Shown piece after piece: positions 1 to 64,000 of a stretch of DNA of 64,000 bases. Origin of the DNA: Chiridota heheva (taxonomy: Eukaryota; Echinodermata; Holothuroidea; Apodida; Chiridotidae). Made by a program: the position numbers and the translations under genes. The DNA lies in NCBI GenBank assembly GCA_020152595.1, contig JAIGNY010000327.1, positions 2,135,001-2,199,000 of the forward strand. Direction: 5' to 3'. The notes under the pieces were generated by a model. That model searched no databases, was not told the origin of the DNA, and worked only from the letters and a program-made list of their open reading frames with translations. Positions within the stretch are counted from its first letter, which is position 1. Each line of letters begins with the position of its first letter.

Positions 1-145
1 TCTAGAATTTTTAGAAAGAAAGGAAAGATAAAAAAAACACCCAAAATGATTTTAGTTAAATGACCCCTGAAAACTGCAGCAAAAAATTATGATGCTGTAG
101 TCACAGTTGGACTCCAACCTGGTATGCTCGCGTGCTGGCATACAT
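1..145 (-). repeat. tRNA-derived SINE copy, cut by window edge
   Basis: This stretch is the reverse complement of 9625-9780 at high similarity. The shared parts include the segment reading ATGACCCCTGAAAACTGCAG and the block before it. The other copy has a perfect pol III B box; here the same site (about 109-120) has decayed by a C-to-G change. It probably continues beyond base 1. Calling it a tRNA-headed SINE is inference from the B box in the sister copy. Confidence 0.55.
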
Positions 146-1469
146 TCTTGCATTATTACATATTTTGTACATAAAAAAAAGTGATCACTCTTCTTGCCTT
201 AGTACTTTTCTTTTAATTAAAAAACCTTGCTATTTGATAGCCTTAAGGCTGTTACACACTGAAAGTGACGTGGCGAGCGATATTTTAGATAATCATACAG
301 GAAACAAATATTATGAGATGCTTTGACTTTTTGCTCACACGCGATAAAGTTAACACTTGAAGCTTTCTGATAATACTGTAAAATTTGCTAGAAATACTTT
401 TTTTTAAACTGTGGAGAAATTTGCTTTAGTGGGGTGCGATTTTCTGTTGCAACCCAATTTTTCTTTAATGGGCATAGAAATGCCCTTTCAATCAATTTTC
501 AGTTCTTTTCTGAATAGTCATGCGATGATGATCCGTATTCTTCTCTGAAAGGTTTTATTTAATTTTGTTTAAAAATTCGCTCACCGCGTTGCGTTCGGTA
601 AGTCACGGCCTTTACTCTCAGAAATGAACATTTTGCAGAATAAAAAGTTCTGCATTTTCTCAGAAGTGTAAGATATCATAGTATTGCAAGTAAAACAGTA
701 AGTATTTCCCTTACTGTGTTTTGACCTTGAACATCAACCATATCTCCTTAAAAAAGACAAATCCTTTGTTAAAAAATCTTAATATTTATATACCATGTGG
801 AACTGTGAGAGCTTGTATTTGAGAACAATATTTGTGTTTTGAGATGGTCTTTATTTATACCTGGTTCTTTAGAGTTTTATTTACATACCTCTATATATGA
901 CCAACAAGGGAGACATTCTTAAGACTGTATTGCTTTGTTATAGCACATTCTCACACACAAAGAGAGATACCATCTGCATAGCTTTCATTTCATCCCCAGA
1001 CTGCTTTGTGGTTTGAAAAAACCACAGAAAGAGAACCTATGTGATTAATTCTGTCTGATGGGAGATTACCCTAACCACAATGTGTGTTGTGTTATCAAAA
1101 GTGGGGTTTCCCAATATTACCTTGTTTGGTGGTTTGCTTATTGATTGGGATGGTCTTCCTATATTGTCCACCTAGTTTACAGTGGACATGAACTTGATCT
1201 CATTTTGCTAGGTATTCTGTGAGTGCATTCTAAACAAAGAACCCTCATGCATTTAAATAGTTTTTAGTGTGAAGGTTATTGTCATGCTGGAAGGTACCAT
1301 GAAAAAACATGCTTCTTTGTCTGTTGACAAGAATATACTTAGTGTTTAAGGCCATTCGTGCATGTAATCCTGCTAATTCTGCTGGTAACATGGTATAAAA
1401 CATTATTTAGAGCAGAAACCAAATTTATTTTGGCTTGAAATGACCAAGATTTTTGTCGGTCACCTAATT
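146..1469. other. Intronic sequence, nothing recognised
   Basis: AT-rich sequence without a coding signal. The only open frames are short and lack codon bias or protein-like composition. It lies upstream of the two CPEB exons and is taken as intron because no other gene is evident. Confidence 0.5.
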
Positions 1470-1960
1470 GTCCTTGCTTTTTAGTTCAGATGGGATGTGT
1501 GTGTATGTTTGTGATGGTCAGCATGTCATATGTGGTACACAGATAGCCCATGGTCTGTAGATGTGCCCTACTGTTTTTGAAGGTGATGTCATTGATATTA
1601 ATGAGTAAGGCGGAGCTTAATGTAAAAATCCTGAAACATTCATATTTTAACAACTGCGTGTCTGTTTTGTTTCATGTGTGGGATAATTATGATGTTAGTA
1701 CATATTCATGATGTAAAAACCTTTGAATTTCATTAATATGTGTAGTGGGTGGGGCTTAATATGATTTTGCGTAAAAGAGCTTGTAAACACGGTATCTCAA
1801 GAACTGTAAACTGGATTCATGTCATATTTGGTACACAAATAGCCCATGATGCATTATATTGTTTTTGGTGGTGATATCATGCTCACCAATAAGTGGGCAG
1901 GGCTTAAAGGAAATATTTTGAAAAAGTGATAAATGAGCAAGTGAATGTCTGTTTGTATCA
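1470..1960 (+). repeat. R1 dispersed repeat, first segment
   Basis: Matches the reverse complement of about 50680-51170 over nearly its full length. Shared words include GGTACACAGATAGCCCATG, GATAAATGAGCAAGTG and the GTGGGNGGGGCTTA box. R1 units carry, in order, a TGTGTACC box, an ATGTCAT box, a GTGGGCGGGGCTTA box and a GATAAATGAGC box. The copy is interrupted near 1950 by other sequence and resumes at about 3536 and 4755. Confidence 0.75.
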
Positions 1961-3535
1961 TCTTTAACATTGCACGGTACTGGGGAAAATGAGCAACGTT
2001 AGTAATGACGCAAATGGTACCAGTAATACCGAAGTACCAGTATTTTTGCAGGTGACTACCAAAAGTGGCAAATATGTAATTCAACTTTAAGTACCATGGA
2101 ATTGTACACCGAAAGAAATTCCCACATTGCAGCTTGTACACTACAGTAGCAATGATCGGCGAAGTCAATGAAACATTTGAAGACTCACCCTAAATGAGGT
2201 TAAAAACATAAGCAAATGGATGGATTACTGAAATTCCACATCCAAATGGCAAAGTATCTCCCAGATTTGAAATTCTAAGCCATCAAAGGGCCGAAATGAA
2301 AGTATAGAAGAGCTTCAAAATGGCATCCAGAGCACATTTTATTTTGCTGTAACATTGCACAATACTGGTCTATGGGCCAGTGTTGGTATATTAGTTGGTA
2401 TATTTGAATTCAAGTTGATTACAGTTTGGCTTTGATACTGTGGCTTAATTTTACTTTTTACCAAATTGATTTGGCTTTTTTCTGCTTGGAGCGATCTTGA
2501 CATTAGTTCTTTGTTCAAGTTTTGTTTGGAAAAAAATAGTTGCTGATTGTGAGGAGAATTTTCATTATGTGACTTTAAGATTATTATTTTTAAGGTAAAT
2601 GTGACATGATGGGGAAGGGGATAATTTTCTTTTTTTTAACCTGCCCTTTCGTTTCAAAAGGAAAGATTTACACTCAAAATGTTCAATGCTGTTGTGGATT
2701 TGCAACATTTATTTATTGACTGATGCGATTGTCAGACGAAAGTGAATGCAGCTTTCTTTTCAAAAAAATTTAAATATATTCTTATGAAATTTTCTTGTTA
2801 CGATAGTACTAATAATACAGGCAAATTTTATGACGGTTGGACTTTTAACCTTACTGTACTACATGTAGGCCTATATTGCATATTCGTGAAACTAATAGTG
2901 CACCACAACTAGGCCAGCTGTTACTGAAAGTTCAAGGAATAGCGGGAATATTTACAAACTTTGCAAGTTTTGCAACCATGTCTTCCATAAATATTATGTT
3001 CTTATGAAATTTTGAGGTGATGTACCATGTTCAAATAAATATTTATTTCTAAAAAAACAATATTTTTGCTGATTTTTTAAGTGATTTAAAGGTATCTTTT
3101 AAAACTTTTTCTTGCAAATACCGGTACTGACGGTACTCGGTGGTACTTCGGTACTTTTTATTTGGTAGTATTGACCGTACCGGCACCGTAAGTACCGGCA
3201 CCGTAAATACCGGCACCGTAAGTACCGGCACCGTAAGTACCGGCACCGTAAGTACCGGCACCGTAAGTACCGGCACCGTAAGTACCGGCACCGTAAGTAC
3301 CGGCACCGTAAGTACCGGCACCGTAAGTACCGGTACTTTTCTTAGTAACGGTATACCATGCAACGTTGGTCATATTGGGCATAATAATTGTGTTGGTTAT
3401 TGTGTACATAGCATAGCAAGGTTCAAAGTCCCAAAAGCATCTAGTGTTGAACATTATATCAACACAGCCACGGCCTTTGATAACCAGTTGTGAACTCACT
3501 GGTTACAGACCCACCGGGATGTTTATGTTATCAGC
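1961..3535. mobile_element. Insertion interrupting R1 (unclassified)
   Basis: The uninterrupted R1 copy at 50160-51170 has no counterpart for most of this 1.6-kb stretch, so it is an insertion or several nested ones. It begins near a CGGTACTGG word. It holds the 15-bp minisatellite at 3181-3330, whose units also contain GGTAC words. R1-like words (GTTGGTTATTGTGTACAT) reappear near 3390, so the boundaries are uncertain. No transposase coding was seen. Confidence 0.4.
3181..3330. repeat. 15-bp minisatellite, 10 units
   Basis: Ten near-perfect copies of CGGCACCGTAAGTAC. Only one unit differs visibly (AAATAC for AAGTAC). Because 15 is a multiple of 3 and no stop occurs in the unit, several frames stay open on both strands, giving spurious proteins of repeated five-residue blocks. 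The unit is GC-richer than its surroundings and has CpG in every copy. Confidence 0.93.
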
Positions 3536-3630
3536 AGATGTCATTAATATGCATGGTTGGATGTGGCCTAATTTGAAAGTGCTAAACGATGTAAACACCA
3601 TATTGTACCCCAAGAATTATACATCAGATT
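3536..3630 (+). repeat. R1 dispersed repeat, second segment
   Basis: Contains GATGTCATTAATATGCAT followed by a degraded GGCTTAATGTGAGAGTGC box and GTAAACACCATA. This matches the reverse complement of about 50540-50630 in the intact R1 copy. It is bounded on both sides by insertions, so it is a short island of R1 between mobile sequences. Confidence 0.6.
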
Positions 3631-3651
3631 GATGCTATATCAGGTACCAGT

Positions 3652-4754
3652 CTTGGAAAAATACAAAAAAAAAGTTTCTTGCCAGCCTCTTATACAGCTT
3701 GGTGAGTAAATTCGATGAAATCAGTATTTCCACTCGCCAAGTATTTTCAACTACTCACCAACACTTTCAGCTAAAATTTGACAATTTTTGCGAACTAGCA
3801 TACCTCTGTATTGCCTTTTTCCTGGGCCTGACTTCATGACCGCACTCAGGCAAAAAAACATAGCAAGACTATACATGTGCACAATAAAATAAAGTAGGTG
3901 GTTAAAAAAACAAATTAAATCAACATACACAAACTTACTTGGATTTTTAATTAATTTCAGGCCTTCAGGAAAAACGAGTAGACCCCTATGGAAAAAAAGG
4001 TTACTCTCTATGCCTGTCGCGGCTCCAGCCCGTTTATATACAGTGTGCATATCTGTACTGTATGTTGTTCATACTGGTCCGATATCAGTGGCAGCTCAGT
4101 AAATTTGTTTCTGGAACAGTTTGGAAAGTACAGTATTCTATGCACAATGAGAGCTCCGAAGCTCCACCCACTTAAAGAAATAAGATAGCGTTAGAGATAG
4201 CGAGTCTAAAACTGTCCATTTTGTCAAGCAAAGACATTACTTGGAAGGATATAGCGCTCCCACCCATATTGACTCTAACGCATTTCTTGCAAGCTACGTG
4301 AGCCAATCAGATTTATCTGTGAAGCTGGGTCACGTGGTAACTTGCTGAAAACAATGAGATAATACACAATTTCCACAGGTATGTCCGTTGCCTTCATACC
4401 ATACACGTCCGTTGCCTTCATACCATACATGTCCTTTGCCTTCATACCATACCATTCACTGGGTGTTTTGGGCAATGAAGTTGACAGATATCGGCCAATT
4501 ATTGATTTATGTTTTGGATTTTAATGGAAATATCACTTGTGTTTTTGTGTGTGTGAAGGTATTTTTAGTAGAGAAAAATTCGAGAAGATATTGTAAGTAT
4601 GTTACTCGAAATAAAACAATTTATCAAAGCAAGATTTTACTCGCCATGGCTTTATTACTGTAAGTGCGGCGAGTAACACAGTATATTAAGATATTTTTAC
4701 TCTCCACAATTTGTTTTACTCGCCCATTGTGAGTAGGTGCGTGATTTTTCCAAG
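3652..4754. mobile_element. 1.1-kb element with CTTGGAAAAAT inverted ends
   Basis: The left end CTTGGAAAAAT (3652-3662) is the exact reverse complement of ATTTTTCCAAG (4744-4754). The intact R1 copy near 50510-50540 lacks this sequence, which supports an insertion. Repeated ACTCGCC and ACTCACC words lie inside near both ends. No clear target duplication was found. No transposase is present, so it would be non-autonomous. Confidence 0.5.
4289..4345. promoter_or_regulatory. Imperfect hairpin with CCAAT and E-box
   Basis: GCAAGCTACGTGA (4289-4301) and TCACGTGGTAACTTGC (4330-4345) form an imperfect inverted repeat. Inside are CCAATCAG (4303-4310) and a CACGTG E-box. It lies within the 1.1-kb inserted element, so it may be a remnant of that element's own promoter or of an older inverted-repeat element. 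A regulatory role is only suggested by motif content. Confidence 0.25.
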
Positions 4755-5115
4755 CCTGTTTGGTACACAGATGGGTCATGGTCTGTACATGTCTTCTAAT
4801 GTTGTTTAGTGATTTTATGAATATAAATGAGTAGGCGGGGCTCACTGACAAATAGAAATAGGATAAATGAGCAACCGGTTTTGCATCATACTTGCTATGA
4901 TAGTATTGTTGATTATGTGCAAATGCTAATGTTGTCAACATTTTTATTGATCTGATGGTAGGTGTGGCTTATGAATAGATATCCTGGAACAAATATTTTA
5001 TGATATGCAATGATATGACAGTAAATACACATTTTGCAAATCAATCAGCTTCTGAAAAAGAAGCATCAGAACCACAAAACCTTTTGGTTCTGGGTTAGGA
5101 ACTTTTTCCACACAC
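4755..5115 (+). repeat. R1 dispersed repeat, third segment
   Basis: Matches the reverse complement of about 50165-50535. Shared words include GGTACACAGATGGGTCATGG, GCAAATGCTAATGTTGTCAA, TGATATGCAATGA and AACCACAAAACCTTTTGG. It completes the R1 copy begun at 1470. Confidence 0.75.
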
Positions 5116-5456
5116 CCATCCCATCACAATTATATTAGTTTACATATGTGTAAGTATGTGTAGGTATGATACACATTTTGAGCAGCTTTGTAAGTTTATA
5201 TTGATGAATTCCCTGTGGTAGGCCCAAGTCATTATAAAATATAAGTCAATGCCGACATGTGACAAGTAAATTATTAAAGTATACACCTTTAATATGCCCA
5301 TTAATTGTTAATTATTGTATCTGTCAAATGGTGAAAAAGGAGATCTACAAAGTAATGTTAAAGAATTGTGTTTTCTTCAAATTTTATTTAAGGAAGAGGG
5401 AGTTAATGGTTACATTTTGTCATTTTAGTTTGTAAATATTTAGGATGCAGTTTTGG

Positions 5457-7961
5457 TTAAGCTTGGGCGATATATATATATCGATATTGACCCATATCAA
5501 TAGCATTGTGTGAGATCCCGGTAGTCCCGTAGGTCCTGGTATCCTGATTCTGGTATTGCGCAGTCCGACCACACAAGGATTCATAACAACAATTAAAAGA
5601 AATATTTAAGTAAATATATGTCAAAAAATCATGTTTTGTGTCTTCTTTTTAATCTTTTTATGAAAAACAACTTTAAATTGAATTCAAGTCAATTTTGACA
5701 TTTTACAAGCATCCAAGTAGTCAGTTATAACTGTAACAATCATAAAAAAACTTTAGATACCAAATTTCAATATTCTCTTGACTATTAGCAAGTTCTTATC
5801 TATAGAAGGTTATACGACACATTCTTTCAACAATCAAAACCCTCAAATAGTAAAATTTTATATTGGCTTTTTGAAGCCACAAGCAAATTCACATGTCAGC
5901 ATCAACACATGAGGCCACTAACAGTTATAACACTAGGCCAACAAGAATTCACATGGTATGTAATACCTTTCAAAATGCTTCAAAAATACCTCAGGTCAAA
6001 AATAATTAAGAAAATGGAGCTCCATCTTTATTAAAAAATTGCCTTGAAAGTAACAAAAAGTGTTGTCTGAACTGACATATTCAAGTATGAAAAGATAGGC
6101 GATAGAATCAAAGTTCTAACTAGATTTAAGTAACTAAAACTGGGGGCGACATTTTGAAATAATTACAGTATACACACATCAGGTAAATTTTTACCAGTGA
6201 CATTCTGAAGTTCTTCCCTGGGTTGTGATTTTAGGGAGCATTCTTTGGGAATTAATTTAAAGTTACAGGGGTTTCAGATAGAATTGAGTTCTTTATAGAC
6301 ATTTTAGAGGATTTTTGTGCTCTTTGTAAGTACTGTGTTATTTATCAGGGTGTTATCAAGACATTTAAATACATGTTTAGATGTGAATTTGGCCTTGTGT
6401 ACTAACAGTAACATAAGATAGTGAAAGTGGGCAGTAAGGAATATACATAAGGGAATCTTGGTAGTGGCAACACTACTGGTAGTGAGTAAGCAACACTACT
6501 GGTAGTACAAAACCGGGACTACCGCACAACGCTACATATTAATATGGTCGATAATGAGTTCAAGGGTCATATCAATGTATCGATATGAAGTTTTCCACCG
6601 ATCTGAAGTTTTCCACCCCATATTGTACTGTACATAAACTAATAATGAAGTTAACATGACTACCAAACATGCAACTTCTTGTAGCCACAAAAAGTTTATA
6701 ATTTGTAATAATATCAAAGGTGCAGGCAGTCAATAATATTAAGAGTTGATTATGTCATAAATATTTTAATAAATATTACCCAAAATTATGTTCTACACAC
6801 AAGAAATACTTAATTCCAGACATACCAAGTGCTCTGTATGTACAGGCCACTATGGACATTGTGCAATAATACAAGGTAATTTTCATTATTTGTAAAGGTT
6901 GAACAATTGCGATCAATGAGATTTTAAATCCCCAGATTAAACTTCCTGTCTGAATTCCTTAAAAGGAATATCGAATCCCCAAATTTATGTGGAAAAGCCC
7001 TTAATTGACACCTGAAAGGAGATTTTATCTTCAAAACTAAAAGGTTTCGTCCTCAAAACTAAAAGAAATTTGCCACTAATTTGTCTGTACACACATCAGA
7101 CTTTCTGTACAGTATTCATCAAAAGTACAAACAGTGTAGATTTCTGAGTCCGATTTTCAGTAGCAGAGGACATTTTCTATTTTTATTAATTGACTTCTGA
7201 ATGTCCAGCTTTTGAAAAAACAAAAAAAAAGTACAAAAATGACGACCTTTGAGTAGGAAATTCAAAAGTAGCAAGTGGGACCTGGCATTTAAAATTGTCC
7301 CATTTTCATTAACAAAAAAACTACTGTGTGTTTCTTAATAAATGCGCGGGGGGCATTACATTTTGACAAATGCGGGGTGGGAGATATTTGAGGTTAAATA
7401 TAAAATGTACTTACGGTGTACATAGCAAGTTCAACTCTTTTGACTATTTTTTGAGTAGATTTACAGTTTTTAAACGAGTTTTGACTGAAGTCTAGTGTTA
7501 AATCCCACTGTCACATTGTAATTAATATTATGATATTACCAATCAATTTATGTGTGACCTTACAATTGTCACTGCACAAAAATATGGGGGCGTTTATTAG
7601 GGTTGGGGCGTTTTTTTAGGGAATATACCAGTTCCACAAAAATAGTGAAAACATGATATGTTCAAACTTATGGAATTTCAATGTTTCTGTGATATATTTT
7701 TTGAGAAAGAGAAAATGTGAAAATGTAAAAAATGATTCCTTTTAGAATAATGGGTGTTTATTTGAGATTTATGTACAATGTACATATTTACTTAAAAATT
7801 AGCACTTTACAATTTTTGTTCTCGGCAAGATTACCTGGTACAAAACAGTTATATCATTTCAATATGAAGTCATGCAATTTGCATATATTGATATTTCGAT
7901 ATTATTAATATATTTCTAGCAACATATCAATATTGTCTGAAGGTGAATATCGCCCAAGCTA
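5457..7961. mobile_element. hAT-like non-autonomous element (outer)
   Basis: Terminal inverted repeats AGCTTGGGCGATAT (5460-5473) and its exact reverse complement (7947-7960). They are flanked by an 8-bp direct duplication AGTTTTGG at 5449-5456 and 7962-7969. An 8-bp duplication with GGGCGATAT-type ends is typical of hAT elements; the superfamily assignment is inference from those features. Without the inner insertion and its duplication the element would be about 1.46 kb. No long open frame or transposase motif is present. Confidence 0.75.
5501..6534. mobile_element. hAT-like element nested in the outer one
   Basis: The left end TAGCATTGTGTG and the right end (reverse complement TAGCGTTGTGCG) form an inverted repeat. 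Both continue into GTAGTCCCG after a short gap on the left. It is flanked by CATATCAA (5493-5500) and CATATTAA (6535-6542), an 8-bp target duplication with one mismatch. This fits a second, younger hAT-type insertion into the outer element. It is 1034 bp and non-coding. Confidence 0.65.
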
Positions 7962-7969
7962 AGTTTTGG

Positions 7970-9036
7970 CAATAAATTGACTCTTTTCTTCATCAAACAA
8001 TCAGTACTTGTCCCTTTGGCCCCAAACAACATACCAATTATTTTGATTGCTTTGCATGGTTATTAACACGAGGAAAGTGTTCCTGCTGTAATCAGATAAT
8101 TTCCAACTGATCCTGGATTGTTTTAAGTGAGGCCTATAAGTCTTGTTTGAAACAATGCAATATATCCTGTAATTAAGGTACTGAAATAAATTTAGTGGGA
8201 ACACTTGGTTAGGTACTCTTATCAGAAATAGACAACCTCTCTCCTGTTCATATAAGTATCACTCTCTTTGTTTGCCCCATAGGCCCTAGCGCCCCATTAA
8301 CCTATGACACAGTTAGGTATAAGAGTAGATTTATTTGTTTTCCCCATTTATTGTTCCCATAAGCTTCAACTCAATTAAGATCGTTGTTAGAAATGTTATT
8401 CCGAACCGAACCAGAGCAAGCAAAGCAGTTAGTTTCTTGTACCAGAGTTCAATCTACCCATGCAGCACTATTAGGTTTATTCCCAACTTGAAATCACCAT
8501 ATACAGCCATGAGCATTTCTTCAATATTTACATTATACAGTATAGTGTGTACTGTTTTCTCAGCATTGAGTGAAAGTGCATATACTTTTCTTATCTGAAG
8601 TGAGGCCTTGTCACTGAGTGTCAATTTTAGCAGCTGGGTGTGAATTTCTGCTGCATTCATTATTTTGTAATTTGAAATTTTTTACGTACTTCCGTGCATT
8701 CCAAGAGGGTGTGTACCTTTTTAATTATGGTTTGATATTGTAAATTATGAATATGAAGATTTATTTGAATTTCTTTCATACAAAGTACAAACATTTTCAT
8801 TAATCGTCTGTGAATGTCTATATAAGTGTTTTTCTTTGCTTGTTTAAAGGAAAGCTTTAATTGAGTCTATAGTCTTATATTTGAGAGCAAAGCATTGTAG
8901 ATCTATAGTCTTATATTTGAGAGCATAGCGTTGTAGAATTTAAAGTTATACTGTAGTTCCAAGTTTGTGGCTATTCCATACAAAAATTTATGATGTATGA
9001 AAGCCCAATCAGCTTCAAATTTTTCTGTGGTCACCT
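7970..9036. other. Intronic sequence with a 36-bp tandem pair
   Basis: No gene signal. At 8866-8937 a 36-bp unit beginning TCTATAGTCTTATATTTGAG occurs twice in tandem with two or three differences. Nothing else was recognised. Confidence 0.5.
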
Positions 9037-10095
9037 TAACCCTTACTCTACCATGCAGCGATATTATCACCATTTTCAAACCACTGTTTTCTTAAAATAA
9101 AATGAGGACTCTACCAAAGTCCTATGGAATAATTTTGGTATCATTTTAAAGTATTGGATATTTCCTTCATAAAATGTAGCTTTTTTTTTATAGGGGTCAT
9201 ATTACAGAATTTTGAGAAAAATTTGCTTAAAAAAGGGGTAAACTCAAAATTGTTAAAAATTGGCAAAAATGTATTTTTTTTTCCCCTTTTAAATCTTACA
9301 ATAACTTCAAAATCAAACATGCATATCCTAAGGCATGACATTATTGATTTCTGGTCTAATTTTCATAATCCTTACCTGCAATCTTTTGTTTTGGAACAAT
9401 TTGTTCAAAATTTCATAAGATTCTGCTAATTTTGACCCGTTTTTTCCCCTCAAAAACTTAAAAATTGTGTACCAAAATCGTACATCACACAAGCTTTGTT
9501 GAACCGCCGTTTGAAAGTGCTTGCAATTTCCTATCATTTGATATATAAATACAGGCATACCCCCTCTATTTGACCCTTTCTTGTAAGAAGTTAATTCCAC
9601 TACATCATTTTCAATGATCTTGTGGTGTATGAACGTGGCCAGCACGCGAGTACACCAGGTTCGAGTCCCACCGTGACAATGGCATAATCTTTTGCTGCAG
9701 TTTTCAGGGGTCATTTGACTTAAATCATTTTTGGTCGAAAATCAGTTTTTCATCTTACCTTTTTGAAAATTCTAGATTAGCATTATTGGAAAGGAAGTTT
9801 CATAAAGAATCTAAATATCTAACACAAATCTCTGTTTTCAATACAGACAAGAAGTTCTACTTGTGCAAAGATTGGCCATTTGTTGACCAAATTAAGCCAA
9901 AAATTGCTTAATTTGCATATTTTTGTTCAATATTTCCTACTTTGGCTTTCATTACTCAAAAAATAAATATCTTAGCTTCAATTCCAACCAAACTTGTAAT
10001 AAAGAAAATGAAAGGAATATTGTTAAAAATGCATATGAATTTTTTTTACGAAAATTGGGCTCGAATTTTTCAAGCCCTGGTAGAGTAAAGGTCGA
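9037..10095. mobile_element. TTAA-type inverted-repeat element X
   Basis: TTAACCCTTACTCTACCA at the left (9036-9053) and, reversed, TCGACCTTTACTCTACCA at the right (10078-10095) form an inverted repeat of about 14 bp. The left flank is TTAA; the right is TCGA, which could be a mutated TTAA. TTAA plus CCC-type ends are the hallmark of piggyBac elements, so this could be an old non-autonomous member. A SINE copy lies inside at 9625-9780. No transposase is seen. Confidence 0.4.
9625..9780 (+). repeat. tRNA-derived SINE copy
   Basis: Carries a perfect pol III B box GGTTCGAGTCC at 9658-9668. It is preceded by TGGTGTATGAACGTGGCCAG, which resembles a decayed tRNA D arm. Its reverse complement occurs at 1-145. 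The head resembles tRNAs with a TGGT..A..GG..AGCA D arm. It does not fold as an intact tRNA, so it is a SINE rather than a tRNA gene. Confidence 0.6.
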
Positions 10096-11086
10096 AGGAC
10101 TGGTGACATGTAGCAATTTTGGTATCAACTGATGTATTTTTTAATTGGAATAACTTTCTAAGACATATGTAGTTGAAAAATGTCTTAAGTCTTTTACAAT
10201 TTAGAAAAACCCTTTTTTGCCACTCATTCTATTTTTAAATTTTGTGACGTGTCAAGTTGGACAGTGATATCACTGATCTCTGACTGGCCGTATGTAGGCC
10301 TACACATACAATGTGTATATTGTGTATATTTATCAGCTTCTACTAAGCTGGAGTCCAGTTGTTGGTTATAAACTTTTAGCTTTCTTTTTGTGATTTCTAG
10401 GAAATAGGTTGCATGATGGTATAGCTTAGATGAAAAGGAGAAAGTTGTATGAATCAGTGCATGTACCGGATGAGACTGAGACGTACTAATTATTGCCATT
10501 TTGTATTCATAAGTTACTCTAAATCTGCGGTGTTGTGAAGGCGTTCGCAAAGGGTTTGTTGTAATACATGTACGTATCGGTCTGAAACTTCGCATTCACC
10601 AGACTCAGAGTGGCTAACTTCCCCTGGTAATATCTCAAATATTTATGGTTGGATTGCATCTTTAGGTATACTATGGGGGTCTATAATTATTGCATCTTCA
10701 GGTATACTATGGGGGTCTATAATGATTGCATAGTCAGGTATACTATGGGGGGTCTGTAATATCTCCGTCAAGTTCTCAAAAGAATCTTCAGTATTTGAGG
10801 TATCAGAGGAAGAAATTTCCCAACTTTTTGCTGACGACATTCTAGGTCTGTTATTACTTTGTATGCATTTACACAGGCAGTTCTGCTGAGGTCTACAACT
10901 TGAAGTGTCACATATTTAAATAAATTTACAGATGCCACAGAAAGTGGTTATTCTGAACTTCAAAATAATGCAATTTTCACACTTTTCCATGTATTATTTT
11001 GGAGAAATAAAAGATTTACTAAGTATTCAGTGAGTGTCACACATCAGTTTAAAGCAAACTTGCTTCCACATGTCACCAGTCCTTTA
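10095..11086. mobile_element. TTAA-type inverted-repeat element Y
   Basis: GGACTGGTGACATGT (10097-10111) is the exact reverse complement of ACATGTCACCAGTCC (11068-11082). Weaker similarity extends about 30 bp further inward, up to ACTGATGT words. The right flank is TTAA and the left is TCGA, shared with element X. The AGGA start matches the two other TTAA families in this window. It contains a 36-bp minisatellite and no coding sequence. Confidence 0.5.
10653..10760. repeat. 36-bp minisatellite, 3 units
   Basis: Three copies of a 36-bp unit beginning ATTGCATCTTCAGGTATACT, with a few substitutions and one extra G in the last. It lies inside element Y. On the minus strand the unit is open and gives a 12-residue repeated peptide, which I regard as spurious. 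Confidence 0.88.
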
Positions 11087-11220
11087 AATTTGGTTCCTAA
11101 AGTTCAATCATATGATGGACATATTTTGATATGTTGCTTGGAGGCATGTGAAAGATCTAAAAATAGTTCTTCTGCACCAAAGAATTGCTGTAACATAGAA
11201 TGAAAAGGCAATGGATAAAC

Positions 11221-11402
11221 TTCCTGTGCATTTTCATTTTCGTATGATAGAGGACTATTAAAGAAACAATACAAATCAGGCTGATATCTTGCTCTGTGTA
11301 GGAGTTATTGCATTTCAACGATTGTGTATCAAACATGATTTTTACAACCAATTGTTTCTATCATAGTCCTCTATCATATAGAAAAATGAAAATTCACAGG
11401 AA
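11221..11402. mobile_element. 182-bp hairpin MITE
   Basis: The first 47 bp (11221-11267) and last 49 bp (11354-11402) are imperfect inverted repeats sharing TTCCTGTG, ATTTTCATTTT, ATGATAGAGGACTAT and GAAAC blocks. More than half of the element is therefore terminal repeat. No transposase and no clear target duplication. The size and structure are those of a foldback MITE. Confidence 0.7.
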
Positions 11403-11784
11403 TTTTCATTTAAGGAAATAAATATAGGTTTGCCAATGATCATAACTGATAGCACTATAAAACACAGCATGTTACTGATTTTAATGGGGGATTCTGCTTT
11501 ACTGGTGGGTTTTCAATCAATTATGCTATGTGTAGACCTTAGAAGAGTCACACTTATTACATTACTAACATTGATATGTACATGTACATTACACATGCAC
11601 ATGACTCTTGTGGTGGGTATTTTGATTATCAAAAATTAATGGGGAAAAAAAGAATAAAGGAAGATGCAAACCTTTTATTAAGACATTAGCAAGACATGCA
11701 TGAACTAAAATGTGATGACAATGTTAAGATGATTTGTCCAACATTTTATTAACAGAAATGACCCCCTGCCCCCCCCCCTCTCAC

Positions 11785-11804
11785 CCACACACACACACAC
11801 ACAC
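11785..11804. repeat. (CA)n microsatellite after a C tract
   Basis: About ten CA dinucleotides, preceded at about 11763-11779 by cytosine-rich sequence. Roughly 230 bp upstream of the CPEB exon acceptor. No function inferred. Confidence 0.85.
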
Positions 11805-12030
11805 TTGAGGACCAATATTTTGTTCATACCTTTATTCGTGTTAGTTGTTACATGTTAATATCTACTGGAGATGTGAGCAGATTGTTTAGATATTTTATTT
11901 ATTAGAGTTTGACCTGTGTATGCCAGATGTAGGAAACATCACAACGGGACAATTAGGCTGGTGTGCATGATGTTGCTTGTTTAAAGGTTACATGTTTATT
12001 TCATAATTCCCTGTCTCTTTTCTATCCTAG

Positions 12031-12212
12031 TTGAGCTGGCCATTACCATGGATCGGTTGTATGGTGGGGTCTGCTATGCAGGTATTGACACAGATCCAGA
12101 GTTGAAGTACCCCAAGGGAGCTGGCAGAGTGGCCTTTTCAAATCAGCAGAGCTATATTGCTGCCATCAGTGCACGCTTTGTGCAGCTGAAGCAGGGAGAC
12201 ATTGACAAAAGG
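12031..12212 (+). CDS. CPEB: CPEB2/3/4-type protein, internal exon (RRM2 part)
   Basis: CPEB proteins bind U-rich 3'UTR elements of mRNAs in the cytoplasm and control poly(A) length and translation. A pyrimidine-rich acceptor ends in CTAG at 12030 and a donor GTAAGT begins at 12213. The exon starts with the last two bases of a valine codon, then gives 60 codons from ELAITMDRLYGG through DPELKYPKGAGRVAFSNQ to QGDIDKR, ending in phase 0. This is the C-terminal two-thirds of the second RNA-recognition motif, including its RNP1-like GAGRVAFSN segment. It is nearly identical to vertebrate CPEB2-4 as I recall them. The ATG at 12048 is internal, not a start. The preceding exon, expected to end around a GGVPRPLRA-like segment, was not found, so the upstream intron exceeds 12 kb. 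Confidence 0.95.
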
Positions 12213-12354
12213 GTAAGTGTTATGGCTTTTGTTTTGCACAAGGATTCATAATGTAATTTTTCTTTACGTATCAGGGAGCACTCATGGAAAAATTATGGTA
12301 TATTCAAATGTTGTTCTTGCATATAATGGTACTGAATATCATCAAAGCAGCTGG

Positions 12355-12452
12355 GGAGAGGGGGGGGGATCATCAATGCTGCTTGAGGGGGGGGGGATCA
12401 TCAATGCTGCTTGAGGGGGGGGGATCATCAATGCTGCTTGAGGGGGGGGGGG
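12355..12452. repeat. G-rich 27-28-bp tandem repeat, 3 units
   Basis: Three copies of a unit reading ATCATCAATGCTGCTTGAG followed by a run of 8-12 G. Spacing between units is 28 then 27 bp. It starts about 140 bp after the splice donor, so the transcript carries four G-runs of eight or more close to the 5' splice site. G-runs can influence splicing or form quadruplexes; an effect here is speculation. Confidence 0.9.
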
Positions 12453-13627
12453 ACTGAAAATAAGTGATGTTATCAACGTGAGCTTGTCTCTGTTTCAGCT
12501 GTGCTTGATGGGTGAATATATCTGTAACCAGCAAGAGAAACAAACAGTGCGTGAGACAAATTCGCAGGAAAATCCCATCACCCTTACTTAAAAGTTGGTA
12601 GAGTGCTTCTTGAGGCATCACCTTACTCCTGCAGCATAATGTAGCTAATTCAAAACAGAAAGAAACAATTTAAGTTTTTATTTGCAGACTTTTAGAGAAT
12701 TATATTTTTAGAAAATTGCTCTTTGGGGGCATGCAGCCATACTAAGATTTTCAGGGAACCTAGTCCTTGAAAAGATTTCTTTGGAGTACAAAAACAGCAT
12801 GCAGAATGTTTCCTACATTTGTATAAACCTGAAGTTAACACTAAAACATTGAAGTGAATATAGGCAGGGATATGTTACTGATATAAGCTTACACACAATA
12901 GAGTACATCCCTTTAAATTCATGTACAGCAAAATGCAGTTGAGCACCAAACAACCAATTTTCTGTACTTGCGTGTCAGTCTCTGTAATCTTTAGGATAGC
13001 AGGCAATTGTAGGCTGTTAATCGGTAGATTTAGATATGTAAATGAACGAACAGCTGATTGAAGGAGTGCCAGAGGAGTCAGTTGATGATAATATATATAG
13101 AAGTTTATTCACAATTGATTCATTCAAAATCTGTTTGAAATTCAAAGATTTGCTTTGAATGATAACAGTTGTTACATTTCTTGAAAGTGAAAGTTGTGAG
13201 TCTGTCATTCACACTCATTTTTACGGGACTGGTTTAATTAAAAGTTTTCATGTTTTATAGTCCTGAAACTGCATTTTTTCTCTCAGTATTTTCTGTTTGA
13301 AATGGTGGCAGTTGGACAGCTGTACTTCCTTGTTTAATGCTACAGTGGTTGCAGAATTGATTAGATATGTTATTACTGTAAATAAATAGCATAAGGTGTA
13401 ACAAGTTCAACGGTATAAGAAATTTTCAATATCGATATAATGTTACTGACATACATGGGTCAGTGAAGTTATCAGATAATTGTTGGAACTGAAGTCTTTT
13501 GTTTAAACCTTAAATACCCAGACCAAGCGTGTCATGCTTGATTGTGGGCATACTTTTTCAACAAACAAAAATTCTTTGTCAAATAGGCCCACAGCAGTGT
13601 GTTCTTGGTATCATTTGAAAGAGCTTT

Positions 13628-13814
13628 AATTCCTTTATTTGTAGATTTGATGGCTACCTGCACATATGCTTAATACACATCAAACTAAATTATTTACTTT
13701 TCCGGATCCACCCACATGGTCACTTTGAATAAGTCATAATTTAAGATAACTCTTTAAGATTCTTAATTTCAATGATATATTCAAACACAGATCTAGTATA
13801 CATGAAGACCATGG
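13628..13814 (+). repeat. 187-bp inverted repeat, left arm
   Basis: Reverse complement of 16438-16624 with identical length, no gaps and 8 mismatches by my count (about 96% identity). It begins AATTCCTTTATTTGTAGAT and ends GAAGACCATGG. The similarity stops abruptly at both ends. The right edge abuts the truncated left end of element copy A. Confidence 0.93.
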
Positions 13815-14494
13815 ATTTTTTCATGAGCTTTCCTCAAAAATGTTAAAGTTCTTTGAGAATTCCTCAGAAATGTTAAAGTTTCTTCAGTTGCTCAGAAAAT
13901 GTTAAAGTTTCTTTATATATCCTTATGGAAGGTTAAAATTTCCTTACAAAATGTTAAAGTTTTTCAGAGACACTTAAGACAGATTAAAGACTAGTTTTCT
14001 TTAAAAGTCTACAAAACATTTGATATGTCCTTAAAAGATAACTATAAAATGATGTAATTTTCCAATTCTCTTCAGAGGTCCTCTAGCATCTCTTTCGTAA
14101 TACTAAAGATTTGAAATCCTTAGAATTCTTCAAATTTTTTATGCACCAACGGTTTTATCAGGCATGATTATTAAACTCCGCCTTTATTATTGTGGACATT
14201 TGCATAAAGTTGCTACAGTATATGAACTGACCAAACTTTTTTTATTTAGTATGCTCAGTCAGGGAGTGTGATAGGATGTGACTGCATATATATATATATG
14301 GGACATGGATGGGGGACATGCAGGACATATGATATAATATATACCATGTGGTATACACTAAGGGCTATATCAGCCATGATTATTTGACTCCACCTTTTTT
14401 CTTATTCAGCAGGCCATTTGCATATAAGTTATTATATGAACTGATACTTTCATACATAGTATGCTCAATCAAGGACTGTGATAGCCTTCTTATG

Positions 14495-15310
14495 GAGCAT
14501 ATGGGAGGATGTCATGTAAGACATGGGGTGGGATGTCATGTGGGACATGGTGCGGGATGCCATGTGGCATGAGGTGGGATGCCACGAGTAACACAGTGTG
14601 ACATAGGTTGGGATGCCATGTGTGACATAGGGTAGGAGGCTATGTGGGACACAGGGCAAGAGGCCATGGGGACATGGAATGTTATGCCATGTGGGACATA
14701 AAATAGGATGTCATTGGGACATTGGGAGGGATACCATGTGGAACATAAGGTGGGATTCAATGTGGGACATAAGGTGGGATGCCATGTTATCGGGACAAAA
14801 TACCAAACAGCAAAAGTGCAAATCCCACACATAAGAATTGCTAATGCTTACATAACCCCATCTACGGAAGTCCGCAACCTTGGAATTACTCTAGATTTAT
14901 CCCTTTCTATGAGCAATCACATTACCTCTATTTGCAAAGCTGCCTACATTTCCATTCGGAATATAAGTCGCATTCGCAGTAGTTTAAACCAAAAGACTGC
15001 TGAAATATATGGTGGAATGCCATGTGGGAGATATGGTGGAATGCCATGTGGGACATGGGATGGGATGCCATGTTGGACATGGGGTGGGATGTCATTTGGT
15101 ACATGGGATGGGATATGTGGGTCATAGGGTGGGATGCTATGTGAATCATAGGATGGGATGTCATGTGGGACATATGGTGGAATGCCAAGTTGGACAAGGA
15201 TTGGATGTCTATGTGGGATATGGGATGGGAAGCCATGTGGGTGATATGAATGCCATGTGGGACAAGGGATGGGGTGGGATGCCATGTGGGACATAAGATG
15301 CCATGTGGGA
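14495..15310. repeat. GGGATGCCATGT minisatellite (copy A)
   Basis: Degenerate units of 23-25 bp built on GGGATGCCATGTGGGACAT, more diverged than in copy B, interrupted by a LINE fragment at 14787-15007. Open frames on both strands through the array are by-products of the repeat and are not annotated as genes. Confidence 0.9.
14787..15007 (+). pseudogene. LINE reverse-transcriptase fragment inside minisatellite
   Basis: About 73 codons in one open frame give the C-terminal part of a non-LTR retrotransposon reverse transcriptase. It runs from VIGTKYQ through EVRNLGITLDLSLSMSNHI to SIRNISRIRSSLNQKTAEI. The EVRNLG-hydrophobic-D-MSNHI pattern is typical of CR1/L2-like elements. Both ends join minisatellite units directly. 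It lacks a 3' tail, so it is not an ordinary 5'-truncated LINE insertion. Confidence 0.8.
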
Positions 15311-15730
15311 CTTGGTATCAGATGCCATTTTTATAATTAGCCGGGTCATATGATATGGGTGTCAATTTGCATGGGCATGCAAACCATGACGGTATCTACC
15401 GTTCTAGTTTATTAGTAAAACCTGCTAGAAAAATAAAATGATAAAAGTTAATTATTTATATACATTGCCAAATAGAATCCCTACTTCAGTAACTTTTGGA
15501 AAATTGTTTTTAATCATACAGAATCAACCAATTAACATTCAAAGAAATACATAAACATTTGCAATGGAATTGTCTCTATGACATCATCAAACATGAATTC
15601 ACCATACTGTACAAAAACTTTAAAATGCAATTGGGAAATCTTTAAAAATCCATATCTCCTGAATGGAATATGACATCAACCTGATTTGTATTCCAAATTT
15701 TACAAAACCTATTGGAATATTATAAAAAAC

Positions 15731-16153
15731 CATGGGAATATTACAACAAAAAAACTCATGGGAATATTACAAAAAAAAAACCCATGGGAATATTACAAAA
15801 ACCCATGGGAATATTACAAAAAAAAACATGGGAATATTACAAAACACCATGGGAATATTACAAAGAAAAACCATGGTAATATTCCAAAAAAAAACATGGG
15901 AGTGTAACGAGAAAAAACAAACAAAAAAACAATGGGAATATTACCAAAAAACTAGGCAATATTACAAAAAACCATTGCAATATTCCAAAAACCATGACAA
16001 TATTACAAAAAAACATGGCAATATTATAAAAAAAAACATGGCAATATTACAAAAAAACCATGGCAATATTACAAAAAACCATGGCAATATTACAAAAAAA
16101 CCATTACAATATTACAAAAAACCATTGCAATATTACAAAAACCATGGCAATAT
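15731..16153. repeat. A-rich CATGGGAATATTAC minisatellite
   Basis: About 20 units of 17-24 bp, each a CATGGGAATATTAC-type core followed by a variable run of A. Units in the left half mostly read GGGAATATT; those after about 15950 read GGCAATATT or TGCAATATT, so the array has two subfamilies side by side. Length variation is mainly in the A run. The long open frames through it are artefacts. Confidence 0.92.
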
Positions 16154-16437
16154 TTCTTTAACTGAAATCATCTATATCTCCACATCTGTAAGAAGTAAAA
16201 CAAGTCCAGAAGTACTTCCAGCATAGTCAACTTGGATGATTGAATAAAGAACAAGTTAATATTAATCAAAAGCTAATTCAATCGGCCAGCAATAATCAGC
16301 AAGCTTGAAGGCCAGTGGCAGAGATGCAACCTGTGGGAAATCTATGTTAGGACAACCTTGTGACAATTCATTTAGGAATGATTGCATCCTTAAATTGTTC
16401 AACTTTGCTTTGGGCGATTGAAGTTTACGTGCTCTTT

Positions 16438-16624
16438 CCATGGTCTTCGTGTATACCAGATCTGTGTTTGAATATATTATTGAATTTAAGAATCTTAAAG
16501 AGTTATCTTGAATTATGACTTATTCAAAGTGACCATGTGGGTGGATCCGGAGAAGTAAATAATTTAGTTTGATGTGTATTCAGCATATGTGCAGGTAGCC
16601 ATCACATCTACAAATAAAGGAATT
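16438..16624 (-). repeat. 187-bp inverted repeat, right arm
   Basis: Partner of 13628-13814 in opposite orientation. It runs from CCATGGTCTTCGTG to AAGGAATT. It lies about 190 bp before the last CPEB exon. In the pre-mRNA the two arms could pair into a long duplex with a loop of about 2.6 kb. Confidence 0.93.
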
Positions 16625-16812
16625 CACCAGTATGGTAAACAATTGACAGGATGAAGGCTATTGAAATTTCTATTATTAGAACTTGGGCCACAGCTGTTTT
16701 GTTTCAAATTGATTGAAAGTATCAACTGAAATAACTTGTGTACAGGTGTCTACTCTCAAAAACAGCATGTGCTGCAAAATATCAATTCTTATATACCTTT
16801 CCTATGTTTCAG

Positions 16813-17037
16813 GTGGAGGTCAAACCATATGTCCTAGATGACCAGATGTGCGACGAGTGCCAGGGAACTCGTTGTGGGGGCAAGTTTGCCCCCTTTTTCT
16901 GTGCAAATGTCACCTGCTTGCAGTACTACTGTGAATTTTGCTGGGCCACCATTCACCAACGTCCAGGAAGGGAATTTCACAAGCCACTTGTGAAGGAAGG
17001 TGGTGATCGACCACGTGCTATACCTTTCCGCTGGTAA
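16813..17037 (+). CDS. CPEB: CPEB2/3/4-type protein, last exon (ZZ zinc domain)
   Basis: Acceptor TTTCAG ends at 16812. The exon encodes 74 residues from VEVKPYVLDDQMCDECQG to GGDRPRAIPFRW, then TAA at 17035-17037. It is the C-terminal ZZ-type zinc domain, a cross-brace fold with two zinc ions. The visible cysteines are exon residues 13, 16, 21, 30, 35, 40 and 43 and the histidines 48 and 56, so the metal-binding set is intact. The tail PLVKEGGDRPR is typical of the CPEB2-4 subfamily rather than CPEB1. The last residues (RAIPFRW) differ slightly from the vertebrate RHISFRWN ending I recall. The phase-0 junction with 12031-12212 restores DKR-VEVKPY as in known CPEBs. Confidence 0.97.
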   Translation: MEVKPYVLDDQMCDECQGTRCGGKFAPFFCANVTCLQYYCEFCWATIHQRPGREFHKPLVKEGGDRPRAIPFRW

Positions 17038-17640
17038 AGCGCCATCTGTAGACCACCTGTTATGTTATTCTTTGGTAGGATATTTCAAATGGAAGGTATA
17101 ACTTGAATATCCTTGAGGTTAAATTACAGGAAAAAAATTTATTGCATGTTAGTGTGTATTCCAGATACTATATCTTTGATATTTATCAGGGTTTATATTT
17201 GAGATTTGATATTGCAGGATGATGTGTTAGCAGGAGAAATAGAACTTGCAATGAAAAAAAAAAGGGTTTAACACATGAAAATTTGATTACAAAAAAAGAA
17301 AGAAATATATATGGTTAATTAATTCCTTTTTTCCTGATATGTAACCTCATCTTGCCAATCAGTAAGTGACCTTTTGTTTTTCAGGAGATTTTACATGATT
17401 TTCTTAGCGCCAAATTCTGTTTTGTGCAATCTTTTTATATAATTCATGAATATTTTACAAGAGTTTTAGAGGGATGAGAGAAGAGGAAGTAGCTGTGATA
17501 TTTAATTTCAAATTAAGTTTTCAAATGCATATTATGTCAGTACAAACTACAGGCGTGTGTGAGCGTTAGTTTACCGAGCTATCTATATATATCAGTATAT
17601 TCTCAGTGAATAATAAAGAAAAACCATTTTATTGTACAGT
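17038..17640 (+). other. CPEB 3'UTR, proximal part
   Basis: Non-coding sequence directly after the stop codon. It ends near a candidate cleavage region after the AATAAA at 17612. CPEB 3'UTRs can be several kilobases long, so transcription may run on past this point. Confidence 0.6.
17612..17632 (+). promoter_or_regulatory. Candidate poly(A) signal next to TTTTAT
   Basis: AATAAA at 17612-17617 is followed by TTTTAT at 17627-17632, the consensus that CPEB proteins themselves recognise. A TGTACAGTGTAGCTTTT stretch downstream could act as a GU/U-rich element. Other hexamers lie at about 21428 (AATAAA) and 19351 (ATTAAA), so usage is uncertain. Confidence 0.4.
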
Positions 17641-20600
17641 GTAGCTTTTATGACACAAAACCCTTGTTATACTCATAGTATAATCAAAAGTGAAGAATCC
17701 TTGCCAATCTGACCTGTTCGTTATTCAGCGGAAACACGATAAGGTTTGATGAAATGATTGGCTGCTTCATGACTGAAATAATACTTTTCACATACGATGA
17801 AAGAAAACATTAAGTATTTCAATGTAACGATAGTATTTTGAAGAAAAAAAAATGTAGCAACTTTTATAAAAACAAAGAATATCTAATATTTTGCTTTGTA
17901 CGATTTTGTCAGATTTTAGAGTGAATGTGAAATTGTTTATCGACAACCATCAAATCTGTATGACACCTTTTCATGTAAAAGATTATTTTTGTAATATTTT
18001 CATTAGTTTCTTGCTGAAGCAAATATTTGTAAAACAAAAGACAGTGTGTTTTCTTCGTTAAGGAAAAAGAAAAGGTATTTAAAAAGGATTTCTGTGAGAT
18101 TCAGTGATCTAGGAAGAGGATTGAAAAGTTGCTCTTTTTGTAGTCAAATGGATTTGTAAGTTGTTGGAATGGAGTAGATAGTGAGATATATTAAGCACTC
18201 TTTTCTTACTTTTCACATATTTAATTTTTTGTATTATTCGACATGTATTAATTGCTGCAGATAACATAAGCAAATGTTCTTCCTGTTTCTACATGTATCG
18301 ATGGTTGCTATATCTACACTCACAATTTTGAAGTACAAATGTTGCAAGAATATTTCTACTGTTTTGGATACTGTTCTATATTAGATTTGTTCAGCTTTCG
18401 TACATATTTTTCATAACAGTATTTTTAAAGGCAAATAATTGTTTATTTAGACAAGTTATAAAAAGTAAACTTTCTTATTCACAATTTTCTACTTTTTGAT
18501 GCAAAACAGACGGTAGCGAGGTCAGGGAAAGTGAACTGGTTGATATTTGTATTTGAATGATAAAAAGCATTATTCTGGAATGTTTAAATTCCTTCGAGAA
18601 ATTATTTATTGTATTTTGTAACTGGATAAAGACTTTTGGATTCCTTTATTTTTTAATATATATTCTACAATTCTTTTTCTATGTATGGTAATAACCCATT
18701 CTTATACATGTTGAATATTTTTGCTGAATTAGGTTTTTTCCTGGGTTTTTAAAATATAAGATATTTAAACATTTGAATTTTTGATTGGTATATTATGTGA
18801 AGGTTGCATTTCTTGCACAAACTGTTCCAGAGAGGATTTATAATGGTGCTACAATTCGTGTTTGATTTATGAACTGACAGTGAAAAAAAGGAGAAAGGTG
18901 AACAGGAAGGGGAAAAAAAGGTGTGAAAGAATTGTTTTAATCTCTTTGATTTATTGGTTTTTTATGTGCAATACACAGATGAAATGTGTGGATTTGGTTA
19001 TTTTTTTATCATCATCATCATTGATGTTTTTAGTCTTTAATCAGCATGAAGTGCACTGAAATTGCATGAAATACCAAAGTTTTGATTTTATAGTGTTGAT
19101 TTGAAAAGTTTACAAAAAATTACAAAAAACATATCTCAAAAAAAGTGTAAAAACTTGTTTCAGTTTGAAATTAGACAAGAAATAGGAAGAAGTTTCATTA
19201 ATTTTACCAAATTGACTTAGCCTCATGTTTTGTATTTTAATTATCAATTTTTGAATGTTTTAGATGAAAAGTGAAGAATTATTTATCAGTTGAAGAAATC
19301 AAGTCTTTTTTTGTTTTGTTACACTTGGGAAGATGTGTTTTGGTAATTAATTAAAGACCTATTGTATTTGTTGTTTTATCCAACTCAGGCATAAATAGCA
19401 GAATTAACAATTTACAAGTGTCTGTATTCTGTACTCATTTGTTCGTTAATTGAGCCACAAATAATTACCTGGGTAATATAATAATATAGCTGTTAAATGT
19501 CTGAAGCTTGATGTTAGCAAGTTGTGAGCCACTTGAAATCATGCATGAAAATGTGCTGTTAGTAGGAAGACATGATCTCAAGAATATATTCATGTTAACG
19601 CAATTATCCACAAAAATTATTTATGCTGATGTATCTGCAAGTAATTGTCAATGATGTGGAAAAGTGTACTCCTTTTTAATAGTAATATATAGGGGGTCAT
19701 TAGCTTTCCCCCAAGCAGAATGCAGTTGTGGCTCATGCTTAACAAACTTAAAAACATCCGTTTTGTTTCACTTTGTAAAAGTTTTGATCAGAAAAGTGAC
19801 TTAAATCAGCATTGTAGTACAATGGAGACAATACCCTTTTTTTGTTAAATTATTTTACTTAGTTTTTATGTTTCATGTGTATCGTTTCTTCCTTTCATAT
19901 ATATATTCATAAATATATACTTGTTCTTATTTTTGGAGCTGTTTACAAAAGAGATTAGAAAAGGTATGATTATTTTTCTTGATATTTCTGGTATTCATAC
20001 ATTTTATCAATTTGAGAAAAAGTTGAGAAAAAAAAAAAAAAAAAAGTTGCACATTGTTTTCATGTACTCCCAAAAGATAGTTATTCAAAGTGACTTGATT
20101 GTTAAAAATTATTTGGTGGTTTTAGATTAAGTTGGATATGAATTGTTTACATCTATATTCATCAAAAAAAAGAAATTGTACCTGTTTTTGCAGAGAACCG
20201 ATAGATATCAAAGAAATGTATTGAGTGGGAGTAAAAGTATGTTTATTAAAATGTGTCTTAGAAACCCTAAAAAGTGGATTTTGATTTGAGTGAATCCCGA
20301 ATAAGGTTGCAAGTAGTCCTTTATTTGCTGTGTATTGTGTCTGGAATCTTGTCCCCCTGGACATTATGCAGACCTTGATAAGCTTCAATACTGTGATTTT
20401 TTTAATATCTGACAATTTCCCACAAAAAGCATTCATAGACTGCAAAGTGGATGAAGCAAGATAAGCATTTTGTGGGATTGATTCTTAATGTTGCTGTGTG
20501 TATGTTGAATATTGAATTTTGCCCTGTTAAGAATCCATGTAGCCTATTTTTGACCATTTTCCTTCCATTCCCCATTTTCTTGTAAGTTACTTGACAGTAA

Positions 20601-20999
20601 TATAGCGCCCTTGGGACATGAGCATGATAAGTAATCAGTTTTCGTACTCTAATTATTTTTGTTAACATATTTTCTAATTTATTTTTTATTCATTGGAATG
20701 GTAAAACAATGTATTAGATTTGTTTGAAAATATGAAATTTTTATAATGTTTTTATTGGGTTGTATAATATATTCAGCTTGTATGTTTTCTATTAGAAACA
20801 TAAGAATTGCATGTCAAATATTCAACAAACCCATAGAGCAAAGTTTGCTAAAAATGAGTAAAAACACAATTTGAAAATCAAACAAGCCGATTCTATTCAG
20901 TATAACAAGAGATATATATAGAACCTGTATTAATATAATCCAAGTTTGAAATCTCCCTCTTTATTGTAATTTTGACTTAATTCATTGTATTACCTGGAG
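17641..20999. other. AT-rich 3'UTR extension or flank
   Basis: No coding signal and no recognised transposon. An A run of about 20 occurs near 20029-20045. The stretch may be distal 3'UTR of the CPEB gene or intergenic; the sequence alone does not decide. Confidence 0.5.
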
Positions 21000-21077
21000 G
21001 TGTGATACCAGTCAGCCAGATTACATTAAGCCAATCTGCAGGCCGGCAATCTGTAATCATGGGGCTGGCTATCACAC
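21000..21077. other. 78-nt imperfect hairpin
   Basis: GTGTGATA (21000-21007) pairs with TATCACAC (21070-21077). Inward, CCAG, GATTACA and GCC segments also pair with their partners, around a centre at CTGCAGGCCGGC. The size suits either a tiny MITE or a pre-miRNA-like transcript. A second palindrome, CACAAAACTAGTTTTGTG (21158-21175), lies 80 bp downstream. No evidence of expression can be read from the sequence. Confidence 0.55.
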
Positions 21078-21179
21078 GTGGCTATCCCACAATCTCTTAG
21101 TAATTCCAATCTGAAAAATCTGTAATTTATACTTCACAAAGTCATCAATGCGACTGCCACAAAACTAGTTTTGTGAGAA

Positions 21180-24100
21180 AATGTGGAATATAGATTTTCC
21201 TGTTTTAAGCTTGCTGACCCCTGTATTAATCAGTCACATGATTGTGATATGCTACAACACCAGCAAGTTAGGCGTGTGTTGCTATTTTTGTTCTTTCTTC
21301 TCTTTCACCGTACTTAATTTACCTTTCCCCCTCCCCTCTTTCACATACCACATAATCCTCACAGATGTAGGGGAGCAAAATTAATTTAAATCTGAAAATG
21401 GAACCATATAGCAGAAAGTGACAATGAAATAAAAGCAAAAATAATACAATGTTGTATTCACTTATAATCCTTTGTTTGAGTTGAATACAGAATGTATAAA
21501 ATGGCCCTTGTTAAATTGAGCACCTACATCCAGCTGCCTATAGCACATTACATTACTAATTTGTAGTCGTTACTGTAGGGAGCAAAATGTGTTGCCCAAT
21601 GCTATTGGTTTGTTCGTGAGTTGTGTGTTAGTTCATATTTAGCATAGCCCTGCAACTGCACATATTCAATCAAGTTTGCAGTAAAAGTCTACTATTTTTT
21701 AGTTGTCTTTTCTTCACAAATTTAAAATGTTCCACTTGCCAAGAAGCAAAAGCTGCTGGAATTGATTTTAGGCATTTTTAGCTTTCTCTACAGTTGCCTG
21801 AATATTGTACAAATCATATTTTTACTATGATTCATCATAGAAAATGTATCCAACAGAGGGTGTGTGGTATTCATCTTGCCTAACAAGAATCCTAGCTTTC
21901 TGCTGATGTGGGTATGATAGTACCAGCTGAAGGTGTTGCTGTTGGTGGTTTTAACCAAATTTTTGTAGCTTTTATAGTTTTATATTTTTTGTAATTTATT
22001 TCTCGCCAGAGAATCTTTCATAAACTTTTTGCATCTGACTTTTTGTTGTTTTTTCCCTTCAGATGTAATTGGTCACATGTTTTTATGACTTAATGATATA
22101 TAGTTGATTTAAATACATCTGTGCTTTATAATAGTGAATTGTAGTGGTGCACGCAGCATAAATCAATACGGGGACTGGTCATTGACCTCAGAAAGTTATG
22201 ATGGCATTGGTTGAAGGTCACGCATGCGTGACGCGTAATGATTTGATATCCAGTGTTGGTAGCTTTAAGGATGCCCATCTATCGAACCACATCTTCATTG
22301 ATGGTCTAAAATAATTTCAAAATGTACACCAATCAGAGATAATAAGGTCTTTACCATCACTTAACAAGGTGACTCGTTGGTCTGGTAATGACTCTTGAAA
22401 CCAGGTGTTGTGGGGGTATGACTTGAAATGAATCAAATTCCATACCATGAATGCAATGTGTTTAAAGGGTAACAAGTTTCTTATATACTTGGCATTTTGG
22501 TTATATACTAAATGGTGGAGCTCTATTGTCATTATTCAGGGGTTGCCCTTACACCTAGAATGAATAGGAACTTGTGGTGAAAAGCTATCATTTGAAAGAT
22601 ACCATAAGGATTTTTAATTGAAATTTACTCATGTACTTGAAAGCAGCAGTTATGGAATACATGTAAATAAATGATCTGTCTTGAATGGAACATGTACCTT
22701 AGACATATGCGCTAAAAGCTTTTATAATCATTGTGAGGAAATAGCCAAGTTCTTTAAACTTGTTGATATACATGTGGCTAATTAAATTCACTGAATTTAT
22801 TGCTAAAACAGTAATCACACTTTGTGCTTTGGAAAGATGACTTTCCATTCTGACTGGTTGGTTCCATTTGATAACTTTGCCGATGTACAGTGTCATATAT
22901 ATATTGCATAAATGTCATAGTGTTTCTACTTGGTAACAGGATGGTTTCTTTGGATTTACAAATTTTGCCTTAAAACATTTTCCAAATGTAGCTCCCATCT
23001 TCAAGATGTTGTTTCCTCTGCAAAATTCTTAGTTCATATTCAGCAGTTTGTTACACATGTATGAAATACTGGATTAATAAGTCCCTTTCCAATGTACCTT
23101 CAAGAATTTGCTATGTACACTAATGGTAGCTTGGAAAGCACCTTCTGTGATATGATCACAGTTACTGTAAAAGGTTGGTTTCGTGGTAATGTCACAGCCA
23201 GTCCATTTGATCAGGACAAGTTACACATAAAAAAAGATGGGGATAATAAAATTGCTTGTCCATTCCTTTATGAGAATTGTCAATTGGTTATTCTTGCCTG
23301 ACCACACAGGTGTGATAAGGGTGAATATTATGACACAACTGGATGTCTTTGTGAGTCCAAATATCCTCTTCAGCTATATGGAAAGAACCTGCTCTGTGAT
23401 AAAAGTTGTTTTCATACATAATGGAAGATTAATATCAGCAAATTGAAAGAACAAATTACTCTAAATTGATTCCTTTGATATAACATGATAGGGTTCAATT
23501 AGGGCTGGCCTGATGACAGTGTCTATTTCATTTGTCAAGTGATGTTTTATGACTCGTGTGCATGATGAGTTTATGCAACATGTTGCAGAGCTCTGGATGC
23601 CTCAGCAGAGAGGCACTGTTGTTGATTTATACATTTTTCTGTAAAATGCATTAATTGCTATCAAGCTGTGAGTAGAGTGTTTTTTATATATGCAGTTTCA
23701 AGAAAGCGGGTACATATGTAGAACTAATGAAAGTAGGAAATCTTTGCTAGCTTGATGGCTTTGAATAAACCTGCCATTAACTCATTTGTCTTTTTGGTAT
23801 TGAGATAACAAACATGGGTCTCATGGTGGATGGCTTTGGTTCGTGCATCATGGGTAATGGATGACACTCCTGTCATCACGCTTGCTATCATGATATTACT
23901 CCACAACGTAAATGAAAAAAACAAAAATCCGATTAGAGTATGCATATTTGCGTTCAGTATCATCAGCAAGCATGCAAGCATTTTGTCCTAGAAAGCCTTT
24001 CGATGACTTTTCATTTTCAGACTTCATTTTGTCTTAGCAGACCTTTCAATTGTGTTGCACTTAGGGATATGATTATTTTCAAGCATTAAAAGGAAAGATC

Positions 24101-24577
24101 TTTTGTTGGGACCCTTATTTCTGTAAGTGATGGATGTTCCTTGAAAACAATTGCAGATTTATTTGCATGGGGTAGAATGCCGTACGAAAATGAATGACTT
24201 TGCCTGAAAAGTAGAACCATTGCCAAACCAATAACTTACATCATGGCTAGTGAAGCGTGCCAGTATAATTTGTTTCAATACCAAAAAGCAACATGAACTG
24301 TAATTGTCTTCCATATCATTTTTCTAATGCGTTTTGCAGATATTTTGGTAAAATTTACAAAAAAAGTAATAGCTTTAAGCAGTCCTTGCTGTTGTGTATT
24401 GTAATAAAGAGGGCCTTCAACTTGCATTGTAAACTCTTTCAAATAATTTTAAGTAACTTGGATATCCCAATGAAAGGGCGCTTCTTGCTTTTTAATAAAC
24501 CAAGTGCAATATTATATGTCATCGCATTCCATCCAGGATGTTAAGTGGAATGCTAGACTAGGCTATGCACAATACTT
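21180..24577. other. Intergenic sequence, nothing recognised
   Basis: No coding exon, transposon end or tandem array identified, apart from the CpG-rich palindrome at 22215-22234. Short open frames lack homology that I recognise. Confidence 0.5.
22215..22234. promoter_or_regulatory. CpG-rich palindrome TCACGCATGCGTGA
   Basis: A perfect 14-bp palindrome at 22218-22231 preceded by AGGTC and followed by CGCG. It resembles an NRF1-type GCATGC palindrome and contains nuclear-receptor and CRE half-site words. It stands out in very CpG-poor surroundings. No gene start was found beside it, so a regulatory role is only possible. Confidence 0.25.
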
Positions 24578-24952
24578 GTAGGGCTCACAAAACTCAATGT
24601 TGGGCTCACAAAACTTTAATGTTGGGTTTACAAAACTTTTAATGTTGGGTTTACAAAACTTTAATGTTGGGTTTACAAAACTTTAATGTTGGGTTTATAA
24701 AACTTTAATGTTGGGTTCACAAAACTTTAATGTTGGGTTCACAAAACTTTAATGTTGGGTTCACAAAACTTTAATGTTGGGTTCACAAAACTTTAATTTT
24801 GGGTTCACAAAACTTTAATGTTGGGTTCACAAAACTTTAATGTTGGGTTCACAAAACTTTAATGTTGGGTTCACAAAACTTTAATGTTGGGTTCACAAAA
24901 CTTTAATGTTGGGTTCACAAAACTTTAATGTTGGGTACACAAAATTGTAATG
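24578..24952. repeat. 22-bp minisatellite, about 17 units
   Basis: Units read GTTGGGTTCACAAAACTTTA plus AT. The first units read GGGCTCAC, the next few GGGTTTAC, the rest GGGTTCAC, so variants are ordered along the array. Period is constant except for one unit with an extra T. Confidence 0.95.
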
Positions 24953-26901
24953 TATGTTTGCTCAAAGATTTTCATATTTGGAAGAAAAAAAAATGGATTT
25001 AAAGAATATTTTGGATTACCCTCATCCGTCTTTTAGTGCATCATTCAAACCCACTATGGATATCATAGGGTTCTCTCCGGTTTTCGCTATTCCCTTGGAA
25101 GAATCGTGACAGAGAATCTCTGCTTCTTTCTGTCCATTTAAATCAATTTGTATGTCCAAGATTTTTAAAAACACTAAAAGGGAAGCAAATTTGTTCGTAC
25201 TGTGGCACTATCGTCGAGTGCCACCTAGGAGGAAAATGTAGGCAGGTGGCCAGTTACAGTAGTCCTTTTTAGTCCTGGGAAATTTATGGGCCATTTTTTA
25301 TAACAAAAACAGTGTACAAACTGTGTAATCAAGTTATTATGCAATTATGGGTCATCTCGTGAGAAGAACAGGCTGGCTAATTGCCTTTTGAATAATACTT
25401 CTTCTACATCATGATATCTACTCATGTTATGGTGTATTGATCAATACACAGCCCTATTCTCTATGTGCAAATAATTCAATTATCCTTAACAGGAAGCAGC
25501 AGTCCCCCTCCCAAAAAAATTATATGAAATAAAATATTCATAGTTTGCTCTTAGATATTTGGGTAGTAAGAGATAATTACAAGGGACAAAAACAATATTC
25601 ATCTTAAACCATCTTGATTATTTTGTTTATATCAACAATGCATTATTTGAATTTAAACAAATTGTTAGACAACTCACATAATATTTTATTTTGTACTAAG
25701 AAATTAATAGTTGAATAGTGGGAGAATAGAAACCCTTTTTTTTTTCTTCTCCAAATACTTTATTTCCAACATATATATGATTCAATGATGAAATTTGAAC
25801 TTTCAGGTTTGAATAGTACATGTATTCATTCATTCATTCATGTTAGAGATTGGAAATCTACGAGATGCGCAGCTTTTGTAAGCGAGAAGCTTACCCAATA
25901 ATACCACCTTCGTAAGGAATTAAACATGCAAGTGTGCATTCCAACATCAGGAAAATCAGATCACTGTCCATAAGGTTTCATTTTACAAAAGATTTAAAGA
26001 AAAAGGATTGGAACAGATTTTTTAATCAGTTTTTTTAGTTTTAGATTAATTTCTATGAAATGTTTTCTTTGTGGTTGATTGTAAGTTTCATACAATTTGC
26101 ATGCTCTTAATTTTGTTTTTGATTTTGTCACCTGCAATAGCATTAACACATTCCTTTTTTATCATAAATTGTATTTTTTCTATTAAAATGTTTCCTTGGA
26201 TTGGGGTTTTGGATTGTTTTTCCATATATTTTTATTTAGCACACTCGAATATTCTCCACTGATTATCAGAAATTACAGTGCGGTGGTATTAGGTGTGAAT
26301 AAATGTTTGCAACTTAACAACGTTGTTAGAATGTTTTTTCTTCTTTCATTGTTTCCTATTTATCAGATTTAATTTGATGTGAGAATATTGAGGGTATTAG
26401 AAGAATAAGGGTATAAGCAAAGCTTAGCTGCTGCTAAATTTTGTCCCATTTTGTTAAAAGAAACAAAAAATAATTGACAAATCTACTACCAAATTATGTT
26501 CCCACATGCCTTCACTTGCCTCTTTCAGTTTTGTCCAAAATTCTATTTTTTCTTCCCAGAAATGTCCCCATACTCCTTTCCTCATGTGTATGAGCGGGTC
26601 AGGTTCCCCATTTTGAAAAATGTTGGAAGATTCTTGTTGAGTTGACTCTCTTGGCTGTGTTACTCGCCAATTACGACCGGTGGGCAACATCCTTGGTACT
26701 TATTGTCATAAGAGATGTTGAAACCTTCAAAAGATTACCAATATGGGTTTTTAATAGTTTTTTAAAAGACCGTATAAAGCCATGCCTCCCCTCCATCCCC
26801 CTCCCCCACTCCAATTGCACAGACTTCTTCTGACCTGTCCCCTCCATTCAGAGGTCTGACAAAGTCAAATGAAAATCTCATCTTGAAAATGAGCTTCATA
26901 A
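24953..26901. other. Intergenic sequence, nothing recognised
   Basis: AT-rich flank between the 22-bp minisatellite and the 54-bp satellite. No supported gene. A short CATT repeat occurs near 25825-25840. Confidence 0.5.
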
Positions 26902-29900
26902 CGCCCATGGGTCCACTTAACAATTAATCACATTTAGATGACGTATATTCTTAGCCGCCCATGGGTCCACTTAACAATTAATCACATTAAGATGACATAT
27001 ATTCTTAGCGGCCCACTTAACAATTAATCACATTTAGATGACATATATTCTTAGCCGCCCATGGGTCCACTTAACAATTAATCACATTTAGATGACATAT
27101 ATTCTTAGCCGCCCACTTAACAATTAATCACATTTAGATGACGTATATTCTTAGCCGCCCATGGGTCCACTTAACAATTAATCACATTTAGATGACATAT
27201 ATTCTTAGCCGCCCATGGGTCCACTGAACAATAAATCACATTTAGATGACATATATTCTTAGCCGCCCACTTAACAATTAATCACATTTAGATGACGTAT
27301 ATTCTTAGCCGCCCATGGGTCCACTTAACAATTAATCACATTAAGATGACATATATTCTTAGCGGCCCACTTAACAATTAATCACATTTAGATGACATAT
27401 ATTCTTAGCCGCCCATGGGTCCACTTAACAATTAATCACATTTAGATGACATATATTCTTAGCCGCCCACTTAACAATTAATCACATTTAGATGACGTAT
27501 ATTCTTAGCCGCCCATGGGTCCACTTAACAATTAATCACATTTAGATGACATATATTCTTAGCCGCCCATGGGTCCACTTAACAATAAATCACATTTAGA
27601 TGACATATATTCTTAGCCGCCCATGGGTCCACTTAACAATAAATCACATTTAGATGACATATATTCTTAGCCGCCCACTTAACAATTAATCACATTTAGA
27701 TGACGTATATTCTTAGCCGCCCATGGGTCCACTTAACAATTAATCACATTTAGATGACATATATTCTTAGCCGCCCATGGGTCCACTTAACAATTAATCT
27801 CATTTAGATGACATATTCTTAGCCGCCCATGGGTCCACTAAACAATTAATCACATTTAGATGACATATTCTTAGCCGCCCACTTAACAATTAATTACATT
27901 TAGATGACGTATATTCTTAGCCGCCCATGGGTCCACTTAACAATTAATCACATTTAGATGACGTATATTCTTAGCCGCCCATGGGTCCACTTAACAATTA
28001 ATTACATTTAGATGACGTATATTCTTAGCCGCCCATGGGTCCACTTAACAATTAATCATATTTAGATGACATATTCTTAGCCGCCCATGGGTCCACTTAA
28101 CAATTAATCACATTTAGATGACGTATATTCTTAGCCGCCCATGGGTCCACCAAACAATTAATCACATTTAGATGACATATATTCTTAGCCGCCCATGGGT
28201 CCACTTAACAATTAATCACATTTAGATGACATATTCTTAGCCGCCCATGGGTCCACTTAACAATTAATCACATTTAGATGACATATTCTTAGCCGCCCAT
28301 GGGTCCACCAAACAATTAATCACATTTAGATGACATATTCTTAGCCGCCCACTTAACAATTAATTACATTTAGATGACGTATTCTTAGCCGCCCACTTAA
28401 CAATTAATCACATTTAGATGACGTATATTCTTAGCCGCCCATGGGTCCACTTAACAATTAATCACATTTAGATGACATATTCTTAGCCGCCCACTTAACA
28501 ATTAATCACATTTAGATGACGTATATTCTTAGCGCCCATGGGTCCACTTAACAATTAATCACATTTAGATGACATATATTCTTAGCGCCCATGGGTCCAC
28601 TTAACAATTAATCACATTTAGATGACATATTCTTAGCCGCCCATGGGTCCACTTAACAATTAATCACATTTAGATGACATATATTCTTAGCGCCCATGGG
28701 TCCACTAACAATTAATCACATTTAGATGACATATTCTTAGCCGCTTAATGGGTCCACTAAACAATTAATCACATTTAGATGACATATTCTTAGCCTTAAC
28801 CATTTAGATGGGTCCACTTAACAATTAAATCACATTTAGATGGCGTATATTCTTAGCCGCCCATGGGTCCACTTAACAATTAATCACATTTAGATGACGT
28901 ATATTCTTAGCAGCCCATGGGTCCACTTAACAATTAATCACATTTAGATGACGTATATTCTTAGCCGCCCATGGGTCCACTTAACAATTAATCACATTTA
29001 GATCACGTATATTCTTAGCCGCCCATGGGTCCACTTAACAATTAATCACATTTAGATGACGTATATTCTTAGCCGCCCATGGGTCCACTAAACAATTAAC
29101 ACATTTAGATGACGTATATTCTTAGCCGCCCATGGGTCCACTTAACAATTAATCACATTTAGATGACGTATATTCTTAGCCGCCCATGGGTCCACTAAAC
29201 AATTAACACATTTAGATGACGTATATTCTTAGCCGCCCATTTAGGGTCCACTTAACAATTAATCACATTTAGATGGCGTATATTCTTAGCCGCCCATGGG
29301 TCCACTAAACAATTAACACATTTAGATGACGTATATTCTTAGCCGCCCATGGGTCCACTTAACAATTAATCACATTTAGATGACGTATATTCTTAGCCGC
29401 CCATGGGTCCACTAAACAATTAACACATTTAGATGACGTATATTCTTAGCCGCCCATGGGTCCACTAAACAATTAACACATTTTAGCGTATATTCTTGCC
29501 CATGGGTCCATATTCATTTAGCCGCCCATGGGTCCACTAAACAATTAATCACATTTAGATGGCGTATATTCTTAGCCGCCCATGGGTCCACTAACAATTA
29601 ACACATTTAGATGCGTATATTCTTAGCCGCCCATGGGTCCACTAAACAATTAATCACATTTAGATGGCGTATATTCTTAGCCGCCCATGGGTCTTAACAA
29701 TTAATCAAACGTATATTCTTAGCCGCCCATGGGTTAATTAACACATTTAGATGACGTATATTCTTAGCCGCCCATGGGTCCACTTAACAATTAATCACAT
29801 TTAGATGAGCGTATATTCTTAGCGCCCATGGGTCCACTAAACAATTAACACATTTAGATGACGTATATTCTTAGCCGCCCATGGGTCCATAACAATTAAT

Positions 29901-30823
29901 CACATTTAGATGGCGTATATTCTTAGCGCCCATGGGTCCACTAAACAATTAACACATTTAGATGACGTATATTCTTATGGGTCCACTTAACAATTAATCA
30001 CATTTAGATGCGTATATTCGCCCATGGGTCCACTAACAATTAATCACATTTAGATGGCGTATATTCTTAGCCGCCCATTTGGGTCCACTGAACAATTAAC
30101 ACATTTAGATGACGTATATTCTTAGCCGCCCATGGGTCCACTTAACAATTAACACATTTAGATGACGTATATTCTTAGCGCCCATGGGTCCACTTAACAA
30201 TTAATCACATTTAGATGGCGTATATTCTTAGCGTATATTCGCCCATGGGTCCACTAAACAATTAACACATTTAGATGACATGGGTCCACTAAACAATTAA
30301 CACATTTATATTCTTAGTCCACTAAACAATTAACCGCCCATGGGTCCACTTAACAATTAATCACATTTAGATGACGTATATTCTTAGCCGCCCATGGGTC
30401 CACTAAACAATTAACACATTTAGATGACGTATATTCTTAGCCGCCCATGGGTCCACTTAACAATTAATCACATTTAGATGACGTATATTCTTAGCCGCCC
30501 ATGGGTCCACTAAACAATTAACACATTTAGATGACGTATATTCTTAGCGTATATTCGCCCATGGGTCCACTTAACAATTAATCACATTTAGATGACGTAT
30601 ATTCTTAGCCGCCCATGGGTCCACTAAACAATTAACACATTTAGATGACGTATATTCTTAGCCGCCCATGGGTCCACTAAACAATTAACACATTTAGATG
30701 ACGTATATTCTTAGCCGCCCATGGGTCCACTTAACAATTAATCACATTTAGATGACGTATATTCTTAGCCGCCCATGGGTCCACTTAACAATTAATCACA
30801 TTTAGATGACGTATATTCTTAGC
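26902..30823. repeat. 54-bp satellite array, 3.9 kb
   Basis: More than 70 units built on CGCCCATGGGTCCACTTAAC, then AATTAATCACATTTAGATGA and CGTATATTCTTAGC. A 46-bp variant lacks ATGGGTCC between two short direct repeats. Left part: a seven-monomer higher-order unit of 354 bp (four long, three short) occurs twice, marked by a TTAAGATG monomer at about 26987 and 27341. Right part, from about 29060: long monomers alternate with a variant reading ACTAAACAATTAACACA, giving a dimer of about 107 bp. Between about 29480 and 30350 many monomers are truncated or fused. There is no coding potential. Confidence 0.97.
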
Positions 30824-31229
30824 TAGAGAAATGATATTTTTCCAAACTAATTTAGGTGTGGATGCATCACTCACAAAAAGCTTGATAACATTAAAAGATT
30901 TAGAATCTTAAAACTCAGCAGGTGAATACATTAAGGAGTGTGATCTGATCTTATAACAATCAAATGAACTTTACTGACAAGTGTAGAACTATCTCGTGGT
31001 GGAGTTTGGCTCTCTTCATCAAAAAGTGAATACAATTCATATAGAAGCACAGTAGCCCTCTGAGCATTTAGGAAAAATAACTATTCGGTTACATTTAGGA
31101 AAAATAACTATTCGGTTTAATATTAGGTGAGGGTTCAAGTCACCCCTGACAAAGAGCCCATTGACCCCCACCCCCTACCCTTCTTGTATACATATGCAAT
31201 GGAAGAGGTGTATGCAATGTCATATGCAC
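30824..31229. other. Intergenic; 27-bp tandem pair
   Basis: Around 31069-31122 the unit CATTTAGGAAAAATAACTAT plus TCGGTT(A/T) occurs twice in tandem. Nothing else recognised. Confidence 0.6.
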
Positions 31230-31451
31230 TTAAAGGAGCACTAGACCAAAAAGGGAGGGTGTATTTTTAGTGGTCCCACACAAATCAAATGCTTATTTGC
31301 ACACAACGGAATAGCAATTTTCTGCTTAATAGGAATATTCAAGTGACATTTACAATCACATCACCTGTGGGCTATGGAGGCATGTTATCGATCTGTTGTG
31401 GATAAATTCAGAAAACGAGTGCCCTCACTTTTCGGTCTAGTGCTCCTTTAA
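31230..31451. mobile_element. 222-bp TTAA-flanked MITE
   Basis: TTAA at 31230-31233 and 31448-31451 flank terminal inverted repeats of at least 26 bp that differ at two positions. They begin AGGAGCACTAGACC and continue with an A run then GAGGG. TTAA duplication is used by piggyBac and Kolobok transposases; the AGG start fits Kolobok better than the CCC start of piggyBac. The interior is non-coding. The structure is complete, so this is likely a relatively young insertion. Confidence 0.85.
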
Positions 31452-31804
31452 ACTGCACCTTCCTTCTGTAAAGGGAAAAGATTGATATAAGTTTCTGCCA
31501 CATGAACAGAAAAGCCAATATACTATGAGGGCAAGCAATCCTATGTCAGCAATTAATAAGCAGTGGTAAATTGTGTATTTCTTCTTACACTTAAACAATT
31601 AAAAGAGTGAGTTTGTGAAGTCTTTTTTCAATAGTAGACTTTCTACCCCAGCCAATTTCAAACAAACTTGTACTATTTCAACAATTCTCCTGAGTACAAG
31701 CAGATATCAGATGAGTTTTCACAAATCTGTTTGTCCTTCATCTTATATCAAACAAGACAGATTTGTACAACTACTAATCCCACCCTTTCAAAAGCATTTT
31801 TGTC

Positions 31805-32286
31805 AGCTAGACTAGTGACCCTCACCAAAGTAAGTGCTCACATTTCCCATCTTACAGGATTTACACTGGTTGCCAATTGAACAGGATCATGTTTAAATTA
31901 GGTTTGTTTTTAACACCTCTACCTCTGCTCCATCATATCTTTGTGATCTTGTCATACCGTATGTACCTACTCGCCGTAACCTTCGCTCATCCTCTCTGGG
32001 TCTGCAGCTAAAAACCAATGGGGCTGCAGGTTCTTATGTTGCAGCTACAAAAACATGGACCCCCCTACCACCTGTGTTCAATTTTCAACAAGCTTGGACA
32101 GTTCCAAAAAGAATTTGAAGACCTACCTCTTTCATGATGCATTTAACTAACTCTTTTTTATGTTATTTTTGCTGTGTATATACTTATGTTCTTTTGATAA
32201 TTGGTAATCTTCTGCATAGCGCCATGAGCGCCTTTTGGGCAGATGCTGGTGCTATATTAAATGTTTATTATTATTATTATTATTAT
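31805..32286 (+). pseudogene. LINE 3' end (CR1/L2-like), truncated
   Basis: Frameshifted translation gives ARLVTLTKVSAHISHL, then DLHWLPIEQD, then YVPTRNLRSSSLGLQLKT and further C-terminal reverse-transcriptase segments. The non-coding tail contains ATAGCGCCATGAGCGCC and ends in a TTA repeat (about 32268-32286). This layout is typical of CR1/L2-group LINEs. It is 5'-truncated, with at least one frameshift near 31850, and is inactive. Confidence 0.88.
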
Positions 32287-35145
32287 ATCTGTCAAAAAAT
32301 GAAGCTATAACAAAACTATTAAACTCAACAAATTTTCAACCCTTTTTTGTAAAAACATAGTTGAAGCAAAGAATAATTTCAAAATACATTTTGCTTCCAT
32401 ATTGTTTTATAGTTACTGTATAATGTTACTGTTGCTGTGAAATAATGAATCTATCAAATTATTTGTGCCGATTGTTTAAACATCCACCTTCTTGCAATGG
32501 TTTAAATAAAACTTAAAAACAAAATCAAGTCTTTGAGAAATTTGTAAGATTGGTTACTAAGTGATAAAGATTCCCTTCATTCTTTTGTCTCCACTGAAAG
32601 CTTTTACATTGTCTCACACCGTGACACATTAGCATCAAATCTAAACGATAATAATAACCTGCAGATGAAAGCGAGAAATATGTGCCTAATTGATGTCACA
32701 TTCCAAGTCCATACAGCGGATTGAAACAAAATTAGATTTGATGTAAAACACCATATCTAGTCATATGAAGCATCCCATCTAATATCGTCACCAATCAAAG
32801 ATGAAGAAACTATACGCTTAACACAATCAGGTCATTCAGAGGATAACCGGCCCTGCATCATTTGCGTTCATTTTATCTGTCAGACGGTGAATCTCTCACT
32901 AGGTTAAATTTGATCTACATTTGAATGAAATGAACCTTAAAAGATTTGCTCCATTGCCGATTGCATTACACTTCTTCAGAGATCCGCCAGTCTTACTCAA
33001 TTTATCCCAGGTATTTTCTTTCGAGGACGTTGAAGAAACTTGACACATGTCACCTGACCTTAAACCTGGCTATAAATGACCAGGTGCTTCATGCACAATA
33101 TCTGTTGAAATACTTTACAGTCATTATATGACACTAAGATATAGTTTGTTTGAGCAAGCAGCAATGGTTGTGAGGGTCATCACTTTTGGATGGTCTACTC
33201 AGGGATATTCTCAAAACTTTGTGCGTGAAACCATAGGCGGATATAAGATATTTTAGTTCGAGCGGTAAAAAATAGTTGGAGGGGGGAGAGAGGGAGGGGG
33301 GGGGGGGAAAATCAACATTCTTTTTATTATAAATGCAATTTAAGCATATGTGTATTCTTAATCACAACAAATTATGCTTGGCACATCTTGGAGAGGGAGG
33401 AGGGGACTTTCCACCCTTATGCTATGGGGAGCCACCCATGAATCAAACATGGCTTTTCAACTTCTGAACTGACCTACCCTCTAGAAAAAAGCATTGATCA
33501 TTTTACCCCCCTTTTTACCCATTTCCAAAATATGACTTTCATTTCAGCTATTCATTACTTTGGATGATCAATGGGGTATCCTTCAGATGTTATTGCTTCA
33601 ATTTTTTTTGATATACCAGTGTCATCAGAAGGTATTTGATATTGGGGAAGGGGCTGAATTAACATTTGTTCAAGTTTAAAGGGCATCAGAATATCCACGC
33701 ACAAAGCCCAAGATTTCCAGCGTGGGGTCCAGGGGCCTGCTTAAAGGTCCCTGGTAGGGTGCAGGAGCTGGTGCATTTGAACCCTTTGGTCTGTCTAAAA
33801 TTATCCCAACTTCAGCCCATTTGGAGGGGTAGTGAGATGGGGATTTTTTAAGGAATGTTTAGAGCACCCCTTTAACATCTGTCAAGACACGCCCTTCATC
33901 CTTTTCAATGACTGAAACTTAAGAAACAAAACTAAAGAATTACATCAATTTAGGTTAAGAACCATCTTCCCATTCTTGAATTACAGTTCTTGCAAATATT
34001 GAAAAACACTTAACCTTCCAACAGCCATAAATTAAAAAAACGTAAGTTGGATTGGAGACGGGGAGGGGGGGGGGGGGAAAAACACTCTTGTCCCCAAATT
34101 TATATATTTTGTATGGTGATTGTTCGTAAACTGTAGTGTTATTTTGTGATTTTCGCCCCTTTTTGACTTTAACGCCCCTCACTTTTTGTAGGTAAATACC
34201 GCTTATGTTGAAAACCATATATTATTCTAATTTGAATGACTTTTCCTTCAGAATTCAATGCTCTTTGTAATAGTATATTACACAGAATTCTTTCGTAGCT
34301 GCCGCAATACTATTAATCTTATGCTCTGCATTGTGTCATTTACATATGCGATGCACTCATATAATGTAAACTGAGTGGGCAAGTCATGTAAATATGGAGA
34401 AATAAAGCAAAATATTACCTCAAACTAAATGCGATTGCTGAATACTCAATACTATATCCGCCCACGTCCCACGTATAAAAAGAAAAGAAAGATTGCTTTT
34501 TTTAAGAAGAGCATTTCTACTACTTCTCAGTTTTCAACTGCCACAAGCAATAAACGTGGAGAAGAATTATGCTCACATGGGAAATACTTCCCAAATGTCA
34601 GAGGTTATGATGGTCTATGTAGGTGTTTTTCCTTCAAACTTTGCAGGCACATCAATGTAAATATTCCGGGGATTTATCAGGGATGAGCCTGGCTAACAAA
34701 TCACTGAACATGCAACATGGACTTGGAAATACTGACTTTGATCATGGTTGTGTATAGGCTAAAGGTCAAACCTTACATATGTGGTCACACACTCTTTGTA
34801 GTCCTAGTTTTCCTTCTTAAAAACATAGGTTTTAAAGAAGAAAACTATGGAAATGGTAAATAAGAAAGCATGGAAGAAATATTTTTACTGAAATTTAGTG
34901 AATTCACTAACAAGGCTTATTTATTCCTGTTTTATTTTCATTTGCACAATTGTAGTGGTTGCAGATAGTCAAATGAACAAACTTAAGCTCAACCTTTACA
35001 AAAATTTAAACTCATTTTTAGCTCACCGCTGGCTCATCAAGCTTGCTGCTAGCTCATAGAAATTCGTAGTTAACTTGAACAAGCTCGAACTAAGATCTCA
35101 CTAACTCGAAGTGAGCTAAATTACCTGCTTGTTATAGCCTCAAAC
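32287..35145. other. Intergenic; two long G tracts
   Basis: No gene or recognised transposon. G tracts near 33297-33307 and 34062-34077 follow GA-rich sequence. Short open frames (for example 33666-33851) show no family resemblance. Confidence 0.5.
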
Positions 35146-35149
35146 AAGA

Positions 35150-35530
35150 AGTCAATTAGCTCAGTTGGTAGAGCGCAAGACTGAAATGCCGGAGGTACCA
35201 GGTTCAAGCCTCGGTCAGGTCTAACTCTATTTTCAACAGCTATGCAGACAGATACGCCGATCATCAAAGCAGAAGTACGTCGTTTGCAGCTCCTGCTCCT
35301 TATTCAGCTGTTGAGAGAAGAGGCATAGGTTAATGGACTTGCCGTCCTTCGGAGCGGACGTTAAGCCCTCGGTCCCGATGGTAGGACAGTCACACCCTAC
35401 TTGGTTCTCTGAACACTTCTCGAAAAGAGCAGGGTGAAAACCCGGTGTTCATCCACTTCTGTCCTGGTCACACGAGACTAGCATCTGCTATACTTTGGGG
35501 TCTATGCTCCATAAAGGAGTCTTGCCGAGT
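35150..35530 (+). repeat. tRNA-headed SINE with Deu-type central domain
   Basis: The head has a pol III A box TAGCTCAGTTGG (35157-35168) and B box GGTTCAAGCC (35201-35210), with GAA at the anticodon place, as in tRNA-Phe. The acceptor arms no longer pair. After a spacer, the body has GCGGACGTTAAGCCCTCGG (35354-35372) and later CTTCTCGAAAAGAGCAGGG (35417-35435) then CCCGGTGTTCATCC. Order and wording resemble the Deu domain of deuterostome SINEs such as fish SINE3, from memory. The 3' end is uncertain and may extend to about 35790. Confidence 0.75.
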
Positions 35531-36567
35531 TCCCATCATGAAGATCACGTACAATGAAGAAGCTTGTTTTGATCCATGAGCTTATAAATGTTCCAACAAG
35601 AAGCTCACGGTGAGTGTAATGTTTAATATCGCTGATGACCCTATTTTTCTCCTCAGACCTTAAGGACCACATGGACCAGTCCTGTACACACTCTCGATCG
35701 GGAGAAAGCCGCAGACTCCTGTTAAGGGATATTTCAAAGTGCATGATCGCCCATACTACTAGATGGCATATTTGCATATTAAAACTGCTCTATAGAAAGC
35801 TAATATTGTGAAACTTCTTCTCTTATCTTTTTATTAGTGCAAATTGCTATTTCAGCAGCAAATTTTAAGAAATCAATTACGAAATATAATTTTGTCTTAG
35901 GAAATAAAATCCTTGTCATTTACAAAACAATCAAAAGAGCTAAAATTCACATAAATATTTGAATGGTTTCATAAAACATTCATGAGAAATACATTTCTCA
36001 AAATGTAGGTCTTAAAATGGCATGAATCAGTTACCATATTCTATATTTCATAATCACACCTTTGCTCAGCTGCTGCAATATATAATAGGTTTCAGCAGTG
36101 CTTGCATTTTTCTCCCTAAACAGCAGAACGTTTTTGAAAGGTATGTGTAAGGGTGAGTGTGTATGTGGGGGAGGGATTAGAAGGGAGGGGGAGACAGGAG
36201 AAGGGGATGAACATGTAAATGGTGAATAATCATACCAGAGGCACAATTGTGAATACTTTTGGGAGACTAGGGGGCTTAGTCCTACAATTTTGGGGGTTTC
36301 ATAGGTAAAAGGTCCAATTTTAATTTCAGTTATCATATTCTATTTTCATCATTATATCATTTGTCCGACCCCATTGTCACTACAATCGAATAAACTCTAG
36401 TAGACCAGACTGTCAACCACTTAACAGATCAAAAGTGTTTTAGGTCCTTATATATATATATATATATCATTGCCTATGTCAGAAAGGTAGTAAAGCAGAA
36501 TTTAGTGAGGGTATAAGAAAGTTTGAGAAAAAATAATTCAAATACTAAAAAAAAAAAAAAAAATGAA
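35531..36567. other. Intergenic, possible SINE tail then AT-rich
   Basis: The first 260 bp may be the rest of the SINE. The remainder shows nothing, apart from a short (TA)n run near 36450-36466 and a GA-rich stretch near 36160-36205. Confidence 0.45.
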
Positions 36568-37222
<655 letters not shown>

Positions 37223-37225
37223 TAT

Positions 37226-37320
37226 TGAGTGGGGAGGAGACAGGAGGGGAGTCAGGAAGGGAGTCAGGAAGGGAGTCAGGGGGGATACAGGAGGGGATAC
37301 AGGAGGGGAGACTGAAGCAG
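37226..37320. repeat. Purine-rich GGGGAGTCAGGA repeats
   Basis: Units of 12-14 bp reading GGGGAGTCAGGAAG or GGGGATACAGGAG, directly after the TA array. The + strand is almost entirely purine, which could favour triplex structures. About seven units. Confidence 0.85.
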
Positions 37321-37329
37321 GAAAGACAG

Positions 37330-39314
37330 GAGAGGGAAAACTTATTGGTGGACACATGAGCATCCTTGTTCCCTGGGTAATGTCTCTCCAGCTCCTCTTC
37401 ATGAATAGGAGAGGAAATAAAGGATCAGTGGTCAAACTAACCTGGACAAATGAACAGCATATTACACTTCATATGTCAGTGCCCCCAACCAATCATGTCA
37501 TCAATACTTTGACTGCTAAACGTTTTGTGTATTTGATGATTTTCATGCTGCAGCTTAATTTACTGTGCATTTCATACACAATACAGCATCTCTTTTATTG
37601 ATGCTTAATTCATTTAAATTCAATGCCCATCTAATATTTTGATTTATTTCTGGAGAGAAAAAGAAGAATTTTTTTTCTCTCTCCATATTTCTCAATTGCT
37701 GCATGTAAGAGAAATCTTTTGTGGAATGGCTGATAAACACAGACAATTAATGCTTTTGGAGAATCAGTTAACATTCATTAAATAAAATCAGTCTCTGATA
37801 ACAAAGAAAGTTCTGACTCACCGAACCATTAAACATTTTCTAATTGTTGTGAAATGTTTTTTCTTTCTATTTACTAAGACTGCATTCAAAGAGAAGCATG
37901 TTTTAGTTGTGTGCATTTGGAGGCAGCTGTGAGTTTATCACTTTGGTACATGAGATGGCAATTAAGAGAGGACAACTGGAAATCCACTAAAATGAATTAC
38001 TGAAAAGCATATGGTCAAAGATTGTGATTTTTCTCTCCAAATGGTTTCAAGCTTTAGAGAATTGTTTAATGATCATAACAGGAAAATTTTAAAATAATTA
38101 ACTAGTAATATAATTACTTTATGCAATAAAATTAATTAATTAATTTTATAATATGGCCAATATACCATTAAATTTAACTTGAATTTATTAGTATTTCACC
38201 TTGGAAATCATAACTATTTTGAATAAAGTTGATAAGTCACATCTTATCCAGTTTTCTGAAGCTTGTGGACTGATCATCTCAATTGGATGAGTAATATAAA
38301 CGAGGATAGTTGGGTATAGCCAAGGACGGTTGGTAGAGCTACTTTATTTAAAAGCTCTTTAAGAGTTTTGATAAACCTCTTCTATTGTTTTAGGAACAAA
38401 GAGTGTATTTGATTGCTTTGTAGAAACAAATTCATTTCTAGAGCCTTTGATCGCACCTTTGTTTTAAAATAGAAAACACAGCTTGAGATGACTGGCTACT
38501 CTCCCTGGATGCAGGATGGCAACAGGAAAGGGGGTCCTAAAAAAACCTGGGGATCTGTGTCCTCCAACTAGGGAAATAGTTAAAAAATATATCTGCCTGG
38601 GAGTGATAAGAAAATTCTGTTTGTCAGTAACATTTTCTTTCCTCCATTTTTTAACCAAATCAAGCAGGTTACAGTCAATCCGCATAGCCGTGAAAGAGCT
38701 TTCAACTCTTAGGAATGTATGCATAGAATTTTGTGCTGTGCATATTGAATGAGCTGAAAACATACCATTTTAAAACTGTGATATCTTAACAACTATAACA
38801 CCTACGTAAACAATATAACTTGCAAATTCCTAATAAAAGATTGATTTCTCGGAAAATAATAACTTTGTTAAGAACAGAAAAAAATGGGTGAATTTACGTG
38901 CGAAAAAAGATTTAACAAAAACGGGAAAATATGGCCTTATGTTTATGAAGCTTTAAAACAATCAAAAATACTTGCAACAGCACAAAAATATCAACAAATA
39001 TATTTGCTGCACAATTTCATTACTTTCCTGCAATTATTATTTTTCAGCTATGATTTGCAGACGGTGTTAATGCAATATAGTATTCAACGTACTGAAAATT
39101 ATGGGCTTACTTTTCCTTTTTTGTTCTGTTATACATGAACAAATACTTGTCACAGCACGAAAATCTCAGAAAGATAAAAAAGTAAGCTTGACGCACAAAT
39201 TCATTACTTTCCTGCATTAATATTTATAGGCCATGTCAGGAGCATGGCAAAATCAAGGCAATTTTGGCTGGTTGCTTGCCAGAGACTAGCACAACACTAA
39301 GTTGTACACAAATA
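37330..39314. other. Intergenic sequence, nothing recognised
   Basis: AT-rich, with a TTAATTAATTAATTTT stretch near 38130. No gene or transposon end supported. Confidence 0.5.
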
Positions 39315-39461
39315 AAATGGTCATCCCAAATGGTCATCCCAAATGGTCATCCCAAATGGTCATCCCAAATGGTCATTCCAAATGGTCATCCCAAATGGTC
39401 ATCCCAAATGGTCATCCCAAATGGTCATCCCAAATGGTCATCCCAAATGGCCATCCCAAAT
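39315..39461. repeat. 13-bp minisatellite, 11 units
   Basis: Eleven copies of AAATGGTCATCCC, almost perfect (one TCATTCC and one CCATCCC variant). It sits 80 bp before the start of minisatellite-bearing element copy B. Confidence 0.95.
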
Positions 39462-39540
39462 GTTATTAATGTTGCTTTCTTTAATAATTCTTTTATATCG
39501 AAGTTGGTTATATTGAGCTCAATCCTGATAATAATAAGCA

Positions 39541-41740
39541 TTTTTGGTTCGCATGCGAAGCATAATGCGAACCTATGTAATGGTGATTTCGTCCATCCAG
39601 CCATCCACAGTTTTTCCTGAGTTTTTCTCAGAAATGTTTAAGTTTTTTGAGAATTCCTCAGAAAATGTAAGTTTCTTGAGATTTCCTCAGAAAAACTTAA
39701 AAGTTTTTTCAGATATTCTTATGGAAGGTTAGAATTTTCTTATAAAATGTTAGTTTTTCAGAGACACTTAAGACAAATTGAAGAATAGTTTCCTTAAGAA
39801 GTCTACAAAACATTTGATATTTCCTTAGAAGATAACTGTAAAATGATATGATTTTCCAATATTCTTTAGCGTCTCTCTCGTAGCACTGGAGATTTAAAAT
39901 CCTTAAAATTCTTCAGAATATTTGGGCACCAACAGTTGTTTTAGGCATGATTATTAAACTCCGCCTGTATTATTGTGGTCATCTGCATAAAGTTGCTACT
40001 GTATATGAACTGACCAGACTTTTTATTTAGTATGCTCAGTCAGGGAGTGTGATAGGATGTGACTGCATATGGACGTAGGGAGGGATACCATGTGGGATAT
40101 GGATGGGGGACATATGATATAAAATACACAATGTGGTATACACCAAGGTCTACATCAGGCATATTAATTTAACTCCACCTTTTTGCTTATTCAACAAGTG
40201 ATTTGCATATCATTATATGAACTGACACTTTCATACATAATATGCTCAATCAGGGACTGTGATAGCTAGGATGGGATTTCTTATGGAGCCTATGAGACAT
40301 CATGTTGGACATGGGGTGGGATGCCATGTTGGACATGGGGTGGGATGCCATGTGGGACATGGAGTGGGATGCCATGTGGGACATGGGGTGGGATGCCATG
40401 TGGGACATGGGGTGGGATGCCATGTGGGACATGGGGTGGGATGCCATGTGGGACATGGGGGGATGCCATGTGGTGGGATGCCATGTGGGACATGGGGTGG
40501 ATGCCATGTGGTGGGATGCCATGTGGGACATGGGGTGGGATGCCATGTGGTGGGATGCCATGTGGGACATGGGGTGGGATGCCATGTGGTGGGATGCCAT
40601 GTGGGACATGGGGTGGGATGCCATGTGGTGGGATGCCATGTGGGACATGGGGTGGGATGCCATGTGGTGGGATGCCATGTGGGACATGGGGTGGGATGCC
40701 ATGTGGGACATAAGGTGGGATGCCATGTGGGACATGGGGTGGGATGCCATGAGGTGGGATGCCATGTGGGACATGGGGTGGGATGCCATGTGAGACATGG
40801 GGTGGAATGCCATGTGGGACATGGGGTGGGATGCCATGTGAGACATGGGGTGGGATGCCATGTGGGACATGGGGTAGGAGGCTATGTGGGACATAGGGTA
40901 GGAGGCCATGAGGACATGGAATGTGATGCCAGGTAGGACATCAAAGTAGGATGTCATTGGGAGGGATACCATGTGAAACATATGGTAGGATCCAATGTAG
41001 GACATAAGGTGGGATGCCATGTGGGACATCAGTGGGAAGCCACTGTTGCGGGACATACAGTGAGATGCCATGGGGACATAGGGAGAGATGCCATGTGGAA
41101 CACATGGAGGGATGCCATGTGGGACATAGGGAGGGATGTCATGTGGTACATATGGTTGGATTAATGTGGGACATACACGTAGGATGGGATCCATAAGGTG
41201 TGATGCCATGTGGCTCATAGGGTGGGATGCCATGTGGCTCATAGGGTGGGATGCCATGTGGCTCATAAGGTGGGATGCCATGTTGCTCATAGGGTGGGAT
41301 GCCATGTGGCTCATAGGGTGGGATGCCATGTGGGACATATGGTGGAATGCCATGTGGGACAATGCATGAAATGGGATGTCATGTGGGACATGGTGGGAAG
41401 TCATTTGGCACATGGGATGGGATCCATGTGGGACATAAAGTGGGATGTCATGTGGGTCATAGGATAGGATGCCATGTAGGTCATATGGTGGAATACCATG
41501 TGGGACAAGGGATGAGATGTCATGGGAGTGAGATGCCATGTGGGAGATATGGTAGAATGCCATGTAGGACAAGGGATGGGATGGGATGTCATGTGGGACA
41601 TGGGGTGTGATGCTAGTTGGTCATGGGATGCCATGTGAAACTTAGTGTGAGATACCATTTTAATAATTGGCTGGGTCATATGATATGGGAGTCAGTTTGC
41701 ATGGGCATGCGAACCATGATGGTATTTACCGTTCTAGTTG
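39541..41740 (+). mobile_element. Minisatellite-bearing element, copy B
   Basis: Second and fuller copy of the element at 13823-15409. GGTTCGCATGC (39546-39556) near its start is the exact reverse complement of GCATGCGAACC (41705-41715) near its end, a short terminal inverted repeat. Unique 5' (about 39619-40290) and 3' (about 41640-41740) parts match copy A, while the minisatellite core is longer here (about 1.35 kb against 0.6 kb without the LINE piece). Non-coding. Confidence 0.8.
40296..41645. repeat. GGGATGCCATGT minisatellite with 39-bp dimers (copy B)
   Basis: The basic unit is 24 bp: GGGATGCCATGTGGGACATG plus GGGT. Between about 40458 and 40690 full units alternate with truncated 15-bp units (GGGATGCCATGTGGT), making a 39-bp higher-order unit repeated about six times. 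From 41200 to 41330 a variant with TGGCTCATAGGGT occurs five times. The 440-codon open frame on the minus strand is produced by the repeat. Confidence 0.95.
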
Positions 41741-42890
41741 AAGTTGAATATATCACTGGACACACTGGCAATATTGTCCCAGGCAAAATATTGAAGGCTT
41801 CCTCATTAATAATACACTGAGTAGTTCTTACCCAAACTTACAGCTGTAAGAAGTGTTCTGCATTCTTTCTTCCTGCTTTTCGGGATGTCCGAGTGAAATC
41901 AATATAGTATGACAAAATCATAAGTTATTTACATCCATTTGTATAACTGGAACAGCTTCTGCAAAGTACAGAGCTAACCTTCAGTTGTCACACATTTGTT
42001 TCCTTGTTTGACATTCCTCAAATATTGTCTTCAATTATTGATTTTCCTTTTACACTAGGTAACTTTAGAACTAGTAAATTTCCTGCTTTCAGCCAAATGT
42101 ATTCAGGGCAGGGTCAGCACCAGGTAATTGATTTGGGACTGAGGGGAGACGGGAAGCTATGTCTCATGGGATGGGCTGGGGTGGGGGAAGGTACTGTACT
42201 ATCGATTAGACAAAGTATGTCACCGGTACAAATGTGTTCTGGGATAAAGTGATCTTGTCAGGGAGGAAAATGACTACCTGTTCCCACCTGGTGAAGTGCT
42301 GAGATACTAGAGGTGGAGGGGAAATGGGAGGGGTGGCGCCGATAAGGGGAGCAGCAAATTAAAATGGAGGAGGGTAATAGACAAAATGGCCCAATTAGGC
42401 AGTAGAGAAAACGATTGCCATTTCTCAAATCTGCTTATAAAGCATAAGATTTCATAAAGAATGGCCAAGTTAATTTGAGGAAACTTGACATATCCCTACC
42501 AAAGTGGCAACATCCAATTTTCCATGACTCCAGACATACAAAAAAAAATTAATACCATGGTAACCACCCTTGTATTTCACATTCTGATACCAAATGGACT
42601 CACTTAAGTGGCATTATCAACAATTTTCAAGATGCTCTTGCTATATCTTTATTGAAGTTCTAACTATAGCGGTTTTCAGGACAGACTTGCTAGACGCACC
42701 AAAACAATGGGGAATAAAAAGTCAGATGGTACCCTATATAGTTTGTGATACAACTTACAAATGAACATTAAGATGAGAAACAACAAGTGAGTAAAAGTGC
42801 ATTATCTTCTACATTCTTTCTTGTCATTTACTCAAATTTAATTACAAAAATCAGGTGATCAGAATAATATTTTGGATTTAGCATTCACTA

Positions 42891-42926
<36 letters not shown>

Positions 42927-43904
42927 AGTTAAATCAGCATATTTTTAACTATATTTTCATACTATATTTCCACTGATGAAACCCTTCACTCTCCTTTCCA
43001 TCACGCTACCATGGCAATGATGCTTAGTGAGGCTGCAGTGCTTTGCACTTAAATCTGAAACACTTCAATGCAAATTAGATCTGACAATGTAATCAAACTC
43101 CCTTAATCAATGAAATATTTAAAAATATTTTTCTGAACTATTAGTTTTACTATTACATCTAATCATATTATTTATAAACACATAGGCCCTACATTGTGCA
43201 TTTTACCCATCACAACATTTTTTCCCTAAATATCTTATCTGAAACTAAAAATACCTGTTTAGAAGAACTTGAAAAAGTACAACTTACAAGTAAAAGTACT
43301 TTATAAAAGAAATCGAACAACACAACAACCCCTCCATGAATTGGGATTGCTTGGTCTTGTGAGATAAAAAGATTCACTCAGAATGCCCCAATGTCCACCT
43401 TGATAATAACAAGATTACAATATAAATGCTGAAAGTGTAAAGTTCGAAATAGAATGCACAGGGCCTTAATCTTATTATGCAGAAGATCTAGAAAGCCTAG
43501 TTCCAACTTCACAAGGAAGGATGGCTGATTGTAACTTTTACATTCATTTTTAGTCTTAGACCTTATTTTCCGTGTAACTCAACATGGTAATTACTGTATA
43601 TTACACTTAACAATAATGAAGAAATTAGGAAATTTGGTGAATAAAGCGTCAGAAGATTTTGACATGTTCTCATAAGCGCAACATCGCGAATTAGCTATGT
43701 ATCGAATTGATGCAATGTCACCTACATGAATGTGGTATTAAAATGTGATAATTTGTGTCAATTAAGTCACGAACATGGCAAATATGAACCAATTTTTGTA
43801 CCCTATAAATTTTAAAACCTAACTTTGATACCAGATTTATCAAAATCTAACGCTTAAATCCAGATAATTCAAAAAATTATATTGAAAATAATCCTTCTGT
43901 CAAA
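41741..43904. other. Intergenic or intronic; poly(A) run
   Basis: No gene recognised. An A run of 33 lies at 42892-42924. If the candidate minus-strand first exon at 43912 is real, this would be its first intron. Confidence 0.5.
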
Positions 43905-43911
43905 CACTTAC

Positions 43912-43930
43912 CTTGCCATCTTTGACGAAT
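43912..43930 (-). other. Candidate first coding exon end, minus strand
   Basis: On the minus strand AAAGATGGCAAG is followed by GTAAGTG. The ATG (43919-43917) has A at -3 and G at +4, a good Kozak context. The donor after GCA-AG (exon end 43912) is near consensus. Only Met-Ala and two bases of a third codon would be coded here, so the protein cannot be identified. Support comes from the adjacent cluster of factor sites. Confidence 0.3.
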
Positions 43931-44050
43931 ATGCATCTCACGTGACCATATTACGCAAATTACGTAACATTGCAAAGCGGTCGGTGTTCCATAAAAGAAT
44001 CAAATTTGCATAATTTTCTTGCTAAGAGAAGCCAGTCACGTGACCTAATT
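43930..44050 (-). promoter_or_regulatory. Cluster of palindromic transcription-factor sites
   Basis: Within about 110 bp there are TCACGTGA (43938-43945), TTACGCAA (43951-43958), TTACGTAA (43960-43967), ATTTGCAT (44004-44011) and GTCACGTGAC (44035-44044). These match E-box/CLEAR (bHLH-zip), C/EBP-like, PAR-bZIP and octamer sites. CpGs are locally dense. No TATA box is evident. It precedes the candidate first exon on the minus strand. Confidence 0.4.
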
Positions 44051-45956
44051 AACAGGGCTCTCCGGACTGACTGGCTAGCAAAATCTATACCATCAAAGTT
44101 TGTTCAAGACAATAAATTATCAGAACTTTGTATACATTTACCTGTTTAATGATAAAAGCAGAAATAGCTTAAGCATTGGGGGAATTGATACACAAGTATT
44201 TACCATTAAAAAACAATTCCAAGGAGATTAAATACAATATTTTGCAGTCTGCAAAATAAGTTCAACAAATCAGTGAAATTAAGCCTCCAGGGGTGAAAGT
44301 GAGATACTTTATTATATTAACCCTAATTTTCTAAGAAATAAAAAACACAAGTTTGGGAATCATACTAAATACTTTATTCCTTCTCGGCTTTAAGTGTGTA
44401 AGAACAAGATTTGTCCTAGAAAATTTCACCTTTTGCCGATGCATCAGAGGAACTCGATAAGGTTTCTTTCTTAATTTAAAAAAATCCAATTTAGCCAATC
44501 TTTGTTACAAAATGAGGGCACTTACATTGCTTCAAATTTTGCTTGGTTTATTGATAAAATTCATTGTCTTCTAGGGGAAAATCCCTGTTTTGAACAACAC
44601 TTTTTGTTTTCTTTCCTTTTGTTTTCCACACTGGTTGAAAGGATGTATTAATGACAATAAGGCTATGGCCATGCAAGCACGAGACGAGATAAGTTTCACA
44701 AAAAGTGTAATAAGCCATAGCTCCTTTAAGAAAGCTTTAGTGACACATAGAGGCATGTTTTTTTTCTTCAAAATAGGCCTAAAGCTAAACACAAAATTGC
44801 AACACTGGAAAAGGGGGAGGGTGAGGGGGTGGGGAAACTAAAAATTTAGGACAGAAACAAGCAAGAAACACTTAAATATATCTCTCATCATGTTCAATTG
44901 TTCCAAAAGGTTTTGTTTGAGATTGTAGTCTGCATGAAAATAGCAACAAATCCCGCCAAATTATATTAGTCTGGGAGAAAGCATTATTTTTAGGATTACA
45001 TGAAGTTAAAAGTATACAAGGTTTCCAAATTTGTTCTAATCAAAGGGGTGGGGGAGGGGGATTCATGTTGTCCCTACCATATGCAAAACAAGAACTAAAT
45101 AGCAGAAAACCTTTTCAAAATGTCCATCCCTCCTCCCCACCCCACTATAAACCCCCAGTCACAAAAAGGTGAAAATATCAATTCATCTAGCCATCCACAA
45201 TATCTAATTACTGATATATTGCTACTGTTTAAATGTACACGCAGGTTACATGTACAACTTTTTAGTTCAGCATCCTTGTGAGGGATATGCATCTTCACTT
45301 CACTGTGACTAACATATGTTTATTTCACAGATCCGGCAATAAATTCACCTCCGGAGATGATCTCTTCTTCACATGTAATATTTTCCATATTTATGCAGTT
45401 GGTGTTTACACAGCTGGCTGCATGCTGTATTTATCATTAGGTTATTGCCAAGGTCACCGCATGATGCATTCCCATCTAGTCTGCCTAACATAAGACTAAA
45501 AAAAGAGAAAGAGAAAAACATAACTTAATTTCAGTCTCCAGGCAAGCACAAAAGTGAAGCAGATATTTGATGAGATTTCTGCTTCAAGCACAATGGAAAC
45601 AATTGTAAACTAAAAATACTATCAGGAATAATATGTCAAGAGCTTTTATGCAAGTGAGAAAAGAGAGCATGTGCGTGTGAGATTGTAAACAAGGTTGTTT
45701 TTTTTGGTGATAATTTTAGATTGTATTTAATGTCAAGGATTTTTTGAGTTAATCAATAACCCCCTTCAGAGGGTGAGGGGTGGGGGAGTATTCCTCTTTG
45801 ACTAAACATTTCAAAACTTCTCACTACAAATTTTTAGCAAATTAAGTCTAAAATTTACTGCCTTTCTTTTTTTCCCCATTTTTAAATTTGCAAACAATCA
45901 GAAAATTTAGGATCAGAATAGTCAGCAGGATTTGGAAGAAAAAAAGGAGAAGTAAT
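44051..45956. other. Intergenic sequence, nothing recognised
   Basis: No coding signal or identifiable repeats apart from G-rich tracts near 44811-44833 and 45044-45060. Confidence 0.5.
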
Positions 45957-47275
45957 AAGCATTCTTTTACTCTGTATGCAGACAACATGAATATTCACTA
46001 TACCAACAAAGACTTTGATTCCCTGATTGATTAGGCTAATTCTTAAATGCCTAAGATTCTTAATTGGTTCAATTATGATAACTTCATCTTAACGCCAAGA
46101 AGTCCGTTACTATGCTCTTTTATGCCCATCATAAAAAGATTCACATTGTTAACAAGGATATCGCTATTGCTAACCAATTCATTTCCTTCTCTACCACTGC
46201 TAAATTTCTTGGTGTAGTCACAGATAATAATTTGTCATGGGTGCCCCGTGTCGCTGCTGTTAGCAGCAAAGTCTCTAAAGCTGTCGGTATAATCAATAAA
46301 CTAAGTAAATTCCTACCAAGCCACATCCTGCTTACTCTATACAATGCTTTAGTTTTTCCCAACTTAAATTACTGCAACATTGTTTGGGGACATGCATATC
46401 CAACTCACATACAAAAGCTCCACATACTACAACTCTTAATGTCCACTCCCAACCATTGTTCTTTATGCATAAAACACTTACAATCTTTGACATTGATACT
46501 TAACTATCAAAAACTTATTTTTGTTTATTGTTCTCTCACTAGCATACTACCTAACATATTTTCAGATTTCTTCACGCTCTCTAATTCTTTACATAGGTAC
46601 TCTACTAGACATAACTTAAATCTTTGTTTACCTTAAAGCTAACTTCCTCACAGATATATGTTCAGCATGTTGGTGATAAAATTTAGAACTCACTTCCCTC
46701 AGATATAAAAAATTATGCTTCCTTGAACTCTTTAAGTCCCATTTAAAGAACTATCTCTTATCTGCTTATAACGACCAGTAGTACTCATTGTCTCCCGGTA
46801 AAATTCCTATTATCTGACCTAAGTATACAAGTTTATTCTAACCCATGCATTACACACTCGTATTGTGCATTTTCTTGAATCCTTAACTGTTTTGTTTTGG
46901 GAGGCAATAAGGGTAGGTTTAGGTGGTATTGAAGGAGAGGGGGTCAGGGAGGGTGGGGTCTAGGGAGGGTGGGGTCTAGGTAGGGTGGGACGAGGGAAGG
47001 TTGGGTGTATAGACATACTGAATTGATTATCTATTGTCTTGTTGTCTTTTATTGTAGCATAAGGGGGTTTTGCACCCATAAGCTTTAGGTAGTTTCTGCA
47101 AAATCTCCTCCGCCACCGTCTTTATATTTGTTAAATCATGTTACTCTCATTTAGTTTAATCAATCAGTATATAATTTACAAGATTTATCTAATTTTACTC
47201 AATGTATATGTATATATATTGAATTTGTAATTGTTTGGTTGGAATAAAGTATTTGAAATGAAAATAAAATGAAAA
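45957..47275 (+). pseudogene. Truncated CR1/Jockey-group LINE
   Basis: 5'-truncated non-LTR element. Translation begins within the reverse-transcriptase palm as SFTLYADNMNIHYTNKDFDS, where the catalytic YADD has become YADN, and is followed by two stops and a frameshift. From 46112 a 174-codon frame gives TAKFLGVVTDNNLSWVPRV, SKAVGIINKLSKFLPSHIL, NLNYCNIVWGHAYPTH and SLHRYSTRHNLNLCLP, the C-terminal region. A non-coding 3' part with a GGGAGGGTGGGGTCTA tandem (about 46935-46990) ends in GAAATGAAAATAAAATG, like CR1-type tails. The element is inactive. Confidence 0.88.
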
Positions 47276-48772
47276 ACATAGTATTTTAGATCTTCAGTCA
47301 AAATGTATATCATGATTCCACTATGGGTAAATCGTTTGTTACGTAAATAAAAATCAAGCTGTGTTTCTTGAAATCCACCCACTCATTCAATCCAGAGTAT
47401 TTAGTTGCAAATGTATAATACAAACTGGTAGCAATGGCAACAGATGGTTGGGAAATGTGCAATGGTGATGTAAAATTAGAAATAGATTTATTGCTGATAT
47501 ACCCAAAGTCTGCAGGCAATTAAATTCCCATTTCAGAAGGCGGAAATTTATTTCCCCTCCCCAAGGAAATGCCCTTGTAATGGGTCAACTTAGGTTTTTA
47601 CTCTTTTGGAGGGTCCAAAGCAAAAATATAGTTCGTAAGATTTTGTTGCAAAAATTAATAACTGTCCTGCATATGATTTCCAAGCCAGCCAATTTTGACT
47701 TTCATTGTCACAACATATCCCTTTCATATACTGAGGGGGCTGTTATTTCCCCCAAATAGCACATGCTTGATATACCTGGCCATGGCCATAATTCTCATTC
47801 AGAAAGTGTGTGGTGAGGGAGGGGGGGGGGGAGGCAAATAGTGTGGGGGCAAGAGGCAAAATTTCTTTGAAATTTACTGAATTTGAAACAGTTTATGGAA
47901 AGTGGGGGACGTGTCTCCCCAGGGAATTAAGGCTCTGCACCTCATGAGCATGTCATGAGCTGTGATTCTTCCTGGCAGTGAATTCAAGAATGTTGTTCCC
48001 CCACTTTGTGGAGGCATATTAAGGCCCTGCATTGCCACTACAAATTGTCAGACAGAGTGCTACTGATGACCTTTACACACACATTATCCTCATTTATAGG
48101 TTTTTCTCGAAGGAAACATCATTTTATTATATTTGTGGAAATGATTTGTCGTGTGAGGGAGGGGAGGGGGTGGGCGTTAAACATAGGTAATTACTATTGC
48201 CTCTCAGGATCACCTCCAATATTTACAAGATATTGAATGCAAAAGATTGAACAAATCATACTGCTAACAATAGTCTTATGTTATGAGTGCATTATGATGC
48301 ATTGAATTGTATGAAAAATAATGTTTCCGATTTACTTAAATGGCATTTGCAGAAAGATTATTTTGTCAACAGTCATATATGTATTAGGCTTGAAGAGATT
48401 TTCTTGGCTCTTCCAGATGTCATTTTGACATGCCGTCTTCCCCAGTAGTTTTGACTTTCTTCAAATTTTCTAATATCTCAAAAGAGGATCCGTTGCTTAA
48501 ACATTGTAGAGGATTACAAGAAGGCTATCATGGAAGATGAAGGACATTACTTAGGTCAAGCCTCGCATGTTTGACATTTTCTGAGGGGTACTCCCAACCC
48601 TAAGTTACGTTGGTAATAAGTTCACTGAATATCTTTCTATAGGTTGATGACTTGCGATTCTAATAAAAGACTTCCAGTAAGTAAATAATTTTTCATAACA
48701 TTTTTGAGTCACATACGAAACAAAGTTATATAAATTCATTTGAAATGAAGTCTGCAAATTGCTTAAAAAGGA
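47276..48772. other. Intergenic sequence, nothing recognised
   Basis: Contains a G tract near 47820-47832 and GA-rich stretches. No gene supported. Confidence 0.5.
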
Positions 48773-49256
48773 TAAGTTCAGGGGTAAAGTAAGTTTATCC
48801 TAAAAAATAGGACTTTAAAAAGACACAAAATGGTGAAGAAAGCATTCAAAAATCTGACTCCTTAAGAAATGTTTAAGTTCTGTATCACTTGTGGTGAAAT
48901 CAGACTAGTTGTGATATTACAGCTTCAGATTCCTCAAAGTCTCTGTGTATTCTATCATATTTTGAAGTCTTTACGTATTCTATCATATTTTAAAGTCTTT
49001 ATGTATTCTATCATATTTTATGTATTCTATCATATTTTGTCCTGCAATTTTGGGGCTTAGTTACAATTGGATATGTCAGGAAAGTAGCAAAACAGTAGAT
49101 TTACTACACCAGTCATTTCTACACAGATAAAACAAGGGCTTTAAACTTGAATATCTCCTTAATAGAATACGATCAAAGTAGTTTCTCCACCATTTTGTTT
49201 CTCTGAAGGTCCTCTTTCAAATATGAAGAGCTTGCTGGATCACTGAACTAATCCTT
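48773..49256. mobile_element. P-family TTAA MITE, copy 1
   Basis: The left arm starts TTAA (48773-48776), then AAAGGATAAGTTCAGGGG, ACAAAATGGTGAAGAAAGC and GTTTAAGTTCTGT. The right arm (about 49105-49256) is its inverted partner, with TACACAGATAAAACAAGGGC, GAATATCTCCTTAAT, CACCATTTTGTTTC and CACTGAACTAATCCTTT. Each arm is about 150 bp. A few TTCTATCATATTTT tandem units lie in the middle (48950-49040). The right end runs into the 43-bp minisatellite. Confidence 0.75.
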
Positions 49257-49957
49257 TTGATAGATTTGAAGAGCTTGCTGGATCACTGAAATAATCCTTT
49301 CAATAGATTTGAAGAGCTTGCTGGATCACTGAAATAATCCTTTTAATAGATTTAAAGAGCTTGCTGAATCACTGAACTATTCCTTTCAATAGAATTAAAG
49401 AGCTTGCTGGATCACTGATATAATCATTTCAATAGATTTAAAGAGCTTGCTGGATCACTGAAATAATCTTTTCAATAGATTTGAAGAGCTTGTTGGATCA
49501 CTGAAATAATCCTTTTAATAGATTTAAAAAGCTTGCTGGATCACTGAAATAATCCTTCTAATAGATTTAAAAAGCTTGCTGGATCACTGAAATAATCCTC
49601 TTAATAGATTTGAAGAGCTTGCTGGATCACTGAAATAATCCTTTCAATAGATTTAAAGAGCTTGCTGGATCACTGAAGTATCCCTTTCAATAGATTTAAA
49701 GAGCTTGCTGGATCACTGAACTAATCATTTCAATAGATTTAAAGAGCTTGCTGGATCACTGAAATAATCCTTTCGATAGATTTAAAGAGCTTACTGGATC
49801 ACTGAACTATTCCTTTCAATAGAATTAAAGAGCTTGCTGGATCACTGAAATAATCCTTTCAATAGATTTGAAGAGCTTGCTGGATCACTGAAATAATCCT
49901 TTCAATAGATTTAAAGAGCTTGCTGGATCCCTGAAATAATCCTTTCAATAGTTTTGA
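49222..49957. repeat. 43-bp minisatellite derived from a MITE end
   Basis: About 17 units of 43 bp: GAAGAGCTTGCTGGATCACT then GAAATAATCCTTTCAATAGA and TTT. The first unit still reads GAACTAATCCTTTTG like the MITE terminus. About 32 bp of each unit is the terminal sequence of P-family copy 1; the remaining 11 bp are presumably former flank. Confidence 0.93.
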
Positions 49958-50159
49958 TTGAGCTTGTTATTTAGTTTTCTTGCTTTGCAACTTAATTGAC
50001 AAACAAATTACCTAATGTGAATTGTCTCTACATTTCCTTAGAAATTTGACCCACTTATGGATCATTTTACCCTCACATTAAAATATTATTTGTCACGCTT
50101 GTTCATAAAACATTCAAATTCCTTTTAAAACTCCACATATTGATTGCCATCATGTTAAT

Positions 50160-51170
50160 GTGTGCAACCACACCAAAAGGTTTTGTGGTTCCGATGCTTT
50201 TTTTCTTCATAAACTGATTGATTTGCAAAACTTGCATTAACTGTCATGTCATTGCATATCATGAAATATTTGTTCCAGAATATCTATTCATAAGCCACAC
50301 CTAACATGCAGATCAATACAAATGTTGACAACATTAGCATTTGCATAATAAACAGCAACACTAACATAGCACGTTAGATACAAAAACATTTTATCATTTA
50401 AAAACTATTATCCTTTTCAAGAATTTGTCAGTGAGCCCTGCCTACTTATTAATATTCATGACATCACTACCACAACATTAGAACATATGTACACACCATG
50501 ACCCATCTGTGTACAACATATGGTATATATCTGATATACCATTCATGAGATACAGTATGGTGTTTACCTCCTTCAGCACTCTCACATTAAGCCATGCCTA
50601 TAATGCATATTAATGACATCTGTTGATAACATACGCATGTACACAACCAACAATATTATCATGCCTACCATACCGTAAAATGGACATACACTTGCTCATT
50701 TATCACGTAAACCCCGCCCACTTATTAATATGCATGACATCACCACCAAGAACATTGGGGCACATCTACAAAATCATGGGCTATCTGTGTACCAAATATG
50801 ACATGAATACAGTTTACTGTTTTTGAGATACCGTGTTTACAAGCTCTTTTCAGCAAAATAATTTCAAGTACCGCCCACTATCCATATTAATAAATTCAAC
50901 GTTTTTACATCATGAAGATGTACACACCAGCTAACATCATAATTATATCACAAAACAGACATGTGGTTGTTAAAGTATGAACATTTTAAGATTTTTACAT
51001 TAAGCCCGCCTATTCATTTTTCAACAAAAACAATAGGGCACATCTACGGACCATGGAATCTGTGTACCACATATGATATCCAATGTATCGTTCTTGAGGT
51101 ATCATATTTAGGAGCTGGCCATCACATACATACATGCATGTACTCACCCACACACACATATACACTCCAT
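50160..51170 (-). repeat. R1 dispersed repeat, intact copy
   Basis: The least interrupted R1 copy. It consists of three diverged tandem units about 276 bp long: the CTGTGTAC box recurs at 50507, 50785 and 51060. Each unit also carries a CCGCCCACTTATTAATATGC-type box and an ATGACATCACCACC-type box, degenerate in some units. It is the reference that exposes the insertions in the copy at 1470-5115. No open frame or transposase. Confidence 0.8.
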
Positions 51171-53149
51171 CATGACTGCATCATACATAGTTTCCATCAT
51201 GACCACATAGGTTCCTGATGCCTTGCATCGAAACCAAAAATCACGTTTGTCGATGAAGACAAAATAATTAAAGTTCGTGCTCTAGCACAATCAGTAATTA
51301 AGGTATGTGTTGACAGTAAGCATTAATGTATTTTTAATTACCCAGTGAAGTGTTAGACCCTGTAATTAAACACAGTCATTATTAATCTGAAGCGTCACAT
51401 GATACAGATGTAGCCAGGAACTGAAGTATTGCTAAGCATTTGCACTTAACACATGTCATATATTCAATACGAGTATCTATGTGAGTGTATTTTTTGATGT
51501 GGACCATTTCCTCGAGGAGGGAGGGAAGGGAGGGGGGGTGCTCTTCCATACTAGTGATTTTTGATACCTGTAGTACAAAAATAAGTGATTTTTGATACCT
51601 GCACTACAAAAATTATGAAAAAAGGCAACTGCTCCGGCGGCACATGTATATATACCTCACATATAGAAGTGCCCCCTCCCGGGCCATTTCCCTCTATTCA
51701 GAGACACAATCCAGAGCTTGCCACCTTGCTCTGTAGATTGAGGTAAGCTTTATTATCAATGGTCACAGCTAGGCAAGAAGTACCCTTTATGGACAAAATT
51801 TCCCCTTGTTTATCAGAGTTATTTTCGCTGCTGGTTATAGAACAGTTGTCATACTCAGTGGCGGTGCCAGGCACCACAAACTGGGAGGGACATTGGGAGA
51901 CCTACCTGCCCCTCCTCGCATTTGGAAAAATTGGAAGGCATATAATGGGATCTTGGCGAGAATGGGGGATGAATGTCTTTTATTTTTTCCTTCATACACA
52001 CACAAAAAGAAAAGGTCACCAAAATATCAAAACCTAACTAGGCCCTAAGCTTATTCTTTGACTTGTCATTTTTTGTGTGAAAATTGATCACACTTTATAC
52101 GCCCATGGCTGTAGATATAGATGTGACCCCTTTTAAAAATGTTTTGCTATGAAATATGGGTGTCTTAGGCATAAAAAATGGCCATTTAGTTCGACCTCAG
52201 TCATGTCCACATGTGTGCACATGTACCAGACTGTTTCTCTTTCAAAAATTTCTAGACATTTCTTTTCCAGAGCAGGTTTTCCCAGATCCATAATTCCTAG
52301 GGGGATAGGGGAGTCAACAAAAAACAACATAGGTTATAAAAAGAGTCCCCTACTTTGTGGATTTGTAGAGGAAAGATATGGCCCCCCCCATCCCCACTTT
52401 GTTAAGGAGAATTATGATCCATGGGCATGGGCAGGATTTGCCTACCGAAAGTGGGGGGAAAAGTCAAAAGTAGGGGGGTGGCAAAACCACAAAATTATGC
52501 TAAGATTAAAAAAATCACCTCTTCCCCCCCCTCCCCTCTTAATATCCCACCTATGCCCATGGGTGTTTCTGCATGAGACTTTGACATTATACATTTTCCA
52601 TGCTAAAGCAGGATCCACCATAATGCAAGCTGTTGATTGCCATTTTCATTACTAAAAAAGCTCCAGTTCAGGGCATATGCAACATGTAAAGCACAAAATT
52701 GGATCCATTTCCTCATTCCATTTAATTATAATGCAAGCTGTTGATTGCCATTTTTTTCATTACTTTGTTTCTACAAAAAGCAGTGGAAGGTTGATTCCAG
52801 TTCACGGTGGCATTATTTTTCTGACAAATGTGCCACATAGGGGGGAAAATGTTATTAAAGTCCTGTCTGTGCAGAAATTTGTTTTAACACTATAGTGACA
52901 TTCCATTTACAGGATTATCAAGATTGACATTTAGATTTATTATGAAGAATTTTACTTCTCTAGATCTTTGAAGTATTTAGCAAAGGGATAAACATAATTC
53001 AGTTTTGTTAGATGTCCACAAAGCCCAAATTGTGTTTAAACAGTCCTGTCCACGAATTACCCTTTGTAGATGTCCCCACATAGAAGATCTCACAATCAGG
53101 AGATATTTGTCACAATAACCCACAATGCATCTTTCTAAATTCAAATCTC
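51171..53149. other. Intergenic; short direct repeats
   Basis: A 38-bp pair with GTGATTTTTGATACCTG occurs in tandem near 51555-51615. The segment TAATGCAAGCTGTTGATTGC occurs at 52621 and 52729, each preceded by GGATCCA. A CAGTGGCGGTGCCAGGCACC stretch near 51857 resembles ends of widespread DNA transposons but no partner end was found. No gene supported. Confidence 0.5.
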
Positions 53150-53545
53150 TCTAAAGAAATACATAACCGTAAAATAGGTTTAAGCCAAAGGTAGGAAAAA
53201 TGCATGCAAAATATTTAAATTTTATTGGTGCAACAGAATGTTGAAATTATTTTCTCCATTTTCATCAGTGCAAATTTGACTTTCACCCGGGAATTTTAAC
53301 GTAACCTTTAAAAAATAATTTCAATATTTTTTGAAGAGTAGATTTTAAAACTTTAATCACCAGCAAAAGCTCAAATTATACAAAAAAATTAATTACAATT
53401 TCATTTCCAAAGTATACAACTTCATAGAATTACAGAATTTAAAAAGCAAAAAAATAATTAATGGCTGAACATATTAGCAACAATTTGAATTATGGTCACT
53501 GCGCATGGCTCGATCTCCCAATCGGGAGCATGGACCAGACTGTTA
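53150..53545 (+). repeat. Segmental repeat, copy 1 (no MITE)
   Basis: Shares with 54655-55555 the blocks AGAAATACATAACCGTAAAA, GGGAATTTTAACGTAA, AAAGCTCAAATT, AATTATGGTCACT and TCTCAATCTCCCAATC-type sequence in the same order. It contains a TTAA (53389-53392) exactly where copy 2 carries a P-family MITE. Confidence 0.8.
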
Positions 53546-54654
53546 AAGCAAGCTACCTACCTGAAAATAAGTTTGACTTTAACCGCCTTGAACTGAATGC
53601 AGTTTGATGAGGTTTCAAGAACAGAAGAAAATAAGGAAAGCATACGGATGAGAAACTAAGGTTATTAAAGCATATCAAATGCAATACACATGTGCAGATC
53701 ATATTCAACTTCATGATTCTCAATTTGTGTAAGTCTTGTAGAACAGCTGTGTACACTGGGGAGCCAGGGGGTAAATGGGATCGATCATCCTACCCCACCT
53801 CCAAACATAAGGGAAATAAGGCCCAGATATGTTTTAAGGCAATGACCTTTTTTTTTTTCTGCTCAAGTTTAGCTTTTTTATTGGAGGGGGGAGGGGGAGA
53901 ATAGAGGTATATGTTGACCTCCATATCGTGATTCAAAAGTGAAAATTTTTGGTCCAAAATTGAAGATATGTGGTACAAAATTTAGAATTTTTAGTGTAAC
54001 TGAAAGGATTTCAGTCCAAAATCAATGATTCAGTCTCAATATGAATAAAAAGAAAATGGCAACATCTATGTCTTCTATGATTCACTTGATATTTATGCCT
54101 TTACAAAAATCTCCCCGCATATAATTCAAAAGGCCGGCTTCACCCCTTGTAAAACAGGCACTGAAAAGGAGATTCTTATGTGTCTGACAATGCCCAAAAG
54201 CAATATCCTCGCTCCTCACAATCAAATGATTTTTTGATTAGCATACTCCTAATGAGAAAAGCAGAAAGAGTTGCCTCTAAAGGTATCAGACACAAAATAA
54301 AATTGTGGACAATCAGGCATTTTATATCCTGGCAAATAGCCAGTCTGCATATGACCATGCAAGCAAACTAAATGTTTTACAAAAACTATTACATATTTTG
54401 TAAAAGTGTATTTTGTTATCTGACCAAACATTGAACTATTTTTAGAATTTTAATAACATATTTAGTATCATGTCTTATTCAAGTTTTTAAATATCAAACA
54501 TATACATCACATGTTAATCCACTACAAATCTGGACCACTCTCCAACTGGGAAATCATGAAGTCATGTTGTACCAGAGCCTATGCAGCCCCCTGGAAGGAC
54601 TACAGGCCTGAGAAGCTTTGTTCACTTTTCAGGGCCAGCATCCTGCCCTTACTT
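53546..54654. other. Intergenic sequence between repeat copies
   Basis: No gene or recognised mobile element. A T run near 53849-53858 and a G-rich tract near 53884-53897. Confidence 0.5.
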
Positions 54655-55555
54655 ATGCATAGAAATACATAACGGTAAAATAGGGTAAAGCCAAACGTAG
54701 GAAAAATACATACAAAACATTCTTAATTTTGGTGCAATAGAATCATCATGATATTATTTTCACTGGTGCAAATTGACTCTCACCAGGGAATTTTACAGTA
54801 AACTTTAAAAATTTATTTCAGTAGCCTCTGACTAGCAGATTTGAAAATTTTAGTTACATTCCAAAGCTCAAATTTAGAAAGAATTAAAGGATAGGTTCAG
54901 GGGTCAAGCAACAAAAGTGGACTTCAAAAGTAAGAAACTGTTGAAGAAAATATTCAAAATTCTTATTCCATTAAGAAGATATTCAAGTTTAAAGCTCTGT
55001 GTTATCTGTGTAGAAATGACTGGATTAAGTCTACTATGGAAGTTTGGAGCTGTCATCCTTACCTTCTTAACAATTGTTAATGCAATTTAAAGAAAATTTA
55101 TTTAAGTTTTTTACTATTTAAATCATTTTCCTTCAAACTTTCTTCAGTTGGTAAATTATAATTACCCTTACTAGATCTGTTTTACTACTTTCCTGACATT
55201 TCCAATGATTTTAAGCCACAAAATCAAAGCACAAAATATAATAGAATTAAATAAAGACTGAGAAATCTGAGGCTGTGATGTCACAACTATTCTGATTTCA
55301 GTCATTGCTACACAAATGATACCAAACTTAAAACTAAAATATCTAAATAAGTTCCTAAAATATTATTTTAAATATCATTTTCAAGGCCGCAACTTTAATT
55401 GAGCTATAAAATCGAAATAACAGAATTTGAAAGAAACCCCACATAATCAAAGGTTTTCAAAAAACTTATTAGCAAGTTTAAATTATGGTCACTTCATATG
55501 TCTCAATCTCCCAATCAGGTGGAGATCTCCGGATTGGGATAGTGGACCGGATTGG
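54655..55555 (+). repeat. Segmental repeat, copy 2 (with MITE inserted)
   Basis: Direct-orientation paralogue of 53150-53545, split by the P-family element at 54884-55371. The two halves (54655-54883 and 55372-55555) align to the two halves of copy 1. Near its end CCCAATC words flank GGTGGAGATCTCCGG, a small palindrome. Confidence 0.8.
54884..55371. mobile_element. P-family TTAA MITE, copy 2
   Basis: The left end is TTAA (54884-54887) then AGGATAGGTTCAGGGGTCAA, with the usual GTTGAAGAAAATATTCAAA and AAGCTCTGTGTTATCTGTGT blocks. The right arm has CAGTCATTGCTACACA and AAACTAAAATATCTAAATAA, then decays and lacks the terminal CACTGAACTAATCC block, before TTAA (55368-55371). The paralogous empty site at 53389 has a single TTAA. 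Confidence 0.75.
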
Positions 55556-55655
55556 AAATAGTGTCACTATAGTAAATAATGACTAAATGAGCAAAAGGTA
55601 TTCATTTGGGGAGAACATTTCTTTGACCCATTCTTCCTTTAAATTTGCCCCCTAC

Positions 55656-56002
55656 CAGTCCGGGTGCAACCCTAAAAATTGGGCACTTTAGAATACCCCC
55701 AAAAAAACAGATTGCTCATAATATGTTTTGTTAATTTTCTCAAAAAGGCGACGATTAATTTCAAAAAGGAGTGGTGAAAAGTATAAATATCTATTTACTA
55801 CGTGTCTCCAAAATTTCAGTATGTCCAGTGAAATTTTAGACAATCCAGAGCGGAAAATGAAAAACCTCATATGTTTAGTGTGGGTTAGTATAGGCACGTG
55901 CGATGATGTAATACATAATAAAAGTACCCAATTTTGGGGGTATTTTAAAGTACCCAATTTTGGGGGCATTAATACCCAATTTTTAGGGTTGCACCCGAAC
56001 TG
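55656..56002. mobile_element. 347-bp DNA element with 5-bp target duplication
   Basis: Ends CAGTCCGGGTGCAACCC (55656-55672) and, reversed, CAGTTCGGGTGCAACCC. The inverted repeat extends through TAAAAATTGGG for about 29 bp with one mismatch. CCTAC directly flanks both ends (55651-55655 and 56003-56007). The right side carries three tandem ACCCAATTTT words. No transposase. The superfamily is not assigned; a 5-bp duplication would fit some hAT5-like or other groups. Confidence 0.8.
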
Positions 56003-56007
56003 CCTAC

Positions 56008-57560
56008 ATGGCACTTCTATGTTAAGGCAATTATGACAAACCTTACAAATAAACATTGAGAAAATGATGACCCTTAATTGCTCACACTTATATGACTGTA
56101 CACAAAGGTCAGAAATGTTCCACTTGTCAGTAAAAGACAATTACAAGAAAAATAAATCATGATTTTCTACCTGCAGCCTGACCTTATGTTCCACCAGACA
56201 TCAACCGTTTGAAAGCACAAAAACCACATCGATAAGTTAATATTAGTTAATAAGTACACCAAATAATTGACAGATTTTCCACCCTCCGTACAGGTTTTTT
56301 TTTTTTTTTTTATTACTTCAGTAGCTCTGAATGCAAAGGCACTTAAAAGTCACATTTAATCAAACTGCACTGAACAGCCAAATTTTAAACTAGTTCATAT
56401 CTAAACGTTCAAACTGAAGTATACAAATGCAGAGCTAATAAAATTGTTGAAAAGGCAAAAAATGAAGAGGTTTTAGACTGGCATATCTTAATATTTTGTA
56501 AAATTTTACCACCCTGTAAAATAAATTGCTAGGGAGTAGGGGACAAGTTTCCTTGATCAAAACATTCTGCACAAATCAGAAAAATAAAAAATAATAATTG
56601 CATTTTCACTTACTATTTGAACAGAAATTTGAAGCAAAATCTGCCCCAATATTGTTGATTACTTTTCTAAATCTTCATTAGGAAAATGATATGTCATTAT
56701 TCAGCAATTGTTGATGACATTCAGAAAAAATTGGAAAATAGCAGAACATTATTAGGAAAAAATTCATAAAACATTTTAAATTTGAATAAATTTTAGTTAA
56801 GATTGCCTTTATCTTTTATATACCTTTAAGTCTGCTTCTGATGTGTGCACATAAGCATGGGTGTTATGCATATGTTCTATAAGTTGATATATACCTGCAA
56901 GCATTCATTTGACCTTAATAAAGTAATTGGTACTAAGCAGTTGATTACCCACAAAAATCCAATATGATATTGCTCCCAGCCTTCCAAAAAAAACTGATAA
57001 ATCATGGTAAATTTAGAGCATTTTCCTCCAGTTCTTTCATGTAATGACATGCTTAATGTTTGAAGGCAGGTGGCTTAGAGTACGTCAATTCGTAGATAAT
57101 CAAACGGAAGCAACTTGAGGTAAATGAGACATCATGCCCATCCATCATGAAGCACATTAATTGCTGCATTGATGCAAACATGTTATTCGATACAAACACA
57201 TTTTTCCCAACGCAGGGACAGCCATTTAATTTTTTTCCTTCCAAGGGGGAATTTCTTCGGATCGAAAAGAAGAGAGGAAAAGAGTTTCCATGAACTTGTG
57301 TAGCACACCTCCTTCAGACAAAATTGGATTTTGCTTGTTAAATTATAGTTTGTATTTGTACAGTCATAAAATATCATTAAAAGTAGATTTAAAAATACAT
57401 CTCTATATAACAATGCATATATGTTACACATTATAAACTTTGTCAGTTATCACTTCTGTTCAATTTGTTGTTGTTGTAATTTTCTTGTTTATTATCATTT
57501 ATTGGCCAAACAGCCATAATATACTACTCTATCTATTAAGTAGTGCATCACCAACTGTTA
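56008..57560. other. Intergenic sequence, nothing recognised
   Basis: A T run of about 20 near 56296-56312. No gene or recognised element. Confidence 0.5.
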
Positions 57561-58121
57561 TTAAAGGATTAGTTCAATTGGCAAGCAAGTTTGTCTTATA
57601 TGAAAGAGGACTTCAAAAGAAACAAAATGGTGAAAGAAGCATTCAAATATCTTATTCAGTTAAGGAGATATTCAAGTTTAAAGCTCTTGTCTAATCTTTG
57701 TAGAAATGACTGATGTAGTTAGTCTACTATGAAAGGTTGGCACCATTATCCTCACATTTTTAACAATTGTTAAGGTATTTTAAAGAAAATTCATTTAACT
57801 TTTTTGCTATTTCAATTAATTTCCCTCAAACTTTTTTCAGGTGGTAAATTTTAATTATGTTTTACTACTTTCCTGACATATCCCATGATTTTCAAGCCAC
57901 ACAATCGAAGGACAATATCTTATAATACATAAACACTTTGAGGAATCTGAGGCTATGACATCACAACTAGTCTGATTTCAGTCATTTCTAAATGATACCA
58001 AACTTTAAACTTGAATATCTCCTTAATGAAACAAGATTTTTGACTGCTTCCTGCACCATTTTGTTTCTTTTAAAGTCTTCTTTCATATATGACTTGCTTG
58101 ACCATTGAACTAATTCTTTAA
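57561..58121. mobile_element. P-family TTAA MITE, copy 3 (most complete)
   Basis: TTAA at 57561-57564 and 58118-58121 flank AGGATTAGTTCA and its inverted partner TGAACTAATTCT. Arms of about 150 bp share TATGAAAGAGGACTTCAAAA, ACAAAATGGTG, GGAGATATTCAAGTTTAAA and GTAGAAATGACTG, with the complement in the right arm. The core contains TTTCCTGACATATCC and AGTCTACTATGAAAGG, as in the other two copies. Non-coding. Confidence 0.85.
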
Positions 58122-58526
58122 CCATAAACAAGTACATGATATATCAAATTCAAAGCGGCAATTTTGAGGTGCAGCTATCTACAAAAAGAAATTTTATTCA
58201 AAGTTGTAAAATAGCATTTTCCTTCTGCCCATCATGGAAACTCATAAGATATAGCGGATCATGGTTTTCATCAAGATGAAGATATATTTTAAATCTTTAT
58301 CTAAATGCTATCGATAATGATTGTCATTTTTCATAACCTGAAACAACTAGAAACACTGCAAGAATATTTTCACTGGGGAAAGGAAAAAGAGGGACAACTA
58401 CACCACATGGGGGAGGGAATGTTATGCATCCAGGGAAATCGCTAGGGTCTTCTGATTGGGGGTGTAAAGGCATCAAATTCTAAGTGGGTGGATTCGTGAG
58501 GGTGCCCAAAAAGTTTAGAGGATGAG

Positions 58527-58616
58527 ACCCCCTGTAGTGACATTTCTAATCACCCAACCCCCTGTAGTGACATCCCTGGTCACCCCCACCCCTATGGTGA
58601 TTACTCTGTATGCATC
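58527..58616. repeat. 30-bp tandem repeat, 3 units
   Basis: CCTGTAGTGACAT..C...TCACCC occurs at 58531 and 58561, with a diverged third unit at 58591 (CCTATGGTGATTAC). Pyrimidine-rich. Confidence 0.8.
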
Positions 58617-61600
58617 ACAAACATAAACTAAACAAATTACACTCATAATTTTTTCTATAACAGCAATTACTTGAGGGTAGAGAATCCCCCTCCCTTCCCC
58701 TCCTCCCCCCTCTAGCACCACCACTGAAAATGATTGGTAGAGGGGTCTGAAAAAGCAACAATGAAAAACAAAAAAAACTGAGTATCAACACACAAGCATA
58801 CAATATCCCAATAAAGCCTGAATCACATAAACATGCTAGGCTGTGTGTCACATGACTATAAGTACATTAAAAGTACTAACACACATATATCCTTCCCTTG
58901 AATGCACACCCATTCATCAAAGTATCAAGATCATTCTCAGAATTAATACACAGACAAGTTACAAATTTGTCTTTGAATATTTTGAACAATTAAAGGGGGA
59001 CTCTCTTTAATATAGAGGGGGACATAACGGTAATTTACTAATAATCATTGTCAACCTTATCATTTGATGAACATTGTCAACCTGAAAATTGACATCATAA
59101 TGTATTATAAAGTTAAATTTTTTAGTGAAAGTACAAACAATTTTGATGAACGTTTTTGCTATTTTCTATCAAATTTTCTTTCAGGTAAGCTTGGAACTAC
59201 TACCCGTCCATATACACCCGTCTTTAACAAACTCAGGCAGATTATAATTACCTACAATCGTGGACAAAATATTTAAGACACTCATTTACTACTTTAAAAA
59301 AAATAGAAATATATAATCAATAAGGTATTCCCCCTCTCCCTCATATCTTTTCAATGTTGGACTAGAATTTATCTAAATTACCTTCTTTTGAATGAACTGT
59401 AATTTAAGTCAACTATATATATGCCAACATTGAATGGGAGGGGTGAGGGAGGGAAGGGGATGCTTGGCGGTGTGGGGGGGGGGGGAGAGGTGAAAATGTT
59501 TTAAAAATCATGCTCTTAACGTCATTAATAAATAAACATTTCCCATGGTCCACAATAGCCCAATAGATATATTTTATACAAAAAATAAAGAAGCAATGTT
59601 GACAACAATTTTGACAGAAAACAATTGATTACTAAGTGTCTCAAGAAATTTTGTCCAAGATTGTAACTATTATTTTTTGCTCAGATACTAAAACCTGCAT
59701 TGATTGTTTTAAAGAAAAATATTGGGATATGAAACAAAGTATATTCCTTCCCTCCAAAAATGTTGGCAATGCACCATTTATCACCATTGTTACAACCATG
59801 ACCCTTGGAGCACATGGGAATCACGACCCTGATAAAATCATTTTTGCTATGTTAACAACCCCAGCCCCCAAAAAATCTACATTTTACTTCGCTTATATCA
59901 CCCCCCACTCCCTTATGTTGAACCTTTACACTAAAATGTTAACAAATGGATGCCATTCTTGAATGAAGAGGTATATAGTTTGAAGATGTATGGCTTGCAA
60001 AATATATTGGCTTTAAAATCCAAAGACTATTTTGTTTTTTCCAAATAGCTTTAATAAGATTTTCCATTCAGTTGTTTTTTATATATGTAATCAATTCTCC
60101 TTCAGTAACATGTGCAAAAAATCTGGAAAATGTATATATTTTTTATAAACTCTGTTCACTTTAATCAAATTTGAGCCACATGAATTATAACTGACAAATA
60201 CATAACCAACTGTTTCTTTAACCTGCTGATATGTCTGAAAATATACAGTAAATTGGCTTAAAACATATCTGAGGCAGTCGCATCAAGCTAGACATGTCGT
60301 GGCAACATGGGTGAGGCTAAACAGGGATGGATGTAAAATATATAACACACAGAGGATGACTGAGAGGTTGAACAAAGGCAGAAATAATTCTAAGATCATC
60401 TCTCAAAAGAGTATATCCAGTCAATGATTACATGAATGCATGCTTGTCTAGCTGTGTAATTATGTAAAGGTTCATATTTCTCAATTTCTTTTCTTTCTAT
60501 TCTGTATCTTTCCTCTAATCATTTGTACATTTACAATGAGTGGTTCTACTTTGATAAGCCCTCGGGCAGTGGCATAGTGGGGGAGGCCCTGGAGGGGTGA
60601 TTATGACATTAAAAGACAGCATTAAACCCCCCTTAAAAGACAGCATTGATATCCCCTCTCTCAGGGATGTAGCCAGAAATTTGAAAGGGGGAAGGCCTCT
60701 GTGAAAAAATAATTTGCACCAGACTCAATGAGATCATCTAATTATACGCTCACAGGACTAATCTCTACTGGAAGAAGGGGGAGGAAGGGGGGGGGGGGAG
60801 GAAGGGGGGGGGAGCCTGAACTCATTTTGCCTAAAAAACAAAACAAGAACAACCTTGGAACTTTATAGATACATGCCATAACAAGACTGCTACAGTTATT
60901 CATTAAGATGAATAAGGAATATGTTATGATAAGAAATTAATTAGAAATGAAATGAATTATATTTACATAAGGCATAATATTGCACAAAGAGTGGATGAAG
61001 ATATCAATTGATGTATTGCAAATAACAGCACCTTAAGATGTAGAAACTACATGGACATATAGCTAGTATGTTTATTTACATTACACATGATTACAAAGAT
61101 AAGGATATCTTTGTACTGTAGGTGAAAGCAAACCTTCACCTTCTAAGTACTTCAATGTCACATAAGATCATGGCATAAACCCAACTTATTTACTTCCCCA
61201 AGTAAATTCGATAAAATTTGTTTACTTTCATACAGCTATTAACCTAAATTATGTACCTATGTGACTCTGTCCAATGTTCTTAGAATAACAGCAACTTTAA
61301 CTTGAGAAATGAAGAAGCTATAATTCAACTCAACATTGCGCAATTTGATCCCAGAGTGACCACGGCGGGATTTTCCCACTCTTTTCCCATTTTGACCATC
61401 ACATACAGGAAAAGTCATGTTACAATAATGTTCTGAAGAAAGTCAGTGACTTTAAATGCTGACTTAAACATCCTATACTGACTTCAGCAATCCCTTGTGA
61501 ATAGATTTGACTGTTTAATGACATGGTTTTGGTCTAAAAAGAAAGTAATGTCACAGAAATATGTCAATTGTATCTAAGGATAAAATGTTTTTACAATTTC

Positions 61601-62451
61601 TTAAAAAAAAAATCCAAATTATTTTGTTTGGAACTTATTCAACCAAGATAAATTAGAATTTTTTCAGATGAATTTCTATCCCTACCTCATAAATTGAAGA
61701 ATGCATGATCCCAGTCAATGCATGTTGGAATTATCTTCCGTTTTCCCATGCATTGTTTAAAATGAAGGTCTATGGACATATAACATTTTCTACACTGATG
61801 TGGTTAAAAAAGTTCTAAAATCTGAGCAGGTCTGCAATCTTGAAAGCAGTAATTCAGTGTTTGAGTTATGGATAATTAAAGTGTGCTCAATTTTTAATTT
61901 ATGCTAAATTTGTTGATGTAAGAGCAGCTAAAAATCTTCATTCAACATCTTTTTAAATTTCTTCTCCTAAACCTTCATCACTAAAACTGATGTTAGAATT
62001 TGATTGAGGGAATTGCAAAGATTCAAAAATTCTTCTTCAGAAATTTCCTAACCCTTCAAACTTATTAATAATAGACAACTAAAAAGTAAAATTTTAAACA
62101 TAAGAAAATATCAAAAGGTCACTCTGTAAGAAGTTACAACAAAATTTGCAGATACTGATGCCTGGGATTTCAAAACGCTTTTGATGGTTTGGTTTGTTGA
62201 TTTAACAGCACCACGACAGTCAGAGTCAAATGTGCCAAGAGGGTTTTGATAAATTATGGTGTAAGAATAAGGATACTGATGAGATGGAAGGTTTGTAAGG
62301 GAGATAAAGGGGAAAAGCTGAATGATGGAGAATGCTTTTGATTACATCGTTTTCCTTATGAATGGTTTTAAAGCAATATAGCCACTGTAACCTCAATGTC
62401 CATATTCCCTATACAATGCTCGTAGCCAACATGGGGCACAGGGGACATGTC
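58617..62451. other. Intergenic; G-rich tracts, possible transposon end
   Basis: No coding gene seen. G tracts lie near 59476-59486 and 60788-60812. GATGTAGCCAGAAATTTGAA at about 60665 resembles the reverse complement of TTTTCACAAGG-to-GTAGCC sequence ending near 63445, and may mark the same element family. A direct pair with AAAAGACAGCATTRA lies at 60611-60650. Confidence 0.4.
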
Positions 62452-63322
62452 CCCCCTTGTGAAGGTATGTTCCCCCTTGTGAAGGTATGTTTCCCCTTGT
62501 GAAGGTATGTTCCCCCTTGTGAAGGTATGTTCCCCCTTGTGAAGGTATGTTCCCCCTTGTGAAGGTATGTTCCCCCTTGTGAAGGTATGTTTCCCCTTGT
62601 GAAGGTATGTTCCCCCTTGAGAAGGTATGTTTCCCCTTGTGAAGGTATGTTTCCCCTTGAGAAGGTATGTTTCCCCTTGTGAAGGTATGTTTCCCCTTGT
62701 GAAGGTATGTTCCCCCTTGTGAAGGTATGTTCCCCCTTGTGAAGGTATGTTCCCCCTTGTGAAGGTATGTTCCCCCTTGTGAAGGTATGTTTCCCCTTGA
62801 GAAGGTATGTTTCCCCTTGTGAAGGTATGTTTCCCCTTGAGAAGGTATGTTTCCCCTTGTGAAGGTATGTTCCCCCTTGTGAAGGTATGTTCCCCCTTGT
62901 GAAGGTATGTTCCCCCTTGTGAAGGTATGTTTCCCCTTGAGAAGGTATGTTCCCCCTTGTAAAGGTATGTTTCCCCTTGAGAAGGTATGTTTCCCCTTGT
63001 GAAGGTATGTTTCCCCTTGAGAAGGTATGTTCCCCCTTGTGAAGGTATGTTCCCCCTTGTGAAGGTATGTTCCCCCTTGTGAAGGTATGTTTCCCCTTGT
63101 GAAGGTATGTTTCCCCTTGAGAAGGTATGTTTCCCCTTGTGAAGGTATGTTCCCCCTTGTGAAGGTATGTTTCCCCTTGTGAAGGTATGTTCCCCCTTGT
63201 GAAGGTATGTTTCCCCTTGTGAAGGTATGTTCCCCCTTGTGAAGGTATGTTCCCCCTTGTGAAGGTATGTTTCCCCTTGAGAAGGTATGTTCCCCCTTGT
63301 AAAGGTATGTTTCCCCTTGTGT
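62452..63322. repeat. 20-bp minisatellite, about 43 units
   Basis: Exactly 20 bp per unit, GAAGGTATGTTCCCCCTTGT, with no length change over the whole array. Variation is confined to two main positions (C or T in TTCCCC/TTTCCC; T or A in CTTGT/CTTGA), plus AAAGG in two or three units. Since 20 is not a multiple of 3, the frame cycles every 60 bp and gives a 20-residue peptide repeat on the minus strand in frames of 318 and 336 codons; I treat these as artefacts. Confidence 0.97.
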
Positions 63323-63489
63323 AAAATCAGACAGGAAAATATAACACAAGATTTTACATACATAGACAATCTGCCCAAGTTCCCCTCTTGCGGTATTTGT
63401 GCCCTCTCCCCACCCCCTCCACCCTTGTGAAAATTCCTGGCTACAGACTTGCCCTATATCGATTAAAAAAACCCCATAGGCTAATTAAG

Positions 63490-63575
63490 ATAGGCTTATT
63501 ACCATAGGCTTATTACCATAGGCTTATTACCATAGGCTTATTACCATAGGCTTATTACCATAGGCTTATTACCAT
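63490..63575. repeat. 14-bp minisatellite, 6 units
   Basis: Six perfect copies of ATAGGCTTATTACC. A related CATAGGCTAATTAAG precedes the array. Confidence 0.95.
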
Positions 63576-63778
63576 CTCACAACACCATATCGGGGTGGGT
63601 AGAGGTACAGAGACCCCTTATTTTATTTTTTTGTTTGATTTCTCACATAAGGCACAGACATTTGCACTGGCTTACAGACTTGAAGCCCCGTAGTATGGCC
63701 AGTGGTTTTTAGGTCTCTGGGAGACTTTAGTTTCTCACAAAAGATGTCACAACCACAACTTAAAAGTTTTGTATTTAC

Positions 63779-64000
63779 CATGCTTTTTCTTCCATCAGCT
63801 GATTGATTTGCAAAATTTGTATTAACTGTCATGTCATTGCATATCATGAAATATTTGTTCCAGCTTATTATTATGATTACTACTACACATTTATAGAGCA
63901 CTCACTTCTATAAAACAGAAATGCAATCAGCAGTGCTTTACAACCCTTCGAAAATTAACAAAAGTTTATTATTTATTCATAAGCCACACCCACCATGCAG
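63779..64000 (-). repeat. R1 dispersed repeat, cut by window end
   Basis: Matches 50197-50300 in the same orientation (CTGATTGATTTGCAAAA, TCATGTCATTGCATATCATG, TATTCATAAGCCACACC). Split at 63863 by an inserted piece and continuing past the window. Confidence 0.75.
63864..63971 (-). mobile_element. LINE/SINE 3' tail inserted in R1
   Basis: A 108-bp piece absent from the R1 copy at 50280. It contains TTATTATTATGATTACTACT, ATTTATAGAGCACTCACT and GTGCTTTACAA words, typical of the reversed 3' tails of CR1/L2-like elements. Short and strongly truncated. Confidence 0.6.

Follow-up and report, generated by a model that had tools for sequence, protein, structure and literature searches.

A minisatellite at the end of a MITE copy in Chiridota heheva, and other arrays carrying the same element end

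The minisatellite and the MITE copies of the window

The window (the whole stretch of DNA analysed, 64,000 nucleotides) contains three copies of a MITE family, one of which ends in a minisatellite. A preliminary description, made from the letters of the sequence, had reported a 43-bp unit recurring about 17 times directly after the element, and this is confirmed by TRF, which gives 17.0 copies at 49226-49955. The features considered are the following.

48763-49260, forward strand: MITE copy 1, which ends in array unit 1 (terminal-repeat alignment to copies 2 and 3, family consensus, motif scan).
48936-49038, forward strand: internal tandem expansion in copy 1, four copies of GTATTCTATCATATTTT (TRF, copy comparison).
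49094-49257, forward strand: copy 1, right terminal repeat, within which the core of unit 1 lies (alignment to copy 2, ends of genome-search rows).
49226-49955, forward strand: minisatellite, 43 bp x 17.0 (TRF, units and column counts).
49949-49957, forward strand: TAGTTTTGA, the tail of the last unit, interpreted as host DNA immediately past the target site (comparison of unit consensus and flank).
49960-49966, forward strand: GAGCTTG in the flank, a candidate seed repeat, 1 bp out of unit phase, with the same 7-mer at 49228 in the element.
54884-55344, reverse strand: MITE copy 3, one end eroded, without array.
57561-58121, reverse strand: MITE copy 2, full length, TTAA at both ends, without array.

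Copy 1 has its left TTAA at 48763-48766, and its right target site now reads TTGA. It underwent two separate expansions, the array at its end and an internal one, in which the 28-bp unit is present four times, compared with one diverged copy in each of copies 2 and 3.

The array units present 91% matches to each other's 43-bp pattern, and the mean pairwise difference among the 17 units is 8.7%. Each unit consists of about 35 bp of element end with its target site and some 8 further bp; the target site reads TTAA in only three of the 17 units, which counts against the scenario proposed below. The first unit had been said to keep the CTAATCC reading of the terminus, and later ones to read ATAATCC. 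Unit 1 does have the C, yet the later units are not uniform, given C is found in units 1, 4, 12 and 14, A in twelve units and G in one. Taking C at column 23 and T at column 33 as the old states, unit 1 is the sole unit with both, and it also has the highest score against the family ends, 68, while none of the other 16 units exceeds 60. Secondary structure of the unit was considered as a cause and rejected, since the unit folds as DNA no better than its shuffles (z = 0.91, 0.56 and 0.75).

The family terminus as the core of the unit

The window's own assembly (1.1 Gb, 3744 contigs) was searched, and a family consensus was derived from 24 copies, namely copy 2 and those 23 of 39 fetched regions that have both termini within 480-700 bp. 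Two of these 23, L019 and L023, are one place represented twice, as their flanks are identical. The consensus has 584 bp, starting with TTAA-AGGATTAGTTCA and ending with TGAACTAATCCT-TTAA (the right end is also printed as TGAACTAATCC-TTTAA, from the same 24 copies), while the flanks of the copies differ. The target site is TTAA, with single copies often off by a base, and in the consensus it is directly followed by RR, the left end reading TTAA-AGGATTAG and the right end its inverse. Judged from these sequences, both properties fit Kolobok as defined in PMC6004289, where the definition includes RR directly after TTAA. Two other assignments were rejected: the consensus reads AGGAT, whose fifth base is not R, instead of the AGGRR of the Xenopus T2 MITE, and the same AGGAT differs from the CC[C/T]T by which a piggyBac-type terminus is defined (PMC2872659). 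The exact end word CACTGAACTAATCCTTTAA occurs 8,827 times in the assembly. Outside it, a phage collection searched at 'near' sensitivity and viral contigs searched with two exact patterns yielded no match, and the two 19-mer matches in bacterial contigs could be extended no further than 24-33 bp.

The right terminal repeat of copy 1 aligns with that of copy 2, inverted (57728-57563), over 166 bp with 80.1% identity (E = 3.7e-36), and unit 1 is contained within this alignment. When the unit consensus was scored against the four other family ends, the summed score of 60 was reached by none of 3000 dinucleotide shuffles, whose maximum was 45. The single ends are less decisive: their four scores were reached by 2, 0, 13 and 1 of 3000 shuffles, and among 1532 unrelated stretches of the window, 24 score 13 or more, the best scoring 18. 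With up to three mismatches, the motif TTAAAGGATTAGTTCA is found 20 times in the window, against 1.9 expected; these matches comprise 15 of the 17 units, the four other family ends and one stray. Hence, most units carry a recognisable transposon terminus. Of the first 40 rows of the genome search, 38 end at query positions 350-359, which correspond to window 49249-49258; the two exceptions are the self match and the array copy L004.

Placed on the consensus of 24 copies, the core of the 43-bp unit is the outermost end of the element, as had been proposed, since the consensus terminus lies there and the printed flanks differ beyond it, one duplicated place excepted. The unit therefore aligns to a TE consensus and the array adjoins a copy, which is what defines a TE-derived minisatellite. 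By itself the locus is ordinary, given tandem repeats derived from TEs, MITEs and terminal repeats are already published (PMC9659126, PMC6947457, PMC3389668, PMC4079207, PMC2872659).

Arrays at other copies and the bases beyond the element end

Searching with only the array as query produced 25 matches in 19 candidates, and two of these matches are the window itself. The comparison covered sixteen arrays or tandem pairs that have the family end, among them copy 1 and L011, the latter from the first search; beyond copy 1, then, 15 carry the same end word. The periods of the sixteen range from 23 to 48 bp and their cores from 2 to 87, with differing spacers and flanks. Given as period in bp x copies, the other arrays include 42x39, 47x21, 40x39.5, 44x8, 46x10.9, 36x83, 23x39, 45x38, 35x29, 40x30 and more, 45x15, 35x25 and 48x3.9. 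Units are closer within their array than to any other array in 13 of the 16 (three fail), and the right flanks are unrelated except for one 28-bp match, which together suggest that most arrays are independent births. A single genome-wide satellite, which the preliminary description had named as an outcome that would count against it, does not appear to exist, as period and spacer differ among the other arrays compared, although a search by words may overlook some places. Two of these loci have peculiarities of their own. At L074 (G000:C2122:1852000-1860500, about 1380-4535), a 36-bp array of 87 cores has the unit AATCCTTTAAGGATTAACTTGA, which is near-palindromic around TTAA, as though the end were joined head-on to an inverted end. 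At L076 (G000:C3612:268300-275500), a MITE copy has a 45-bp end array and a nearby 59/115-bp interior array (consensus 394-455).

Three sequences were inspected by eye to classify the junctions: the unit tail, the element preceding the first unit, and the flank following the last. Host DNA is apparently included in the units of L072, L073, L077, L079 and L081, whose spacers look unlike the element; copy 1 was classed as probably host and L082 as partly so. In L011, L071, L075, L076, L078 and L080 the terminus appears joined to element-internal sequence, and L070, L074 and L085 are unassigned. In L072, L077, L079 and L081 the interior spacer and the flank that follows the last unit agree over a shared prefix of 14-18 bases and then diverge. 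The same agreement holds for L073 one base out of register, which is why its shared prefix is only 3. Because their arrays stop inside a unit, L071 and L074 share 18 and 19 bases although they were not read as host-spanning; the count of shared bases alone is thus unspecific and fails to separate the junction classes. As read by eye, the bases shared at the host-side junction range overall from 0 to 5 bp (TGA in copy 1; none in L081, L072 and L073; GC in L077; AAGTA in L079; 0-1 in L082). No other element piece of at least 60 bp was found at L077 and L078, and only short ones at L079, so these three are tied to an element copy by the end itself.

In copy 1, the unit consensus and the last unit agree over their first 14 bases with at most one mismatch, and beyond these the flank diverges; where the last unit ends in TAGTTTTGA, interior units mostly have TAGATTTG/A. 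This suggests that the copy 1 spacer is probably host DNA from beyond the insertion site, so that the unit would span the junction of element and host. As with the other spacers, the host origin was read by eye from the flanks. Alternatively, the unit may be all element, if, as in L011, the terminus TCCTTTTAA paired with the internal stretch 42-43 bp upstream of it, TCCTCTTTCAA, and the spacer drifted afterwards. The element-internal junctions listed above provide a precedent, and the recurrence of CTTTCAA at spacing 40 fits such a pairing. However, about three indels common to all 17 units would be required, as well as a chance 8/9 match between the host flank and the unit tail, for which the probability at a fixed place is about 3e-4. 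We therefore consider an all-element unit unlikely. The match of the spacer to element-internal sequence is weak, its score being equalled by 18% of random 25-mers, or by 9% of random 30-mers for a longer spacer.

According to the Haber-Louis model, minisatellites are seeded by flanking direct repeats of 5-20 bp (PMC3389668, PMC6947457). In the collapsed allele of copy 1 there are two competing 7-bp candidates for the seed, CTTTCAA at spacing 40 and GAGCTTG at spacing 44. As a control for the pair of GAGCTTG at 49228 and 49960, 90 of 5000 random stretches contain such a direct repeat at spacing 42-44.

Birth of the arrays and the question of preferred ends

The results support the earlier interpretation that a MITE end seeded the array, with three corrections: the extra bases are most likely host flank, the later units are not uniformly ATAATCC, and the event is one of several. 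We propose that a non-autonomous, Kolobok-like MITE inserted into a TTAA site at 48763, and that later a short tandem duplication arose at its right end through replication slippage or end-joining repair. The 43-bp unit duplicated in this step would have comprised about 35 bp of element end, the TTAA target site and some 8 bp from the host. From two copies, unequal exchange, slippage and conversion may have led to the growth to 17 units and to their homogenisation, with the array edges preserving older states, in that unit 1 is similar to the family end and the last unit continues into the host flank. Other copies would have followed the same course, their units including either host DNA or, besides the terminus, element-internal DNA alone. 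What we infer here is how the duplication arose (slippage or repair), in which order the events followed and that the units were homogenised. The account as a whole, a neutral minisatellite birth for which no function is proposed, is given a probability of about three in four.

The array could instead have been carried by a transposing MITE variant and inherited at insertion, as with Xstir on Xmix. A terminus joined to AGTCCTC with a period of 51-52, found at C2, C24, C146, C272 and C628, is what a mobile variant is expected to leave. The copy 1 unit, however, was found at no second place by the word-based search (which may miss places), the best other array is only 74% like the copy 1 array over its length and has a period of 47 bp, and the nearly complete lack of similarity among the right flanks of the sixteen arrays also argues against a mobile origin, which we consider quite improbable at copy 1.

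Doubled ends were also found among the 39 regions first fetched. In L012, L024, L029, L031 and L045 a second, tandem end piece is present, the terminal TTAA being joined to an internal TTAA-like site; L020 looks composite and was left out of this list. Nested insertion of one copy in another finds no support as the source in three of them (L029, L031 and L045), since the fetched stretch of about 0.5 kb contains no element piece next to the opposite end. Counting separate neighbouring pieces as well, some consensus stretch is covered twice on one strand in 17 of 42 cases, counted over the 39 regions plus the window's three copies; copies 2 and 3 are not among the 17.

Whether the ends are preferred sites is where two counts disagree. 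The end word CACTGAACTAATC, with 16,030 single occurrences in the assembly, is doubled within 23-53 bp in 527 matches (reversed control 0), compared with 61 (control 6) and 122 (control 1) for two interior words; these are matches, not places, with one array counted many times, and are not normalised. As one junction is common to several places, part of the 527 may represent a mobile variant and not new births. On contigs C1-C728 the distinct places number 30 for the end word and 7 and 5 for the interior words, again not normalised (30 and 7 were merged by script from listed positions, 5 was counted by eye); scaled from these first 728 contigs to all 3744, the 30 places would correspond to more than 100. 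The interior word AGTAGACTTACTA is arrayed at about 47-bp spacing at G000:C1382:1243721-1246132, with 41 occurrences among the matches listed.

A TRF census of 39 copies, on the other hand, counted four arrays in the end zones (8.9 kb, 0.45 per kb), 31 in the host flank (60.7 kb, 0.51 per kb) and none in the element interior (13.1 kb). Hence, there is no excess at the ends over host flank (Fisher p = 1.0), while ends and interior differ with p = 0.026. The census leaves out L011 and copy 1, which were drawn by their arrays, and L023, a repeat of L019, and it includes copies 2 and 3. The four end arrays include the composite L020. L012 and L031 have doubled ends that TRF missed, and in L044 an internal 45-bp pair is not labelled interior because the alignment stops within the pair.

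An end hotspot is thus possible. The ends may simply not be special: in a tandem-rich genome with thousands of copies, arrays would hit ends by chance, as favoured by the 16.4% of the window that lies in tandem arrays and by the census densities. Against this stand the doubled end words, both as matches and as places. We consider chance placement an even bet. More tentatively, the TTAA ends may be preferred birthplaces of minisatellites, where breaks or nicks, perhaps made by transposase, are mended by short-homology tandem duplication, independently at many copies and often with host DNA in the unit.

Several known systems are comparable. Xstir, on the T2-type MITE Xmix of Xenopus (Hikosaka and Kawahara 2004, cited in PMC6004289 and PMC9659126), likewise combines a TTAA-inserting MITE with a tandem array of its own piece, and a review table gives the TIR as source. 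According to PMC6004289, however, an internal segment was amplified there into a large repeat family, whereas the present arrays are locus-specific, placed at the edge, and in some cases seemingly include host DNA. Terminal-repeat sequence also seeded growing tandem arrays in TIR-220 of the foldback element Tetris in Drosophila virilis, although that unit has about 220 bp and forms one family over many contigs, in contrast with the several different short units here (PMC4079207). In coral CMITE arrays, TTAA MITEs stand in tandem with similar sequence between them, and slippage was proposed; full-sized elements are repeated there, compared with 35 bp of end here (PMC2872659). Oyster Helentrons also carry tandem arrays (PMC7492417). 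At least 7,276 human tandem repeats are TE-derived, and some are flanked by short direct repeats, mostly of 7 bp; these minisatellites share the TE origin but are not births at one element end, and their initiation is mostly unexplained, known mechanisms accounting for the start of only about 6% (PMC3389668).

In the literature covered, which takes in few subscription papers, we found no account of junction-spanning arrays born repeatedly on one MITE family. The newer part seems to be the many separate births on one short known sequence, with host bases seemingly trapped in some units. The start of a minisatellite can seldom be observed, as the pre-duplication sequence has disappeared. Given the consensus represents the element side and the post-array flank the host side, both breakpoints and their shared bases can be read here locus by locus, and a replicate set with readable birth junctions is unusual. 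Separate births on one known sequence make the extent of homology, the break positions and any preference for transposon ends countable.

Elsewhere in the window, a 184-aa open frame at 46082-46633 looks by eye like what we take to be a reverse-transcriptase tail. Pfam gave no family for it, and none for 10 proteins taken from the window's 123 open stretches of at least 70 aa. The region at 50440-50500 resembles, by eye, the 135-bp unit of an array near another MITE copy (L025, 1249-2101). A near-identical 21-bp unit, AAAAACCATGGGAATATTACA, forms arrays at window 15697-16154 and at L029, 532-771. Arrays of a unit of about 20-25 bp around GGGATGCCATGTGGGACAT are found at window 14507-15300 and 40301-41627 and in L016 and L026, and constitute a dispersed minisatellite family.
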